Shown piece after piece: positions 1-64,000 of a DNA stretch of 64,000 nt. Below the pieces are notes generated by a model. It was not told where the DNA came from, ran no database searches, and worked only from the letters and a program-made list of their open reading frames with translations. The translations under genes and the position numbers were made by a program. Within the stretch, counting starts at the first letter, position 1. Every line of letters begins with the position of its first letter. This DNA comes from Bifidobacterium simiiventris (GTDB lineage Bacteria > Actinomycetota > Actinomycetes > Actinomycetales > Bifidobacteriaceae): the NCBI RefSeq assembly GCF_019331715.1, contig NZ_JAHBBG010000004.1, positions 62,001-126,000 of the forward strand, read 5' to 3'.

Positions 1-1
1 G

Positions 2-709
2 TCACTCCCCTTCCTCGTTGTCGGCTTCATCGTCCGTGCCGGCCGCGCCGTTCGCATCGTCGTTTTCAGCGTCGTCGGCCGGATCGTCCGAGCTGTCGTC
101 CACGTCTTCGTCGTCGATCTCGTCCCGGCCGTCCAGCCATGTCTGTGCAAGATCGCGGTCCAATACGACGGGTACGAGCGCGGTGATGCGCAGCATCGCC
201 TCGTCGTCGGCCGAACGTTCCAGATACCCGTACGTGGTCAGGGACGAGACGATCGCGCCGATCAGCTTGAGCACGCCCTCCTCGTCGTTGCGCGAGGCCA
301 GATAGCCGGCGCCGGTGGCGAGCGCCGCGCGGATCTCCTCGAAGCTGACGAACCATTCGTCCGCTGGCGTGTGCAGGTTCTCGTATTCGAGGACGCGGAT
401 GCGCAGGAACGCGAGCAGCGCCGCCTCCTCGCGGCGCAGGCTGACGCGCGTCTTGAGCGACCGGGGGTTCTGGTCGGCGTCGGGGACGGGGGTTGCGTAC
501 ATGATCCGGTAGCGTTCGTTGACGACGAGTTCGAGCATGTCGTTGTTGAGCGAACGGGTCACCTGGTCGAGGTTGTCCATTGCGGTGTCGTAGGTGGTCC
601 CGCTGATGTACCGGTCGCGTTTGAGTGCGATAGCGGCCATGCGGGCCGGTGCGCTCATGTCGCCGGTGTCGCCTTCGAACAGTGCTGCGGTCGCGTTGTC
701 GTCGCCCAT
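2..709 (-). CDS. jetB: JetB-like DUF4194 subunit of a Wadjet system
   Basis: The 235-residue protein resembles the DUF4194 family. In type I Wadjet systems this family is the MukE-like partner (JetB) of the condensin-like complex that cleaves circular plasmid DNA. The N-terminal half has the family pattern around [16 protein letters not shown] and a FEEIR helix, and the protein ends in a strongly acidic tail of about 40 residues. The start at 709 is chosen because an AAGGAAGG ribosome site lies just upstream. It begins one base after the jetA stop, so the two are co-translated. Its TGA stop (4-2) overlaps a GTG at 5-3, the same overlap style used elsewhere here, so the next gene, expected to be the SMC-like ATPase jetC, probably starts at the window edge. 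The family call is from memory. Confidence 0.78.
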
Positions 710-710
710 G

Positions 711-2237
711 TCATCCTTCCTTGATCGTCTCGTTGAGTTCGTCCATGCCGGCCGTGACCCGTCGTGTCGTCCAGTCGCGCGGCGTGCCATCGAGTGATGT
801 GCAATGCCAGACCGTCTGTTCGCCGCCGACCGTTGCGAGTGCGGACAGGAAGCCGACGATCTCGCTTTCGCGTCGTTCGTCGGCGGGCAGCCGGTTGAAG
901 CTGGCGGCGATGTCGACGCGTTCGGTGCCGTCCTGTTCGGTCACGGTAACCGGGTCGTGCATGATGAGCCGGATCATGTGCCGTATGCGCGGGCCTCCTC
1001 CGACGATCATGGAGCGGATGTCCGGTTCGGGGACGTTGACCGGCGTGGCATGCTCGTCGAGGCCGGGCACGGCCGCGCGGGACATCGATCGTGCCGGCCG
1101 GGTCGGCAGCCCGGCGAACGTGGCGTCGCCCACGTCCGTGCGGTAGGGACGTGTCTCGTCGTTCGGATGCGTTCTCGCCGCCGCGTTGATCGTGGTGTAC
1201 AGGCGGTTGAGCGTGACGAGCATGGTGCGGTATCTGGTGTCGGTCTGTTGGCGGACGAGTCGGCTGATCGCCTCGTCGGAGACGCGTATCTGCTGGCGGA
1301 CCGCTTCGATCCCGTCGTAGATACGTTCGAGTTCGGCGGTGACCTGGTCGAGCAGCACGCTGGATTCGCCGGCCAGATACGGTGTCGTGGCGATGGCCGC
1401 GACGGCCTCGTCGATCTGCTGGCGGCCTTCGTCGGTGATGATCACCTGGAAGGCGTCGTTGAACCGGCGTCCGGAGTCGGACTCGCTGAACGAGCGGCGG
1501 AACGCGTCATGGTAGGAGGTGAGGTTGTCGTTGACGTCCATGTCGCCGGCCTGCATGCGTCGGCGCAGCGCGTCGCCGTTGTCGCGTTCGGCGAGCGCGA
1601 GTTCGCGCAGGTCGATCGGCACGTCGCGCAGTGTTTTGTGGATGACGGCGATGATGTCGCCGACCTGTTCGTCGCTGAGCCGGTCGCGTTGCCGTCCCTG
1701 TTGGATCTGTTCGATCTCGCGTTCGCGTGCGGCGATCTCCGCTTTGAGCAGTCGGATGCGTTCGCTTGGATCGGCTGTCAGCTGCATGCGCGCGTGTTCG
1801 ATCTCCATGATGATACTGTTGGCCTGAGCGCCGGACAGCGAGCTGGTGGTGTCCTGCAGACGGTCCAGCGCTTCGATGGCGCGGTGCGCGCGGGCGGTGA
1901 GTCGGTAGAGGAATCGGTGCGAGGCCATGTCGAGCGAGTTGGCGAGCCACGCGTAGTCGCCGTTGCCTTCGCGGGTGAGATCGACGAGGATCTGGTGCGC
2001 GGAGCCGATGAGGTCCTGGTCGTCCTCCAGCGCGTATTCGCCGGCGTCGATGAGGCTTGACAGGCTTTGCGCGAACCGTTCCTCGAGGATTTCGCGGGGC
2101 AGTTCGCCGGTCAGCGGGTTGAACGCGGCGCGCAGCAGCGCCACGTACGTCATGGAGTGCTTGCGCAGCAGCAGGCGGAGCACGCCGGTTTCGTAGACCG
2201 GTCGCAGCCGTTCCATTTCCCGCCTGACATCGCCCAT
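711..2237 (-). CDS. jetA: JetA-like DUF3375 subunit of a Wadjet system
   Basis: The 508-residue protein fits the DUF3375 family in length and character. DUF3375 is JetA, the kleisin-like (MukF-like) subunit of type I Wadjet, which bridges the ATPase and JetB in a condensin-like DNA-translocating complex. The N-terminus ([16 protein letters not shown]) looks like the winged-helix start of the family. The middle, roughly residues 130-220, is rich in charged helices suited to coiled coil ([20 protein letters not shown]). It is the first gene of the minus-strand operon: an 85-bp gap and a strong hairpin separate it from the ABC permease gene upstream. A GGAAAGCGAGG stretch precedes the start. Wadjet function is known for the family; activity here is inference because jetC and jetD are outside the window. 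Confidence 0.8.
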
Positions 2238-2282
2238 GAACCCAGCCTCGCTTTCCTTGCCGCAACTTACAAGGCTATCATG

Positions 2283-2321
2283 CCGGTTCCCGGGATTCGG
2301 CGCGGCGATCCCGGGAACCGG
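2283..2321 (-). terminator. Hairpin terminator after the ABC permease gene
   Basis: A perfect 14-bp inverted repeat (arms 2283-2296 and 2308-2321, 11-nt loop) lies two bases after the permease stop and before the jetA start. There is no T-run, so termination strength is inferred from stem length and position. Confidence 0.65.
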
Positions 2322-2322
2322 T

Positions 2323-3522
2323 TTACTCGCTTCTGAGCGCCTCGGTCGGGGTGAGCCGGGCGGCGCGCGAGGCCGGGTAGAGGCCGGCGAGGATGCCGAC
2401 CGTCACGGCCGCGCCCCATGCGAGTGGCAGACCTTCCCAGTCCAGGGCGATCGGCTGGCCGGCCGCGAGCGCCACGCCGCCGGCCGCGCCCGCGCCGATG
2501 AGGATGCCGGCCAGTCCGCCCAACGCGGAGAGCATGGCCGCCTCGGTCACGAACTGCATGCGGATGTTGCCGGGCGTGGCGCCCAAGGCGCGTCTCAGGC
2601 CGATTTCGCCGCGGCGTTCCATGACAGTGACGATCATCATGTTGGCGATGCTCATACCGCCCACGGCGAGCGCGATCACGCCGATCATGAGGCCGAGCGT
2701 GGTCAGCGAGTCGTTGGTGGCGTTGCGCGCCTTGGACAGGTCGGCGGATGCGGTCACGCTCACGTTGCCGCCCGTGAGGTTGGCCGCGTGGGCGATCGTG
2801 CGGCGCAGGGTTTCGGCATCACCGGACGTGGTGCGTACGTAGATCGCGTTGATCCTGGCGATGCTGGCCGCCTGGTCGGGATAGTGCGCGATCGCCCATG
2901 CCCGGCCGATGATGGCGGACGTGTTGAGCGTTGCGGCCTGCGGCAGCGGATCGAGGATGCCGATGACCCCGTACCATTCGTTGTCGATGAGCACGCGGTC
3001 TCCGACGTCGGTGACGCCGAGCCGCCATGCGGCCTCGGAGCCGAGCACCGCGACGGGCAGATGCTCGTTATTCCGGTCGATGCCGCGGCCTCGCGCGTAG
3101 GTCGCGCCGAGCGTGTCCAATGCTCCGGGCGCCATGATGTTGAGGGCGAGCGCGTTGCCGTTGGAGGTCGGCACGAGCTGGTTCTTGAAGATCTGGATCT
3201 TCTCGGGCGGTGTGTAGAAGACGCCGACCTGTTCGACGGCCGGTTGGCGGGCGATCGTCTCGGGCGCGTAGTCGGGCAGCGGGATGGTCTGCCGGGACGC
3301 ATCCTGCCCGGGGGTGACGACCTGCAGGTTCGCGCCGAGCGCATCGAGCCGGGCGAGCAACGCCGCCTGGTTGGAGGCCGCGATGCCGGACAGGGCCACG
3401 TAGGCGGCGACGCCGAGCGCGATGCCGAGCGAGGCGATCACGGTGCGCGAGACGCGTCCTGTCGCGCCGATCCACGCGGAATGCAGCAGGTCGGCGATAC
3501 GTGTGCGCAGCGGCTTACGCAT
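2323..3522 (-). CDS. MacB-like ABC transporter permease
   Basis: This 399-residue membrane protein has the MacB_PCD/FtsX layout: a short cytoplasmic start, one membrane helix at about residues 24-48, a large extracytoplasmic domain (about 50-270), then three membrane helices. The segment VMERRGEIGLRRALGA and the C-terminal YPASRAARLTPTEALR are hallmarks of the family. Such permeases do not move substrate through a channel but transmit ATPase movement to a periplasmic adaptor. Its start overlaps the ATPase stop by 8 nt, and the ATPase in turn overlaps the adaptor gene, so the three form one operon (adaptor, ATPase, permease). The substrate is unknown; antimicrobial peptides or cell-envelope compounds are typical for such units. 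Confidence 0.85.
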   Translation of the reverse strand: MRKPLRTRIADLLHSAWIGATGRVSRTVIASLGIALGVAAYVALSGIAASNQAALLARLDALGANLQVVTPGQDASRQTIPLPDYAPETIARQPAVEQVGVFYTPPEKIQIFKNQLVPTSNGNALALNIMAPGALDTLGATYARGRGIDRNNEHLPVAVLGSEAAWRLGVTDVGDRVLIDNEWYGVIGILDPLPQAATLNTSAIIGRAWAIAHYPDQAASIARINAIYVRTTSGDAETLRRTIAHAANLTGGNVSVTASADLSKARNATNDSLTTLGLMIGVIALAVGGMSIANMMIVTVMERRGEIGLRRALGATPGNIRMQFVTEAAMLSALGGLAGILIGAGAAGGVALAAGQPIALDWEGLPLAWGAAVTVGILAGLYPASRAARLTPTEALRSE

Positions 3523-4303
3523 GATTACTCTCCTCTCGCGTCATCGCAGTTCGTGCGGCATCCCCGGTCAGTGGGAGCCGTCCGACTTCGTCGGATTGAG
3601 GGGATTCCGCCGTTGTCTCCCCCGCTATCTCACGCACCACGCCGTCGCGGATGCGCAGTCGCCGCGGGAACCGTGCGGCCACGTTCGGATCATGCGTGAC
3701 GACGACGAGGCTCGAGCCGCTGTCGGCCGCGTCGAACAGCAGCTCGAGGATCGTGTGTCCGGTGTCGGTGTCGAGCGCGCCGGTCGGCTCGTCGGCGAAG
3801 ATGATGTCGGGCCGTTTGACGAGCGCTCGCGCGATGGCGACGCGCTGCTGTTCGCCGCCGGACAGTTGCGACGGCCGGTAACTCAGCCGATGTCCCAATC
3901 CGACCTGCTCCAATGCGACGGCCGCACGGTCGCGGCGCTCCGCACGCGGCAGGGTCGTGTATTGCAGGCCGACCATCACGTTCTCCAGCGCGGATACGCC
4001 GGCGATGAGATGGAACTGCTGGAACACGAAGCCGATGCGCTCGGCGCGCAGGTCGCTGCGGTGCCGTTCTCCCATCGCGGTCACGTCGTCGCCGTCGTAG
4101 CGCAACGTGCCGGACGTGGGCATGTCGAGCGTGCCGAGCAATGACAGGAGCGTTGATTTTCCGGAGCCAGACGGACCCACGATCGCGATGCGTTCGCCGC
4201 GTATGATCGTCAGGTTCGTCGGATGCAGGATCTGCGTCATCGTCCCGTCCTTGCCGGCAAACGCCTTGGTGACGTTTTCCAACGTCAGCAGAGGATCCGT
4301 CAC
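3515..4303 (-). CDS. ABC transporter ATP-binding protein (MacB/LolD type)
   Basis: The 262-residue ATPase has all the ABC motifs: Walker [10 protein letters not shown] near residue 45, the Q-loop FVFQQFH, signature [15 protein letters not shown], Walker [13 protein letters not shown] and the H-loop [13 protein letters not shown] is typical of the MacB/LolD/FtsE group that pairs with FtsX-like permeases. The start is taken as the GTG at 4303, because GTGA overlaps the adaptor stop and the reading [15 protein letters not shown] begins the conserved domain; reading further upstream in this frame would only mirror the adaptor gene. The last about 30 residues after the H-loop domain are divergent. 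It probably powers the permease encoded just downstream. Confidence 0.88.
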
Positions 4304-5427
4304 GACACCACCACCTTGTCGCCGGTCTTCAAGCCGTCGGCCTTGGTGAGCTGCACCTGCGCGTCGGCGACCAGTCCGATCTCGACCGGCACGCGCACGA
4401 GCGCGTCGCCGCGCACCACGTCGACCGCGTACGTGGTGCCGGCGGAGGCGACGATCGCGGTCACCGGCACGATCAACGTTTCGGTATTCGCCGACGCGGA
4501 CGTGTTCGGAATGACAAGGCTGACCGCAACCGGCCCGAACTGCGCGACCTGCGACTGGTCGGGGAAGTCGACGCGCGCCGACGGCGAGGTCACCTGCCCG
4601 TCCGTACCGGTGGACTGGCCGCCCTGGTCGACGGCCGTGAGCGTCGTGTCGAGAGTCGTGTTGTCGGGCAATACGACCTGCGCCTTGTCGCCGGCCTTGA
4701 ACGTGGCGGCCTGCGTGGCGGTGAGCGTGGCCTCGACGTGCAGGGTGACGTTCGTGTAGCTGGCGGGGCTTACGTTCGACTCCCCCAGTTTCGCCTTGAC
4801 CTGCGTGATGCGGATCGGCGCGGACGAGGCGAGTGCCACGGACGACGGCTGGAACACGCCGTCCGCCGCATCGCCGGTCAGTCCCAGCGACCGTTGCCAT
4901 TGGCGGACCGCCTCGCGGGTCAGCCAGTCGAAATGTGTGTCTGGCGCACCGCTGAAGAAGCCGAGTTCGACGAGGTTCTGTTCGAGCTGGGTCACGTCCG
5001 GACCGTCCGCGACATCCGTCTGCAGGGTGCGCCAGAACGGGCGCTCGCCGTGGAACAGCGGCACGGGCACGCCGTCCATCTCGTACACCTGTTCGCCGGT
5101 GTTGATCTGTTTGCCGGCGACCGGCAGTTGCGTGATCGTGCCGGTCGCGGCCGCGAAATCGTTCGCCTTGTCGTATTGCAGGGTCGCGCCGAGCCTGGTT
5201 TCGGCGTTGAGCACACCCTTGGTGACCGACGCCGTGCGCAACGTGGCCACGTCGACGTTCCGCGACGCCGCCGAGCCGGACTGCTCGCCCGCGGTCAGAT
5301 GGCCGATCAGGTTCCACGGTTTCGTCACCGCACACGTTGTGACTAATCCGGCGATGACGACGATCGCCGTGATCGCCGCAACGACCTTGCGTCGTCTGTC
5401 GAACCGTCGCGTTTCCGTTCGTGTCAT
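4300..5427 (-). CDS. Membrane-fusion (HlyD/MacA-like) adaptor with peptidoglycan-binding domain
   Basis: The 375-residue protein has a basic N-terminus, one membrane anchor (about residues 15-33) and an extracytoplasmic region. Residues about 135-195 fit a PG_binding_1 domain (LEQNLVELGFFSG, then TREAVRQWQRSLGL), followed by the barrel-like HlyD part. This layout is common in Gram-positive efflux adaptors, where the wall-binding domain may fix the pump in the envelope. The start at 5427 follows AAGGAG nine to ten bases upstream; an earlier ATG at 5457 lacks this. It is the first gene of the efflux operon. The divergent two-component system nearby is the likely regulator, which is inference from position only. 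Confidence 0.8.
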   Translation of the reverse strand: MTRTETRRFDRRRKVVAAITAIVVIAGLVTTCAVTKPWNLIGHLTAGEQSGSAASRNVDVATLRTASVTKGVLNAETRLGATLQYDKANDFAAATGTITQLPVAGKQINTGEQVYEMDGVPVPLFHGERPFWRTLQTDVADGPDVTQLEQNLVELGFFSGAPDTHFDWLTREAVRQWQRSLGLTGDAADGVFQPSSVALASSAPIRITQVKAKLGESNVSPASYTNVTLHVEATLTATQAATFKAGDKAQVVLPDNTTLDTTLTAVDQGGQSTGTDGQVTSPSARVDFPDQSQVAQFGPVAVSLVIPNTSASANTETLIVPVTAIVASAGTTYAVDVVRGDALVRVPVEIGLVADAQVQLTKADGLKTGDKVVVS

Positions 5428-5579
5428 ATTCGTTGCTCCTTGACGTGAGTTCATCAATGTCTGTCATGTCGACCGGAGGCGCAGCCGGAGCGGAGACATC
5501 CTTTCCTGTCGGACATTCCCCGTGCAAGATTTCTCGACTCGCCGCGCTCGTTCGAAATGACCGACACCGCCCGACGCGC

Positions 5580-6368
5580 TCACTGCGCGTCGCGCATCAC
5601 CTGCGTGTAGTCGTAGCCGAACTCCTCGGGCGTGCCGTCGAAACCGAACGAGACGCCCGTCTCGCCCACCGGGCAGTCCTTGAGGAAGCGGCGGAATTCC
5701 TCCTCGCTTACGGTCTTCGGGATCATGATCGTCGTCGGATTGTCGCCGTCCGGGTCCGCGACCCAGCCGTACCCTTTCTCGCGCGCCTTCCTGGCGAAGT
5801 CGAGCGCCGCCTGCTTCTGCGCGTCGGAGACGGCCGGCTGCATGTCCGCGCCTTGCACGGGCTGGGTGAAGCCCGGCACCTGCGCCTGGCACGCCGCGTA
5901 ATCCTGCTGCTTGGATTCATACGGGCTGCCGGCGAGCGCGGTGGCGTCCGCGAACATGACCCACACCTTGTCGTCCTCGACGGATGTGAACGTCGCGCCC
6001 GTATACAGTTGCTGGGCGTCGGAGTCGACGGTCATGCCGTTCGAGTCGCCGCCGACCGGAACCGGGTTGCCGGCCTTGTCGATCATGCGCAGTTCGACCG
6101 CGTTCTTCACCGTTGGCGTCTTGGATGCATCCGCGGAACCGGACATGTCGGGTGCGGCCGCGGCCTGCGCCTCGAAGCCCTTGCCAGTGAGGCATGCGAT
6201 GAACTTCTTGACGTTTGCATCGGTCGACACGGCGGCGTCGTTACCGGAAGCGGCGGTGTTCGACGGGTCGCCGCCGTTCGCCGTGAGCGGCGTGGAGCAG
6301 CCGGCGAGCGCCGACAGGGCGAGCGTGGATGTGAGGGCGACGGTCAGGATGCGCGGGTTGCGGTTCAT
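5580..6368 (-). CDS. Putative lipoprotein of unknown function
   Basis: I do not recognise a family. The 262-residue product starts with a lipoprotein signal peptide: MNRNPR, a hydrophobic stretch, and the lipobox LAGC at about residues 21-24, so it should be lipid-anchored outside the membrane. The mature part begins with a low-complexity S/T/N/D linker. The rest carries several YxxC/AACQ-type spots and a C-terminal region with FRRFLKDCP. It has a strong AAGGAGG ribosome site. It sits between the efflux operon (same strand, 152 bp downstream) and the divergent response regulator, so a sensing or accessory role for that envelope system is plausible but unproven. Confidence 0.7.
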   Translation of the reverse strand: MNRNPRILTVALTSTLALSALAGCSTPLTANGGDPSNTAASGNDAAVSTDANVKKFIACLTGKGFEAQAAAAPDMSGSADASKTPTVKNAVELRMIDKAGNPVPVGGDSNGMTVDSDAQQLYTGATFTSVEDDKVWVMFADATALAGSPYESKQQDYAACQAQVPGFTQPVQGADMQPAVSDAQKQAALDFARKAREKGYGWVADPDGDNPTTIMIPKTVSEEEFRRFLKDCPVGETGVSFGFDGTPEEFGYDYTQVMRDAQ

Positions 6369-6528
6369 GGTTCCTCCTTGGGATCGGTGTCGTCATCCAT
6401 CCAACCGTGTCGTCCGTGGCGTGTCGGTGAGGTTGAGTCTTACCTTCGCATTACCGACAGGGCGGGAGGATGGGGATGATAATGGGTGGAGCACCCGAAC
6501 CGTACGCATCGCACGAAAGAGGCACGAC

Positions 6529-7200
6529 ATGCGAATCCTGATCGTCGAGGACGACCACGAACTGGCCGCCGCGCTGGATGACGCGCTGCGCTACGAAGGC
6601 TATGCGACGAGCCTCGCCGCGACCGGCACCGAAGCGTTGCAGGCGCTCGCCGACCAGAGCATCGACATAGTGCTGCTCGACCGTGATCTGCCGGTGCTTT
6701 CCGGTGACGCGGTGATGGCGACGATCGCCGCGAACCGCATCCCCGTCGCCGTCATCATACTCACCGCCGCGGCCGAAGTGAGCGACCGGGTCAGCGGCCT
6801 CGACCTCGGCGCCGACGACTATCTGACCAAACCGTTCGCCTATCCGGAACTCCTCGCCCGCATCCGCGCGCTGCAGCGGCGCTCCGGCAAGTCCGCCGCT
6901 ACCGCGGCGGTGTTTACGCGCGGCGACATCACGCTCGACACGACGCGACGATTGGTGTTCCGCGACCACGGGCGTACGCTCGTCAAACTCACGCCAAAGG
7001 AGTACGGCGTATTGCTCGAGCTCATGCGCGCCGACGGCGGCTACGTGAACGTGCCGGAACTCTACGAGGCCGTATGGGACGATCCGACCGCCGCGGAACC
7101 GGCCGACGTGATCAAGACCACCGTGTACTTGCTGCGCCGCAAGCTCGCCGACCGCGACGCGATCGTCTCGACCCGCGGGGAAGGATACCGGCTGCGATGA
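6529..7200 (+). CDS. OmpR-family response regulator
   Basis: The 223-residue regulator has an N-terminal receiver domain (residues 1-115) with the acidic pocket EDD at 7-9, phospho-acceptor Asp51 in LLDRDLP and the conserved lysine in LTKPF, followed by a winged-helix Trans_reg_C domain ending in TVYLLRRKL and STRGEGYRLR. The start ATG at 6529 is preceded by GAAAGAGG; the frame is open further upstream but without domain content. Its TGA overlaps the ATG of the histidine kinase (ATGA), so the pair is translationally coupled. It diverges from the lipoprotein gene, and the 160-bp gap between them is the likely control region. Targets are probably the efflux operon and lipoprotein (inference). 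Confidence 0.9.
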   Translation: MRILIVEDDHELAAALDDALRYEGYATSLAATGTEALQALADQSIDIVLLDRDLPVLSGDAVMATIAANRIPVAVIILTAAAEVSDRVSGLDLGADDYLTKPFAYPELLARIRALQRRSGKSAATAAVFTRGDITLDTTRRLVFRDHGRTLVKLTPKEYGVLLELMRADGGYVNVPELYEAVWDDPTAAEPADVIKTTVYLLRRKLADRDAIVSTRGEGYRLR

Positions 7201-8597
7201 ACCGTATGCGAACGATCTCCGCGCGGTTGAGACCGCGCACGTTCCGGGCCGTCATGGTGCTGTCCATCGCGGTCATCGCCATGCTGATGATGGCGGCCGT
7301 CATCATCACGCAGAACGTCATCGTCGCCCGCGTCGCCGCCGAACAGAACATGGCCGTCATGTGCGTTTCCTCGTTCGACTCGTCTGGCTCGTCCAACTCA
7401 TCGGGCGGCACCGATGCCGACTCCTCGGATACGAAGTCGGCGGATGTCTGCGATCAAGGCGCGGTCACGCTCGGCGACGGGGCGAACATCGACGTGTTCG
7501 GCCAATCCGATGCGGACCACTACTCGTTCGGCATCGCCCGGACCGTGGACTCGGTCACCAGTTCGTTCGTGAACACCATGCGGGCGTCGTCCATCGTCAT
7601 GATGGTCGTGTTCGGACTGCTCGCGCTTGGCGTCGCATGGATCGTCGGCACGAAGCTGTCGAACCGTGTCGCCGACGTCGGCCGGCAGGTCGAATCGCTC
7701 GACCCGGACGATCTGCACGCACGGATCGACGATACGCATAGCCAAGACGAGATCGGCCGGCTGGTCACGTCGATCAACGGTCTGCTCGACCGCGTTCAAA
7801 CCGCGTCCGAGGCGGAGCGACGGTTCGTGTCGAATGCGTCGCATGAACTGCGCACGCCGATCGCCGCCGTCGAAACGAACCTCGACGCGCCGCTCGCCCA
7901 AGGCCGCTTCCCCGCCGACGTGGAACCGTCCGTGCGACGCGCGCTCGCCGCGAACCGGCGTGGCGCGCAGCTCGTACAGGCGCTGCTCACGTTGTCGCGC
8001 ATCCAGAACGGCGCGATCGGCGGACGGCGGACGGCATCGGGCATGCCGAACGATGGTGCACATGATGCCGCGCACGGCAAGACGGTACCGCAGGCCGCGG
8101 CGAACGCCGCCGTTGGCACGGCCGATGTCGCTCGCGCGACGGATCTGACCGGCTGCGTGAACGACATGGTCGACGACATCTCGGACGATGCTGCAACGCA
8201 TGGCATCATCATGTGCACCGACGACCTGCCGTCCGTGCATGTGACGGCCGACCGTGCGCTGCTCGAACTGGCCGTGGGCAATCTCGTCCGCAACGCCGTC
8301 GTGCACAACGTGGACGGCGGGTCGATCGACGTTGCGATTACGACGGGCGAAGACGGCGATGGCGTCGGCAACGTGACGTTGGTCGTGACGAACACCACCG
8401 ACGAGACGTTGCCCGACGATCTCAATGATCTGATCCAGCCGTTCCATCGCGGCGAGCATTCGCGCATCAGCGCCGTGCCCGGCGTGGGATTGGGACTGTC
8501 GATCGTGGACGCCGCATGCGATGCGATGGGCGCGACGCTCGACCTGTCACAGCCCGATTCCGCCACGTTCCGTGCGACGATCCGGTTCTCTCGTTAG
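7197..8597 (+). CDS. Sensor histidine kinase
   Basis: The 466-residue kinase has membrane helix 1 (about 18-40), an extracytoplasmic loop of about 90 residues rich in Ser, Asp and Gly, helix 2 (about 131-152), a HAMP linker (to about 205), a HisKA domain with the phospho-His216 in SHELRTP, and a HATPase_c domain with N-box NLVRNAVVHN and G-box GVGLGLSIV. A poorly conserved insertion of about 50 residues rich in Ala and Gly lies between HisKA and HATPase. The loop has two cysteines (C56, C85) that could form a disulfide. The start overlaps the regulator stop. The short loop suits detection of envelope damage or peptides near the membrane, but the signal is unknown. Confidence 0.9.
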   Translation: MNRMRTISARLRPRTFRAVMVLSIAVIAMLMMAAVIITQNVIVARVAAEQNMAVMCVSSFDSSGSSNSSGGTDADSSDTKSADVCDQGAVTLGDGANIDVFGQSDADHYSFGIARTVDSVTSSFVNTMRASSIVMMVVFGLLALGVAWIVGTKLSNRVADVGRQVESLDPDDLHARIDDTHSQDEIGRLVTSINGLLDRVQTASEAERRFVSNASHELRTPIAAVETNLDAPLAQGRFPADVEPSVRRALAANRRGAQLVQALLTLSRIQNGAIGGRRTASGMPNDGAHDAAHGKTVPQAAANAAVGTADVARATDLTGCVNDMVDDISDDAATHGIIMCTDDLPSVHVTADRALLELAVGNLVRNAVVHNVDGGSIDVAITTGEDGDGVGNVTLVVTNTTDETLPDDLNDLIQPFHRGEHSRISAVPGVGLGLSIVDAACDAMGATLDLSQPDSATFRATIRFSR

Positions 8598-8604
8598 CAT
8601 TCCC

Positions 8605-8624
8605 GCTCCACTAGAAGTGGGAGC
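8605..8624. terminator. Possible bidirectional terminator
   Basis: A GCTCCAC/GTGGGAGC stem with one bulged base and a 5-nt loop sits between the convergent kinase and carboxypeptidase genes. It is short and has no clear T-run. Confidence 0.4.
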
Positions 8625-8633
8625 AGGTTATGG

Positions 8634-9443
8634 TCACCGCGTGTATTCCTCGAGCGTGATGCCGCGGTCGTGAATGGCTTTGGCCACGTCCGCGCCAACA
8701 AACCGGTAGTGCCACGGCTCGTATTGGTTGCCGGTCACGTCGGTTTTGCCGTCCGGGTAGCGCAGGATGAACCCGTATGCCCACGCGTTCGCGGCGAGCC
8801 AGTTATACACGCGCTGGTTGGCGTCCGCGTTCGCTGCGCCAACCGCATTGAGGTCGACGGCCAGTCCGATCTCGTGTTCGCTGGTACCGGGGATCGCGAC
8901 GAGCTGTTCTGCCTCACGAGTGGCGTCTTTGGCGCTCATGCCCTGGTTTTCGTACAGGAAGACCTTGTCGCTCATGATCTGCTGTTGCTGCGCGTGGGTG
9001 CGGTATCCGGCCGTCACCTCCGGGTCGAGCCCGTCGGCACGCATCGCGTCGAACATGCGCTGCAGGTCCGGGTAGATGCGCGAGTCGACCTGCTGGCCGT
9101 TGGCAAGCTGCGTGAGTTCGGGCGCGGGATAGTCGTCAGGGATGCGATGCCAACGGTTGACGACGATCATGTTCCATGACTGCGCGGAATATTTGGCCTC
9201 GGGGATACCCGGGGCGAACGGCCCCCAGTGGGCGATGCGGCCGAGGCCGAACAGCGCGCCGACGATGAGCGCCACGGCGGCGATCATCGTGACGGTCAGA
9301 CGCGCCACGGACTTGGCCATGCGCTCGCGCCGGTATTGCGCGAAATTGCGCACCGCTCCCCTGCCGTTTGCCGCTGACCGGCCCTTGTGGCCGTTCGCAT
9401 TCATGCACCCCGATGCGACGGGGCCCATCGTGGTTCGTGTCAT
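8634..9443 (-). CDS. VanY-type D-alanyl-D-alanine carboxypeptidase (M15B)
   Basis: The 269-residue protein has a basic N-terminus, one membrane helix at about residues 48-70 and an extracytoplasmic M15 peptidase domain. The zinc and catalytic residues are visible: His190 and Asp197 in SEHEIGLAVD, and Glu242 and His245 in EPWHYR. TAGYRTHAQQQ is also typical. Such enzymes trim the terminal D-Ala from peptidoglycan stem peptides. The start at 9443 follows AGGGAAAGGG. It stands alone, facing the kinase gene. It could add to glycopeptide tolerance, as in VanY, but a housekeeping wall role is at least as likely. Confidence 0.85.
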   Translation of the reverse strand: MTRTTMGPVASGCMNANGHKGRSAANGRGAVRNFAQYRRERMAKSVARLTVTMIAAVALIVGALFGLGRIAHWGPFAPGIPEAKYSAQSWNMIVVNRWHRIPDDYPAPELTQLANGQQVDSRIYPDLQRMFDAMRADGLDPEVTAGYRTHAQQQQIMSDKVFLYENQGMSAKDATREAEQLVAIPGTSEHEIGLAVDLNAVGAANADANQRVYNWLAANAWAYGFILRYPDGKTDVTGNQYEPWHYRFVGADVAKAIHDRGITLEEYTR

Positions 9444-9588
9444 CGTTCATCCCTTTCCCTGCCGACGGTCGCACCGCGGTTGGCGTGCAGCCGAATCCGC
9501 GTGCAATAGAAAACCGTTGCGATACCTCTCAATCGTAGGAATCGCAGCGGTTTCGCACTATCGGCCGGCGGGATGAACCGACCCTGAT

Positions 9589-9623
9589 CCTTGGGGATGA
9601 CCGCCCGGAATCAACCCCTAAGG
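9589..9623 (-). terminator. Hairpin downstream of pcp
   Basis: An imperfect stem (9589-9600 with 9611-9623; one bulge, one mismatch) lies 36 bases past the pcp stop on its strand. Termination is inferred from position. Confidence 0.4.
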
Positions 9624-9658
9624 GTCACCCCGAACCGGCCGTCTCGGCCGCTCTCCGG

Positions 9659-10309
9659 TCAGTGGGTCTCGCCCATGATCTCGGTCGCGTCGGTCGTCGC
9701 GGTCACGGCCGCTTCGATCGCATATCCGAGGGCCCTGGCCATCGTGGCGATCTCCATGACCGGCGTGCCGTTCGCCTTGCCGACGCCCTGTTCGACCGCG
9801 TACGGCACGTGGATGAAGCCGCCCTTGACGCCGGGGAACCTGCGGTCGAGCAGGTAGAGCACGTGGTACATGATCGCGTTGCACACGTAGGTGCCGGCCG
9901 TGTACGACATGAACGCGGGAATGCCGTGGTCGTTGATGTTCTTCACCATCGCCTTGACCGGCAGGGTCGCGAAGTACGCGGTGTCGCCGTCGGCGCGCAG
10001 AGGCGTGTCGAACGGCTGTTCGCCGTCGTTGTCGGGGATGCGCGCCTCGGCGAGGTTAATCGCGACCTTTTCGACGGTGATCGCGGAGCGGCCGCCGGCC
10101 TGGCCGACGCACAGCACCCAGTCCGGCCGTTCGCGTTCGATGGCCGCCTCGACGACCTGTGCACTGCGCGTGAACGCGGTCGGGATCTCGAGTGTGACAA
10201 CCGTCGCGCCGGCGATCTCGTCCGGCAGCAGTGTGACGGCCTCGAACGCGGGATTGACGGATTCGCCGCCGAACGGGTCGAATCCGGTGACGAGGATCTT
10301 CTTGGACAT
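9659..10309 (-). CDS. pcp: Pyrrolidone-carboxylate peptidase (C15)
   Basis: The 216-residue enzyme removes N-terminal pyroglutamate from peptides in the cytoplasm. The C15 catalytic triad is present: Glu80 in ITVEKVAIN, Cys143 in GTYVCN and His167 in FIHVPY. The N-terminus ILVTGFDPFGGESVNP is the family signature. Its length matches the usual 200-220 residues. AAGGAG precedes the ATG. It is monocistronic, with a hairpin after its stop and the divergent ABC-F gene upstream. Confidence 0.95.
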   Translation of the reverse strand: MSKKILVTGFDPFGGESVNPAFEAVTLLPDEIAGATVVTLEIPTAFTRSAQVVEAAIERERPDWVLCVGQAGGRSAITVEKVAINLAEARIPDNDGEQPFDTPLRADGDTAYFATLPVKAMVKNINDHGIPAFMSYTAGTYVCNAIMYHVLYLLDRRFPGVKGGFIHVPYAVEQGVGKANGTPVMEIATMARALGYAIEAAVTATTDATEIMGETH

Positions 10310-10416
10310 AACTGCTCCTTACCTACCTGCGCTGGAATGACGCCACGGCCGCTCATACGGACCTGCGCATGCCACAGCGTAGCGCGGGATCCGACGCATG
10401 TTCGGCACCCCTTCGC

Positions 10417-10520
10417 TATAGTGGACGGTTGGACTTTGACCGGCACGCGGCATGCGGGCCGGCATATGACGATACGCGACGCAATACGACGACACAGGCG
10501 AAAAGGACGGACGAACAGGC
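10417..10520 (+). promoter_or_regulatory. Candidate promoter -10 and leader of the ABC-F gene
   Basis: TATAGT at 10417-10422 is the best -10 match in this divergent gap; no good -35 is seen. It would give a leader of about 90 nt that contains a GC-rich CCGGC/GCCGG stem (about 10450-10475). Resistance-type ABC-F genes are often controlled by leader attenuation, so this leader may matter, but that is inference. Confidence 0.35.
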
Positions 10521-12122
10521 ATGGCCATCGAAGCGCAGGGACTTGAGATTCAGATCGGCGCGCGCACGCTGCTGCACGCCACCGACTTCCATGTGGCCAA
10601 GGGCGACAAGATCGGTCTGGTCGGTCGCAACGGCGCCGGCAAGACCACGCTGACGCGCGTGATCACCGGCGACATGCTGCCGTCCGCCGGCAAGGTGCGC
10701 GTCTCCGGCAAGCTCGGCTATCTGCCGCAGGACACGCACGCCGCCGACCAGACGCAGACCGCGCTCGACCGCATGATGAGCGCGCGCGACATCGCGACGA
10801 TCATCGCCCGCATGCGCAAATGCGAGAAGGAAATGACCGATCCGGACCCGGACGTGATGACGCGTGCGATGAACCGGTACGACAAGATCATGCAGGACTT
10901 CGACAAGGCCGGCGGCTACGCGGCGCAGTCCGAGGCGATCGCCATGGCCGACAGCCTGGGCCTGCCGCAGGACGTGATGAACCGCGAGCTCGGCACCCTG
11001 TCCGGTGGCCAGCGCCGTCGCATCGAACTGGCCCGCATTCTCTTCTCCGACGCGGACACACTGATCCTCGACGAGCCGACCAACCATCTGGACGCCGATT
11101 CGATCGAATGGCTGCGCGGGTTTCTGAAGAAGTTCGAGGGCGGCTTCCTCGTGATCTCCCACTCGACCGAATTGTTGGACGAGGTCGTCAACAAGGTGTG
11201 GCATCTCGACGCGCAGCTCGGCCAGATCGACATGTACTCGCTCGGCTGGAAGGCGTACCTGCACCAGCGCGCCGTGGACGAGGAGCGCCGCCGCCGTGAA
11301 CGCGAGGTCGCCGAGAAGAAGGCCGAACGCCTCATGAAGCAGGGCATCCGCCTGCACGCGAAGGCCACCAAGGCCGTGGCCGCGCAGAACATGATGCGCC
11401 GCGCCGAAAAACTCCTCGAGAACACGTCCGAGGCGCAGAAGAAGGAGAAGGTCGCCGACATCCGCTTCCCCGAACCGGCGCCCTGCGGCCGCACGCCGAT
11501 CATGGCGAAGGACATCTCCAAGGCGTACGGTTCCAACATCGTGTTCGCCGGCGTGAACCTCGCCGTCGATAAGGGCTCGCGCGTGGTCATCCTCGGCTAC
11601 AACGGCGCCGGCAAGACCACCACGCTGCGTCTGCTCGCGCACATCGAACAGCCCGACACCGGCACGGTCGAATACGGCCACGGCTGCAAGATCGGCTACT
11701 TCGCGCAGGAGCACGACACGCTCGACCTGAACGCGACCGTGCTTGAAAACCTCACGCACGTCGCGCCCGAGCTCAACGACACGCAGGCGCGTTCCATCCT
11801 CGGCTCGTTCCTATTCTCCGGCGACGACGCGTTGAAGCCCGCCCGCGTGCTCTCCGGCGGCGAGAAGACCCGACTCGCGCTCGCCACGCTCGTCACGTCC
11901 CGCGCGAACGTGCTGCTGCTCGACGAGCCGACCAACAACCTCGACCCAGCCTCGCGCGACGAGATTCTGAAAGCCATCGCCAAGTATGAGGGCGCGATCG
12001 TGCTCGTCACCCACGACGAGGGCGCGGTGCAGGCGCTCAACCCGGAACGCGTGCTGCTCATGCCCGACGGCGACGAGGACCTCTGGAACGACAGCTATTT
12101 GGAGCTTGTCGCCGAGGAATAG
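10521..12122 (+). CDS. ABC-F family ATP-binding protein
   Basis: The 533-residue soluble protein has two ABC domains and no membrane segments. Domain 1 has Walker A GRNGAGKT (near 36), signature LSGGQRRR and DEPTNHLD; domain 2 has GYNGAGKT, LSGGEKTR and DEPTNNLD. A charged helical linker (about 250-310, rich in Arg, Glu, Lys) joins them, as expected for the P-site tRNA interaction motif. ABC-F proteins bind the ribosome and resolve stalled or drug-bound states. The DEPTNHLD motif fits the ABC-F group. Whether it is a housekeeping (EttA/Uup-like) or resistance member cannot be settled by eye. The ATG follows AAAAGGACGG at rather long spacing. Confidence 0.85.
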   Translation: MAIEAQGLEIQIGARTLLHATDFHVAKGDKIGLVGRNGAGKTTLTRVITGDMLPSAGKVRVSGKLGYLPQDTHAADQTQTALDRMMSARDIATIIARMRKCEKEMTDPDPDVMTRAMNRYDKIMQDFDKAGGYAAQSEAIAMADSLGLPQDVMNRELGTLSGGQRRRIELARILFSDADTLILDEPTNHLDADSIEWLRGFLKKFEGGFLVISHSTELLDEVVNKVWHLDAQLGQIDMYSLGWKAYLHQRAVDEERRRREREVAEKKAERLMKQGIRLHAKATKAVAAQNMMRRAEKLLENTSEAQKKEKVADIRFPEPAPCGRTPIMAKDISKAYGSNIVFAGVNLAVDKGSRVVILGYNGAGKTTTLRLLAHIEQPDTGTVEYGHGCKIGYFAQEHDTLDLNATVLENLTHVAPELNDTQARSILGSFLFSGDDALKPARVLSGGEKTRLALATLVTSRANVLLLDEPTNNLDPASRDEILKAIAKYEGAIVLVTHDEGAVQALNPERVLLMPDGDEDLWNDSYLELVAEE

Positions 12123-12305
12123 CGGTTGTGCGATAACGGAGCGTCCTCCACGTTGCTCCTCGGTCGACGTGCTGAAGCACGCCTTCCCTCGGTGCGCCTT
12201 GAGGCCGCACACGTTATCGCGCACCGTCCTTCATCATTCGCCGCAGGTCCCCGATGCTCCTACAATGTGTGGTGTTTCAAGGCACATCATGGGCAAGAGG
12301 GAATC
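12123..12305. other. Intergenic gap with a long imperfect inverted repeat
   Basis: GTGCGATAACG (about 12127-12137) is mirrored by CGTTATCGCGCAC (about 12209-12221), enclosing a smaller CGTGC/GCACG hairpin. It may end the ABC-F transcript. No gene is seen. Confidence 0.35.
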
Positions 12306-13334
12306 ATGAGCGAAACGCATAACCGGATTGCGGCCGACGACGCGGCGATCCACCAACAGACCAAGCATGCAGGAGCCGCCGTCAAAGCGGCCCTCGCCGC
12401 GAACATCGGCGTCGCGGCCGCCAAACTGTGAGCGGCCGCGTTCACCGGATCATCCGCCATGCTATCCGAATCCGTGCACTCGATCGCCGACTGCTCGAAC
12501 GAGATCGTCCTCATGATCGGCGGCCGCTTCTCCAAGCATCGCACCGACGGTGACCATCCGTTCGGCCTGTACCGTGCGAAATACCTCGCGTCGTTCGTTG
12601 TCGCCACGCTGCTGTTCTTCGTCGGCGGCTTCTTCTCCACCTCCGAGGCGGTCAAGAAGATCATTGCCGTCGCCGCCGATCCGGCGTTGCGCGACGCCAA
12701 CCAGATCGAACTGACGGCCGCGCTCGTCGTGGTCGTCGTCAGCGCCTGTCTCGAAGGCTACGGCCTGCATTCGAGCGTCAAAGAAGCGAACGAACGCATG
12801 ACGCGCACGCGCACGCCGCACATGGGCATCTTCCGGTTCTGGCGGCGCACCAAGTCGGCCGAACTTGCCTCCGTCATCATGGAGGACACGCTCGCGCTGA
12901 TCGGTCTCGCGTTCGCCGGAGCCGGCATAGGCCTCGCGATCATGCTCGACGATGAACTGTGGGATGCGATCGGCGGCCTGATGGTCGGTCTGGTATTGAT
13001 CGCCGGTTCGCTGCTGCTCGCGTTCAAGTCCGGCTCACTCTTGCTCGGCGAGACCGTCGACCGGGTGACGCGCGACGAGATCGTCGCCGCGGTCACGTCG
13101 ACGCCCGGCGTGGACCGGCTGCTCAACATGCAGACGATCCACATGTCCGAAGACGACATCCTGCTGTGTCTCAAGGTCGAAACGTCGAAGCTCGACCGCG
13201 ACTACGACGTGGAAACGGTCGACAAGATCGAACGCGCGGTGCGCGGCGCACTGCCATGGTACCGGTTCGAAATCTACGTGGAACCCGATGTCTTCCGCCC
13301 GGAGGCGCACCGCAACGCGAACGCGAACGCGTGA
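12306..13334 (+). pseudogene. Cation diffusion facilitator family transporter interrupted by an in-frame TGA
   Basis: The frame reads as a cation-efflux (CDF) protein of about 342 residues, but codon 42 is TGA (12429-12431), inside membrane helix 1: LAANIGVAAAKL, stop, AAAFTGSSAMLSESVHSIAD. The segment after the stop continues in the same frame without a shift and contains the metal-site motif HSIADCSNE, further helices and a C-terminal cytoplasmic domain. GGGAATC lies before the first ATG, which is only a weak ribosome site. The next ATG (12459) would give 291 residues without helix 1 and has no ribosome site. A nonsense mutation is the simplest reading; a sequencing error or readthrough are alternatives. 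Intact CDF proteins export Zn, Fe, Co or Mn. Confidence 0.75.
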
Positions 13335-13376
13335 CATGACCGGTGCGTGGGACGCGCGGCGTACCAAGTCGGCCGG

Positions 13377-13432
13377 GTTGCGGTAAGGTTACGCAACGTA
13401 CCAACCAATCGCAATGCGCAACCGATGCGCAA
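13377..13432 (+). promoter_or_regulatory. Repeats in the control region of the MetE-like gene
   Basis: GTTGCG (13377-13382) and CGCAAC (13392-13397) form a small inverted repeat, followed by a tandem ATGCGCAA pair (13414-13421, 13425-13432). They lie 15-70 bases before the start, where an operator would sit. No regulator is identified. Confidence 0.3.
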
Positions 13433-13446
13433 GATCGTGAGGAATC

Positions 13447-14577
13447 ATGGCATATTCGCACAACGCGCCGTTCCGCGCCGACGTGGTCGGCAGCTACCTG
13501 CGTCCGGCCGAGCTCAAGGCCGCCCGCGCCGACTATGAAGCCGGTCGGATCGACGCCGCCGCGCTCAAGGCCGTCGAGGATCAGTGCATCACCGAGCTCG
13601 TCGCCAAGCAGAAGGCCGCCGGACTGCACGCCATCACCGACGGCGAGTTCCGCCGCGGCTGGTGGCACCTCGACTGCATGTGGGGCTTCGCCGGTGTTGA
13701 GAAGGTCTCCATCGACCAGGGCTACGTGTTCCACGACGAGGTGACCCGCGCCGAATCCGCCCGCCTATCCGGCAAGATCGCGTTCGACAGCACGCACCCA
13801 TTCGTCGACCACTTCCGCTTCCTCAAAGCTTTCGAGGACGACACGGTCGTGGCCCGCCAGACCATCCCCTCCCCCTCGCAGCTGTACGCCGAGCTGTTCC
13901 GTCCGGAGAACATCGCATCCGTGCACGAGTTCTACGGCGACGACCAGGCCGCCTACGACCAGCTGGCCGACGACACCGCGGCCGCGTTCCACGGCCTGAT
14001 CATGGCCCTGTACGAGGCCGGCTGCCGCAACGTGCAGCTCGACGACTGCACGTGGGGCATGTTCTGCGACCCGAACTTCAACTCCCACTACACTCCCGAG
14101 GAGTTCGCCGCCATGCAGGAGCAGTACGCGGCGATGAACAATGCGGCGATCGCCGACCTGCCCGCCGATCTGGTGGTCGCCACGCACGACTGCCGCGGCA
14201 ACTACCATTCGACGTGGGCGTCCGCCGGCGGCTATTCGGTCGTGGCCGACGTGTTGTTCGGCAAGGAGAACGTCGCCGCCTACTACCTCGAGTTCGACGA
14301 CGACCGTTCCGGCGACTTCGCCCCGCTCGCCAAGGTCTCGGGCGACAAGAAGGTCGTGCTCGGCCTGATCACGTCGAAGAAGCCCGAGCTCGAGGATCCC
14401 AAAGTCATCAAGGCGCGCATCGCCGAGGCCGCGCAGTATGTGCCGCTTGACCGTCTGTGTCTGTCCACCCAGTGCGGTTTCGCCTCCACCGAGGAGGGCA
14501 ATAAGCTCACCGAGGAGCAGCAGTGGGCCAAGATCGCGCTCGTGCAGTCCATCGCCAAGGAGGTCTGGCACGACTGA
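13447..14577 (+). CDS. MetE-like cobalamin-independent methionine synthase family protein
   Basis: The 376-residue protein corresponds to the catalytic C-terminal half of MetE, as in the short YxjG/YxjH and archaeal forms. It lacks the N-terminal MetE domain. DVVGSYLRP at the start, ITDGEFRRGWW, HDCRGN and CLSTQCGFAS near the C-terminus are the family landmarks; the last supplies a zinc-binding cysteine and HDC the others. It probably transfers a methyl group to homocysteine or a related thiol, but the methyl donor is unknown because the folate-binding N-domain is missing. GTGAGGAATC precedes the start. It is followed by a very strong hairpin and convergent with the next gene. Confidence 0.82.
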   Translation: MAYSHNAPFRADVVGSYLRPAELKAARADYEAGRIDAAALKAVEDQCITELVAKQKAAGLHAITDGEFRRGWWHLDCMWGFAGVEKVSIDQGYVFHDEVTRAESARLSGKIAFDSTHPFVDHFRFLKAFEDDTVVARQTIPSPSQLYAELFRPENIASVHEFYGDDQAAYDQLADDTAAAFHGLIMALYEAGCRNVQLDDCTWGMFCDPNFNSHYTPEEFAAMQEQYAAMNNAAIADLPADLVVATHDCRGNYHSTWASAGGYSVVADVLFGKENVAAYYLEFDDDRSGDFAPLAKVSGDKKVVLGLITSKKPELEDPKVIKARIAEAAQYVPLDRLCLSTQCGFASTEEGNKLTEEQQWAKIALVQSIAKEVWHD

Positions 14578-14606
14578 TCTCGTCGCGAGGCGAGCCGTCA
14601 TGACAT

Positions 14607-14665
14607 GAGAACGGGGTTGTGGCGGCCGGGGAGAATTTCCCTCCGGCCGCCACAACCCCGTTCTC
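14607..14665. terminator. Very long bidirectional terminator hairpin
   Basis: Arms 14607-14629 and 14643-14665 are perfectly complementary over 23 bp with a 13-nt loop. It lies between two convergent genes and ends on the plus strand in a sequence containing TTTT, so it can serve both. Confidence 0.8.
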
Positions 14666-14681
14666 GTATGTTCGGGCTGTT

Positions 14682-15452
14682 TTACTGCTCGTCCGCCTTC
14701 GCAGCTGCCTCGTTGATGCACCGGATCGCGTTGAGCGTGCGTGGATAGCCGATGTACGGCATGCACTGCGAGATGACCGCGATCAGGAACGCCTTCTCGT
14801 TGCCGACCTTGAGGTTCGCGCCCGCATGCGCGACCAGCTGCGGTTCGCAGCCGCCCTGCGCTGCCAGGAAGCACAGCGTGATCATCTCGCGCTGGCGATG
14901 ATCGAGTCCGCCGCGCGTGTAATAGTCGCCGAAGCAGTTGCCGGCCAGCCATTTGTTGATATGCCGCGTCTCCTTCGGACCGGAGTGCGCGAAGCCGCGC
15001 ATGTGCTCGCCGAAGATGTCGACCTGCGCTTTCTCCCCGGCATCCACACGCGTTTCCGGCGTGGTGGTCGACTGCGGTGCGAGCGGCAGGGCGATGTTCT
15101 TCGACTCGAACACCTCGTTGGTCTTCTTCAGGAACGGCAGCACGCGGCCGAACCCGAGATAGGCGACCGACTGGTACACGATCTCCTTGATTTCGACAGG
15201 ACTGACCCCTGATTCCAGAGCCACCGGCACCATCAGCTCATAGTCATCAAGCCCCTGGCATCCGATCAGCGTGGCGAGGATCGCCATCGCCCGCGTCGCG
15301 TCGTCCAAATCGGGATGGTTCGCTCCCGGCTCGTTGATCACCTCGTCATACGCGAAATTCGAGAACAGTTCCACGAATTCGGGATCGGTTTCGGCCAGCG
15401 TCTTATCGCTGTTCCAGAATTTGTTCATGCTGTTGCGCAGCCCCTCGAACAT
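14682..15452 (-). CDS. Carboxymuconolactone decarboxylase family protein (two domains)
   Basis: The 256-residue protein contains two CMD/AhpD-like halves: the first around AILATLIGCQGLDDYELMV, the second around REMITLCFLAAQGGCEPQL. The AhpD CxxC redox motif is absent; single cysteines occur at corresponding places, so the chemistry is unclear. Many such proteins in fermenters are poorly annotated and sit with MerR regulators under redox or aldehyde stress, as here: the MerR gene ends 35 bp upstream on the same strand, so the two form an operon. AAGGAG precedes the ATG. Confidence 0.8.
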   Translation of the reverse strand: MFEGLRNSMNKFWNSDKTLAETDPEFVELFSNFAYDEVINEPGANHPDLDDATRAMAILATLIGCQGLDDYELMVPVALESGVSPVEIKEIVYQSVAYLGFGRVLPFLKKTNEVFESKNIALPLAPQSTTTPETRVDAGEKAQVDIFGEHMRGFAHSGPKETRHINKWLAGNCFGDYYTRGGLDHRQREMITLCFLAAQGGCEPQLVAHAGANLKVGNEKAFLIAVISQCMPYIGYPRTLNAIRCINEAAAKADEQ

Positions 15453-15487
15453 GTTCGACTCCTTGAAATCCGTTCATTGTATGGTGG

Positions 15488-15961
15488 TCACTGTCCGGCT
15501 TTGCCGCCGACTTGCAGCCGCTTGACCTTCTCCACGATATCGCGGTTCTCCTCAAGCAGTTGCTCCGCATCCTGCTCGCGTCCCTCGGCGATGGCCCGCC
15601 AATACAGGGTCTTGAACGAGACGTACGCCTGCTGCATGCGGATACTCTCCGCCTTGGCCGCCAGCCGCAATGCCTGCGCGTCAAGCAGTTCCATCTGCCG
15701 GCGCGCCCCGTCCGGACCGTCGAAACGGTTCCTCAGATACGCGCGCATCGCATCGATCGGCATGCCCGTGGCCGCAAGACAGGAGACGATGGAGATCGCT
15801 TCGAGATCGTCGTCGGAATATGCGCGGTGCCCGGAGCTTGGATCGCGCGCGATGGGGTCGATGATGCCGATCTGCTCGTAATAGCGCAACGTGGATTCTG
15901 GCAGTCCGGAAATCAATGACGCCTCACGGATCGTGTGCCAAGTGGTGGTCGTGGTGCTCAT
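15488..15961 (-). CDS. MerR-family transcriptional regulator
   Basis: The 157-residue regulator has the N-terminal MerR winged helix (TIREASLISGLPESTLRYYE, about residues 9-28) and a coiled-coil region (about 85-145) but no obvious cysteine metal site, so it resembles the stress or organic-compound type. The start at 15961 is the first methionine that fits the domain; no ribosome site precedes it, yet a -10-like TAGAGT lies 7 nt upstream, suggesting a leaderless mRNA. A MerR-type dyad sits directly upstream, so autoregulation of this gene and the CMD gene downstream is likely. Confidence 0.85.
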   Translation of the reverse strand: MSTTTTTWHTIREASLISGLPESTLRYYEQIGIIDPIARDPSSGHRAYSDDDLEAISIVSCLAATGMPIDAMRAYLRNRFDGPDGARRQMELLDAQALRLAAKAESIRMQQAYVSFKTLYWRAIAEGREQDAEQLLEENRDIVEKVKRLQVGGKAGQ

Positions 15962-15977
15962 GATTCGTACTCTAGAT

Positions 15978-15995
15978 ACTTCAAGCACTCGAAGT
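15978..15995 (-). promoter_or_regulatory. MerR-type operator dyad
   Basis: On the minus strand ACTTCGAG-TG-CTTGAAGT is an 18-bp dyad (7 of 9 positions paired). It lies between a possible -35 GTTTAC and the -10 TAGAGT, which are 19 bp apart, the spacing MerR regulators act on. Confidence 0.6.
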
Positions 15996-16136
15996 AAACC
16001 GACGACACGCCAGGCATGTCCGCGTTCGCCATTCGTTCCCGTCCGATCATCGCGTGGCACGGGGCACTAGACTGTTTTGCCGACGACAGGATGCGCGGGC
16101 ATGGCGTTTGCCTCCACGCGGAAAGGAACGCGAGCA

Positions 16137-16922
16137 ATGGGACTCTTCGCAACGATCGAACATCTATTCAATCATCAGATCGGTCGTCAGGCGACGATCG
16201 GCCAGCCGCTGACGCTGAAGGACGCGAAACAGGTGCTGTCCGTGATCGCAGTGCATCAGCCTCTGGCGGATATGCGCAAGGTCGCCGACGCGGTCAGGGA
16301 GATACAGGACACCACGCCGCAGTATGTCACGTTCGGCATGTCGCACTACTACAGCGAGCCGAAACGCGTTCGGTTCCAATCCGAAGGCGGCAGATTCGTC
16401 GACGCTGATGCGATCGCCACCGCATACGCGCAATCCGCCGTGCTGATCGACGAATGCGACATACAGCATCTTATGGGAGACATCGCCGACAACCGTGAGC
16501 ATCGCGATCCCGAACACACGCCGGCCGTGCCGATCGAGCCGCTGGTCGCGGCGACCCGCGAACGGCTCGACGGGCCTATCGCCGGTCGCCGCGCATGGCT
16601 GTTCGCCCTGTACGATCAGCTGGATGACATCGACGAGGCGACCAAACATGATCTTGCGCCGTTGGCGGCGGCACTGTCCTCGGCCAACGGCCATGTCTCG
16701 ACATCGAACGGTGCCGTGCATGATGCGACGAAGGAAATGGTGGCCGGTTTGGTCGTCGCACTGCTGTTCGACGACCAAACCCACTCGTCACAGGCTTCAG
16801 GTGGGGACGAGCGCACGGTGCTTGCCGCCCCGCAGACGCCGTCGACAGGCTACATGGCCGCCGTCGACGTTTTTCGCCGGCACGGCGTCGCCATCGCACC
16901 GAAAATCACCTTGGACGATTAA
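16137..16922 (+). CDS. Hypothetical protein
   Basis: I do not recognise this 261-residue protein. It starts MGLFATIEHLFNHQIG after a GAAAGGAACG ribosome site. The frame has normal codon use, and the product is soluble and mixed helical/strand in character, with no signal peptide or membrane helix. Segments such as LTLKDAKQVLSVI and PLADMRKVADAVREIQD look like well-formed helices. It faces the MerR operon head to head (176 bp apart) and converges with rlmN. Function unknown. Confidence 0.7.
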   Translation: MGLFATIEHLFNHQIGRQATIGQPLTLKDAKQVLSVIAVHQPLADMRKVADAVREIQDTTPQYVTFGMSHYYSEPKRVRFQSEGGRFVDADAIATAYAQSAVLIDECDIQHLMGDIADNREHRDPEHTPAVPIEPLVAATRERLDGPIAGRRAWLFALYDQLDDIDEATKHDLAPLAAALSSANGHVSTSNGAVHDATKEMVAGLVVALLFDDQTHSSQASGGDERTVLAAPQTPSTGYMAAVDVFRRHGVAIAPKITLDD

Positions 16923-16947
16923 CCGAACGACGTCCGGAGCTGCCGGT

Positions 16948-18135
16948 TCATGACCGACGCTCGAACGCCGCCTTGGTCTTGGCAGCAAGCTGGCCGCACG
17001 CGCCGTCGATATCCTGACCGCGCGTGTCACGCAGCGTCGCAGTGATGCCGGCGGCGTGGAGGATATCGAGGAACCGCTGTTCGTCCTCGGGCTTCGACGC
17101 CGTCCAGCGCGATCCCTCGATCGGGTTGAGCGGGATCGGGTTGACGTGCGCCCAGTCGTCGCCGTAATGGTTGAGCCGCTTCGCCAGCAGACGGGCATGC
17201 TCGGCCTGGTCGTTGATGCCGCGCATGAGCGCGTATTCGATGCTGACGCGGCGTTTGGAGGCAAGGAAATAGTCATGCGCGGCATCCAGCACCTGCGTGG
17301 TGTTGAACCGGCGGTTCATCGGCACGAGCTCGTCACGCAATTCGTCACTTGGCGCGTGCAATGACACAGCAAGACGCACCGGAATGCCCTCGGCGGTGAG
17401 TTTCTTGATGCCGGGGACGACGCCGACGGTGGAAACGGTGATGTTGCGGGCCGAGATGCCGAATCCCTCGGGCGGCATGGCGCTGATCTGACGCACCGCG
17501 GACAGCACGGAATTGTAGTTGCCCATCGGCTCGCCCATGCCCATGAACACGATGTTGCTCAGTCGGCCCGGGCCGCCGGCGACTTCGCCGTCGCGCATCA
17601 TGCGCGCGGCGACACGCACCTGTTCGAGGATCTCCCCTGCGGACATGTTCCTGGTAAGTCCCAGTTTGCCGGTGGCGCAGAACGGGCAGCCCATGCCGCA
17701 GCCGACCTGCGAGGAGATGCACAGCGTGGTGCGCGTCGGATAACGCATGAGCACCGATTCGATGTGCGATCCGTCGAACAGGCGCCACAGGGTCTTGATG
17801 GTCATGCCGTTGTCGGCGACCTGCCTGGTGACTTCGTGGATCAGCTCGGGGAAGAACGCCTCGGCCGCTTCGGTTCGCTTGGCGGCGGGGAAATCGCTGA
17901 ATTCCTCGGCGTTCACGTCGAAATGGCCATAGTAGTGGTTGGCAAGCTGCTTGACGCGGAACTTCGGCAGGCCCAGCTCCTTCGCCTTGTCGATGCGCTG
18001 TTCGGCGGTCATGTCGGCGAAATGCAGCGGCGGCTTGCCCCGTCGTGCGTGATCCTTGGACAGCACGTCGCGGAACGCGCCGCTGGTGCCGCCGGGCGTG
18101 ATGCCGGTCTCCGGCATATCGTGGTGTTCGCTCAT
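16948..18135 (-). CDS. rlmN: 23S rRNA and tRNA adenine C2-methyltransferase
   Basis: The 395-residue radical SAM enzyme methylates C2 of A2503 in 23S rRNA (and A37 in some tRNAs). The iron-sulfur motif is Cys146-x3-Cys150-x2-Cys153 in CGMGCPFC, followed by ATGKLGLTRNMSAGEI. The N-terminal helical domain and the C-terminal catalytic cysteine segment (TLRDTRGQDIDGACGQL) are present. It is the last gene of the pyrH-frr-cdsA-rlmN series. Confidence 0.95.
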   Translation of the reverse strand: MSEHHDMPETGITPGGTSGAFRDVLSKDHARRGKPPLHFADMTAEQRIDKAKELGLPKFRVKQLANHYYGHFDVNAEEFSDFPAAKRTEAAEAFFPELIHEVTRQVADNGMTIKTLWRLFDGSHIESVLMRYPTRTTLCISSQVGCGMGCPFCATGKLGLTRNMSAGEILEQVRVAARMMRDGEVAGGPGRLSNIVFMGMGEPMGNYNSVLSAVRQISAMPPEGFGISARNITVSTVGVVPGIKKLTAEGIPVRLAVSLHAPSDELRDELVPMNRRFNTTQVLDAAHDYFLASKRRVSIEYALMRGINDQAEHARLLAKRLNHYGDDWAHVNPIPLNPIEGSRWTASKPEDEQRFLDILHAAGITATLRDTRGQDIDGACGQLAAKTKAAFERRS

Positions 18136-18155
18136 GTCATGCTCCGATCATGAAG

Positions 18156-18189
18156 AATGCCATCCCGGCCCGTGGCACGGAATGGCATT
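18156..18189 (-). other. Hairpin between cdsA and rlmN
   Basis: Arms 18156-18167 and 18178-18189 pair with one mismatch. It lies just before rlmN and may weaken or process the transcript from cdsA. Confidence 0.4.
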
Positions 18190-18228
18190 TCGATTGTCAT
18201 CGTTGTTCGTCAGTCTCTCCGGGACGAA

Positions 18229-19215
18229 TCACAGCCCGGTGGCCCATAGCAACAGGCAGGTGAACGGCGCCGACAGCACGATGGAGTCGATGCGATCCAT
18301 CACGCCGCCGTGGCCCTTGAGCAGATGGCCCATGTCCTTGATGCCGATGTCGCGTTTGAGCATGGACGCGCACAGATCACCGAACGTGCCGACGACGCCG
18401 ATCATGATACCGGCGACGACCGGCACCCACCAGCGGTCGGCCCAGCGGGACGGTTCATACGTGCAGGCGAAGATCGCGAACGCGCCGGCCATGGCGAACA
18501 GCATGGAGCCGATCAGTCCCTCCACGGACTTCTTCGGCGAGATGCGCGGGCTGAGCTTGTGCTTACCGAACCATGCGCCGGCGAACAGGCCGCCGGTGTC
18601 GCTCAGGGCCGGCAGGAACACGAGCATGATCGCGTGGGCCACCGGATGCCCGTTGAACGTCAGCGGGATCACGATGCACGAGCCGAGCAACGGGATGTAC
18701 AGCAGCGTGAACAGCGAGACGGCCACGTGGCTAAGCCGGCTGTGATGCTGTTCGCCGCCTTCGTGGTTGAAGGAGGATTCCAGGCGCGCCGCGGCGTCGG
18801 TGTTGGCGAGCTTGCTGGCGACGGCGGTGGACAGCCTGGTGCCGATGCTCACCTTGGCGCTGGCGGACAACGCCACCAGCACCGCCGAGACCATGATGCA
18901 CATCGCCATGGCGACGATGTGGTACGGGCTGTAGTATGCCGCCACCAGCGTGACGGTCGAGCAGATCCACAGCATGATCACCGGAATGTGCAGTCCGGCC
19001 GTCGCGAAATCGACGCGCAGCTCCCACAGCGCGAGCATCATGAACACGACCAGCAGGGCCACGAACAGATCGATGCTGATCAGCAGGCATGCGAGGATGA
19101 TGGCGATCAGGATCACTGCCGTCGCAATTGCCTGCGGCATGTTACGGCCGGTCTTTTTATTGATCGCGTCGATGGCCTCCTCGGCCTCCTGCTCACGCTG
19201 CGCGCGCGTCTCCAT
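18229..19215 (-). CDS. cdsA: Phosphatidate cytidylyltransferase
   Basis: The 328-residue integral membrane enzyme makes CDP-diacylglycerol from phosphatidate and CTP, the branch point of phospholipid synthesis. It has about eight membrane helices, and the CdsA signature is visible at the C-terminus: KRDIGIKDMGHLLKGHGGVMDRIDS. A charged N-terminal tail of about 30 residues (TRAQREQEAEEAIDAINKKTG) precedes the first helix. The ATG at 19215 is chosen (GGGAG seven bases upstream); a GTG directly before it is possible. It lies 73 bp after frr and 93 bp before rlmN. Confidence 0.93.
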   Translation of the reverse strand: METRAQREQEAEEAIDAINKKTGRNMPQAIATAVILIAIILACLLISIDLFVALLVVFMMLALWELRVDFATAGLHIPVIMLWICSTVTLVAAYYSPYHIVAMAMCIMVSAVLVALSASAKVSIGTRLSTAVASKLANTDAAARLESSFNHEGGEQHHSRLSHVAVSLFTLLYIPLLGSCIVIPLTFNGHPVAHAIMLVFLPALSDTGGLFAGAWFGKHKLSPRISPKKSVEGLIGSMLFAMAGAFAIFACTYEPSRWADRWWVPVVAGIMIGVVGTFGDLCASMLKRDIGIKDMGHLLKGHGGVMDRIDSIVLSAPFTCLLLWATGL

Positions 19216-19288
19216 CACGTATCTCCCGTTTGTCGTCCGACATCATGAAGGCTCCCCTATATGGGGAAGCCGGTGCACAGGGGCCTGT

Positions 19289-19843
19289 TCAGACCTCCAT
19301 GATCTCCTTCTGCTTGGTCTCGAGCAGCGCGTCGAGCTCATCGGTGACCTGCTTGGTGACCTTGTCGAGCTCCTTGAGCAGACGATCGCCCTCGTCCTCG
19401 CCCATGTCGCCGTCCTTGACGGACTTGTCGATGGACTCCTTGGTCTTGCGGCGGATGTTGCGCACGGCGACCTTGCCCTCCTCGGACTTGGTCTTGGCGA
19501 GCTTGACGTATTCCTTGCGACGTTCCTCGGTGAGCTCCGGCATGGTCAGTCGGATCACGTTGCCGTCGCGGCGCGGGGAGGCGCCGAGATCGGAATCGCG
19601 CAGCGCCTTCTCGACGGCGTTGGCCTGCGACGGATCGAACGGGGAGACCGACAGGGTGCGCGGTTCCGGAACACCGATGGTGGCGACGGACTTGAGCGGC
19701 ATGGTCATGCCGTAGGACTCCACGGTGATGCCGTTGAGCAGCGCCGGGTTGGCGCGGCCGGTGCGGATGCCGGAGAAGTTCTCCTTGGTGTTCTCGACGG
19801 TCTTCTTCATCTGGTCCTTGGCCTGTTCGACAAGATTAGCCAT
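19289..19843 (-). CDS. frr: Ribosome recycling factor
   Basis: The 184-residue protein releases ribosomes from mRNA after termination, with EF-G. It has the full family fold: a helical bundle with FSGIRTGRANPALLNGI and the C-terminal helix with NIRRKTKESIDK. The start at 19843 has AAGGAG. Length is standard (about 185). It follows pyrH by 74 bp, the normal bacterial arrangement. Confidence 0.97.
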   Translation of the reverse strand: MANLVEQAKDQMKKTVENTKENFSGIRTGRANPALLNGITVESYGMTMPLKSVATIGVPEPRTLSVSPFDPSQANAVEKALRDSDLGASPRRDGNVIRLTMPELTEERRKEYVKLAKTKSEEGKVAVRNIRRKTKESIDKSVKDGDMGEDEGDRLLKELDKVTKQVTDELDALLETKQKEIMEV

Positions 19844-19917
19844 GATGTGTTGCTCCTTTGGATTGGTTGATGGTTGCTGTATTCGTCGTTGAATGCGCCT
19901 GGGCGCGTCCGGTGCCG

Positions 19918-20658
19918 TCAGTCGGCGAGTGTGGATTCGGCATCGGAGACAAGCGTGCCGATACCGTCGCCGAGCAGCGCCTTGGTCACGTTGCCGGCGC
20001 CCTCGAGCCCGAACACGCGGATGCACTGCTTGTTGTCGCGGGCCATCGACAGCGCGGACGCGTCCATGACGGCGAGGTTGTCGACGAGCGCGCGATTGTA
20101 GTCGAGCGTGGCGAACCGCTGCGCATCCGGGTGCTTGCGCGGATCGGCGGTGTACACGCCGTCGACGCCGTTCTTGCCCATGAGGACCTCATCGCAGTGG
20201 ATTTCCAGCGAACGCTGGATGGAGACGGTGTCGGTGGAGAAGTACGGCATGCCGGCACCGGCGCCGAAGATGACGACGCGGCCCTTTTCAAGATGGCGGA
20301 TGGCCTTGAGCGGGATGTACGGCTCGGCGACCTGGCCCATGGTGATGGCGGTCTGCACGCGGGTGGCCTGGCCTTCCTGCTCGAGGAAGTCCTGCAGCGC
20401 GAGGCAGTTCATCACGGTGCCGAGCATGCCCATGTAATCGCCGCGGGAACGGTCGATGCCGGCCTGCTGCAGTTCGGCGCCGCGGAAGAAGTTGCCGCCG
20501 CCCGTCACGATCGCGACCTGCACGCCCTGCTGGACGGCGGGCACGATCTCCTCGGCGATGCGACGCACCACATGCGTGTCGATGCCGACCTTGCCGCCGC
20601 CGAACGCTTCGCCGGACAGCTTGAGCAGCACTCTGCGAGGCTTGTTTTCTCCAGTCAT
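19918..20658 (-). CDS. pyrH: Uridylate kinase
   Basis: The 246-residue enzyme phosphorylates UMP to UDP in pyrimidine nucleotide synthesis. Family marks are [13 protein letters not shown] at the N-terminus, TGGGNFFRG and the Asp-rich C-terminal half. It heads the pyrH-frr-cdsA-rlmN operon; the upstream 136 bp contains a GTAAATTTAC palindrome (20708-20717) but no certain promoter. Confidence 0.97.
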
Positions 20659-20794
20659 ACACAGCCTTTCTTCAACCGGCCCGTGAACCGATATGGTCCG
20701 ACGGACCGTAAATTTACCGTCTATCAGACTATCCGTAAACTACGACAGCGCCGGTTCATGGCTTGTGCGCCCGTCTGCAGATCGTCCTTCGTCG

Positions 20795-21478
20795 TCACCG
20801 CAGGGTCGCGGAACGCGCATATCGCACGACGTTCTCGGTCACCTCGCCAAGATAGCGCATCGAGGTGCGCCAGTCCCCCGGAATCTCGATCGAATGGTTT
20901 GCATCGGCGTATTCGTGGACCTTCGCGCTCAGACGATGCGCGCGTTCGCTGTCGTACAGAGGATCGGCGGTGCCTGCGCAGATCAGCGGGTCGGGAGCGT
21001 GCCCGGCGTGGTAATCCGTGTCGCCCGGCACGGGGATCACGGAACGGGCGGGATCGAAATCGGCCGGGGAGAACACCGGCGTCAGCAATGCCATCGGCAC
21101 GCCGAGTTGCGCAACGTGCGGATAGATGAAGGTGGACAGCGATTTGCCTACGACCAACACATCCGGCATGGATCCGTCGCCGGCGTCGGCACGCACGTCG
21201 TCCAGCCACTGGTCCACCGCCGCGGACAGCATGGCGAAAATACGGGGCGCAGGAGTCTTCGACAGGTCGGCGTTCACGTCCAGCCGGTCGGCGTGCCAAC
21301 CGTCCTCGACCAACGCCGTCGCCGCGTAGTACAGCAGCGGACGATCGCAGTTGTAGCCGGTGCCCGGCATCAGCAACACGCGTTTGGCCGCGTCCTGCGC
21401 GGCGATCCTGTTCTTGCACCAGCCCCGTCGTGCGCAGGTGGGCTTGATGCCGCCCTTCCCCATCGTTGTCTCTATCAT
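20795..21478 (-). CDS. Alpha/beta hydrolase-fold protein
   Basis: The 227-residue protein looks like a small cytoplasmic alpha/beta hydrolase. The likely nucleophile is Ser113 in VVGKSLST, the acid the Asp in AGTADPLYD, and the histidine in NHSIEIPGD, in the correct order. The oxyanion region near VLLMPGTGYNCD is also plausible. The GGAG in GAGGGAGC supports the start at 21478. It sits alone between tsf and pyrH. The substrate is unknown. Confidence 0.7.
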   Translation of the reverse strand: MIETTMGKGGIKPTCARRGWCKNRIAAQDAAKRVLLMPGTGYNCDRPLLYYAATALVEDGWHADRLDVNADLSKTPAPRIFAMLSAAVDQWLDDVRADAGDGSMPDVLVVGKSLSTFIYPHVAQLGVPMALLTPVFSPADFDPARSVIPVPGDTDYHAGHAPDPLICAGTADPLYDSERAHRLSAKVHEYADANHSIEIPGDWRTSMRYLGEVTENVVRYARSATLR

Positions 21479-21548
21479 GTGGCTCCCTCATGTCGTTTCA
21501 CAGGTCGGATGGTGATTTCCGGGTACCACTATAGACCGATGAAGATGC

Positions 21549-21588
21549 AAAAAGACGGACCATGCGCCTTGGCATGATCCGTCTTTGT
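21549..21588 (-). terminator. Rho-independent terminator of rpsB-tsf
   Basis: Arms 21551-21565 and 21572-21586 pair with one mismatch, and on the minus strand the stem is followed by TTTTTGC. It lies about 50 bases past the tsf stop. Confidence 0.85.
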
Positions 21589-21636
21589 CAGTGCGGTTCA
21601 GCGTGAGCCGCCGTGTGATGAGGCATGAAGCCTAGA

Positions 21637-22494
21637 TCACTCGGCGTCCTCTTCGCCCTTGCCGACCTCGATGCGCGCGAAAGCGGTGGCCTTGCCGCCG
21701 ACTTCCTCGAACAGCTTGCCGACGGTCTTGGACGGATCCTTGACGAACGGCTGCTCGAGCAGCACGACTTCCTTGTAGAAGGCGTTGAGACGACCCTCGA
21801 CGATCTTCGGGACGATCTTCTCCGGCTTGCCTTCGGCCAGGGACTTCTCGGTGGCCACACGACGCTCGGACTCGACCACATCGGCCGGGACGTCCTCACG
21901 GGTCAGCCACTTGGCGCCCATCGCGGAGATCTGCAGAGCGGCCTCGTGGGCCACGGCGGCACCGGCCTTGTCGGTGGCGATCATGGCGACGATGCTCGGC
22001 GGCATCTCGACGGACTTCTTGTGCGCGTAGATCTCGACGTGCTCGCCGGAGATCTTGGCGAACTGGCCGACCTTGACATGCTCGCCGAACAGGGCGGCGG
22101 CCTCTTCGATGGCGACCTTGACGGTGCCGTCCTCGGCCTTGGCCTCGAGCAGTTCGTCGGCGGAGTTGGCGTCGGCGGCCACGGCGTAGCCGAGCACGGT
22201 GTCGGCGAACTCGACGAACTTCGGGGTCTTGGCCACGAAGTCGGTCTCGGAGTTCAGCTCGACGGCGTAGCCGGTCTCACCGTTCGCGGTCTCGACGACT
22301 TTGGAGGCGATGGTGCCTTCCTGGGCCTTGCGGCCTTCACGCTTGCCGGCGGCCTGGATGCCCTTGGCGCGGATGATCTCCTTGGCGCGTGCCACGTCGC
22401 CTTCGGCCTCGGTCAGGGCCTTCTTGACGTCCATCATGCCGGCGCCGGTGTCCTCGCGCACCTGCTTGATCAGAGCTGCAGTGATTGCTGCCAT
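21637..22494 (-). CDS. tsf: Elongation factor Ts
   Basis: The 285-residue factor recycles EF-Tu by GDP release. The N-terminal UBA-like domain has the signature TGAGMMDVKKAL, and SETDFVAKTPKF follows; the core and C-terminal domains are complete. GGAG precedes the ATG. It is 74 bp downstream of rpsB and shares its operon. Confidence 0.97.
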   Translation of the reverse strand: MAAITAALIKQVREDTGAGMMDVKKALTEAEGDVARAKEIIRAKGIQAAGKREGRKAQEGTIASKVVETANGETGYAVELNSETDFVAKTPKFVEFADTVLGYAVAADANSADELLEAKAEDGTVKVAIEEAAALFGEHVKVGQFAKISGEHVEIYAHKKSVEMPPSIVAMIATDKAGAAVAHEAALQISAMGAKWLTREDVPADVVESERRVATEKSLAEGKPEKIVPKIVEGRLNAFYKEVVLLEQPFVKDPSKTVGKLFEEVGGKATAFARIEVGKGEEDAE

Positions 22495-22568
22495 GTTTGT
22501 CTCCTCTAGACTCGATGTGTTCCCATATATGAATGGGAGACGTTGCCGCCTCCCATCATAACGGATGC

Positions 22569-23390
22569 TCAGGCCTGGGCTTCGCCCTCGGCTTCAGCGG
22601 CGGCGGGAGCGGCCTGCGGGGCGTTGCCCTCGGTCAGCAGCTCCTTCTCCCAAGCGGCCATCGGCTGCTCGGTCTCGCCCTCGGCCTTGGCGGCCTTGCC
22701 GGAACGCTCCAGCAGACCCTCGGCCACGGCGTCGGCCATGAGGCTGGTCAGCAGCTCGATGCCGCGGATGGCGTCATCGTTGGCCGGGATCGGGTACTCG
22801 ACGGCTTCCGGATCGGCGTTGGTGTCGACAAGGGCCACGACCGGGATGCCCAGCTTGTGGGCTTCCTCGACGGCCAGGGCTTCCTTGTTGATGTCAACGA
22901 CGAACATCGCGGAAGGGGTGCGGGTCATGTTGCGGATACCGCCCAGCTGCTTGGACAGCTTGTCCTTTTCGCGCTCGAGCAGCAGCAGTTCCTTCTTGGT
23001 CAGACCGGAGCCGTGCACGTCGGAGAAGTCCATCTCCTCGAGCTCCTTAAGACGGTTCACGCGCTTGGACACGGTCTGGAAGTTGGTCAGCATGCCGCCG
23101 AGCCAACGCTCGGAGACATACGGCATGTTCACGCGGGTGGCCTGGGCCGAAACGGCTTCCTGAGCCTGCTTCTTGGTGCCGACGAACAGCACGGTGCCGT
23201 TGTGGGCGACCGTGGTCTTGATGAAGTCGTACGCCTTGTCGATCATTTCGAGCGACTTGAACAGGTTGATGATGTGGATGCCGTTGCGCTGGGTGAGGAT
23301 GAACTGCTTCATCTTCGGGTTCCAACGACGGGTCTGGTGACCGAAGTGGAGGCCGGCCTTGAGCATTTCGCTCATCGTGATCTGTGCCAT
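22569..23390 (-). CDS. rpsB: 30S ribosomal protein S2
   Basis: The 273-residue S2 begins with [19 protein letters not shown] and keeps the core [12 protein letters not shown] and PDAMFVVD-like segment ([13 protein letters not shown]). A C-terminal Ala/Glu-rich extension of about 40 residues is longer than usual but common in actinobacteria. It heads the rpsB-tsf operon. AAAGG lies before the ATG; the 282-bp region upstream must hold its promoter. Confidence 0.97.
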
Positions 23391-23672
23391 AGTGCACTAC
23401 CTTTCTTGTCGGTTATTGCCTGGCCATGCGCGCCTGCGTGCAGCATACGCCCTTGCGGGGCTCAGCCGACCGACACAGGCCGTCGCGGACATGGCGCGAT
23501 ATGTCGTGTGCCGGTTGACAACAGTTGGTTGGCTCGGGCCGCCTGCGACTGCGGCCGTTGCCGGATGGCACACGAAGTTTCAGAATACTATGTGCCGCAT
23601 ACAAATGTGCCGCGCCCATCGGTCGGCGACGGGCGCGGCACATTTGCATGCGGTATGGAAGGATGCGGACGC
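23391..23672 (-). promoter_or_regulatory. rpsB upstream region
   Basis: The gap between def and rpsB holds the def terminator near its far end and, by position, the rpsB promoter and leader. I could not fix -35 and -10 boxes with confidence; TATGCT on the minus strand near 23450 is a weak -10. Confidence 0.3.
23593..23655 (-). terminator. Terminator hairpin after def
   Basis: Arms 23593-23617 and 23631-23655 match in 23 of 25 positions with a 13-nt loop, about 18 bases past the def stop. There is no T-run, but the stem is very stable. Confidence 0.7.
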
Positions 23673-24158
23673 TCACTTCGCGTGACTGCGCATGTAGCGC
23701 ATGGCCTCGCGGCGCTCCTCCTTCTCGAGCCGGTCAAGATAGACGTGCCCGTCGAGGTGGTCGCATTCGTGCTGAAGCATGCGGCCCATCAGGCCGCTAC
23801 CTTCGAGCACCACTTCGTTGCCGTCCAGATCGATGCCGCGTACGCGGGCGTAGTCGGCGCGCCGCGTCTTGTACCACAGGCCGGGCACCGACAGGCAGCC
23901 TTCGTCCCCGTACTGTTCGCCGCGCTTCTCCTCCATCACCGGGTTGAGGATGTAGCCGATCTTGCCTTCGATGTTGTACGAGAACGCGCGTAGGCTCACG
24001 CCGATCTGGTTGGCGGACAGGCCGGCCCTGCCCGGGTCGTCGACGGTTTCCAGCAGGTCGGCGACCAGCCGGCGCACGGCCGGCGTGATGGACGTGATCT
24101 CGTCGCACGGGGTGCGCAGCACGGGATCGGGTACTACTCGGATTTCTCGGATGGCCAA
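23673..24158 (-). CDS. def: Peptide deformylase
   Basis: The 161-residue metalloenzyme removes the formyl group from new proteins. The three motifs are present: [17 protein letters not shown] with metal ligand Cys88, and HECDHLDG with His130, His134 and catalytic Glu131. Motif 1 has S and N where many have AAP, a minor variation. It starts 3 bases after the acyl-CoA ligase stop, so the two are co-transcribed. Confidence 0.95.
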
Positions 24159-24161
24159 TTG

Positions 24162-26219
24162 TCACTCCTCGTTGTCTGTACCGGCGGTCTTGCCGTCTGC
24201 CTCGTTCGTCTCGCCGCTGTCCGACTCGGTCTCGGGATCGGCCTGCTGACGCTTGATCCTGTCCTGCATGGTATCAAACGCCTGGCGAACCATCGGCGTC
24301 ACGTTCTCGGACGCCTGCTTGACGCTTTCGGACGCCTGCTTGACCGTCTCGGTGGTCCGGTCGAGGATCTGCACGGTCTTCGGCAGCGGGCGAGCCGGCG
24401 ACTTGGACGTGTAGATCTCGTTTTCGATCACGTCGGCGTAACGCTGCAATACCTTCGGGCGCACGACCTTCATACTGGCGGTCAGTGTGCCCTTGTCCTG
24501 GCTGAAGGTGTCGTCGAGAATGACGAACTTGCGTACCGACTCGGCGCGGGACACATTGCTGTTCGCCTGGTCGATGTACTGCTGGACGAACGCGCGGACG
24601 GCGTCCGACTGCGCGACCTCCCCCAGCGGCATGTCGGGGTCGAGACCTTGGGATTCGAGCCAGGACCGGGTCATCTCCGGATCGAGTTCGATGAGCGCGG
24701 AGACGAACGGCTTGCCGTCGCCGACCACGACGGCGTGTGAGACGATCGGACAGGTGCCGATCGTGTCCTCCATCGGGGCCGGACTGATGTTCTTGCCGCC
24801 TGCGGTGATGATGATGTCCTTCTTGCGGCCGGTGATGTAGATGAACCCGTCGTCGTCGATTGTCGCGAGGTCTCCGGTATGCAGCCATCCATCCGGCTCG
24901 AGCACTTCCTTGGTGAGCTCCGGCTGCTTGTAGTAGCCGAGGAAGACGCTTTCGCCGCGGATGAGCAGTTCGTCGTCGTCGGCCAGCTTCACCTCGGCGC
25001 AGCCCGGATGTCCGACCGACCCGACGCGGTTGGAGTCCTGGAAGTTGACCATGCACGGCGCGGCCGTCTCGGTCATGCCGTAGCCCTGGATGAACGTGAT
25101 GCCGTCGAGGCCGTTGAAGAAATGGGCGAGGTCGACGTTGAGCGGCGCTCCGCCGCAGGCAAGGTACTTGAGATTCGGTCCGAGGGCGGAGCGGATCGAT
25201 GCGCCCACGGTCTTCATGAAGAAGGCATGCTCGAGCCGGGACCTGACCGAATGCCGGCCGGTGTCCTGCTCGTCCTTCGACCACTGCACGAAATGGGAGA
25301 CCGCCTTGGCGAATACGCGTCCCTGAATGCCGTTGCCGGCCTTCTGCGAGGCGGCGTTGTAGACCTTCTCGAACACGCGCGGCACGCCGAGCAGATAGGT
25401 CGGCTTGAAGCTGCGCAGGTCGGACAGCAGATGCTTGGCCCCCGGAATGTATCCGACCACGCCATGCGACCCGATCGCCACATACTGAATGTACCGGGCG
25501 AAGCAGTGCGCCAGCGGCAGGAACAGCAGCAGACGGCTCGGCTGGTAGAGCATGTCGTTGAGCACCTCGTAGCCGTTGAGCACGGTGTGGGTGAAGTTGC
25601 GGTGCGAGAGCATCGCGCCCTTCGGCTTGCCGGTGGAGCCGGACGTATACACGATCGTGGCCATGTCATCGGCCTTGACGCGTTCGATGGCACGGTCCAG
25701 ATCCTCGTCGGAGACCGACTCGCCGAAGTCGGCCACCGCATCGAGGCCGGCGGCCTTGAAGTTGAACACGTATTTGAGTCCGTCTCGGCCGACGCGGATC
25801 TGATCCAGCACCTGCGCATGCGCGTAGTCGCCGGCGAAGGCGATCACCGGGTTCACGTCTTCGACGATGTTCGCCGCCTGCTTGGCTGAGTCCGTCTCGT
25901 AGACCGGCACGCTGACCGCGCCGATGGCGGCGCACGCGAAATCGACGACGCCCCATTCATAGCAGGTGGCAGAATAGATGAGCACCATACTGCCGGGCTT
26001 GACACCCAGCCCCATGAGTCCCTTGGCGATCTGACGTACGCGTGCGCCCATCTCGCCGGCGGTCACGTCATGCCATTGACGGGTCTCATCGTCCTGCCAT
26101 TGGGCGATCAGATCATCGGGATCGTGCTCGACGCGGTTGGCGAGCAGCGAGTAGATGGTGTCCTTCTCGGTCGTGGGCCGAATCGTATCCACTGAATATT
26201 CACGCAACATACGGAACAT
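24162..26219 (-). CDS. Long-chain fatty acid-CoA ligase (FadD15-like)
   Basis: The 685-residue AMP-forming enzyme activates fatty acids. The P-loop is TIVYTSGSTGKPKGAM, with GYGMTETAA, GWLHTGDLATIDDDGFIYITGRKKDIII and a final lysine region. Actinobacterial FadD15-type length is about 600; here a C-terminal tail of about 70 residues has the repeat SVKQASE and is rich in Gln, Glu and Asp, outside the catalytic domain. The start at 26219 has a GAGG eight bases upstream; methionine 9 bases downstream is an alternative. It is followed by def with 3 bp between them. Confidence 0.88.
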   Translation of the reverse strand: MFRMLREYSVDTIRPTTEKDTIYSLLANRVEHDPDDLIAQWQDDETRQWHDVTAGEMGARVRQIAKGLMGLGVKPGSMVLIYSATCYEWGVVDFACAAIGAVSVPVYETDSAKQAANIVEDVNPVIAFAGDYAHAQVLDQIRVGRDGLKYVFNFKAAGLDAVADFGESVSDEDLDRAIERVKADDMATIVYTSGSTGKPKGAMLSHRNFTHTVLNGYEVLNDMLYQPSRLLLFLPLAHCFARYIQYVAIGSHGVVGYIPGAKHLLSDLRSFKPTYLLGVPRVFEKVYNAASQKAGNGIQGRVFAKAVSHFVQWSKDEQDTGRHSVRSRLEHAFFMKTVGASIRSALGPNLKYLACGGAPLNVDLAHFFNGLDGITFIQGYGMTETAAPCMVNFQDSNRVGSVGHPGCAEVKLADDDELLIRGESVFLGYYKQPELTKEVLEPDGWLHTGDLATIDDDGFIYITGRKKDIIITAGGKNISPAPMEDTIGTCPIVSHAVVVGDGKPFVSALIELDPEMTRSWLESQGLDPDMPLGEVAQSDAVRAFVQQYIDQANSNVSRAESVRKFVILDDTFSQDKGTLTASMKVVRPKVLQRYADVIENEIYTSKSPARPLPKTVQILDRTTETVKQASESVKQASENVTPMVRQAFDTMQDRIKRQQADPETESDSGETNEADGKTAGTDNEE

Positions 26220-26271
26220 AATAGCGCCTCGCGCCCCGTGCGTGGCACACCGGCCCGCCGCGGCTGCCGGC

Positions 26272-26751
26272 CTATCCGACGTCGGCAAGCACGCACATCC
26301 AGCGTGATCCGTTCTGCTGGAGCACGAGATTCACCCAGTGATGCGTGCGGCCTATCGTCAGATGCGCCATCGTCTCGACACGCGAGGGACTGATGAGCAT
26401 TCCCCTGATCGATTGAGGAATGACCGGAAGAATGCCCATGGGGTGACCAAGAAAAGCGCGTTCGCGGCTTTCACGGGTCAGGATGGCCGACATCGTGTCC
26501 AGTTTCCTCAGGCAGGGGCCGGCGACCGTGCGCTGCAGCTTGTGCGATGCTATGCGGCCTCGCACCACATCGGTCACCATGCATGAGATGCGGCACGACG
26601 ACAGTGCCAGTGCCTGGCAGGTGCGCGAGTCGATTTCGCCTTCGAAACAGCGGGCGAAATGGTACGGCACCGGTTTGCGTGACAGCTCGATGTGCAGGAA
26701 TCCGTCTTCGGGAGGGATCGGGTCTCCCTGCCAGGAATGGTAGTAGTGCAT
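26272..26751 (-). CDS. Rv3235-family protein
   Basis: The 159-residue protein resembles the small actinobacterial family named after Rv3235, whose members share an RxxxQL-like helical core and a strand-rich end (here RVETMAHLTIGRTHHWVNL and SRWMCVLADVG). I recognise the shape and spacing but not a strong signature, so the call is moderate. Function in the family is unknown; in mycobacteria the gene neighbours secA. The start at 26751 has GAGAGGAAGCCC before it. It precedes the acyl-CoA ligase gene by 52 bp on the same strand. Confidence 0.6.
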   Translation of the reverse strand: MHYYHSWQGDPIPPEDGFLHIELSRKPVPYHFARCFEGEIDSRTCQALALSSCRISCMVTDVVRGRIASHKLQRTVAGPCLRKLDTMSAILTRESRERAFLGHPMGILPVIPQSIRGMLISPSRVETMAHLTIGRTHHWVNLVLQQNGSRWMCVLADVG

Positions 26752-26839
26752 GGGCTTCCTCTCGTTCTTTCGTGGTCGTTGCCCGACCCGCAACCGTTGC
26801 AGGCGAGCCTGCCTCATTGGAGACACCTGTCAAGAACAA

Positions 26840-26883
26840 CACATGGCGGTGCTCCCGTCAAGTGTCGGGAGCACCGCCATGTG
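26840..26883 (-). terminator. Perfect 18-bp terminator hairpin of guaB3 (second of two)
   Basis: Arms 26840-26857 and 26866-26883 are perfectly complementary with an 8-nt loop; the minus strand continues with TTGTTCTT. It is downstream of guaB3. Confidence 0.8.
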
Positions 26884-26892
26884 GACAAATGT

Positions 26893-26925
26893 GGATAACC
26901 GCGGGTGGTCGCCCCGCGGTTATCC
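26893..26925 (-). terminator. Perfect 13-bp hairpin of guaB3 (first of two)
   Basis: Arms 26893-26905 and 26913-26925 pair perfectly. A DnaA-box sequence TGTGGATAA (26890-26898) overlaps the left arm. With the next hairpin it forms a tandem terminator. Confidence 0.7.
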
Positions 26926-26945
26926 GACGGAGAGGGCTTGCACCG

Positions 26946-28067
26946 TCAGCGACCGTACGGCGTGACCACCACGTTGCAACGCTGGAAGTTCTTGACATCC
27001 ACGTAGCCGGTGGAGGCCATCGCGCGACGCAGCGCACCGATGTAGTTCACCTGGCCGTCAGCCTGATGGCTCGGCCCGAACAGGATCTGCTCGAGCGTGC
27101 CCACCGTGCCGACGTCCGTACGGAAACCGCGCGGCAACGTCTGGTGACGGGCCTCGGAACCCCAGTGCTTGCCGTGGCCCGGGGCCTCGACCGCACGGGC
27201 CAGAGGAGCGCCGAGCATCACCGCGTCCGCGCCCATCGCGAGGGCCTTGACGAAGCTGCCGGAGTCGCCCATACCGCCGTCGGCGATGACCTGCACGTAA
27301 CGGCCGCCCGACTCGTCCATGTAGTCGCGGCGGGCCTCGGCCACGTCGGCGATGGCGGTCGCCATCGGGGCGTGCACGCCGATGGTCTTGCGCGTGGCCG
27401 CCACGGCGCCGCCGCCGAAGCCGACCAGCACGCCGGCCGCACCGGTGCGCATCAGATGCAGGGCGGCGGTGTAATTGGCCGCGCCGCCGACGATGACCGG
27501 AACGTCGAGGTCGTAGATGAACTTCTTGAGGTTCAGCGGCTCATGGTCCCGGCTGACGTGTTCGGCGGACACGACGGTGCCGCGGATCACGAACAGGTCG
27601 ACACCCGCATCGACCACGGTCGAGTAGAACTGCTGGGTGCGCTGCGGCGAGAGCGCGCCGGCCACGGTCACGCCGGCGTCGCGGATCTCGTGCAGGCGCT
27701 CGGTGATCAGCTCCGGCTTGACCGGCTCCGCGTAGATCTCCTGGATGCGGGCGGTCGCCTTGTCTGCCGGCAGATCGGCGATCTCGGCCAGCAGCGGCTC
27801 GGGGTCCTCGTAGCGGGTCCACAGGCCCTCGAGGTCGAGCACGCCGAGCGCGCCGAGCTTGCCCATTGCAATGGCCGTGGCCGGGCTGGTCACGGAGTCC
27901 ATCGGGGCACCGATGACCGGCACGTCGAACTCGTAGGCGTCCACCTGCCAGCCGGTGGACACGTCCTCGGGATCGCGGGTGCGGCGGGAGGGAACAATGG
28001 CGACGTCGTCGAGCGAATAGGCCAGACGGCCCTTCTTGCCCAATCCGATTTCAATTTCCTGAGACAT
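26946..28067 (-). CDS. guaB3: GuaB3-family IMP dehydrogenase-related protein
   Basis: The 373-residue protein has the TIM-barrel of IMP dehydrogenase (IGAPMDSVTSPATAIAMG, VIADGGMGDSGSFVKALAMGADAVMLG) without CBS domains. The loop that in true GuaB carries the catalytic cysteine is not seen: the corresponding stretch GAPLARAVEAPGHGKHWG has none. It therefore belongs to the actinobacterial GuaB3 group of unclear activity. The start at 28067 fits the conserved domain; no ribosome site is present but TAGCCT lies 7 nt before ATG, so it may be leaderless. Upstream is a symmetrical site shared with divergent icd. Confidence 0.85.
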   Translation of the reverse strand: MSQEIEIGLGKKGRLAYSLDDVAIVPSRRTRDPEDVSTGWQVDAYEFDVPVIGAPMDSVTSPATAIAMGKLGALGVLDLEGLWTRYEDPEPLLAEIADLPADKATARIQEIYAEPVKPELITERLHEIRDAGVTVAGALSPQRTQQFYSTVVDAGVDLFVIRGTVVSAEHVSRDHEPLNLKKFIYDLDVPVIVGGAANYTAALHLMRTGAAGVLVGFGGGAVAATRKTIGVHAPMATAIADVAEARRDYMDESGGRYVQVIADGGMGDSGSFVKALAMGADAVMLGAPLARAVEAPGHGKHWGSEARHQTLPRGFRTDVGTVGTLEQILFGPSHQADGQVNYIGALRRAMASTGYVDVKNFQRCNVVVTPYGR

Positions 28068-28083
28068 GGCTTCAAGGCTAATG

Positions 28084-28107
28084 CCGGCACGTGACAGTGC
28101 GTGCCGG
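28084..28107. promoter_or_regulatory. Inverted repeat between guaB3 and icd
   Basis: CCGGCACG (28084-28091) and CGTGCCGG (28100-28107) are 8-bp arms with an 8-nt spacer, within the 151-bp divergent control region. It overlaps the expected guaB3 promoter, so an operator is plausible. Confidence 0.45.
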
Positions 28108-28218
28108 TGCGGGCTGGGCAGTCCCACGTTTCGGAAGGCCCCGTCGCGCCGTTACAAACATGCGTTATGACTTGGAAGCGTATCCGCATCTGCACGATAT
28201 CCCCGCCAAGGAGGGAAC

Positions 28219-29439
28219 ATGGCCAAAATCAAGGTCGAAGGCACCGTCGTCGAACTCGACGGCGACGAAATGACGCGCGTCATCTGGAAGGACATCAAGG
28301 ACCGCCTGATCCTGCCCTATCTGGACGTGAACCTCGACTACTACGATCTGGGCATCGAGAACCGCGACGCCACCGACGACCAGGTCACCATCGATGCGGC
28401 GCATGCGATCCAGCGCGAGCACGTCGGCGTTAAGTGCGCCACGATCACGCCCGACGAGGCACGCGTCAAGGAATTCGGCCTCAAGAAGATGTGGAAGTCC
28501 CCCAATGGCACGATCCGCAACATCCTGGGCGGCACGATCTTCCGCGAGCCGATCGTCATGAGCAACGTGCCGCGTCTGGTGCCCGGCTGGACCAAGCCGA
28601 TCGTCGTGGCCCGCCATGCGTTCGGCGACCAGTACAAGGCCACTGACTTCAAGGTGCCGGGCGCGGGCCGGCTGACTGTCACGTTCACCCCGGAGGACGG
28701 CTCCGAGCCGATCCAGCACGTCGTCTACGACTATGGTCCGGACGGCGGCGTGGCGCAGGTGCAGTACAACGTGAACGATTCGATCCGAGGCTTCGCCCGC
28801 GCCTGCTTCAACTACGGCCTGATGCGCCACTACCCCGTGTACCTGTCCACCAAGAACACGATCCTCAAGGCGTACGACGGCCAGTTCAAGGACATCTTCG
28901 CCGAGGTGTACGAGACGGAGTACAAGGACCGGTTCGAGGCCGAGGGCCTTACCTACGAGCACCGCCTGATCGACGACATGGTGGCCAGCTCGCTCAAGTG
29001 GCATGGCGGATACATCTGGGCGTGCAAGAACTACGATGGCGACGTGCAGTCCGACTCCGTGGCGCAGGGCTTCGGCTCGCTGGGCCTGATGACGTCGGTG
29101 CTCATGACGCCGGACGGCCAGACCGTGGAGGCTGAGGCCGCGCATGGCACGGTGACGCGCCACTACCGTCGCTGGCTCAAGGGCGAGAAGACCTCGACGA
29201 ACCCGATCGCCTCGATCTTCGCATGGACCGGCGGTCTCAAGCACCGCGCCGACCTTGACGGCACGCCCGAGGTCCGCCACTTCGCCGAAACGCTGGAGAA
29301 GGTGATCGTGGGCACCGTGGAAGGCGGACAGATGACCAAGGATCTCGCGATGCTCATCGGCCCCGACCAGCCGTGGCTCGACACGGAGGGCTTCATGAAC
29401 GCGCTTGACGAGAATCTCGCCAAGGCGCTGCACGACTGA
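28219..29439 (+). CDS. icd: NADP-dependent isocitrate dehydrogenase
   Basis: The 406-residue enzyme converts isocitrate to 2-oxoglutarate, with NADP as cofactor. It belongs to the eukaryote-like subfamily, with the metal-site region [26 protein letters not shown] (key Asp residues) and the substrate segment [40 protein letters not shown] opens the protein. In bifidobacteria it serves glutamate synthesis because the full cycle is missing (known biology). AGGAGGGAAC precedes the ATG. It is monocistronic, followed by a strong terminator. Confidence 0.95.
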
Positions 29440-29465
29440 TTCCACTTATTTCCGCTTACGGGTTC

Positions 29466-29507
29466 AAGGCTCCCGGCCGCATCATCCGTGCGGCCGAGAG
29501 CCTTTTT
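29466..29507 (+). terminator. Rho-independent terminator of icd
   Basis: Arms 29466-29481 and 29489-29505 pair with one or two mismatches and the stem runs into a T5 tract, 26 bases past the stop. Confidence 0.85.
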
Positions 29508-29569
29508 CATGGTCGTGCGACTAGAATTGGCGCAGACACGAACCGAACGCGACTGGCAAAGGACGGATC

Positions 29570-31216
29570 ATGACCCTGCGAGGCACCATGGCCTTATCAC
29601 GCATCACCACGCTCGCCGCGGCGGCATCACGGCTGATCGCGCTGACGGCATGCGCCGCCCTGATACTGGGCGTGTCGTCCTGCTCGTCGCCCGACGACCG
29701 CAACGATCAAGACGGGCAGGACGATGGCATGACGGCCGTCTCGGGCCAAGTCGCAGTGTTCACTCCGGCGGATGGCGTGACCATCTCCGGGAACACACCG
29801 CTGAACAAATGGACGGCGTTCGTCCCCGCGTTGACCGACGCGCTCATCTCCGGAGGGGTGACGAAGAAGCACATCTCCACGTCCACCGCCGACAGCCTTG
29901 ACCGGCAGAGCCGCGACATCCAAGATTACGTGGTCGACCGGGTCTCGGCCTCCGGCGATGATTCGTCGGACGATGCCGCGCACACCACTCTGGTCGTCGC
30001 CCCGGTGACGGGGGCCGACGACACGGTGCGGCAGTATGGCGACTACGTCAGCCAGTCGGTCGCATCATCGTCCGCTTCTGATACGACCGATGGCGACGAC
30101 ACGTCTGCGAATGACGAAGCGGTGTCCCGTCTCGTCTCGGCGCTCAAGCTCGCGCAGGAGAACGGCATGCACGTGATCATGCTCGCCTCCACGATCGAGG
30201 GATTCCAGCCCGACATATACGTCCGCATGTCCACCGCGGAACAGATCGGCCGGATACAGGCGCTCAAGCTGGTCAGCAAACTTGACCTGGACAAGGTCAG
30301 CAAGGACAATCCGAAGACCATCGAGGTCCTGCTGCCGTACACCACGCGTTCCGCGCAATCCTCCAAGACGGTGGGAGGCGTGCTGAAGATCCCATCGTCT
30401 TCCCAGGACGAAGACGATACCCAGGAGCCGACCGACGACAGCGCCGTATTCGCGAAGGCGGCATTCAAGGGACTGTGGTCGGTGTTGCGGCCGTATTTCA
30501 AACAGGGACGGGCAATCAGCGCATCCGGGTTGCTGACCGCTGATACCACCGTCGACGATTGGCGTGACGTCTCGTTCGCCTGCGTCAAGGACGACGATGC
30601 CCGTGCCGTGTTGCGTGAACGGCTGACGATGGACTCGGCGGGCGACGCTCACACGCGCATCGACGGCGTCATCGCGATGAACGACTACGTGGCGTCCGGG
30701 GTCGCCAAGGAGCTGTCCGAACTCGGCTATACGGGTTCGGCGGCTGACATCAACCCGTCGATCACGATCTCCGGTATCGTCGAGAACATCACCGGCAAGA
30801 AGGACCTACAGCGGCAGAAAGTGCCGGATCCGATCAAGGCGCCCGAAAGCGACGCAGGCGCGACGGAAGGCGATACGGACAAGGACAAGTCAGCGGAGGA
30901 GACGAATTCGCGCTGGCCGATCGTCACCGGATACGGAGCATATGTGGACGTCATGCCGCAGATCGTCTCCGGACAGCAGTGGATGACCGCGCTCGAGGAC
31001 AGGGACGCACTCGCTCGGAGCGTCGCGAAGGCGTGCCTGCTGTTCGCGGACGGCACCACGCCGAACGCCGGCACGCTGCCGTCACTGGCGTCCTCCAAGG
31101 TCAATGGCAAGACCACCGCCACGATCGAGGAGGATCTGCTCGCGGTGAGTGCCTACAATCTCAAGGCCACGTTGATTGAGCCGGGGTACATCACTCTGGC
31201 CGACGCGGGCCTGTGA
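29570..31216 (+). CDS. Sugar-binding-like lipoprotein
   Basis: The 548-residue protein has a long signal region and lipobox LGVSSC with lipid-modified Cys38, so it sits outside the membrane. The mature part resembles type 1 periplasmic binding proteins of the ribose/xylose kind: VAVFTPADGVTIS at the start of lobe 1, VIMLASTIEGFQPD and AMNDYVASGVAKELSELGY. Two acidic low-complexity inserts (about residues 165-185 and 425-445) are unusual. No transporter gene is adjacent, so it may act as an orphan sensor or with a distant ABC permease. AAAGGACGG precedes the ATG. The DnaA-box cluster begins right after its stop. Confidence 0.75.
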   Translation: MTLRGTMALSRITTLAAAASRLIALTACAALILGVSSCSSPDDRNDQDGQDDGMTAVSGQVAVFTPADGVTISGNTPLNKWTAFVPALTDALISGGVTKKHISTSTADSLDRQSRDIQDYVVDRVSASGDDSSDDAAHTTLVVAPVTGADDTVRQYGDYVSQSVASSSASDTTDGDDTSANDEAVSRLVSALKLAQENGMHVIMLASTIEGFQPDIYVRMSTAEQIGRIQALKLVSKLDLDKVSKDNPKTIEVLLPYTTRSAQSSKTVGGVLKIPSSSQDEDDTQEPTDDSAVFAKAAFKGLWSVLRPYFKQGRAISASGLLTADTTVDDWRDVSFACVKDDDARAVLRERLTMDSAGDAHTRIDGVIAMNDYVASGVAKELSELGYTGSAADINPSITISGIVENITGKKDLQRQKVPDPIKAPESDAGATEGDTDKDKSAEETNSRWPIVTGYGAYVDVMPQIVSGQQWMTALEDRDALARSVAKACLLFADGTTPNAGTLPSLASSKVNGKTTATIEEDLLAVSAYNLKATLIEPGYITLADAGL

Positions 31217-31230
31217 CGCGTCTGGACAAG

Positions 31231-31283
31231 TTATCCACATTCAGGAAATATTCAGCGAAATTATCCACAGCCAGTTATCCACA
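31231..31283 (+). promoter_or_regulatory. Cluster of three perfect DnaA boxes
   Basis: TTATCCACA occurs three times in the same orientation at 31231-31239, 31261-31269 and 31275-31283, just after the lipoprotein stop and 81 bp before yraN. The base content here is AT-rich relative to its surroundings. No dnaA, dnaN or other origin genes are near. A role in regulation or in titrating DnaA is likelier than an origin. Confidence 0.75.
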
Positions 31284-31363
31284 ACACGCCGAAGACTCGA
31301 GGTTGCGTCCACATAGCCCCGTTCCCCTTGTGCGCGACGCGGCGTGTCTGTTGCACTGGTGTC

Positions 31364-31843
31364 ATGGATATCGCAACAACAGCAACAACGACGGCGATGG
31401 CCGACTCCATGCCGCGCCTGCGCGTGCCATGCGTTCGGCCATCGCTGGACGATCTGTCCGAACGCATGGCACGCGCGCAGGTCGGTCCGAAACAGCTCGG
31501 AGCATTGGGAGAACAGGTCGCGGCCTTGTGGCTGCAAGCCCACGACTGCATCATGCTCGATCGTAACTGGCGTTGCCGGTACGGAGAACTTGACCTGATC
31601 GTCTTGGATCCGGACGGCGCGATCGTGTTCGTCGAAGTCAAGACGCGGCGCGGCGTCCGGTTCGGTTCCCCGCAGGAGGCGGTAACCGGGCGCAAGCAGG
31701 TAAACCTGCGCCGCGCCGGCGTGCAATGGCTTATGGAACCCGAGCATCGTGTGGCGCATAGGTCGGTAAGGTTCGACGTGATCGCGGTTCTTGCCCCGAT
31801 CGGCCAGGCGGTGCGCGTCACCCACATCAGGGAGGCGTTCTGA
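31364..31843 (+). CDS. yraN: YraN family (UPF0102) nuclease-like protein
   Basis: The 159-residue protein has the UPF0102 core: LGALGEQVAALWLQ, the endonuclease-like GELDLIVLDPDG and VFVEVKTRRG. This is a restriction-endonuclease-like fold; function in DNA processing is inferred. The start is uncertain: 31364 has no ribosome site, later methionines (31397, 31409) are possible, and the conserved part begins at MARAQVG. Its TGA overlaps the comM ATG. It opens the yraN-comM-dprA operon. Confidence 0.82.
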   Translation: MDIATTATTTAMADSMPRLRVPCVRPSLDDLSERMARAQVGPKQLGALGEQVAALWLQAHDCIMLDRNWRCRYGELDLIVLDPDGAIVFVEVKTRRGVRFGSPQEAVTGRKQVNLRRAGVQWLMEPEHRVAHRSVRFDVIAVLAPIGQAVRVTHIREAF

Positions 31844-33372
31844 TGGCCATAGGAAGCGCATTGTCGGTCGGCCTGTTCGGATTGAAGGCATTCATCATCC
31901 AGACGCAGGCGTTCATCTCCCCCGGACTACCCTACTTCTCCATCATCGGGCTCCCTGACGCGTCGCTGAGCGAGGCTCGCGAACGCGTCAGGTCGGCCTG
32001 TCAGGCAAGCGGATTCCGCTGGCCGGAAACCCGCGTGACGGTGAACATGTCCCCCGCGTCGATGCCCAAGCGTGGGTCGTCGCATGATTTAGCCATCGCG
32101 GCGAGCGTGCTGAGCGCATCGGGGGCGATTCCGCATGACTGCCTAGCCGACACCATTGTGCTCGGAGAGGTGAATCTCGATGGCACCGTGCTGCCGGTCC
32201 ACGGGCTGTTGCCGATCATGCTGCATGCGCGGGAACGCGGCGTCCGCCGACTGATCATACCGCAGGCCAATGCGGATGAGGCCGCTCTGATCGACGGCCT
32301 GGATGTTCGCCCCGTGCGTCATGTCGGGGAGCTGATTTCGATGATGGGAGGTGATGCACGCTACACGCTGCCGGACGATGCACCCGCAGCCCAGCCTGGC
32401 GATATGGAAACGTTCGCGCAGCCTCCGCTGGGCGATATGGGAGAGGTCGTCGGACAGAAAATGACGAAATGGGCGTTGCAGGTGGCGGCGGCGGGCGGAC
32501 ACCATATGCTGATGACCGGCCCTCCCGGCTCAGGCAAGACGATGCTCGCCTCACGCATGCCGGGCATCATGTGCCCGCTGACCCCGGACGAACAGCTGGA
32601 GGTCGCATCGATACGTTCGCTGTGCGGCACATTGCCGAATTACGGCATCACTGACGTGCCGCCGTTCGAAGCGCCTCATCACACGGCGTCAACGGCATCG
32701 CTGGTGGGCGGGGGCAGCGGCCTCGCACGACCGGGAGCCATCACCAGGTCGCACCACGGAGTGCTATTCATGGATGAGGCTCCCGAATTCTCGACCCGCA
32801 CGCTGCAGACGCTGCGCGAGCCGCTCGAATCGGGATACGTGTCGCTGTCACGGGCCAAGGGCTCAACCTACTATCCGGCGCGCTTTCAGCTGATCATGGC
32901 GGCCAACCCCTGCCCGTGCGGATTCGCCTACGGCAACGGGGAACGCTGCACCTGCAAGGAGAAGGACCGCATCAAATACTTCTCGCACCTGTCTGGGCCC
33001 ATCCTCGACCGGATCGACATCCAGGTGGAGGTGCCGCCGGTCGACCGCATCGAGATACGTTCCGACCGATGCGAGGAGTCGAGCCGCGACATGCGTCGTA
33101 CGGTGATCCAGGCGCGATCCGCTGCCCGTGAACGGTTTTCGAAACTGGGATGGTCATGCAACGCGCAGGCCTCGGGGGAATGGCTGCACCGCCACACTTC
33201 CGAAAAGGCGATCGCGCTGGTGAACCGTGCGCTCGAATCCAAACGGCTGAGCCTACGCGGGGCAGACCGCGCACTGCGGCTGGCCTGGACACTGTCCGAT
33301 CTGTCAGGACGGATATCCCCGGGCTACGAAGAGGTGAACCAGGGCATCATGCTGCGCGCGAGGGTCACATGA
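31843..33372 (+). CDS. comM: YifB/ComM family Mg chelatase-like AAA ATPase
   Basis: The 509-residue protein has an N-terminal Lon-like domain (FIIQTQAFISPGLPYFSIIGLPDASLSEA), a AAA core with Walker A GPPGSGKT near residue 225 and Walker B LFMDEAPEF, and a C-terminal Mg chelatase helical part. ComM is a branch-migration helicase that helps long foreign DNA recombine during natural transformation. It overlaps yraN (TGATG) and dprA (ATGA), so all three are coupled. Confidence 0.9.
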   Translation: MAIGSALSVGLFGLKAFIIQTQAFISPGLPYFSIIGLPDASLSEARERVRSACQASGFRWPETRVTVNMSPASMPKRGSSHDLAIAASVLSASGAIPHDCLADTIVLGEVNLDGTVLPVHGLLPIMLHARERGVRRLIIPQANADEAALIDGLDVRPVRHVGELISMMGGDARYTLPDDAPAAQPGDMETFAQPPLGDMGEVVGQKMTKWALQVAAAGGHHMLMTGPPGSGKTMLASRMPGIMCPLTPDEQLEVASIRSLCGTLPNYGITDVPPFEAPHHTASTASLVGGGSGLARPGAITRSHHGVLFMDEAPEFSTRTLQTLREPLESGYVSLSRAKGSTYYPARFQLIMAANPCPCGFAYGNGERCTCKEKDRIKYFSHLSGPILDRIDIQVEVPPVDRIEIRSDRCEESSRDMRRTVIQARSAARERFSKLGWSCNAQASGEWLHRHTSEKAIALVNRALESKRLSLRGADRALRLAWTLSDLSGRISPGYEEVNQGIMLRARVT

Positions 33373-34832
33373 ACGCCGGCACACATGGAAACGTCACGAA
33401 TACGGACGGAAGCGGTGCCATGCCTCTCGACGACGAAACACTGGCCCGGGCGATGCTCACCTTCTGCCTCAACGATGCCGATGCGATCATGTTCGCCACG
33501 ATCAAGGGAACGGGCTGCGCCCGCGAGGCCCTGCGGCTGATCGAACGGTGCAGCCCGCGGCGTTCGGGCCCGGACAGCCGCGCCGCACGCCGGGCATTGG
33601 ACGAATCGTTCGCCAAAGGCCTGATCCGATGGGGCCGACAGGCGAACGCTCGGTCGTCGGAAGCATTCCGTCTCGCGTTGGCCCGCTGGCATGCCCGGCT
33701 CGACCTTCTGCCATCCTTGGACGCCGACAGCCTTCGTGCATGGTTCACCGCTGACGGTACGCAGTGGATCATCGGGCCGGACAGCCCGTTATGGCCTCAT
33801 CAACTTGACGACCTGTCCATTCGCAGGGACTGGGCTCCCCCGCTGTGCCTGTGGGGAATCGGCGATCCGGCGGCATTGACAAGTTGCCCGAAGCCATTGG
33901 CCGTGGTCGGATCACGCGGGGCCGACGAGTATGGTCTCATGCTGGCCCGCGCGATCGGCGAGCGAGCGGCCGCACGAGGGCATCTGGTAGTGTCCGGCGG
34001 AGCCATGGGAGCCGATGCCGCGGCGCACTGGGGGACGCTGTCCACCGTGGATTCCGCCGCATCCTATGGTCTGTCGGCGCAGGAGATCGGCCGTACCGTA
34101 GCCGTGTTCGCCGGAGGTCTGAACCACGTCGGCCCGCAATGCAACCACCGACTGTTCAAACGTATCGTAGGCGGTTCGGGTGCGCTGGTCAGCGAATTGT
34201 GCCCGGACACGATTCCCGAAGGAAGGCGCTTCCTGCTGCGCAACAGGCTCATTGCCTCGTTGGCCTCGACGGTGGTGGTGACGCAGGCCAGACTGCGGTC
34301 CGGCGCGCTCAACACCGCTCATTGGGCCGCGGAACTCAGTCGTGAGGTCTATGCGGCCCCCGGCAATGCGGGCATGCCCTATAATGCCGGATGCAATCGC
34401 CTTATCCGCGATAACGAGGCGATGTTGCTCATGTCCGCCGACGAGATCGACGACATCTGCCACGCGGCGCATAGACCGACACTGGCTGAGACATCCGATC
34501 CGCGAACGAACAAGGTCAAACGGTCCGAACCGTCCGAACGGCAGGAAGCCGATTCGTACGAGACACAGCCGGGAAGCTCCGGCGACACGCGGTGGAGACC
34601 GGTTCTCGACGCCATCCGTCGCTGCCGGCAACGGCGTTTGCCCGCCACCGCCGAGAACATCGCATCCTGCGCCGACGGCATGTCCTTACCCGAAACACTG
34701 ACGTCTCTCGGATGGATGGAGCTCGACGGACTGATCGCAATCAGTCACGGGGTCGTCATCGTCAACGCGCGGCGCGACGATGCGGACGATACGCGACGGG
34801 AGGCGGGATCATGCCTGCCATTGGCACCGTGA
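33369..34832 (+). CDS. dprA: DNA-processing protein DprA
   Basis: The 487-residue protein loads RecA on incoming single-stranded DNA. The Rossmann core shows AVVGSRGADEYG, VVSGGAMGADAAAH, AVFAGGLNHVGPQCN, RNRLIASLASTVVVTQA and SGALNTAHWAAEL. The N-terminal helical part and a C-terminal winged-helix region (about 420-470) flank it; the linker before the latter is low in complexity. It is longer than typical DprA (about 370-400). The start overlaps the comM stop. Its 3' end overlaps the convergent alkyltransferase gene by 24 bp. No other transformation gene is in the window. Confidence 0.9.
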   Translation: MNAGTHGNVTNTDGSGAMPLDDETLARAMLTFCLNDADAIMFATIKGTGCAREALRLIERCSPRRSGPDSRAARRALDESFAKGLIRWGRQANARSSEAFRLALARWHARLDLLPSLDADSLRAWFTADGTQWIIGPDSPLWPHQLDDLSIRRDWAPPLCLWGIGDPAALTSCPKPLAVVGSRGADEYGLMLARAIGERAAARGHLVVSGGAMGADAAAHWGTLSTVDSAASYGLSAQEIGRTVAVFAGGLNHVGPQCNHRLFKRIVGGSGALVSELCPDTIPEGRRFLLRNRLIASLASTVVVTQARLRSGALNTAHWAAELSREVYAAPGNAGMPYNAGCNRLIRDNEAMLLMSADEIDDICHAAHRPTLAETSDPRTNKVKRSEPSERQEADSYETQPGSSGDTRWRPVLDAIRRCRQRRLPATAENIASCADGMSLPETLTSLGWMELDGLIAISHGVVIVNARRDDADDTRREAGSCLPLAP

Positions 34833-35153
34833 CAGGTCGACCCGCCAGCCGTCATCGCCGGCATTGCCGTGACCGGGTTGCGGCGCGATGAGCGGCACGC
34901 CCTCCGATTCAAGCAACATGCGCTGCCGGCCCGGCCCGCCGAACGCGAACCCGGGAGCAAGCGATCCGTCGCGGAACACCACCCGATGGCATGGGATCAC
35001 TCCCGGTTCGGGATTGGTATGCAGCGCGAATCCGACGAACCTCGCGTTGCGCGAGTTACCGGCCAAGGCCGCGACCTGCCCGTATGTCGCGACCTTGCCG
35101 CGCGGTATGCGCCGCACCACGTCGTACACCCGCTGATTGAATGCTCCTGTCAT
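34809..35153 (-). CDS. MGMT/AGT-like protein (MGMT family)
   Basis: The 114-residue protein contains the C-terminal, DNA-binding half of O6-alkylguanine-DNA alkyltransferases: helix-turn-helix [16 protein letters not shown] and active-site IPCHRVV with Cys55. Length and lack of the N-terminal domain match the alkyltransferase-like (Atl) group, but true Atl proteins replace this cysteine with Trp, so the protein may still accept alkyl groups. Its gene ends inside dprA, converging with it. The start is the first methionine that fits; no strong ribosome site is seen. Confidence 0.8.
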
Positions 35154-35201
35154 ACGCCCATTATCGCGCGTTCGTCCCGACGTCTCCCGACAATCAAGGG
35201 T

Positions 35202-37091
35202 ATGAGTCCGAAGCATATCGAAGACATGTATGATGCGGTGATCGTCGGCGCCGGCGCAGCCGGACTGTCCGCGGCGCTGGGAGCGTTGCGTTCCGACCAT
35301 ATCCGCAGCCTGCGCGAGGCCGGCATCGAGCCGAAGATCCTGGTGATCTCGAAGTTGCAGCCGCTGCGCTCGCACACCGGTTCGGCCGAAGGCGGCATCG
35401 CCGCGAGCCTGGGCAATGCGGAATCCGACGACTGGCATTGGCATTACTACGACACCGTCAAGGGCGGCGACTGGCTGGTCGATCAGGATGCGGCAAAGCT
35501 GCTCGCCGAATACGCGCCGCAGACGGTGATCAACCTGGAACGTGACGGCGTGGCGTTCTCTCGTACCGACGACGGGCATATAGCGCAGCGTCGCTTCGGC
35601 GGTCACACGCGCGACTTCGGCAAGGAGCCGGTGCGTCGTGCGGCGTATGCGGCAGATCGCGTGGGTCATCAGATCCTGCATTCGCTGTGGCAGCAGTGCG
35701 TGGGAGCCGGCGTCGAATTCGCCGAGGAATGGTATGTGACCGATCTGGTGCTGGACGAGGACGGCCGTTCGGCCGCGGGCGTGGTCGCCTACGACACCCA
35801 TGAGGGCAAGATCCACGCGGTGCATGCGCGCAATGTGCTGCTGGCTACAGGAGGCGCGGGTCGATTGTTCCACACGACTTCGAACTCGTGGGATCTGACC
35901 GGAGACGGCATGGCGCTTGCCCTGGCTGCTGGTCTGCAATTGGAGGACAGCGAATTCGTGCAGTTCCATCCGACCGGGCTCGCACATACTGGCATTCTGC
36001 TGTCCGAGGCGGCGCGAGCCGAAGGCGGTGTGCTGCGCAACGCCGATGGCGAGGCGTTCATGGCCCGTTATGCGCCCGACCACCGTGACCTGGCGGCGCG
36101 CGATGTGGTGAGCCGCTCGATCATGGCGGAGATCGACGCAGGCCGCGGCGTGGCCGATCCGAAGGATCCGGACGGCCCGAAGGACTGCGTGTGGCTGGAT
36201 ATGACCGGCATCGACAAGGATCATATGGAGGCGGTGCTGCCGCAGGTCGTCGAAACGGTGCGCAAGTACGCGAACATCGACCCGGTGCATGATTGGGTGC
36301 CGGTCAAACCGACCGCGCACTACACGATGGGAGGCATTCCTATCACCACGGACGGCGAAGTTTACCGCTGGTCGGGCGACGGCGAGTCCGCACGCCGTGA
36401 AATCGTCGACGGACTGTTCGCCGCCGGCGAATGCTCGTGCGTCTCCGTGCATGGCGCGAACCGTCTCGGCGGCAATTCGCTGCTCGATGCATGCCTGTTT
36501 GGTACCCGCGCGGGCCGGACGATGGCCGCGCGCATCGCCGAGCATCCCGTGGACGACCCGATGAGTGACGGCATGAATGACGAGGAGGGAACAGCAAGCG
36601 TCGACGCCGCATCTACGGTTCGAACAGCCGAGCTTGCGGCGTTGCTTTCCCCCGCCGAACACGGCGGAGCGGATGAGAAGAACGAGGACGCCGCGGACGA
36701 CAACCCGTACCGGCTGCTCGCCGATCTCGGTCGCGTCATGGAACAGGCCGTGGCCGTCCGATGCAACGCCGACACGATCGAATCGGCGCTCAAGCGCCTG
36801 CGGGACGAACTTATGCCACGTTCACAGGAACTGCACGCCCACAGCGACACCGCTGCGTTCAATCAGGAGATCACCGCGATCTGGGAGTCCCGCCACCTTC
36901 TTGCTCTGGCCGAGGTGATGCTCGCGGCGTCCGGTGCCCGGCACGAGTCTCGCGGCTCGCTGCAGCGGCTTGACTTCCCCAGCCGAGACGACGAACGGTT
37001 CCTCGCCCATTCGATGACCTCCTGCGACGGCGGGATCCTGTGGCAGCCGGCGCATATCGTCGATTATCCGCCCAAGGCACGTGAATACTGA
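35202..37091 (+). CDS. sdhA: Succinate dehydrogenase/fumarate reductase flavoprotein subunit
   Basis: The 629-residue FAD protein has [11 protein letters not shown] for [20 protein letters not shown] with the flavin-binding histidine, [10 protein letters not shown] and the catalytic Arg region near [20 protein letters not shown] and [18 protein letters not shown] follow. A Glu/Asp-rich insert of about 50 residues sits near 450-500. The start at 35202 is the first good methionine; an AAGGG lies very close to it, so MYDAVI at 35226 is an alternative. The next gene is the iron-sulfur subunit (59 bp), but no membrane anchor is nearby. In fermenters this pair may work as fumarate reductase. Confidence 0.9.
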
Positions 37092-37150
37092 CGGCCACGG
37101 CTTATGGCACAATGTAATGTCGTTTCTTGTGTGTTGAGGAGGCTGGAAGT

Positions 37151-38095
37151 ATGAGCGGCATCGACGATGCGCTGACCACGGTGACGCTGAGGGTCAACCG
37201 GTTTGCTCCGCGTCCCGAGCGGGACCGAGGCTCCCGTGGCGGCAGTCCGTTCGCAAAGAAGGGCGGTTCACCGTTCGCAGGGGGATCCTCGCGCAACCGG
37301 CGGCCACGAGGCAAGCAATGGACGCAGGACTACACGTTGCGTGTCCGCCCCGAGGATACGGTGCTGGATTGCCTGCTGACCGTCAAGCGCACCATCGACC
37401 CGACGCTCGCTTTCCGGTATTCGTGCGGGCATGGCATGTGCGGTTCGGATGCGGTCGCGATCAACGGCACACCGACCTTACTGTGCACGGCCAGCGTCGG
37501 CGATTGGGCGAAACGGCCGAATCGGCTCTCGCAGGCCGACGACGAGGGGTTCCGCCGCACCGGAGACGCGGACGAGCCCGCCACGGATGTCGTCACGGAC
37601 GTGACCGGCGACGAGGATGGTCTGGGCGTCATCGAGCTCTCCCCTCTTCCGGGCTTCCCCGTGCAGCGCGACCTCATCGCGGACATCGACCCGATGCTCG
37701 ATCAGATTCGCAAACTCAAGCCGTATCTGCAGGCCGACGGCGTGCTCGCCACCACGCACGACGGCAAGGTGGACGTGTTCGAATACCTGCAGAACCCGCA
37801 GCAACTCGCCAAATACGAGATGCTGACGAACTGCATCGCCTGCGGCGTGTGCGAGGGCAGCTGCCCGGTGTTCGCCGGCGGCGACGCGTTCATCGGACCG
37901 GCCGCGCTGATCGCGGCGTCCAGATTCGTCAACGATTCCCGCGATACGGCGACCGCCGCCCGTCTCGATGCGATCGACACGGCGGACGGCGTGGCGGCCT
38001 GCCAGTCGGTGCGCGCCTGCTCGCGCCAATGTCCGCGCGGTATCGACGTCGGCGAAGAGATGTGGCAGATCGTCGCCAAGGTCAAGGAACGCTGA
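37151..38095 (+). CDS. sdhB: Succinate dehydrogenase/fumarate reductase iron-sulfur subunit
   Basis: The 314-residue protein carries three iron-sulfur sites: [2Fe-2S] in CGHGMCGSD with a final C further on, where Asp replaces the third Cys as in E. coli SdhB; [4Fe-4S] in CIACGVCEGSCP; and [3Fe-4S] in CQSVRACSRQCP. Near the N-terminus is an Arg/Gly-rich insert (about 15-60) that splits the first domain and is not usual. A second insert follows the 2Fe-2S domain. GAGGAGG precedes the ATG. It follows sdhA on the same strand. Confidence 0.92.
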   Translation: MSGIDDALTTVTLRVNRFAPRPERDRGSRGGSPFAKKGGSPFAGGSSRNRRPRGKQWTQDYTLRVRPEDTVLDCLLTVKRTIDPTLAFRYSCGHGMCGSDAVAINGTPTLLCTASVGDWAKRPNRLSQADDEGFRRTGDADEPATDVVTDVTGDEDGLGVIELSPLPGFPVQRDLIADIDPMLDQIRKLKPYLQADGVLATTHDGKVDVFEYLQNPQQLAKYEMLTNCIACGVCEGSCPVFAGGDAFIGPAALIAASRFVNDSRDTATAARLDAIDTADGVAACQSVRACSRQCPRGIDVGEEMWQIVAKVKER

Positions 38096-38136
38096 CCAGT
38101 ATTGCCGAGCGTATGCTCTGATTACAGTAGGTGGTT

Positions 38137-38808
38137 ATGGATAGAACGTCGTACACGAATCTTGCGAAGACCTGGGAGTTCGCCGAGGATCATGCTTTCG
38201 CACGCCAATCGGCTGCGCTGAACGAGGCCCGGCTGCGTGCACAGGAGGCCGGTTTCCCGCAGGGTTCCGCCGCGCAGGCCGAACTGCTGGCCACGCTGGT
38301 GCATCTGGTCGACGCGTCTTCGGCGATCGTGATTGGAACCGGTTCGATCGTGGAGACGCTGCAGGTGATCAACGGTCTCGATGGTACCGGCCAGTTGACA
38401 GCCGTCGACTCGTCCGCGCAGGGCATCGTCATGATCCGTTCGCTGTTCTCCGATCTGGCCGATGACGTGACGACCAAACTGCGCGCGGTGAATGCGCCGG
38501 CCGGCGTGTTCCTGCCGCGTCTGAACGGCGACGATTACGATCTGATCGTCGTTGCCGGCGACCCCGCGAACTATGCGGCCGCGTTCGAACAGGCTCCGCG
38601 TCTGCTGCGTCCTCATGGCACGGTGGTATTCACCGACGTGCTCGCCATGCAGTCGCCCGAATCCAACGGAGGCGTGCTGAACCCCGCCGATCGCAGCGAT
38701 AAGGCCGTGGCCATGCGTGAGTTCATTGAGACCGTGGAAGCGGATGAGCGGTTCGTATCCACCCTCACTCCCACCGGTACCGGCCTGCTGCTCGCGGTCA
38801 AGCGCTGA
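38137..38808 (+). CDS. SAM-dependent O-methyltransferase-like protein
   Basis: The 223-residue protein has the class I SAM fold: IVIGTGSIVETL (nucleotide loop), AVDSSAQG (acidic end of strand 2) and the strand DYDLIVVAGDP. It resembles the family 3 O-methyltransferases such as Rv1220c. The substrate is unknown. An in-frame GTG is 6 bases upstream; the ATG at 38137 is preferred. Its stop lies 11 bases inside the convergent LOG gene. Confidence 0.8.
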   Translation: MDRTSYTNLAKTWEFAEDHAFARQSAALNEARLRAQEAGFPQGSAAQAELLATLVHLVDASSAIVIGTGSIVETLQVINGLDGTGQLTAVDSSAQGIVMIRSLFSDLADDVTTKLRAVNAPAGVFLPRLNGDDYDLIVVAGDPANYAAAFEQAPRLLRPHGTVVFTDVLAMQSPESNGGVLNPADRSDKAVAMREFIETVEADERFVSTLTPTGTGLLLAVKR

Positions 38809-39556
38809 TGATGCCGGTGGCGACGGCCACCGCTTCGTCGACGTCATCGGTCAATACGACGAGATTCGGATCGATGTCCGATATCATGCCTTGTTGCCTT
38901 ACGATGTCGTTCAGCCAGTCGAATAGTCCCTGCCAGTAGTCCGTTCCGTACAGGGCTACTGGCAGGGACGTCATTTTGTGCGTCTGTATGAGCGTAAGCA
39001 CCTCGAACATCTCATCGAAGGTGCCAAAGCCGCCCGGGCAGATGATCACACCGGACGCGTATTTGGTAAACATGGTCTTGCGCACGAAGAAGTACCTGAA
39101 GCTCAGACCGAGATTCACGTATTCGTTCAGCCCCTGCTCGTGGGGCAGCTCGATGCCCAGTCCGACCGACGTGCCTCCGGCAAGTGCGGCCCCTTTGTTG
39201 GCGGCTTCCATGATGCCGGGGCCTCCCCCGGTGATGACCGCCATACCACGTTCGGCGATCATGCGTCCCATACGTTCGGCGGCACGGTAGTCGTCGCTGT
39301 CCTGCGATACCCGGGCGGAACCGAATACGCTGACGGCCGGACCGATGCCGGCAAGCTCGTCGAATCCCTCCACGAATTCGGACTGGATACGCATCACGCG
39401 CCAGGGGTCCATGTCACGCCAGTCGGCGCTTTCCTCGTTGCCCAGCAGCGTCGCCGTACTGCTGTCCAAGGGAATCATCGCACCTCGCATGATGGCCGGC
39501 CCACGTTGATAGGTCATGCCCAGAGGCTCCTTGCCGCCGTTGCCTGTGATATCCAT
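38798..39556 (-). CDS. LOG family protein (TIGR00730 type)
   Basis: The 252-residue Rossmann protein has the motif PGGFGTFDEMFEVL, which with VFGSARV and ITGGGPGIMEAANKGA defines the LOG/lysine decarboxylase-like family. Members cleave nucleoside 5'-monophosphates (cytokinin ribotide type) to release the base. GGAAGGAATG precedes the ATG at 39556. It overlaps the methyltransferase gene tail to tail by 11 bp. Confidence 0.85.
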   Translation of the reverse strand: MDITGNGGKEPLGMTYQRGPAIMRGAMIPLDSSTATLLGNEESADWRDMDPWRVMRIQSEFVEGFDELAGIGPAVSVFGSARVSQDSDDYRAAERMGRMIAERGMAVITGGGPGIMEAANKGAALAGGTSVGLGIELPHEQGLNEYVNLGLSFRYFFVRKTMFTKYASGVIICPGGFGTFDEMFEVLTLIQTHKMTSLPVALYGTDYWQGLFDWLNDIVRQQGMISDIDPNLVVLTDDVDEAVAVATGIISA

Positions 39557-39604
39557 GTGATTCCATTCCTTCCGTGTATGTAAGACGACCGTCAGTCAAG
39601 GTCA

Positions 39605-40879
39605 TCAGTTAGAGCATGCGTCCGCGTATCGTTTCGATTGCCGACTGAGCAGAACACCGGAAATCGCAGCGGCGATCAGCGAGGCCACCAACACGCCGAA
39701 ACGCGCTTCTGCGGACAGCTCGAGGTTCTCATAGGCCAGCGAGGCAATGAGGAACGACACCGTGAAACCAATGCCGCAGGCGCAGGCAGCCGGGAACATG
39801 TCGCGCACGTGAAGCCCCTCGGCCATTTTCAATCCGCCGAGATGCGTGGACAGCCACGCCGTAGCCATGATGCCCAGCGGCTTGCCCACGACAAGCGCCA
39901 CGATGATGCCGATGACCACGGGGGACAACAACAGTCCGGGCGTCAAGGCCTCGAAATGCACGCCGGTGGCAAACAGCGCGAAGACCGGCAGCGCCAGCAA
40001 CGCGGAAAACGGCTGAAGCTTGCCGGCGTATCGTTCGGCACGAGGGCTCGTCTCGCCGAACCGTTCGCGAGCGGGAGTCAGCAGGCCGACCAACACGCCA
40101 GCCAACGTGGGATGGATGCCCGCCTCGAACATCATCGCCCATGCGAGCACGCCGACTACGGCGACGGCGATCCACGGCACGTGTCTCATGCGTACCAGCA
40201 GGGCCCAGACGGCCGCGCACACGGCGATGCCGATGAACCAGTACCATTCGTTGACAGACGAGAAGAATACGGCGATCAGGATGATCGCCAGCAGATCGTC
40301 GACGGTGGCCAGCGTCATCAGAAAAGCACGGATCGAACCGGGCAGCCCCTTGGCGAACAGAGCAAGGACTGCCAGCGAGAAGGCGATATCCGTGGCTGTG
40401 GGCACCGCCCAGCCGTGTGCCGCCTCGGAAAACGGGATCACGCTGCCCGTGGTCGGCAGGATCACGCTGCCGGCATCCCCCGGGCCGAACGTGGCGAACA
40501 GGAAGGTGACCGAAACGAACAGGATGGGAGGAACGATCATGCCGCCTACCGCGCACAGCATCGGCACCGCCGCCGCCTTGGGATTGGCAAGCGAACCGGT
40601 GGTGAGTTCCTGTTTGAGATCCAGGCCGACCGTCAGGAAGAATATGGTCAGCAATCCGTCCTGCGCCCAATGCCCGATCGGCAGATCGAGATTGGTGTGT
40701 GGCACGGCGATATGCGTTTCCGCCACCGCTTCGAACGCATGGGCCGTCGCCGGCAGATTCGCAAGAATCAGGCCGGCCAGTGCGAATCCAAGCATGATGA
40801 GACCCGACAGCCGGTCAGATGCGGCGATATGCCGAATCGTGCCCCATAGTCCCTGTCTCACGGTCGTATCGTCCTTCAT
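39605..40879 (-). CDS. nhaA: Na+/H+ antiporter NhaA
   Basis: The 424-residue membrane protein has about eleven helices. The NhaA landmarks are FFLTVGLDLKQEL, PTATDIAFSLAVLALF and the paired Asp in TLATVDDLLAI, which bind Na+ and H+. The start is not certain: 40879 follows GAGGACGGG, while a TTG at 40945 also has a GGAGC. It is monocistronic and convergent with nothing nearby; a tRNA cluster lies upstream. Confidence 0.92.
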   Translation of the reverse strand: MKDDTTVRQGLWGTIRHIAASDRLSGLIMLGFALAGLILANLPATAHAFEAVAETHIAVPHTNLDLPIGHWAQDGLLTIFFLTVGLDLKQELTTGSLANPKAAAVPMLCAVGGMIVPPILFVSVTFLFATFGPGDAGSVILPTTGSVIPFSEAAHGWAVPTATDIAFSLAVLALFAKGLPGSIRAFLMTLATVDDLLAIILIAVFFSSVNEWYWFIGIAVCAAVWALLVRMRHVPWIAVAVVGVLAWAMMFEAGIHPTLAGVLVGLLTPARERFGETSPRAERYAGKLQPFSALLALPVFALFATGVHFEALTPGLLLSPVVIGIIVALVVGKPLGIMATAWLSTHLGGLKMAEGLHVRDMFPAACACGIGFTVSFLIASLAYENLELSAEARFGVLVASLIAAAISGVLLSRQSKRYADACSN

Positions 40880-41033
40880 GCGCCATCCCGTCCTCGTGCC
40901 GAACGGATTCGCATTACGGGTTCCGTTCGGCATGCTCCGTATCAATTGCTCCGATTATAGACGAACATATGTTCTATTCTGCTGAGAGCGTGTCATCGCC
41001 GCAACGTCATCGCGGCCCACTGACATGGCATTG

Positions 41034-41069
41034 AAAAACCCCTTGCCTCCATTCGGAAGCAAGGGGTTT
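41034..41069 (-). terminator. Terminator of the tRNA-Arg cluster
   Basis: Arms 41036-41046 and 41059-41069 pair perfectly; on the minus strand the stem ends in GGGGTTTTTC. It is 6 bases after the last tRNA. Confidence 0.85.
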
Positions 41070-41074
41070 CAGCG

Positions 41075-41148
41075 TGCGCCAGACAGGATTCGAACCTGCG
41101 ACCTGCTGATCCGTAGTCAGCTGCTCTAATCCGCTGGGCTACTGGCGC
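41075..41148 (-). tRNA. tRNA-Arg (ACG), copy 1
   Basis: The 74-base sequence read on the minus strand folds as a full tRNA: acceptor GCGCCAG/CTGGCGC, anticodon loop CTACGGA with anticodon ACG (inosine-modified in vivo), and the T-arm GTTCGAATC. CCA is not encoded. It is identical to the two copies that follow. Confidence 0.97.
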
Positions 41149-41182
41149 AACACCACTCTTTAACCTCTTGTGGCAAGAGGTG

Positions 41183-41256
41183 TGCGCCAGACAGGATTCG
41201 AACCTGCGACCTGCTGATCCGTAGTCAGCTGCTCTAATCCGCTGGGCTACTGGCGC
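41183..41256 (-). tRNA. tRNA-Arg (ACG), copy 2
   Basis: Identical in sequence and fold to the neighbouring copy. A CCTCTTG/CAAGAGG hairpin lies between it and copy 1, perhaps for processing. Confidence 0.97.
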
Positions 41257-41303
41257 ATACCGTTATTCGGTTTTGATGATGCCGCAAATCACTTCGCGAC
41301 TCG

Positions 41304-41377
41304 TGCGCCAGACAGGATTCGAACCTGCGACCTGCTGATCCGTAGTCAGCTGCTCTAATCCGCTGGGCTACTGGCGC
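41304..41377 (-). tRNA. tRNA-Arg (ACG), copy 3
   Basis: Identical to the two others and first in the direction of transcription. The spacers between the copies are 34 and 47 bases and share no similarity. Confidence 0.97.
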
Positions 41378-41400
41378 ATGTTGTCTTGTTTTCGGCAACC

Positions 41401-41430
41401 CGTATAAACTACAACAGTGTCGTTTAAAAT
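41401..41430 (-). promoter_or_regulatory. Candidate promoter of the tRNA-Arg cluster
   Basis: On the minus strand TATACG lies about 24 bases before the first tRNA, with TTTAAA sixteen bases further upstream. This is a fair -10/-35 pair. Confidence 0.4.
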
Positions 41431-41457
41431 GCAAATGTCGGCATGTCGCGCCATTTT

Positions 41458-42792
41458 CTAGGCTTCTCGTCGTCCTGAAAGCCGTGGGGCACTTTCAGCG
41501 CGAACCAGTTTCGGCAGGCTCTCGCCCCGCACCGACGCGGCATCCACGATCACCTGGCCGACATCGTCCATACCCGGCAGGTCGAACATCGTCTCCTCCA
41601 GCGTCTTCTCGATGATCGAGCGGAGTCCGCGGGCGCCGGTCCCCCGAGTAATGGCCGTTGCCGCGATCTGTCGCACCGCTTCCTCGGTAAACGCGAGATC
41701 AACGCCGTCCTCCGCGAACATCTTGCGGTACTGTTTGGTCAGCGCGTTGCGCGGCTCGACAAGAATACGAGCGAGATCATCCTCGGTCAGTTCGTTCAAC
41801 ACGCTGATGACCGGAAGCCTGCCAATGAATTCCGGCAGCAGACCGAATTCGGCCAGATCGTCGGCGTTGACCTGCGCCAGTAGCTCGCCGGACGTGATGT
41901 CGCGGTCATGCCATGCGGTGCCGAACCCGCTCTCGCGTGTGCCAAGCCGACGGCCGATGATGTCGTCCAATCCGACGAACGCGCCGCCGCAGATGAACAG
42001 GATGTCGCGCGTGTCGATCTGTACGGTCTCCTGTTCCTTGTGCTTGCGCCCGCCCTCGACCGGTACGGATGCGATCGTGCCTTCGAGGATCTTAAGCAGG
42101 GCCTGTTGCACGCCCTCACCGGACACGTCGCGCGTGATGGACGTGTTCTCACCCGATTTACGCGCGATCTTGTCAATTTCGTCAATGTAGACGATGCCGT
42201 GCTGTGCGCGTTCCACGTCGCCGTCGGCGGCTGCGATGAGCCGTTGGAGCACGGTCTCCACATCGTCGCCCACGTAGCCCGCCTCGGTGAGCGTGGTGGC
42301 GTCGGTGATGACGAACGGCACGTTCATGACCTTGGCGAGCGACTGCGCAAGATACGTCTTACCCACGCCGGTAGGCCCCAGCAGCAGGATATTCGATTTG
42401 GCGACCTCGACGCCGTCCAGCGGATCGGAACGACGTCGAGACGACGGCAGGGACCCGCCCCGGCCGTCCAGCTGCCCAGCGGCTTCGCGCAGTTCCATGT
42501 TGACGCGTTTGTAATGGTTGTACACGGCGACGGACAACGTGCGCTTCGCCGCCTGCTGGCCGACGACGAACTGGTCGAGGTACGCGTTGATGTCGGCCGG
42601 CTTGGGCAGGGACAACGCGTTGACGTCGGCGCTGTGGCGACGTTCCTCGGAGATGATCTCGACGCACAGTTCGATGCATTCGTCGCAGATCGCGGCGGAC
42701 GGGCCTGCCACTAGCTTACGCACCTGATGCTCGGTCTTGCCGCAGAACGTGCAACGCGGCACATCCTCGTTGTAGCTCACCACGCGTCCCAT
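41458..42792 (-). CDS. clpX: ClpX ATPase subunit of ClpXP
   Basis: The 444-residue AAA+ unfoldase has the N-terminal zinc domain (CTFCGK and CDECIELC), Walker A GPTGVGKT near residue 145, Walker [12 protein letters not shown], the pore loop GYVGDDVE, and the sensor region of the ClpX type. The stretch about 108-128 is an unusual S/R/G-rich insert before the ATPase core. It feeds tagged proteins into ClpP1P2. It is separated from clpP2 by a strong hairpin, so it probably has its own promoter or only partial read-through. Confidence 0.97.
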
Positions 42793-42822
42793 ACCACTCC
42801 CTTGTCGTCATACGCCGTATAC

Positions 42823-42859
42823 GAAGGTACCCTCAACCAAACCGGCTGAGGGTACCTTC
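42823..42859 (-). terminator. Hairpin between clpP2 and clpX
   Basis: Arms 42823-42835 and 42847-42859 are perfect over 13 bp with an 11-nt loop. It should lower read-through into clpX. Confidence 0.75.
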
Positions 42860-42868
42860 GTCTGGACA

Positions 42869-43594
42869 TCACGAACGGTGCTCGAGCACCTCGTCCACGA
42901 TGCCGTATTCCTTGGCCTCCTGGGCCGTCAGGAACGTGTCGACCTCGATGTCCTTGCGGATCTTCTCGACATCCTGACCGGTGTGCTTGGCGAGCGTGTT
43001 CTCGAGCCATGCCCGCATGCGCAGCATCTCCTTGGCCTGGATCTCGATCTCGGTGGCCTTGCCGAAGCCCTGATCGATGGCCGGCTGATGGATGAGCACG
43101 CGCGCGTTCGGCAGGATCAGTCGCTTGCCCTTGGCGCCGGCGGCGAGCAGAATCGCCGCGGCGGATGCGGCCTGGCCGAGGCATACGGTCTGCACGTCGG
43201 GCTTGATGTACTGCATGGTGTCGTAGATCGCGGTCATCGCGGTCATGGAACCGCCGGGCGAGTTGATGTACATCATCACATCGCGGTTCGGATCCATGCT
43301 TTCGAGCACGAGCAGCTGGGCCATGATGTCGTCGGCGGACGTGTCGTCGACCTGCACGCCCATGAAGATGATGCGGTCCTCGAACAGCTTGGTGTACGGA
43401 TCCTGCGTCTTCATGCCGTACGGAGTCTTCTCGGAGAACTGCGGCAGGATGTAACGGTCCTGCGGCGTGACCGATGCCATGCCGCGGCCCGCGAACGCGG
43501 CCTCGCGCGTGGCAGCCGGCATGAAGCCGACGACGCCGGCATGACCGGCCAGGCGCTCGGCACGCTGGATGAACTTCGCCTCTTCGGATGCCAT
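42869..43594 (-). CDS. clpP2: ATP-dependent Clp protease subunit ClpP2
   Basis: The 241-residue serine protease has the active site Ser in LGQAASAAAILL, His in IHQPA and Asp late in the sequence. It is longer at the N-terminus than usual by about 40 residues. Actinobacteria build the proteolytic core from ClpP1 and ClpP2. The ATG at 43594 has AGGGGAG eight bases upstream; the GTG at 43603, which overlaps the clpP1 stop, is an alternative. Confidence 0.96.
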   Translation of the reverse strand: MASEEAKFIQRAERLAGHAGVVGFMPAATREAAFAGRGMASVTPQDRYILPQFSEKTPYGMKTQDPYTKLFEDRIIFMGVQVDDTSADDIMAQLLVLESMDPNRDVMMYINSPGGSMTAMTAIYDTMQYIKPDVQTVCLGQAASAAAILLAAGAKGKRLILPNARVLIHQPAIDQGFGKATEIEIQAKEMLRMRAWLENTLAKHTGQDVEKIRKDIEVDTFLTAQEAKEYGIVDEVLEHRS

Positions 43595-43599
43595 GATGT

Positions 43600-44205
43600 T
43601 CACTCCCCTTCCCCGGCGCTCATCGTGTCGTGCGTGGACACGATCTTGTCGACGAACCCGTATTCGAGTGCCTCCTGCGCCGTGAACCAGTGATCGTATT
43701 CGTTATCGCGGTAGATCTCCTCGACGGTATGACCGGTCTGCTTGGCGGTCAGTTCGGCGAGGGTCTTCTTCATGTCCATGATGAGCTCGGCGTTGATGCG
43801 CACATCGGTCGTGGTGCCGCCGATGCCGCCGGACGGCTGGTGCATGAGCACTCGCGCATGCGAGGTCAGGAACCGCTTGCCCGGCGTGCCGGAGCTCAGC
43901 AGGAACTGGCCCATCGACGCGCACATGCCCAGACCCACAGTGGCCACGTCCGGCTCGATGAGCTGCATGGTGTCGTAGATCGCCATGCCGGCGGTGATCG
44001 AGCCGCCCGGCGAGTTGATGTACAGCCAGATGTCCTTCTTCGGATCCTCGGCCGCAAGCATCAGCATCTGGGCGCAGATGCGGTTGGCCATATCGTCCTT
44101 GACCTCTTCGCCCATCCAGATGATGCGGTCCTTGAGCAACCGGTTGAAAATCGGATCCACCATGGACGGGGCGTCGCCTTCGCCCATCGTGGGTGAGGGT
44201 GTCAT
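43600..44205 (-). CDS. clpP1: ATP-dependent Clp protease subunit ClpP1
   Basis: The 201-residue protein has the active-site Ser in [11 protein letters not shown], His in MHQPSGG and Asp further on. It pairs with ClpP2, which overlaps or directly follows it. The start at 44205 has AAGGTGG eight bases upstream; an ATG at 44235 lacks a ribosome site. A TAATGT sequence upstream may be the -10 of the operon. Confidence 0.96.
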
Positions 44206-44264
44206 GAATCCTGCCACCTTATCTCCTTGGTCCATAAAACATTACGTCTAGCTACATTACCCGT

Positions 44265-45707
44265 TCAAAGCGACCGTCGTCGCCCGTACACCCCCTTTTC
44301 GGCTACCCGCATAGCGACGTCTGCCCGTTCCTGACGCGGCGCGGTGTGCAGGAGATGGCGAGAGAGGAATGCCGAGACGGCGACGCCTAGGGCAACGGGG
44401 ACGTAGAACGCGCTGGGGGCGGCAGTGAGTTCCAGCACGAGGCACATGGCCATGAGCGGGGCCTGCTGGGAGGCGGACAGGAGCGCGGCCGCGCCGATGA
44501 GGGCGCATGCGGTAACCGAATCCGCGGGGAACGCGAGCGTCCACAGCACGCCGACCATCGCGCCGAGCGTAGCGCCGAGCGCGATGCCGGGCTGGAGCAC
44601 GCCGCCGGACGCGCCGGAGCGGATCGTCAGCAGAGTCGCCGCGGCCTTGGCGATGAGCGTGACGACCAGTACCAGCAGCACGATGGCGAGCTGCGACTGT
44701 TGCGAGTCGAGCCCAAGCAACGCCCACGGCGAGACTGGCTGTTCCCCCGCCGACGCGCCCTGTTCGGCTACGATCACGGCATTGGCTTCAGTATCGCCTC
44801 CGGACGCAAGTACCGCTCCCTGCAGCAGCGACACCGTGCTGAACCCGAGCTGTGCGGCGGCACGTCCGTTGCCCATGATCTGCGGGATCACGATGGCGAT
44901 CAGACCGGTGAGTACGCCGGCAAGCGGCATCTGCCACAGGATCGCCATGCCGGACGGCTTATGAGATTCGGCCCACTGCGAACCACGCCGGAACCATGCG
45001 CCGGCCACGCCGCATGCCGCGCCGATCAGCAAGGCGGCCAGCATGATCGTCGGCGTCAGATCGTTCTGCATCAGCGAGATGTCGTAGAACACGTGCCGGC
45101 CCTTGACGCTCGCCGCGACGAATGCCGCGACCGCGGACATGCCCAGTCCGAACGCGACGTTCTCGATCGCGACATCGGCCAGCAGGATCTCCACGGCGAA
45201 GAACATGCCGGCGAACGGCGCGTTGTACACGCCGCCCAAGCCGGCTCCGGCCGCGACCGCGACCGCGACGCGACGATCAAGACCATCGAGCCGGAACAGG
45301 TCGCAGAACCGCTGCGCGAGCATCGCGCCGAGTTCGCGCGGCGCGACCTCGCGGCCGATGGACGCGCCGGTGCCGACGATGAAGATCTGCAGACACACAT
45401 GAACGATCGTCTGCCAGAGAGGCATGCGATCGCCGGCGACGGCCTTCTTGACTGACGGCACCTTCGTGGTCTTGGTGCGCAACAGCCACCAGATCACGCC
45501 GGCGATACTCAGACCGATCGTCACCGAGATCGCACGCCGCACGGACGGCACGTCGAACGGGCCGGACATGGCCGCGCCTTCGATATAGCCGAGCATGAGA
45601 TGCTCGATGCCGTACAGCAGCAAGGTCAGCAATCCCGCGCCGATGCCGATGATCGAGCCAAGTACCAGTGCGGCCGCGGTCATCCAGCCAAGTCGTTTCC
45701 AATCCAT
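44265..45707 (-). CDS. ClC-family chloride channel or antiporter
   Basis: The 480-residue membrane protein has the ClC shape of many short helices. The anion gate is read as GTGASIGREVAPREL, where the Glu of the canonical GREGP motif is kept but V-A follows instead of G-P. It is shorter than most ClC proteins, with no CBS domains. It may exchange Cl- or F- for H+; the variation at GREVAP could change selectivity. The start is chosen as the first methionine close to helix 1; others lie 4 and 10 codons upstream. Confidence 0.83.
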   Translation of the reverse strand: MDWKRLGWMTAAALVLGSIIGIGAGLLTLLLYGIEHLMLGYIEGAAMSGPFDVPSVRRAISVTIGLSIAGVIWWLLRTKTTKVPSVKKAVAGDRMPLWQTIVHVCLQIFIVGTGASIGREVAPRELGAMLAQRFCDLFRLDGLDRRVAVAVAAGAGLGGVYNAPFAGMFFAVEILLADVAIENVAFGLGMSAVAAFVAASVKGRHVFYDISLMQNDLTPTIMLAALLIGAACGVAGAWFRRGSQWAESHKPSGMAILWQMPLAGVLTGLIAIVIPQIMGNGRAAAQLGFSTVSLLQGAVLASGGDTEANAVIVAEQGASAGEQPVSPWALLGLDSQQSQLAIVLLVLVVTLIAKAAATLLTIRSGASGGVLQPGIALGATLGAMVGVLWTLAFPADSVTACALIGAAALLSASQQAPLMAMCLVLELTAAPSAFYVPVALGVAVSAFLSRHLLHTAPRQERADVAMRVAEKGVYGRRRSL

Positions 45708-45781
45708 CTTCCATCCCATCCCGTCATGCGTGCGCATCGTAACTTGCAGACCGTCCGCATGGGCGCGCACATATAACAACA

Positions 45782-45811
45782 AAGGCTTGGAACCTTGCGA
45801 TTCCAAGCCTT
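45782..45811 (-). terminator. Terminator of tig
   Basis: Arms 45782-45792 and 45801-45811 pair perfectly and the minus strand continues TTTGTTGTT. Confidence 0.85.
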
Positions 45812-45842
45812 GTCAGCGCATTACCACGCTATTGAGCTATGC

Positions 45843-47240
45843 TCACTCGGCGTCGGCCGGGGCTTCCTCGGCCTTCTCGGCGGACAGCTCGTCGGCGACG
45901 GCGGCAGCGGTGGCCGCGGCCTCGACGCTCTCGTTCTCGGCGGCATCCTCAGCGGCCTCGTCCTCACCGAGGAAGGCGCTCAGGTCGAGCGGCTCGCCGG
46001 CGGAGGTGAAGGAGACGGCGCGCATGCCGGCCAGCAGGCCCTTGGAACGGCCGACCTCGGCCACGGCGGAGCCGAGCTGGCCGTTCTTCACGATCGCGTT
46101 GATGAACGCGTTCGGATCCATGCCGTACTGCTGGGCGATGGAGGCGAGGAAGTTGAACACGTCGGACTGGGAGACCTTGACGTCGAGCTTCTCGGCGAGG
46201 GTGTCGAGCAGGATCTGATCCTTGAGTTCCTTCTCGGCGGCTTCCTCGGCCTGAGCCTTCTGCTCGTCGGTGGCCTTCTCCGGATCGGCGGTCAGGGACT
46301 TGAGGTGCTCGGTGACGGCATCGGCCTTCACGCCCTTCGGGACCGGGATCTCGACGCCCTCGGCCAGCTTGGCGAGGAACGCGTCGCGGGCCTCGGTGGC
46401 CTGACGGGCTTCGCCGTCCTGCTCGATCTGCTTGCGGATGTCGGCCTTGAGCTCGTCGAGGGTGTCGAACTCGGAGGCGTCCTGGGCGAAGTCGTCGTTC
46501 AGCTCCGGCAGCTCCTCGGCCTTGACGGTGTTGACCTTGACCTTGACCTGGGCCTTCTGGCCTTCGTGCTCGCCGGCTTCCAGCGTGCCTTCGAAGGTGG
46601 TCTCCTCGCCGGCGGACAGGCCGTCGAGCGCCTCATCGAGGCCGTCGAGCATGGTGTTGGAGCCGAGCTCGTAGCTCACGCCCTCCTGGGATTCGACAGT
46701 CTCGCCGTCGATCTCGGCGGTCAGGTCGATGTTGGCGAAGTCACCCTTGGCGGCCGGACGGTCGACGCCCACGAGGGTGCCGAAACGCTGGCGCAGGGTC
46801 TCGAGGCGCTTGGCCACGTCCTCGTCGGTGACCTCCGGCTTGGCCACGTCGATGGTCATGCCTTCGAGGGCCGGCAGCTCGATGTCGGGACGACGCTCGA
46901 CGGTGGCGACGAACTTAAGCTTGGTCTCATCGTTCGCGGAGGACGGCACTTCCTGCACGTCGATCTCCGGCTGGGCCATCGGACGGATCTTCTTCTCGTC
47001 CAGGGCCTGAGAGTACAGCTCCGGCACGCCGTTGTTCACAGCCTCGCCGGCGACGGCCGCGAAGCCGATGCGCTGGTCGATGATCTTGCCGGGCACGTGA
47101 CCCTTACGGAAGCCGGGGACATTCACCTGCTTGCCGATCTCCTTGCGGGCCTGATCGAGGAAGGGGTTGAACTCCTCCGGCTCGACGGTGATGGTGAGCT
47201 TCACCTTGGTGGGTTCGAGGTTCCTGACGCTGATCTTCAC
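45843..47240 (-). CDS. tig: Trigger factor
   Basis: The 465-residue ribosome-associated chaperone and prolyl isomerase has the N-domain VPGFRKGHVPGKII (ribosome-binding loop GFRKGHVP), the FKBP-like middle and the helical C-domain, with an acidic Ala-rich tail of about 50 residues. GTG at 47240 is the start (CAGGAG upstream). It is monocistronic, 54 bases after rnd. Confidence 0.96.
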   Translation of the reverse strand: MKISVRNLEPTKVKLTITVEPEEFNPFLDQARKEIGKQVNVPGFRKGHVPGKIIDQRIGFAAVAGEAVNNGVPELYSQALDEKKIRPMAQPEIDVQEVPSSANDETKLKFVATVERRPDIELPALEGMTIDVAKPEVTDEDVAKRLETLRQRFGTLVGVDRPAAKGDFANIDLTAEIDGETVESQEGVSYELGSNTMLDGLDEALDGLSAGEETTFEGTLEAGEHEGQKAQVKVKVNTVKAEELPELNDDFAQDASEFDTLDELKADIRKQIEQDGEARQATEARDAFLAKLAEGVEIPVPKGVKADAVTEHLKSLTADPEKATDEQKAQAEEAAEKELKDQILLDTLAEKLDVKVSQSDVFNFLASIAQQYGMDPNAFINAIVKNGQLGSAVAEVGRSKGLLAGMRAVSFTSAGEPLDLSAFLGEDEAAEDAAENESVEAAATAAAVADELSAEKAEEAPADAE

Positions 47241-47294
47241 GCTAGACGCTCCTGAAAAGTCGTTACTGTCATAGTTCTGCCCTAAGGGCAACCT

Positions 47295-48584
47295 CTATAT
47301 GATAACCCTACTCACGGACGCCGCAACCAGCCGGACCTGCCAGTCGCGTGCGCCCTGGGCTGAAAGGAAGTCCGCGACGTCGATGCGGCGCGGGTCCTCG
47401 CTCCAGCACAGGTTGCGGATGATCTGCGGTTTGACGATGATTTCGGGCGGCGTGCGCGTGTCCTCGGCGATCTGGTTGATGACCTTGCGCACGCGTTGCA
47501 GACGCTTGTATCGTTCGGGATGACGTGCCTCCCACACCTTGAGCGAACGCGGGCCTCCTCCCCCGTTGGAGTCGTCGCGGGACGGCGCGGGAATGACCGG
47601 CCACTGGTCCGGCTTGAGAGCGAGCGCCTGACGGATCGTTTCGCGCCATACGGACGGCTTGACCTTGCGCTGGATCGGCGCGTACCGTTCGAACATCTTG
47701 TCCTGTTCGCCACCGGTGTTCATGCGCACCCGCTCGTTCAGGGAACGGATCGCCCGGAATTCGCGTGCGTTATGCGGTTTCTTCACTGCCGCTTCGATGA
47801 TCGACGAGTCGGCGAGCAGCAACGCCGGAGAGATATCGTATTGCCGTGCAAGACGGTCGCGTTCCTCCCACAGCGCCTTGGCGATGGCCAGCCCCTGCAT
47901 GTCGCGGTTGAGTCTGCTGATATGCGATATGCGCATCCACGGCACCGGATGAATCTTACGCGGCCCCATCCCCTCGGCCAGCGCGTATGTGAACTCCTCT
48001 TCGGCCCACTGCTCCTTGCCATGGGCCTTGAGATCGGCGCGCATGAGCCGTTCCAGCTCGATGAGCAGTTCGACGTCCAATGCCGCGTAGTTGCGCCAGT
48101 CGCGCGGCAGCGGACGGTACGACCAATCCGCTGCGGAATGTTCCTTGGCGAGGGTGATGCCCAGATAATGCTCGGTGACGGCGGCGAGCCCGAATCGGTG
48201 CAAGCCAAGCAGCCGGGCCGCGATCTCCGTGTCGAACAGTGACGCCGGCCGCAATCCGATATCGGCGAAACCGGGAAGATCCTGCAGCGAATCGTGCAGG
48301 ATCCACGTCGCATTTCCGACCGCATCGTTGAATTCGTTCCAGTCTGCTCCGAGCCCGGTCAGCGCGATCGGGTCAAGCAATGCTATGCCCGCGCCGTCGC
48401 GTTTGAACTGGATGAGCCAGTCCTCATGGCTGTACCGGAATCCCGACGCACGTTCCGCGTCGGCCGCCAGCGATCCCGAGGCCGCGGCGAACCGTTCGCA
48501 TACCGCGTGGTATCCGGCGATGGTCGAAGTGACATCCGGCACACCGCCGCGTGGTTCAGCCTGCAGTCTCGGCTCGTCAGTCAA
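47295..48584 (-). CDS. rnd: Ribonuclease D (HRDC domain protein)
   Basis: The 429-residue 3'-5' exonuclease has DEDD residues in ADAERASGFRYS (DxE), ILHDSLQDL (D) and YAALDVELLIEL (D), followed by two HRDC domains for nucleic-acid binding. It probably trims tRNA and other RNAs. The start is a TTG at 48584: its TTGA overlaps the stop of the DUF3000 gene, with GAGGAGGAACC upstream. Such a start is rare but matches the coupling seen in other genes here. Confidence 0.88.
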   Translation of the reverse strand: MTDEPRLQAEPRGGVPDVTSTIAGYHAVCERFAAASGSLAADAERASGFRYSHEDWLIQFKRDGAGIALLDPIALTGLGADWNEFNDAVGNATWILHDSLQDLPGFADIGLRPASLFDTEIAARLLGLHRFGLAAVTEHYLGITLAKEHSAADWSYRPLPRDWRNYAALDVELLIELERLMRADLKAHGKEQWAEEEFTYALAEGMGPRKIHPVPWMRISHISRLNRDMQGLAIAKALWEERDRLARQYDISPALLLADSSIIEAAVKKPHNAREFRAIRSLNERVRMNTGGEQDKMFERYAPIQRKVKPSVWRETIRQALALKPDQWPVIPAPSRDDSNGGGGPRSLKVWEARHPERYKRLQRVRKVINQIAEDTRTPPEIIVKPQIIRNLCWSEDPRRIDVADFLSAQGARDWQVRLVAASVSRVII

Positions 48585-49225
48585 CGGAACGGTTCCTCCT
48601 CGGTCACTGACATGGATCGGATGAACCGTGCCCACAGCCGTATCTGTTCGCCGGCATCCAACCCATGTTCTCTATCGTCAAGCGGCGTCCATGATACCCG
48701 CAACTCGCAACCGACGCCGTTGCCGGCATGGCCGCCGGTCTCCGTTGTGCCGGCGACATCGCCGGTCGGGGGGAATGCCGTATCCTGTTTGATCGTCACC
48801 GTACCGTTCAGTCCGGCGCACGAGGGCGGTTTCAGATACCCGCGCGCATCGCTCCAATACCGGGCGGCAGTCGCCGTGCCATTGTTGCCCGGCAGATCCG
48901 CATAGGCCACGCACCGCCAGCGGGAGCGCCACGTGCGGGGAATATCGTGCCGGTACAGCACCATGATCCAGCCCTGCGCGGCAGGTCGGCCGGCGTCATC
49001 GGCCGCGCACGCCAACGACACGCCGATGCCATAGTCGGCCGCCGATTCGGGAACGGGGATCTCGCAGTAGCGTATGCCCCGCACGCGCCGCATCGCGCGC
49101 ACCGATTCGACGGCATGCCACACCTCATCGGGGATGCCGTCCGGACGCGGGAACGATGCGACCTTGCGTTGCGGCGTCGTCGCCGTCTGACCGTCCGCCG
49201 AGGAAAAAGCGAAAATCTCAGCCAT
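48581..49225 (-). CDS. DUF3000 family protein
   Basis: The 214-residue protein matches the actinobacterial DUF3000 family: YGIGVSLAC, GWIMVLYRHD and the W-rich motif TWRSRWRCVAYADLPG. Function is unknown. In other actinobacteria it also sits next to the rnd gene, which it overlaps here. The C-terminus has a low-complexity insert rich in Gly and Thr. Confidence 0.8.
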   Translation of the reverse strand: MAEIFAFSSADGQTATTPQRKVASFPRPDGIPDEVWHAVESVRAMRRVRGIRYCEIPVPESAADYGIGVSLACAADDAGRPAAQGWIMVLYRHDIPRTWRSRWRCVAYADLPGNNGTATAARYWSDARGYLKPPSCAGLNGTVTIKQDTAFPPTGDVAGTTETGGHAGNGVGCELRVSWTPLDDREHGLDAGEQIRLWARFIRSMSVTEEEPFR

Positions 49226-49294
49226 AGTCCAAGGCTACGGCATGGACGGCATCACGCATCGCATCGGCACGCGGGAACATGCAAAAACATCGTA

Positions 49295-49339
49295 TGGGCC
49301 GTCGAGCCGTCCGGAAAAATCGGCCGGCCCGACGGCCCA
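49295..49339 (-). terminator. Terminator of pflA
   Basis: Arms 49295-49304 and 49330-49339 pair perfectly over 10 bp with additional ATCG/CGAT pairing and inner CCG/CGG contacts. It lies 30 bases past the pflA stop. Confidence 0.55.
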
Positions 49340-49368
49340 CGATCAATCGAACGCCGACCGACCGCAGA

Positions 49369-50250
49369 TCAGTACACGGTCAGGCCGTGCGATTCGAACT
49401 GTTCGACCACGCGCTTCTTCAGCGCGGCGCTCGGGCCTTTCTGATCTTCGAGCGGATACGGGATGCGCAGTTCGTGCCACTTGGGCCGGCCAAGCTGGTG
49501 GAAGCCGAGCACGTCGACGTGCTCGACCGCATCGCCGAATGACTCGCAGATCCTCGCGACATTCTCGACATTCTCCTCGGACGAGGTGAGTCCGGGCACA
49601 AGCACGAAGCGCACCCAGATCTTCTTGCCGGCCTTGGCGAGACGCTGGCCGAAGTCGATGGTGGGCTGCAGCAGGCCGCCGGTCACCTTGTGGTACGTCT
49701 CCTCGTCGCCGGACTTGACGTCGAGCAGGCACAGGTCGATGTCGTCGATCATCTCGTCCGTGTAGTTCCTGTTGAGGAAGCCGGATGTGTCGAGGCAGGT
49801 ATGCACGCCCATCTCCTTGGCCGCACGGAACACGCGCGAGACGAACGCGGGCTGTATCATCGACTCGCCGCCGGAGAACGTGATACCGCCATGCGTGGCC
49901 TTGAACAGGTCGGCGTAACGGGCGACCTTCTTGATCATCGCGTCGAGGTACACCGGCTGGCCGTCGCGCATCTTCCACGTGTCGGGGTTCTGACAGTACT
50001 GGCAGCGCAACGGGCAGCCGGACATGAACACGGTCATGCGCGTGCCCGGCCCGTCGACGGAGGTGTTGATGTCCCATGAATGCACGAATCCGATGTCGCC
50101 GGTCTTGAGCGCCTCGATGCGGTCGCGCCGGTCGAGGCCAATCGGCGATTCGAAGCCGGACAGGCCGCCCATGAGGGTCTGCGAGGCGTAGGTCTTCGAC
50201 TCTTTGAGCATGTGCCGGGTCGTGGTGCGGAATTGCGTGGTGTCGGGCAT
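49369..50250 (-). CDS. pflA: Pyruvate formate-lyase activating enzyme
   Basis: The 293-residue radical SAM enzyme installs the glycyl radical on PflB. The CxxxCxxC motif is CPLRCQYC. Additional landmarks are GGITFSGGES and CLLDVKSGDE. AAGGAGGACG precedes the ATG. It follows pflB with a hairpin between them, so its level is probably lower. Confidence 0.97.
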   Translation of the reverse strand: MPDTTQFRTTTRHMLKESKTYASQTLMGGLSGFESPIGLDRRDRIEALKTGDIGFVHSWDINTSVDGPGTRMTVFMSGCPLRCQYCQNPDTWKMRDGQPVYLDAMIKKVARYADLFKATHGGITFSGGESMIQPAFVSRVFRAAKEMGVHTCLDTSGFLNRNYTDEMIDDIDLCLLDVKSGDEETYHKVTGGLLQPTIDFGQRLAKAGKKIWVRFVLVPGLTSSEENVENVARICESFGDAVEHVDVLGFHQLGRPKWHELRIPYPLEDQKGPSAALKKRVVEQFESHGLTVY

Positions 50251-50270
50251 CGTCGTCCTCCTTCATCGAG

Positions 50271-50301
50271 AAAGGGGCGGAGCATGGCGCTCCACCCCTT
50301 T
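50271..50301 (-). terminator. Hairpin between pflB and pflA
   Basis: A stem with AAAGGGG/CCCCTTT and GGAGC/GCTCC segments, one mismatch and a short loop, lies just before the pflA ribosome site. It is likely a partial terminator. Confidence 0.55.
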
Positions 50302-50340
50302 CAACTGGTTACTGCCGCGTGGTGCTCACGCCGGGATTCG

Positions 50341-52713
50341 TCACTCGGTGACGGCGCCCTGGTGGAACGTACGGGAGATCACGTCGAGCTGCTGCTCCTT
50401 GGTGAGCTTGACGAAGTTCACCGCGTAGCCGGAGACGCGCACCGTCAGGTGCGGGTACTTCTCCGGGTGCTCGACGGCGTCCTCGAGCTGCTCCTTGCGC
50501 AGCACGTTGATGTTGGCGTGGTACAGGCCGTGGCCGTTGCCCGCGTCAAGGATGCCGACGAGGTTGTTGATGCGCTCGTCCTCGTCGCGGCCGAGGCCGT
50601 CGGGGGTGATCGTGTTGGTCAGCGAGATGCCGTCCAGCGCGTCGTTGTAGTCGATCTTGCCGACCGAGAACATCGACGGGAGCATGCCGTGGGAGTCCAT
50701 GCCGTTCTCCGGGTTCGCGCCCGGGGCGTACGGCGTGCCCTTCTTGTGGCGGGACGGGAAGGAACCGGTGTTCTTGCCGTACTCCACGTTGGAGGTGATC
50801 GTCAGGATGGACTGGGTCGGGACGGCGCCGCGGTAGACCGGCAGGCGCTTGACCTGGCCCATGACCGTGGAGACGACCCACTTGGCGATGTCGTCGGCGC
50901 GATCGTCGTCGTTGCCGTAGACCGGGAAGTCGCCCTCGGTGCGGTAGCCGACGACCAGATCGTCATCGGCGCCCTCGACGTACTCGTACTCGTGGCCCGG
51001 CAGGTCCTTGGCGTCCTTGTTGTAGATCGGGTACACCTTGGCGTACTTGACGGCGGACAGCGAGTCGGCCGCGATCGACAGACCGGACATGCCGCAGCCG
51101 AGGGTGCGGTACACCTCCTTGTCGTGCAGAGCCATCTCGATGGACTCGTATGCGTACTTATCGTGCATGTAGTGGATGATGTTCAGCGCCATCACATAGG
51201 TCTCGGACAGCCATTCGAGGGCCTTCTCATAGTTGGCCTTGACCTTCTCGTAATCGAGCGTGCCGTCGGCTTCGGGGGCGATCGGCTCGATCACGCCCTT
51301 GTCGATGACCTGCATGCCGGTCATCTCGTCGCGGCCGCCGTTGATCGCGTACAGCAGTGCCTTGGCGGAGTTGACGCGGGCGGCGAAGAACTGCATCTGC
51401 TTGCCGACGCGCATCGGGGACACGCAGCAGGCGATGGCCGCGTCGTCGCCCCAGTGGGCGCGAATCTCCTTGTCGGACTCGTACTGGATGGCCGAGGTGT
51501 CGATGGAGATCTTGGCGCAGAACTTCTTGTAGCCTTCCGGCAGCTTCGGATCCCAGAAGATGGTGATGTTCGGCTCCGGGCCGGGTCCGAGATGCTCGAG
51601 GGTCAGGGTGTTGAGCAGACGGAACGAGGTCTTGGTGACCATCGGACGGCCGTCGTCGGCGAAGCCGGCGTCGGACCAGGTCGCCCAGTACGGGTCGCCG
51701 GAGAAGATCGCGTCGTAATCCTTGGTGCGCAGGAAGCGCACGATGCGCAGCTTCATGACGATGTTGTCGATGAGCTCCTGGGCGCCGGTCTCGTCGAGCG
51801 TGCCGTTGTCGAGGTCACGCTGGATGTAGCAGTCGAAGAACGCGGAGTTGCGGCCGAAGGACATGGCGGCGCCGTCCTGGCTCTTGACGGAGGCGAGGTA
51901 GCCCATGTAGGTCCACTGCACGGCCTCCTGCGCGTTGCGCGCCGGGCGGGTCAGGTCGAGGCCGTACTCGTTGCCGAGGTTGATGAGCTTCTTCAAGGCC
52001 TTGATCTGCTCGTCGTGCTCCTCGCGGAAGCGGATCCAGTGCTCGATCTCCGGCTCGGTGAAGTCGTTGCGGTACGGCACGGAATCCTTGTCGCGCTGCT
52101 TGAACTTGATCAGCGTGTTGACGCCGTACAGGGCCACGCGGCGGTAGTCGCCGATGATGCGGCCGCGGCCGTAGGCATCCGGCAGACCGGTGAGGATCTT
52201 GTTGTGGCGGGCGATCTTGATCTGCTTGGTGTACACGCCGAAGACGCCGTCGTTATGGGTCTTGCGGTACTTGGTGAAGATCTTCTTGATCTCCGGATCC
52301 GGCTCCTTGCCGGCCTCCTTGATGGCCTGCTCGACCATGCGCCAGCCGCCGTTCGGCATCATGGCGCGCTTGCACGGCTCATCGGTCTGCAGGCCGACGA
52401 TCACGTTGTCGACCTCCGGGGACTCGATGTAGCCGGCCGGGAAGGCGTCGATGTCGGCCGGGGTGTGAGTGTCCACGTCGTAGACGCGCTGCTTGCGCTC
52501 GACAGCCAGGTAGTTGTCGTCGAGGTACTTCCACAGGTGCTTGGTCTTCTCGGTGGCGTTGGCGAGGAACGACTCGTCGCCGGTGTACGGCGTGTAGTTC
52601 TTCTGGATGAAGTCGCGAACGTCAATGTCCTTCTGCCAGTTGCCCTCGGTGAAGCCGGCCCACGCCTGGGCTTCGAGTTCCTTCTGAGAGACTGCATTCT
52701 CAACTGCTGTCAT
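50341..52713 (-). CDS. pflB: Formate acetyltransferase (pyruvate formate-lyase)
   Basis: The 790-residue glycyl radical enzyme splits pyruvate with CoA to acetyl-CoA and formate in anaerobic growth. The active-site Cys pair is in [10 protein letters not shown] and the radical glycine in [13 protein letters not shown]. Its length is normal. The start at 52713 has AAGGAG. It is followed by pflA. Confidence 0.98.
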
Positions 52714-52772
52714 GTCACTCCTTGGTGTCGTGGCGGTGCAACGCATCCTTGTCGTTGCTGTTTCATTTATGC

Positions 52773-52827
52773 ATTGTAGTTGAACGAATCTGGGAAAGCG
52801 CTGGAATCAGCAGTGAGCTATCTCACA
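52773..52827 (-). promoter_or_regulatory. pflB promoter with CRP/GlxR-like site
   Basis: On the minus strand TACAAT (52773-52778) is a good -10. Upstream, 52812-52827 read TGTGAGATAGCTCACT, which matches the TGTGANNTANNTCACA consensus of actinobacterial GlxR/CRP in all but the last base. The site is about 50 bases before the probable start point, where activators act. Confidence 0.6.
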
Positions 52828-52893
52828 TTCCATCGTGGCCGCTCTTGTCATAACCGTCAGGCCGCCGAAGCGGATGAGGCGGAATGCCGGAAT

Positions 52894-52938
52894 ATGCAAG
52901 GGGGAAGGCCGCATTCCTGCCAGCCTTCCCCCTTGCAT
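52894..52938 (-). terminator. Terminator of the nadE unit
   Basis: Arms 52894-52908 and 52924-52938 pair perfectly over 15 bp with a 15-nt loop, directly after the small SPOR-like gene. Confidence 0.75.
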
Positions 52939-52947
52939 GGGATCTCA

Positions 52948-53160
52948 TCAATCCCCGTCATCCGCGGACGAGCCGGATCCCCATTTGTTCCATTCGCGGG
53001 TCTGCTCGTCCCACACGGTGTTGCGCTCCTTGACGATCTTCCATGCATCGAGCGCGTCCTGACGGGTCTTGTACGGTCCCATCCGCTGTCCGATGGGCGA
53101 GAGCTTGCCCAGTTCCGGCTGTTCGGTGACAGTGTTGAAATACCATTCCTTGTCGCTCAT
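52948..53160 (-). CDS. Small actinobacterial SPOR-like protein
   Basis: The 70-residue protein (MSDKEWYFNTVTEQPELG...) fits a small actinobacterial group described as SPOR-like, with conserved WYFNTVT, GPYKTRQDALDAW and WNKWG. Function is unknown. AAGGGG precedes its ATG. It is downstream of nadE on the same strand (83 bp) and probably co-transcribed. Confidence 0.75.
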   Translation of the reverse strand: MSDKEWYFNTVTEQPELGKLSPIGQRMGPYKTRQDALDAWKIVKERNTVWDEQTREWNKWGSGSSADDGD

Positions 53161-53243
53161 ATGTGTTCCCCTTCTTGTCGCCAAACGGCCGCGCACATGC
53201 CCAAGGTCAGGAACGCGCGCGGCCGAATCATGCTGCGATCGTT

Positions 53244-54941
53244 CTATTCGCGGAACGCGTTCGTCACCGGCAGACGGCGGTCGCGGCCGAACGCCAGCGC
53301 GGTGACCTTCGGCCCCAACGGATACTGGCGGCGCTTCCATTCGGCACGGTCTACGAGCCGCATCACGGTGTCCACGGTCTTCTCGTCGAAGCCGTCGGCC
53401 AACAGGTCGGCGCGGCCGTGCGCGTGCTCGATGTATGCGGCAAGCACCTTGTCGAGCAGCTCGTATTCGGGCAGCGAATCGGAGTCCTTCTGGCCGGGGC
53501 GTAGTTCGGCGCTCGGCGCCTTCTCGATCGAGTTGACCGGGATCATCACGCCGCCGGGCAACGGCTTGCCGGGGTCGCCCTGCTCGTTGCCGACGACGTG
53601 CAGACCGCCGATGCCCATGCCGGCCGCGGCCGCGCGGTTGCGCCAGCGGCTCAGCTCCCACACGCGCGTCTTGAGCAGATCCTTGATGGGCGCGTAGCCG
53701 CCGACCGCGTCGCCGTAGATCGTCGAATAACCGCACGCCAGTTCGGACTTGTTGCCGGTGGCCACCGCAAGCAGTCCCTTCGAATTCGAGTAGGCCATGA
53801 CGATGACGCCGCGGATGCGCGCCTGCAGGTTCTCGGCGGACACGCCTTCGAGATGGAGCTGCCGCTGGTAGGCGTTGAACAGCGGTTCGATCGGCTGGAT
53901 GTCGTATTTCGCGCCGATGTTGGCCGCAAGGTCGGCCGCGTCATCCTTCGAACCGTCGGACGAATACATGGACGGCATGGAGATGCCCTGCACGTGTTCG
54001 CCGCCTACCGCGTCGGCGGCCATCGCGGCCACGAGCGCGGAGTCGATGCCGCCGGACAGGCCGAGACACACGCCGTGGAAATGGTTCTTGGCCATGTAGT
54101 CCTTGAGTCCGAGCACGCAGGCCGTGTACACCTCCTCGTCCGGATCCATCGCCGGCACGATCTCGCCCGCCTGCTGGCGTTCGGCGGTCGTGTCGAGGTC
54201 GAAGAAGGCGAGATGCTCCATGAACATCGGCGAGCGCACGAGCATCGTGCCGTCGGCGTCGACGACGAAGCTGCCGCCGTCGAAGACGAGGTCGTCCTGG
54301 CCGCCGACCTGATTGACGTAGATCACGGGCGCATGCACTTCGGCGGCGCGGCGCACGGCGAGTTCGTGGCGCACGTGCGTCTTGCCCTCCTCGTACGGCG
54401 AGCCGTTCATGGTCATGAGCACGTCGATATCGCGGCCGGCGAGTTCGGCGACCGGGCCGCCGTCCTGCCAGATGTCCTCGCAGATGGCCACGCCGACGCG
54501 CGCGCCATCCACGTCGAGCACGACGGATCGGTCGCCGGCCGCGAAGATGCGGAATTCGTCGAACACGCCGTAGTTGGGCAGGAAGTGCTTGTCGTATCCG
54601 GCCCAGACCACGCCGTCGTGCAGAACGACCATGCGGTTGCGCGGCTTGTCGGAGGCGTGGTCGGTGCCGACGGTGCCGACCGCCACATACAGGTCGCCGA
54701 GTCCGTCGGCGGCGAGTTCGGTGGCGAGCCAGTTGGCCTTGTCCCATGCGGCCTTGCGGAAGGTGCGGCGCAGGGCGAGGTCTTCGATCGGATAGCCGGT
54801 GAGGGTCATTTCGGGGAAGACGACGACCTGCGCGTGGTGCTGCGCGGCGCGGTGGGCGTATTGCATGATCTTGTCGGCGTTGGCGTCGAGGTCGCCGACG
54901 CAGGTGTCGATCTGGGCGAGTGCGAAACGAATCTGTGTCAT
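53244..54941 (-). CDS. nadE: Glutamine-dependent NAD+ synthetase
   Basis: The 565-residue enzyme has an N-terminal nitrilase-type amidase (catalytic Glu in FPEMTLTGYP, Lys region, Cys in VAICEDIW) and a C-terminal synthetase with the ATP loop LGLSGGIDSALVAAMA. It makes NAD from nicotinate adenine dinucleotide using glutamine. No ribosome site precedes the ATG, but TACACT lies 7 bases upstream, so a leaderless mRNA is possible. Confidence 0.95.
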   Translation of the reverse strand: MTQIRFALAQIDTCVGDLDANADKIMQYAHRAAQHHAQVVVFPEMTLTGYPIEDLALRRTFRKAAWDKANWLATELAADGLGDLYVAVGTVGTDHASDKPRNRMVVLHDGVVWAGYDKHFLPNYGVFDEFRIFAAGDRSVVLDVDGARVGVAICEDIWQDGGPVAELAGRDIDVLMTMNGSPYEEGKTHVRHELAVRRAAEVHAPVIYVNQVGGQDDLVFDGGSFVVDADGTMLVRSPMFMEHLAFFDLDTTAERQQAGEIVPAMDPDEEVYTACVLGLKDYMAKNHFHGVCLGLSGGIDSALVAAMAADAVGGEHVQGISMPSMYSSDGSKDDAADLAANIGAKYDIQPIEPLFNAYQRQLHLEGVSAENLQARIRGVIVMAYSNSKGLLAVATGNKSELACGYSTIYGDAVGGYAPIKDLLKTRVWELSRWRNRAAAAGMGIGGLHVVGNEQGDPGKPLPGGVMIPVNSIEKAPSAELRPGQKDSDSLPEYELLDKVLAAYIEHAHGRADLLADGFDEKTVDTVMRLVDRAEWKRRQYPLGPKVTALAFGRDRRLPVTNAFRE

Positions 54942-55033
54942 GGTGCCTAGTGTAATGCGCGTGTTTTACCGCAACGCGATGGATGCCGGCTTTATCGTTT
55001 CCGCTATGTCCGACGCGGCTGTTTCGTCTGTCG

Positions 55034-56182
55034 TCATCGCAGTTCGTCAAGCACGCGCAGTGCGGCGTTGACGTAGAAGTTCATGGCCGGTTCGATCGCC
55101 CCGTCCAGTCCGACGAAATGCGGGCTATGCCAGTCGGCGCATCCGGGTTGCCCGTTCGAGCCGATGAACGCGAAGACCAGCCGCGATTTGACGCCGAACT
55201 CCACGAAATCCTCTCCTGCCATGCTGGCGCGGATCGGCTTGAGCGTGGCGTACTGCGGCACGTCGGCGGCGACCGCCTCGGCGAGCGACGTGTCGTTGAC
55301 CAGCGGGATCTGGATGCAGTCCCAGTCCACGTCCGCGTCGATGCCGTACGCTTCGGCCGTGTGCTTGACCTCGGCCTCGAAGCGGCGGTGGACCAGTTGC
55401 TCGTCGCCGGTGTCGAAGAAGCGTACGGTGCCTTGGAATCCGGCTTCGGCGGGCACCACGTTCCATACGTGGCCGCCGTGCACTTCGGTGATGGACAGCA
55501 CGACCGCGTGGAACGGCGATATGTTGCGGCTGACGATGGTCTGCAGCGACAGGATCATCGTGGCGAGCGCCTCGATCGGGCCGGTGCCCTTCTGCGGGTA
55601 GCCGGCGTGGGTGCCCTGCGCGTGCAGGGTGACCTTGAATTTGACGCAGCCGGCCATCATCGGCTCAGCTCCGATGGCGATCTGGCCGGGCGCGTAGTTC
55701 GGGTTGTTGTGCGTGCCGATGATCGCCTCGACGTCATCGGCCACGCCTGCGGCGATGACCCTGCGCGCGCCCATGCCGAGCTCTTCGGCCGGTTGGAATA
55801 CGATTTTGATGCTGCCGGCGATCTTGTCCCGGTGGTCGGCGAGCCAGAATGCGGCGCCAAGCAGGCCGCTCATGTGCAGGTCGTGTCCGCAGCCGTGCAT
55901 CACGCCGTCGTTGAGCGAAGTGAATGGCAGTCCACTCTCCTCATTGATCGGCAATCCGTCGATGTCGGCGCGCAGCGCGATACGCGGACCGGGGCGTTCC
56001 CCTTCGATCAGGCCGACGCAGCCGGTTTCGAGCGATGTGTCGAGCACGGTGATGCCGTGGTCCTCGAGCTGCCGTTTGAGATACGCGGTGGTGTCGTGTT
56101 CCTCGAAGCTGCGTTCGGGATGCTCGTGCAGGTAGTGGCGGATGGCGATCAGGTCGTCGCCGATGGTGATGTGTTCGGTCAT
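55034..56182 (-). CDS. M20 family amidohydrolase
   Basis: The 382-residue enzyme has the M20D metal motif HGCGHDLHMSGLLGAA and the FQPAEELGMGARRVIAAG stretch. Typical substrates are N-acyl or peptide amides such as hippurate or N-acetyl amino acids; the true one is unknown. The ATG at 56182 has AGGGGG just upstream. Confidence 0.9.
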   Translation of the reverse strand: MTEHITIGDDLIAIRHYLHEHPERSFEEHDTTAYLKRQLEDHGITVLDTSLETGCVGLIEGERPGPRIALRADIDGLPINEESGLPFTSLNDGVMHGCGHDLHMSGLLGAAFWLADHRDKIAGSIKIVFQPAEELGMGARRVIAAGVADDVEAIIGTHNNPNYAPGQIAIGAEPMMAGCVKFKVTLHAQGTHAGYPQKGTGPIEALATMILSLQTIVSRNISPFHAVVLSITEVHGGHVWNVVPAEAGFQGTVRFFDTGDEQLVHRRFEAEVKHTAEAYGIDADVDWDCIQIPLVNDTSLAEAVAADVPQYATLKPIRASMAGEDFVEFGVKSRLVFAFIGSNGQPGCADWHSPHFVGLDGAIEPAMNFYVNAALRVLDELR

Positions 56183-56344
56183 AATGCCCCCTATGACTTG
56201 GCAGCCGTCCATTGCCCTTGTCGGCTGCGGATTGGCGTTTGCCGCAACGCCCCCATCATACGACGTGCCGCCGCATCTCATCTCGGGACGGCTGGACCGT
56301 ACACTGGACGGTAGGTTTTTCGTTACGTGAGGCGGAGGTGTGCC

Positions 56345-57184
56345 ATGACCATGATCGATCCGACTGTCGGTGTTCGGCTTCCCGATGGCGGCGGCATCCG
56401 CGCCGCATTCTTCGACATCGACGGCACATTGACGAGCTTTATCACGCACATCGTGCCGCAGTCGACCATCGACGCACTGCATCAGCTACAGGAACGCGGC
56501 GTGAAGGTGTTCATCTGCACCGGCCGCGCGCCCTCGCATATGACGGTCGTGCTCGACACGATCCCGGTGAAGTTCGACGGCATCGTCGGCCTGAACGGCC
56601 AGTACTGCTTCGACGACCACGGTTTTCTGGAGAAGCAGTCGCTGGATAGGCCTGACATCGCGACGATCATCCGCTGGCTGGATGCGCATCCGGACGTGGT
56701 GGCGAACTTCTGCGAGAAGGACTACGTGTACTTCAACCAGATCACCGATGCGATGCGCCGCACATGGGCGCAGCTGGGCAAGACCGCGCCGGCCGTGCAT
56801 GTGGACGATCCGCACGAGCGGGCGATGAGCATTGAGACGTTCCAGATCAGTCCGTACATCACGCCGGAGCAGGAGGCCGAGGTGACCGCCCTGTGCCGCA
56901 ATGTCAAGGGCGTGCGATGGCATCCCGATTTCACCGACCTGATTCCCGCCGACGGAGGCAAGCCAGAGGGCATGAAACGGTTCATGCGTCATTACGGATG
57001 GACCCGCGAGCAGACGATCGCGTTCGGAGACGGCGGCAACGATGCGACGATGCTCGAGTTCGCGGGCATCGGCGTGGCGATGGGCAATGCCACCGAGCCG
57101 GCCAAGCAGGCCGCCGACTACATCACCGACGACGTCGACCACGACGGCATCCTCAATGCCCTGCTTCATTTCGGCGTGCTCTGA
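56345..57184 (+). CDS. HAD superfamily hydrolase (Cof type)
   Basis: The 279-residue phosphatase has AFFDIDGTL (nucleophile Asp), CTGRAPSHM and GDGGNDATMLEFAGIGVAMGNA. It belongs to the Cof/HAD-IIB group acting on sugar or cofactor phosphates. GGAGG precedes the ATG. Its stop lies 52 bases before the repeat array. Confidence 0.92.
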   Translation: MTMIDPTVGVRLPDGGGIRAAFFDIDGTLTSFITHIVPQSTIDALHQLQERGVKVFICTGRAPSHMTVVLDTIPVKFDGIVGLNGQYCFDDHGFLEKQSLDRPDIATIIRWLDAHPDVVANFCEKDYVYFNQITDAMRRTWAQLGKTAPAVHVDDPHERAMSIETFQISPYITPEQEAEVTALCRNVKGVRWHPDFTDLIPADGGKPEGMKRFMRHYGWTREQTIAFGDGGNDATMLEFAGIGVAMGNATEPAKQAADYITDDVDHDGILNALLHFGVL

Positions 57185-57236
57185 TAGCGCCCCTCACCGT
57201 CGTTGACACGCGGCTGCGGAAGCCAGTCGCCCATCC

Positions 57237-57468
57237 GTACGTTTTCGTCTAACTCGTCAGCAAGAACGTACATTGCGCGCGTCCCCATGTACGTTCTTGC
57301 TGAGGTACCGGCGGAAACGTACGCACAATTCTTTCTCATATACGCTTTTGCCGACTTTTGCCGACAGTTTCTGCAAAAGCGTACGCTACGGGAGGCTGTC
57401 TGTACGGTTTTGCAGATGATTTCGCATAACCGTACAGACATCCTTGCCGCCTGTACGGTTATGCAGAC
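57237..57468 (+). repeat. Array of nine alternating GTACG repeats upstream of an AbiEi-like gene
   Basis: A roughly 16-base unit (GTACG[T/C/G]TT-N-TGC-N-GA) occurs nine times, strictly alternating in strand, at 57237-57252 (+), 57256-57271 (-), 57289-57304 (+), 57307-57322 (-), 57340-57355 (+), 57369-57384 (-), 57402-57417 (+), 57420-57435 (-) and 57453-57468 (+). Each head-to-head pair is separated by exactly 17 bases; tail-to-tail gaps are 3, 2, 13 and 2. The 411-bp region 57185-57595 otherwise holds a DnaA box (57505-57513). The frame of the downstream gene stays open through the array, so coding cannot be fully excluded. It could be operator sites for the AbiEi-like protein or a structured RNA. 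Confidence 0.85.
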
Positions 57469-57504
57469 GCCGAGGATGGGCATTGAATTGTATGTGGAGG
57501 CGAG

Positions 57505-57513
57505 TTATCCACA
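57505..57513 (+). promoter_or_regulatory. Single perfect DnaA box
   Basis: TTATCCACA lies between the repeat array and the AbiEi-like gene. A lone box can arise by chance. Confidence 0.3.
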
Positions 57514-57595
57514 TAAAACGGTTTACCTAACAGCGTTCGACCACAGTGGTCGAATATCGCTCTTTCTCCCTGCCGTATGCCGTATCGTCCAATGC

Positions 57596-58549
57596 ATGAG
57601 AATGAATCGACGAATCGAAGACATAATGGACGCGGCGCAACAGGAGCGGCGATGCGCCGTCGGCCTCACCGACCGGGATCGTCGTGCCCTGCTACGGCGA
57701 GCGCGTGAAGGATCGCTGGAACGTCCGCATCGCAACGTATATGTCAAGAGCGGCTACTGGCGTTCCTTGACGCCCCACCAGCAGCATTTGCACACGGCGC
57801 GCGCATTGGCCAAGTTGCATCCCCGATGGGTGTTCGCCGGGTTGACGGCGGTCTGCGCCCACGGATTCGAACATCAGTACGCACTGCATCGGAATGCATC
57901 CGTATTCGTAGCCGACCCGTACGTCGGACCAAGACGTTCATCCGGCATGGTGCATCGCCTGTACATGCCGGACGTCCCGTCAACCGTCGTCGATGGATTG
58001 TGCGTGACCGGCGCGCGGCGCACGCTGATCGACTGCGCGCAGCGATATTCGTTCCGAGAGATGCTGCCGATATTCGACTCGGCCGCGCGGCACGGCGTGG
58101 ACCTAAGCGGACTGCCGGAGCTATGCCGTGAGATGGGACAGGACAGCGCAACGGTTGTCCGACTCTGCAGATATGCCGATCCCCTCAGCGAGAACGGCGG
58201 CGAATCGCTGGCGAGGGCGGTGATGGTCGACCATGGGTTCATGGTGCCGCAGTTGCAGCGGGAGTTTCCCAATCCCACGAACTTGGAAGCACCGTATCGC
58301 GTGGATTTCCTGTGGGAGTTACCGGACGGCTCAACGATCGTCGGCGAATACGATGGCATGGGCAAGTATGTGCTGAGCGACGCGCGACGCCGCACCATTC
58401 AGGCAAAAGTGCACGCCGAGCGGGAACGAGAAACCCACCTGCTGGCTCAAGGAGTGACTCGTATCGTACGGTTCGAATACGAAGATCTGATGCACCCGGA
58501 ACGTCTGGAACGCAAACTCGTGGATGCCGGAGTGCCGAAGCGACGCTAG
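57596..58549 (+). CDS. AbiEi-antitoxin-like protein with a nuclease-fold C-terminus
   Basis: The 317-residue protein joins an N-terminal AbiEi-type winged-helix regulatory part (LTDRDRRALLRRAREGSLERP...YVKSGYWRSL) with a C-terminal DUF559/Vsr-like nuclease fold: VDFLWELPDGSTIVGEYDG has the D-E-x-D pattern. A partner toxin (AbiEii) is not next to it. Such lone AbiEi-domain proteins are common in actinobacteria. The start is uncertain: 57596 is the first methionine close to the domain, without a ribosome site. The GTACG array lies upstream, so it may bind there. Confidence 0.7.
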   Translation: MRMNRRIEDIMDAAQQERRCAVGLTDRDRRALLRRAREGSLERPHRNVYVKSGYWRSLTPHQQHLHTARALAKLHPRWVFAGLTAVCAHGFEHQYALHRNASVFVADPYVGPRRSSGMVHRLYMPDVPSTVVDGLCVTGARRTLIDCAQRYSFREMLPIFDSAARHGVDLSGLPELCREMGQDSATVVRLCRYADPLSENGGESLARAVMVDHGFMVPQLQREFPNPTNLEAPYRVDFLWELPDGSTIVGEYDGMGKYVLSDARRRTIQAKVHAERERETHLLAQGVTRIVRFEYEDLMHPERLERKLVDAGVPKRR

Positions 58550-58751
58550 GAGCGTGTATTCCCGTCATTCCGCAGGATGACGTTCAATACCCACACGCAT
58601 GTGACCGACGCGGAAGATCACCCATGCGGATGAGGGCGGCCGGCCTTGATTCAGGGAAGAATGGGGAATGTCCCCGATGGTGTGTCACGACCGAATCGGC
58701 CATGATGAAAACCGTTGGAAGACGAACGATCTTTAAGGAATCGAGGCAATC

Positions 58752-58940
58752 ATGTGGTTCGCACATAAACGACGCCCCGCATTGGCTCAGGTGGCACGCA
58801 CCAGCAACGCACGACGCTACGACCGCAACGGCAACGTCACCTCGCAGACGACAATGGAAGGCATCGTCAGGCAGTTTCGATCCATTCCGCAGTCGGCACG
58901 CGAACGGCTGACCGGCTCCCCCACGGTGTACGCCCGCTGA
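58752..58940 (+). CDS. Small hypothetical protein
   Basis: A 62-residue basic protein (MWFAHKRRPALAQV...) begins after GAGGCAATC with TTTAAGGAATC further up, and is followed 26 bases later by a perfect 10-bp hairpin, so it behaves like an expressed gene. No family is recognised; it has many Arg and no membrane helix. Confidence 0.5.
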   Translation: MWFAHKRRPALAQVARTSNARRYDRNGNVTSQTTMEGIVRQFRSIPQSARERLTGSPTVYAR

Positions 58941-58966
58941 CGGCGTGAATTGGTTCTGATATGCGA

Positions 58967-58991
58967 CAAGCTCCCGACGGGCGGGAGCTTG
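58967..58991. terminator. Hairpin between convergent small gene and ppiA
   Basis: CAAGCTCCCG (58967-58976) and CGGGAGCTTG (58982-58991) are perfect 10-bp arms. It can end transcripts from both sides. Confidence 0.65.
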
Positions 58992-59029
58992 CATGGTAGT
59001 CGGCCGCCGGAAAGTGGCCATCCGACGAC

Positions 59030-59566
59030 TTACAGTACTTCGACTGATTCGATCATGGCCGGTTCGAGCGGGGCGTCGGAACGGTCGGTCGGCACGGCCT
59101 CGAGCTTGTCGACGACCTTCTTGGACTCATCGTCGGCGACCTCGCCGAAGATCGTGTGATGGCCGTCGAGCCACGGGGTCGGCACGGTGGTGATGAAGAA
59201 CTGCGAGCCGTTGGTGCCGTGGATCTTGCCGTCGCGGCCGCGGCGCAGACCGGCGTTCGCCATGGCGAGCAGGTACGGGCGATCGAACTTGAGACCGGGG
59301 ACGATCTCGTCGTCGAAGTCGTAGCCCGGGCCGCCGGTGCCGGTGCCAAGCGGGCAGCCGCCCTGGATCATGAAGTCCTTGATGATGCGGTGGAAGGTAA
59401 GACCGTTGTAGAACGGCTCGTGCGAGGGCTGTCCGGTGAACGGGTCCGCCCACTCCTTCTCGCCGGTGGCCAGGCCGAGGAAGTTCTTGACGGTGACCGG
59501 GGTCTCGTCGTCGAACAGGTTGATCTTGATGTCACCTTCTGAGGTATGCATGACGATAGTACTCAT
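59030..59566 (-). CDS. ppiA: Cyclophilin-type peptidyl-prolyl isomerase
   Basis: The 178-residue protein has the cyclophilin motifs [30 protein letters not shown] and HTIFGEV. No signal peptide is present, so it is cytoplasmic. The start at 59566 has no ribosome site, and GACACT lies 8 bases upstream, so it may be leaderless. Confidence 0.94.
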
Positions 59567-59653
59567 AGCGATACAGTGTCCCAGATGCCACCGACCGATG
59601 TTCGTCACAGATGGTCGGCAGCATCCGGGACGCGGACACCAGCGTCAGACACG

Positions 59654-61987
59654 CTACTCCTGCATCTTGCGCAGTCTCGGCTCCTGCGAGTCCTTGGCGC
59701 CGGTGATGCGGTACACATCGAACACGCCGTCGATCTTGCGCACGGCGGCCAGCAGCCGGTTCAGATGCTGCGGATCAGCCATTTCGAAGCTGAACTGGCT
59801 GATCGCCACACGGTCTCGGCCGGTGGCCTGCGCGCCGGAGATGATGTTCACGCCGTGATCGGCAAGCACGCGGGTCACGTCGCTCAGCAGATGCTGACGA
59901 TCCAACGCCTCCACCTGGATCTTGACCATGAACAGGCCCTTGGTGCTGGTCCATTGCACGTCCACGACGCGTTCGGGCTGGCGTTTTTTCAGGTCTATCA
60001 TGTTCTGGCAGTCGACGCGGTGCACCGACACGCCCTGGTTGCGCGTGATGAAGCCGATGATCGGATCTCCGGGCACCGGCATGCAGCAGCGTGCGAGCTT
60101 GACCCAGACGTCGCCCACGCCCTTGACCGAGATGCCGAGGGAGCTGGTGGTCTTCTTCGTGGATTCGACCTGCCGCAGCGGCAGCGCCTCCTGCTCGACC
60201 TCCTCGTCCACCTCGTCGCTGCCCGCGTCCTTGACAAGGTGCGCGATGACGTTCTGCGTGGAGATCTGGCCGTCGCCGATCGCGGCGAACAGGTTGTCTG
60301 GGTTGGAGAAGTTCAGCTCGTCGGACACGCCGACCAATGCACTCGGCGTCAGCAGTGTGGCGATCGGCAGATTGCGCTTGCGCATGGCACGCGTCAGCTC
60401 ATCGCGCCCCTCCTCGATCGCCTCGGTGCGGCGTTCCTTGGAGAACCACTGGCGGATCTTGTTACGTGCTTTCGGGCTTTTGACGAAGCTCAGCCAGTCG
60501 CGCGACGGGCCGGCGGTCTCGGACTTCGAGGTGAGCACCTCGACGGTGTCGCCGTTCTCGAGCTTCGTATCGAGCGGCACGAGCCTGCCGTTGACGCGTG
60601 CGCCCATCGTACGGTGACCGACCTCGGTGTGCACGGCGTATGCGAAGTCGACCGGTGTGGCGTCGGCCGGCAGGGAGACGATCTTGCCTTTCGGCGTGAA
60701 CACGTACACTTCGGCCGCGCCGAGATCCTCCTTGAGCGAGCCGAGGAACTCATTGGAGTCGGGGGTTTCGGAGGTCCAGTCGGCGAGCTGCTGGATCCAC
60801 TTGAGGTTGTCGGCCTCGCTCAGCTCCTGGTTCTCGCCGCCGCCCCGCTTGAGATCGGACTTGTCCGGCGAGCTCAGGGCACGGCCGGCCTGACCGTTCT
60901 CCTTGTACTTCCAATGGGCGGCGATGCCGAATTCGGCGCGCCGGTGCATGTCCCAGGTGCGGATCTGGATCTCGACGGGTTTGCCTCCCGGCCCCACGAC
61001 CGTCGTGTGCAACGACTGGTACATGTTGAGCTTCGGCATGGCGATGTAGTCCTTGAACCGGCCGGGAACCGGGCTCCATCGCGCGTGCACGGCGCCAAGC
61101 GCCGCATAGCAGTCCTGGATCGTGTCGACGATGATGCGCACGCCGACCAGATCGTAGATGTTGGAGAAATCGTGGCCACGCACGATCATCTTCTGGTAGA
61201 TCGAGAAGTAGTCCTTCGGACGGCCGGTCACATATGCCTTGATGTGCTGCGCGTCGAGATCCTCGTTGATCTCGGCGAGGATCTGCTTGAGATACACGTC
61301 ACGCTGGCCGGCACGACGCGCCACGAGCACGACGATCTCGTTATAGATCTTCGGATAGAGCACCTTGAAGCTGAGTTCCTCGAGCTCGGTCTTGATCGCG
61401 TTCATGCCGAGTCGGTTGGCGAGCGGGGCATAGACGTCGAGCGTCTCGCGCGCCTTCTTCTGCGCGCCCGAGGTCTTCACGTACCGCCATGTGCGCGCGT
61501 TGTGGACACGGTCGGCGAGTTTGACGACGAGCACGCGCACGTCTCGGCTCATCGCGACGACCATCTTGCGGATCGTCTCGGCCTGGGCCGAATCGCCGTA
61601 TTCCATCTTGGAAAGCTTGGTGACGCCGTCGACCAGTCCGGTGACCGTGTCGCCGAATTCGGCGCGGCATTCATCGAGCGTGTAGTCGGTGTCCTCCACG
61701 GTGTCGTGCAGCAGACCGGCCGCCACAACAAGCGGGCCCATGCCCAGATCGGCGAGGATCTGGGCTACGGCCAGCGGATGAATGATGTACGGTTCGCCCG
61801 ACTTGCGGCGCTGCGGCGCATGCTGGGTCACGGCGCGGCGGTAGGCGCGTTCGAGAATCGACAGATCCTCACCCGGGTGGTGGAATCGGCACGCCTCCAT
61901 GATCGGCTTGAGCGGGTTGACGGGATCATCGCTGATTTCGCAACCCAGCTTGCGCGCCGCCGCGTAATCGTTCTCTGCGTTTGCCAT
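59654..61987 (-). CDS. rel: Bifunctional (p)ppGpp synthetase/hydrolase
   Basis: The 777-residue enzyme makes and degrades (p)ppGpp in starvation. It has the HD hydrolase domain (LLHDTVEDTDYT), the synthetase domain with the RFKD motif (PGRFKDYIAMPK, the type seen in bifunctional enzymes), a TGS domain (VYVFTPKGKIVSLPADATPV), and a C-terminal ACT domain. CAGGTGGGAG precedes the ATG. Dut precedes it 66 bases upstream on the same strand. Confidence 0.96.
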   Translation of the reverse strand: MANAENDYAAARKLGCEISDDPVNPLKPIMEACRFHHPGEDLSILERAYRRAVTQHAPQRRKSGEPYIIHPLAVAQILADLGMGPLVVAAGLLHDTVEDTDYTLDECRAEFGDTVTGLVDGVTKLSKMEYGDSAQAETIRKMVVAMSRDVRVLVVKLADRVHNARTWRYVKTSGAQKKARETLDVYAPLANRLGMNAIKTELEELSFKVLYPKIYNEIVVLVARRAGQRDVYLKQILAEINEDLDAQHIKAYVTGRPKDYFSIYQKMIVRGHDFSNIYDLVGVRIIVDTIQDCYAALGAVHARWSPVPGRFKDYIAMPKLNMYQSLHTTVVGPGGKPVEIQIRTWDMHRRAEFGIAAHWKYKENGQAGRALSSPDKSDLKRGGGENQELSEADNLKWIQQLADWTSETPDSNEFLGSLKEDLGAAEVYVFTPKGKIVSLPADATPVDFAYAVHTEVGHRTMGARVNGRLVPLDTKLENGDTVEVLTSKSETAGPSRDWLSFVKSPKARNKIRQWFSKERRTEAIEEGRDELTRAMRKRNLPIATLLTPSALVGVSDELNFSNPDNLFAAIGDGQISTQNVIAHLVKDAGSDEVDEEVEQEALPLRQVESTKKTTSSLGISVKGVGDVWVKLARCCMPVPGDPIIGFITRNQGVSVHRVDCQNMIDLKKRQPERVVDVQWTSTKGLFMVKIQVEALDRQHLLSDVTRVLADHGVNIISGAQATGRDRVAISQFSFEMADPQHLNRLLAAVRKIDGVFDVYRITGAKDSQEPRLRKMQE

Positions 61988-62053
61988 ACTCCCACCTGCC
62001 CTCGTGTATGTGCCTATCCTACCGTGTTCTTCGCGCGCCGTCGCGCCATGGGG

Positions 62054-62530
62054 TCACGACGACACGCCAGTCGATCCGAAGCCCTTCTCGGCCCTGTCCG
62101 ACCCCGGCAGCACGTCCGCCGGAATGAACCTCGCCTCGGCGTAACGCTGGATGACCATCTGGGCGATGCGGTCACCGGGCTTGAATTCAACGGTGTGCTC
62201 GGGATCGAGATTGATCAGCGGCACCTTGATTTCGCCGCGATAGCCCGCGTCCACGGTACCCGGCGCGTTGAGCACCGTGACCCCCTGCTTGGCCGCCAGG
62301 CCGGAACGCGGGTGCACGAGCGCCACGTACCCGGCGGGCAGCGCGATGGCCACGCCCGTGGGCACGAGCGCCCGCTGGAACGGCTTGAGCGTCACCGCCT
62401 CGGTGGTGATGAGATCCGCGCCGGCGTCGCCGGCATGGGCGTAAAACAGTTCCGCCGGATGCTCCGGGTCGAGGGACTTGACCAGCACCTCGACGGTTTC
62501 CGGCTCGTTGTAGGTCTCGTCAATCGCCAT
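62054..62530 (-). CDS. dut: Deoxyuridine triphosphatase
   Basis: The 158-residue enzyme removes dUTP. The five motifs are visible, including HPRSGLAAKQGV, GTVDAGYRGEI and the C-terminal RAEKGFGSTG. The start at 62530 shares its A with the TGA of the DUF4193 gene, so the two are coupled. Confidence 0.97.
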   Translation of the reverse strand: MAIDETYNEPETVEVLVKSLDPEHPAELFYAHAGDAGADLITTEAVTLKPFQRALVPTGVAIALPAGYVALVHPRSGLAAKQGVTVLNAPGTVDAGYRGEIKVPLINLDPEHTVEFKPGDRIAQMVIQRYAEARFIPADVLPGSDRAEKGFGSTGVSS

Positions 62531-62823
62531 CAGGCGGCGCACTCCTTGCAGACGGGCTGTCCGTCCTCGTTGGTGTACGCCAGCTGGCTGCGGTGCTTGA
62601 CCATCCAGCATTCGGAGCAGAGGAACTCGTCGCTCTGCATCGGGATGACGGTCACCGAAGCGTCCTCGTTGCTCAGATCGGCGCCGGGCAGCTCATAGTC
62701 CTCGGCGATGGCGTTCTCATCGTCGTCGATGTCGCTGGAGGAGTTCTGCGATCCCTTGCCGAGCTCCTGCAGAGACTCCTCGTCCTCGTCCTTGTTACGA
62801 GGGGAATCGTAATCCTGAGCCAT
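62530..62823 (-). CDS. DUF4193 family protein
   Basis: The 97-residue actinobacterial protein has an acidic N-terminal part and a C-terminal zinc-ribbon like CSECWMVKHRSQL...CKECAA. Function unknown; it is often linked with dut. GAAAGGATC precedes its ATG. Confidence 0.85.
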   Translation of the reverse strand: MAQDYDSPRNKDEDEESLQELGKGSQNSSSDIDDDENAIAEDYELPGADLSNEDASVTVIPMQSDEFLCSECWMVKHRSQLAYTNEDGQPVCKECAA

Positions 62824-62972
62824 CGTGATCCTTTCGTCGAAGTGACTTCTTCTGCGCCATAGAATACATGACTTTTACGTGGCATAGGATACACGATTCG
62901 AAATACTCGTAAAATACGACACGTAGGGCACAATAGAAACGAGATGCCCGTTGAACGAGGAAAGTGGTGCGA

Positions 62973-64000
62973 ATGCCTGAGAATCCGCTGGAGCAAGCCA
63001 GTTTCGACCATGTCGACAGCGCGGGCAACCTCGTGTTCGCGGTCGACGACGCGCGTTTTTCCGTCGCCGTGGACGACACGCTGGAACGGGCCATCCTCGA
63101 AGCCAAGCAGATCCGCTCCGAATCGCGGCCCGCGCAGCCGCAGGCTACGGCCACGCTGCCGATATCGCAGATCCAGTCGCTGATCCGGGCCGGCGCGGAT
63201 CCGGCGAAGGTCGCGGAACGCTATCACCTGAGCGAAGCGTTGGTGAGGCGGTTTTCGGCGGCCGTCGAAACCGAAAAGCAGTACGCGATCGAACAGTTCC
63301 TGGCGGTTCCGGCGCCGAAGAGCAGCCGGCTGCATTCACTTGCCGACCTGATCGAGCATACGCTGGCCACGGCACGCATCGGCATGGAGTCGATCACCTG
63401 GCAGGCGACCCGTCGCGGTCTGGAACCATGGCGGATCGTGGCGAGGTTCATGTCCGCCAACCGCGAACTGACCGCCGAATGGACATGGAACATGCACGAC
63501 AACGCGGTGACCTGCGTGAACGCGACCGCCAAACAGCTGCTGGGAGAACGTCCCGAGCCGAGGCGGACCGAGCCGCGCGGCGAAGCGGCCGTCCCCTCGG
63601 ACGGCACGCGCGCGGCGAATTTGCCGGGTGATTCGATCCGATCGGCACGCATCGAACGTACCGTATCGCAGTGGAGCATGGCGCATCAGCCGTCTGTCTC
63701 CCCATTCGCGCATCCGTCGGACGACGCGAGCAAGGCAACGGCGCAATCCACAGCAGCCGCGTCGGGCGACGCCAGCCACGCTGATGCCGCATCCCAGTCG
63801 CAGGCCGACGCATCGGCTGTCCGTCATACGAATGAGGACGGCGACGAGACGACCGTGGAATCTGCCGCGGCGAGCGATGATCAGGCCGAGATATCGTCCG
63901 ATGAGCAGTCCCGTCCGCAAACGCCGTCCGACGTTCCGCCGGCGTTTGCCAAACCGGAGAAGCGCAAGTCCGGCCGCTCCCCCATGCCCAGCTGGGACGA
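62973..64000 (+). CDS. sepH: Septation protein SepH (DUF3071), 3' end beyond window
   Basis: The frame starts MPENPLEQASFDHVDSAG after ACGAGGAAAG and stays open to the window end (342 codons). It has the DUF3071 N-terminal helix-turn-helix region (QIQSLIRAGADPAKVAERY) and, after a long Ala/Asp/Ser/Glu-rich linker from about residue 200, the conserved end segment SGRSPMPSWDE. In actinobacteria SepH stabilises FtsZ at division sites. It is divergent from DUF4193. The final residues are missing. Confidence 0.85.
   Translation, partial: MPENPLEQASFDHVDSAGNLVFAVDDARFSVAVDDTLERAILEAKQIRSESRPAQPQATATLPISQIQSLIRAGADPAKVAERYHLSEALVRRFSAAVETEKQYAIEQFLAVPAPKSSRLHSLADLIEHTLATARIGMESITWQATRRGLEPWRIVARFMSANRELTAEWTWNMHDNAVTCVNATAKQLLGERPEPRRTEPRGEAAVPSDGTRAANLPGDSIRSARIERTVSQWSMAHQPSVSPFAHPSDDASKATAQSTAAASGDASHADAASQSQADASAVRHTNEDGDETTVESAAASDDQAEISSDEQSRPQTPSDVPPAFAKPEKRKSGRSPMPSWD

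Follow-up and report, generated by a model that had tools for sequence, protein, structure and literature searches.

Ahead of a gene for an AbiEi-like protein in Bifidobacterium simiiventris lie nine short repeats that strictly alternate in strand. What is such an array: an operator of the adjacent gene, a structured RNA, a mobile or recombination element, or a segment of coding sequence? These readings were raised in a preliminary description of the DNA, and here we consider them in the window (the whole stretch analysed, 64,000 nucleotides (nt) long), in the rest of the same genome and in other genomes. The array in the window is not unique; it belongs to what seems to be a so far undescribed group of paired genes and repeats in gut bacteria.

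The array and its gene in the window

A PWM scan of the window recovers the nine alternating units, which score 16.1–24.8, and none comparable elsewhere in the window, where the top score is 11.9. The features of the locus are as follows.

57194..58821, no strand: block of 1.63 kb with array and gene, present in the window, largely present in genome G103 and absent from genome G035 (blastn)
57237..57467, no strand: array of nine alternating units (PWM scan and logo of 142 units)
57256..57304, no strand: module 1, units 2 and 3, with perfect 17-bp arms (sequence and PWM scan)
57307..57355, no strand: module 2, units 4 and 5 (PWM scan)
57369..57417, no strand: module 3, units 6 and 7 (sequence and PWM scan)
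57420..57468, no strand: module 4, units 8 and 9 (sequence and PWM scan)
57505..57545, + strand: two 9–10-bp boxes common to many homologues, TTATCCACA (57505–57513) and TTCGACCACA (57536–57545)
57596..58549, + strand: AbiEi-nuclease gene, 317 amino acids, start conserved with homologues (ATG 57596; domain and fold comparisons)

As 15-mers, the units start at 57237+, 57257−, 57289+, 57308−, 57340+, 57370−, 57402+, 57421− and 57453+, and the logo of 142 units gives the consensus Y-GTACG-K-T-W-N-Y-GC-N-G-A. A pattern derived from the array matches the window 8 times, 7 of them inside the array, against 1.45 expected and with at least 8 matches in 0 of 100 shuffles, a test that is partly circular because the pattern was built from the array itself. 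The interval of 17 nt between 16-mers recurs in all four head-to-head pairs, and the 49-bp modules and coordinates of the preliminary description are confirmed. The outer gaps, between tail-to-tail neighbours, are variable, with start-to-start steps of 20, 19, 30 and 19. Among the arrays that hold the 142 units, all 58 head-to-head steps equal 32, a figure that is partly built in because partners were accepted only at offsets of 32, 18–21 or 30; in a looser scan the rule holds for the GTACG unit, with one weak edge step of 31. The inner spacers, described earlier as unrelated in sequence, are not entirely so: the base beside the head is C or T in 94% of the 142 units, with weaker preferences further in. 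The suggested paired change at base 6 did not generalize: all four tail-to-tail neighbour pairs of the window array agree, but over all arrays agreement is found in 35/63 tail-to-tail and 31/58 head-to-head pairs, so that paired change is not shown.

In the 317-residue protein, an AbiEi-like DNA-binding part (residues 2–195) is joined to a predicted Vsr/homing-endonuclease-like domain (residues 200–314, Vsr/I-Bth0305I-like; model pLDDT 92). The catalytic-domain fold of I-Bth0305I is matched over 94/97 residues, the nuclease residues are invariant in all 45 members compared, and a Pfam scan of these members returned AbiEi models and no transposase. A sequence search of solved structures found no match to the protein, and Foldseek with the protein model returned nothing at E up to 0.001. 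The neighbouring genes, named from their translations, encode a HAD-type phosphatase and, 481 bp on and on the other strand, a peptidyl-prolyl isomerase; an AbiEii (DUF1814) toxin gene is not adjacent, and there is no room for one beside the AbiEi-nuclease gene. Before the gene, TTCGACCACA follows about 31 bp on from TTATCCACA, which we take to be DnaA-box-like, and TTATCCAC occurs within the last 180 nt before 30 of the 56 homologue loci considered below.

The frame of the downstream gene is open through the array, as the coding-segment alternative would have it. However, 35 of 100 same-strand periods in GTACG-unit arrays are not multiples of 3, and the ATG of the closest homologue (in G103, 79% identical) comes after its array; the array is therefore taken as non-coding, and a coding segment is rejected.

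The block itself is present in some genomes and absent from others. In a blastn comparison with G035, homology breaks off after 57193 and starts again at 58822; G035 has 10 nt in place of the block, and identities on its two sides are 88% and 84%. No AbiEi-like gene separates the HAD gene from the isomerase gene in G004 and G019, where the two adjoin each other. These absences, together with the dispersed copies described below, bear out the earlier mobile-element alternative in part. A phage or plasmid origin was rejected, with 0 matches to the module in viral contigs and a protein search that gave no phage record and 2 records in a plasmid collection.

Dispersal of the unit

The GTACG unit recurs elsewhere in the same genome (G000), where a pattern search gave 30 matches against 3 for the reversed control. 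Five further arrays, each of 6–7 units with identical alternation and inner spacing, lie between rpmE/prfA-like, infB/rbfA-like and glyA/proA-like gene pairs and at two other sites (purB-like/response regulator; U32-type peptidase/LysE-type transporter), the gene names being read from translations. Thus, one of the six arrays adjoins the AbiEi-like gene and five lie away from it. A 41-bp module pattern (at most 1 mismatch) has matches in 5 of the 112 genus genomes and none in the other 107, with 0 matches for the reversed control: 13 modules in the own genome, 11 in G061 (B. amazonense), 26 in G103, and 1 each in G094 and G102. The three array-bearing Bifidobacterium genomes hold 20 arrays and 142 units, two of the 20 (L100 and L102) being halves of one array split by contig ends. 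Among named genomes, a scan returned 15 stretches, of which 7 belong to B. ramosum and 3 to B. amazonense; the remaining five (Mycobacterium MAG, Bacteroidia MAG, Bacteroides MAG, Paenibacillus and B. pullorum) hold a single module each and were excluded as arrays. At locus L104 of G094 (C4; the same as L067), one module is followed by one more unit 61 bp on, perhaps the remnant of an array in a more distant species.

Arrays are shared by all three species at two orthologous intergenic sites and by two of the three at four others, and five arrays are without a counterpart among the stretches fetched. Aligned orthologous arrays retain the GTACG cores while the spacers drift and module number varies. 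The array-bearing species do not form one clade on a proA tree, which requires 2 changes, and the relatives G022, G088 and G035 lack an array between glyA and proA. In G061, which has GTACG arrays, the best homologue of the window protein is only 44% identical, and an exclusive tie of the unit to the orthologue of the window's AbiEi-like gene fails there; these arrays may be relics, or the gene may sit in an assembly gap.

Homologue loci, paralogue units and array periods

The suspected co-occurrence of arrays with AbiEi-type genes is supported in the genus. Regular arrays flank 33 of 56 AbiEi-like homologue loci (28 of 49 full-length) and 6 of 43 control loci (Fisher P = 4.5e-6), the 56 being the best matches returned. 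Orthologues and partial matches are among them, L149 and L161 are two fragments of a single gene, and the loci are not independent. Arrays were called at three or more same-strand steps at one period (within 1 bp) by the third of three detectors, which was used for all counts; the first also fires at 4–6 units on GC-rich coding DNA, the second found only 2 modules in the window array, and neither was used for counts. Arrays occur at 4 of 30 proA control loci, three being arrays already found in this analysis and one belonging to G066, and at 2 of 13 HAD control loci, in G103 (the AbiEi locus itself) and in G092. No array was called at the other 23 of the 56 loci, or at any of 29 homologue loci in another actinobacterial family.

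Most paralogues have a different unit each. In one genome searched, there are 12 matches to the window protein, some of them pieces of one gene. The own genome holds, besides the GTACG unit, one around AAACGGAC (L153) and CCCGGGCNTACNGCCG (L164). The last matches one strand 149 times and the other 150 times (at most 1 mismatch; about 299 together), against 1 and 7 for the reversed control, and is without a match in the window. It lies on both sides of a second AbiEi-like paralogue (C13:16983–17930), recurs in arrays on C1, C3, C4, C9, C13, C23 and other contigs (L164, L200–L211), and its inverted pairs hold the 32-nt step in the loci examined. Genus scans with two other units, with 0 matches for each reversed control, found 23, 5, 1 and 1 modules in G023, G011, G016 and G084 with the one, and 16 and 1 in G066 and G020 with the second. 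An AbiEi-like gene of G023 (1996865–1997803) has arrays on both sides, and one of G066 (2009258–2010196) is preceded by an array. An array with a different unit and a period of 61 bp lies in the proA region of G066, and still more arrays lie before AbiEi-like genes. In Collinsella aerofaciens (NZ_OY725717.1; L271), a distant homologue annotated as hypothetical, 36% identical across 83% of the protein, lies between two arrays, of 8 and 4 units starting TTTGTCTCGATCTGTAAC, and the pairing of gene and array is thus not confined to Bifidobacterium.

The modal period of the 33 arrays is 51–53 bp in 10, 60–63 bp in 22 and 74 bp in 1, or about 5, 6 and 7 helical turns. A Rayleigh test of 28 of the 33, with periods taken by hand from a refined unit-matrix analysis, gave R = 0.87 against uniform periods of 45–80, with 0 of 10,000 as high. 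A protein that contacts the DNA from a single side would impose such helical periods; the Collinsella period, 80–81 bp, does not fit whole turns. Moreover, unit similarity follows protein identity over 37 loci (Mantel r = 0.33, 0/5000; r = 0.22, 0/5000 without pairs of at least 70% identity), with a mean of 0.35 at 55–70% identity (28 pairs) against 0.23 under 35% (151 pairs). Four of the 37 (L027, L047, L049 and L158), probably coding-sequence artefacts, were kept in; three of them are alike in unit at 26–30% identity and so work against the correlation. A first k-mer Mantel test on 33 loci gave r = 0.21 (2/5000).

Interpretation and comparison with known systems

The proposal that the array belongs with the AbiEi-like gene holds in a broader form, in which arrays accompany homologues at 33 of 56 loci and the unit tracks the protein; a purely local operator is insufficient, given the five own-genome arrays away from the gene and the arrays of G061 without a close homologue. 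We consider it probable that a dispersed family of repeats belongs to the adjacent AbiEi-nuclease protein, in a REP/RAYT-like system built on such a nuclease, and that the window array is the family's copy beside the gene. The AbiEi-like N-terminal part would dimerise or oligomerise on the units along a single face of the double helix and thereby fix the 17-nt inner spacer and the array period, and tens to hundreds of units would stand in arrays at many intergenic sites, each paralogue tending to its own unit as each RAYT has its own REP. The C-terminal Vsr/EDxHD-like nuclease would cut at or near the modules, repair would then copy or move the arrays, as well as the block of gene and array, into further intergenic sites, and binding near the promoter would also control the AbiEi-nuclease gene.

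These steps differ in strength. The gene–array association, paralogue units, unit–protein correlation, helical periods, dispersal and presence or absence of the block are computed. Direct binding of the protein to the units is likely, and binding by the AbiEi part is the simplest reading of the association, correlation, period and precedent. Spread driven by the nuclease is a conjecture, on the doubtful side of balance, with which the dispersal, the absence of the block from a relative and the catalytic residues agree. We advance a wider reading somewhat more tentatively: a new class of selfish repeats in Actinomycetota, pairing an AbiEi winged helix with a Vsr-type homing nuclease whose cutting and repair would multiply arrays of palindromic modules of about 41–50 bp at whole helical turns, with several independent families per genome and each paralogue evolving its own unit. 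Against the REP/RAYT-like explanation stand the loci at which no array was called, the one array-bearing species without a close protein and the array-free homologues of the other family.

The protein could instead be only a transcription factor, its own array an autoregulatory operator, the others target operators and the nuclease domain otherwise employed. In favour, AbiEi proteins autoregulate through inverted repeats (in passages of PMC7319586), arrays are retained at orthologous sites in two or three species, and unit cores are conserved while spacers drift. We nevertheless judge such a regulon unlikely: the arrays occupy co-directional, divergent and convergent intergenic regions, some 299 copies of CCCGGGCNTACNGCCG in one genome are many for operators, close relatives lack arrays at the same gene pair (glyA|proA), and the nuclease residues never vary among the 45 members. 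Less likely again is that another factor binds or makes the arrays and AbiEi-like genes merely share their intergenic hot spots; the many GTACG arrays away from the gene (5/6 in the own genome) and G061 would suit such hitch-hiking, but the unit–protein correlation and the paralogue-specific units on both sides of genes would be unexpected. A structured RNA or transcript-stabilising hairpins are highly improbable, without specific support from folds, Rfam or partner similarity: each array strand folds far more stably than shuffled sequence (z = −8.59 and −8.44), but this is expected for any inverted repeat, the two strands do not differ in folding, similarity exceeds that of within-array shuffles only slightly between head-to-head partners (0.0265 reach that level) and not between tail-to-tail partners (0.82), arrays occur in all gene orientations, and the sole Rfam match is let-7, at 22.1 bits against a gathering score of 53.5.

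Returning to the REP/RAYT-like explanation, passages of PMC3733652 and PMC8266576 describe REP/BIME elements and their RAYT (TnpA-REP), the REPtron, as dispersed intergenic palindromic modules of alternating orientation with a gene for a dedicated enzyme that is flanked by repeats of its own, in co-evolving pairs. Dispersal is found here too, in 6 GTACG arrays and the CCCGGGCNTACNGCCG copies of the own genome. However, the REPtron enzyme is an HUH tyrosine transposase, whereas the protein here is an AbiEi–Vsr fusion (by Pfam in the 45 members and by fold); a REP monomer is a hairpin tagged GTAG or CGTC, whereas the 142 units are headed GTACG and the monomer is not a palindrome; and, unlike the REPtron, the arrays have helical periods. 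The AbiE type IV toxin–antitoxin systems (AbiEi, Rv2827c) share the AbiEi fold of the DNA-binding protein and, in passages of PMC7319586, an arrangement of inverted repeats that alternate ahead of the gene across short and long gaps: the AbiEi site consists of two 23-bp inverted repeats separated by 3 bp, whereas Rv2827c binds two pairs, with 13 bp inside each pair and 4 bp from one pair to the next. By arithmetic, the Rv2827c spacing amounts to a repeat every 63 bp, one of the array periods here. Unlike AbiE, the present system has an added nuclease domain, no adjacent AbiEii gene and many more repeats, dispersed genome-wide. The EDxHD/Vsr homing endonuclease I-Bth0305I, which according to parts of PMC3943268 dimerises on a target of nearly 60 bp, may have in common with the present protein the catalytic-domain fold and a long dimeric target; here, the DNA-binding part is another, no intron or intein is seen and cutting is conjectural. 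CRISPR arrays consist of direct repeats in one orientation with unique spacers, whereas the units here alternate in strand. Among the literature matches listed, mostly outside subscription journals, no title or abstract concerned the arrays or their link with an AbiEi-type gene, and Bifidobacterium is absent from the main text of PMC3733652, PMC12306157 and PMC2267715.

If the REP/RAYT-like explanation is true, pairs of repeat and nuclease have gone unrecognised in Bifidobacterium genomes and in at least one Collinsella record. Such pairs would account for the presence in these species of repeats with an influence on gene spacing, assembly and strain typing. The spread of REP elements is tied to HUH transposases, and the pairs would represent a second, unrelated route to a similar outcome. 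In addition, they would provide a natural set of DNA-binding domains matched to their target sites, from which to learn how specificity changes.

Two of the intergenic sites hold other repeats in other species. After the HAD gene of G092 (L251), at the site of the window cassette, lies an array with the unit GACATTGTCGCGAAAC and a period of about 61 bp. Between glyA and proA in G078 (L119), where other species have arrays or a terminator, there is a long inverted repeat with GTGACGCGGAGCGTGACACGGA arms.
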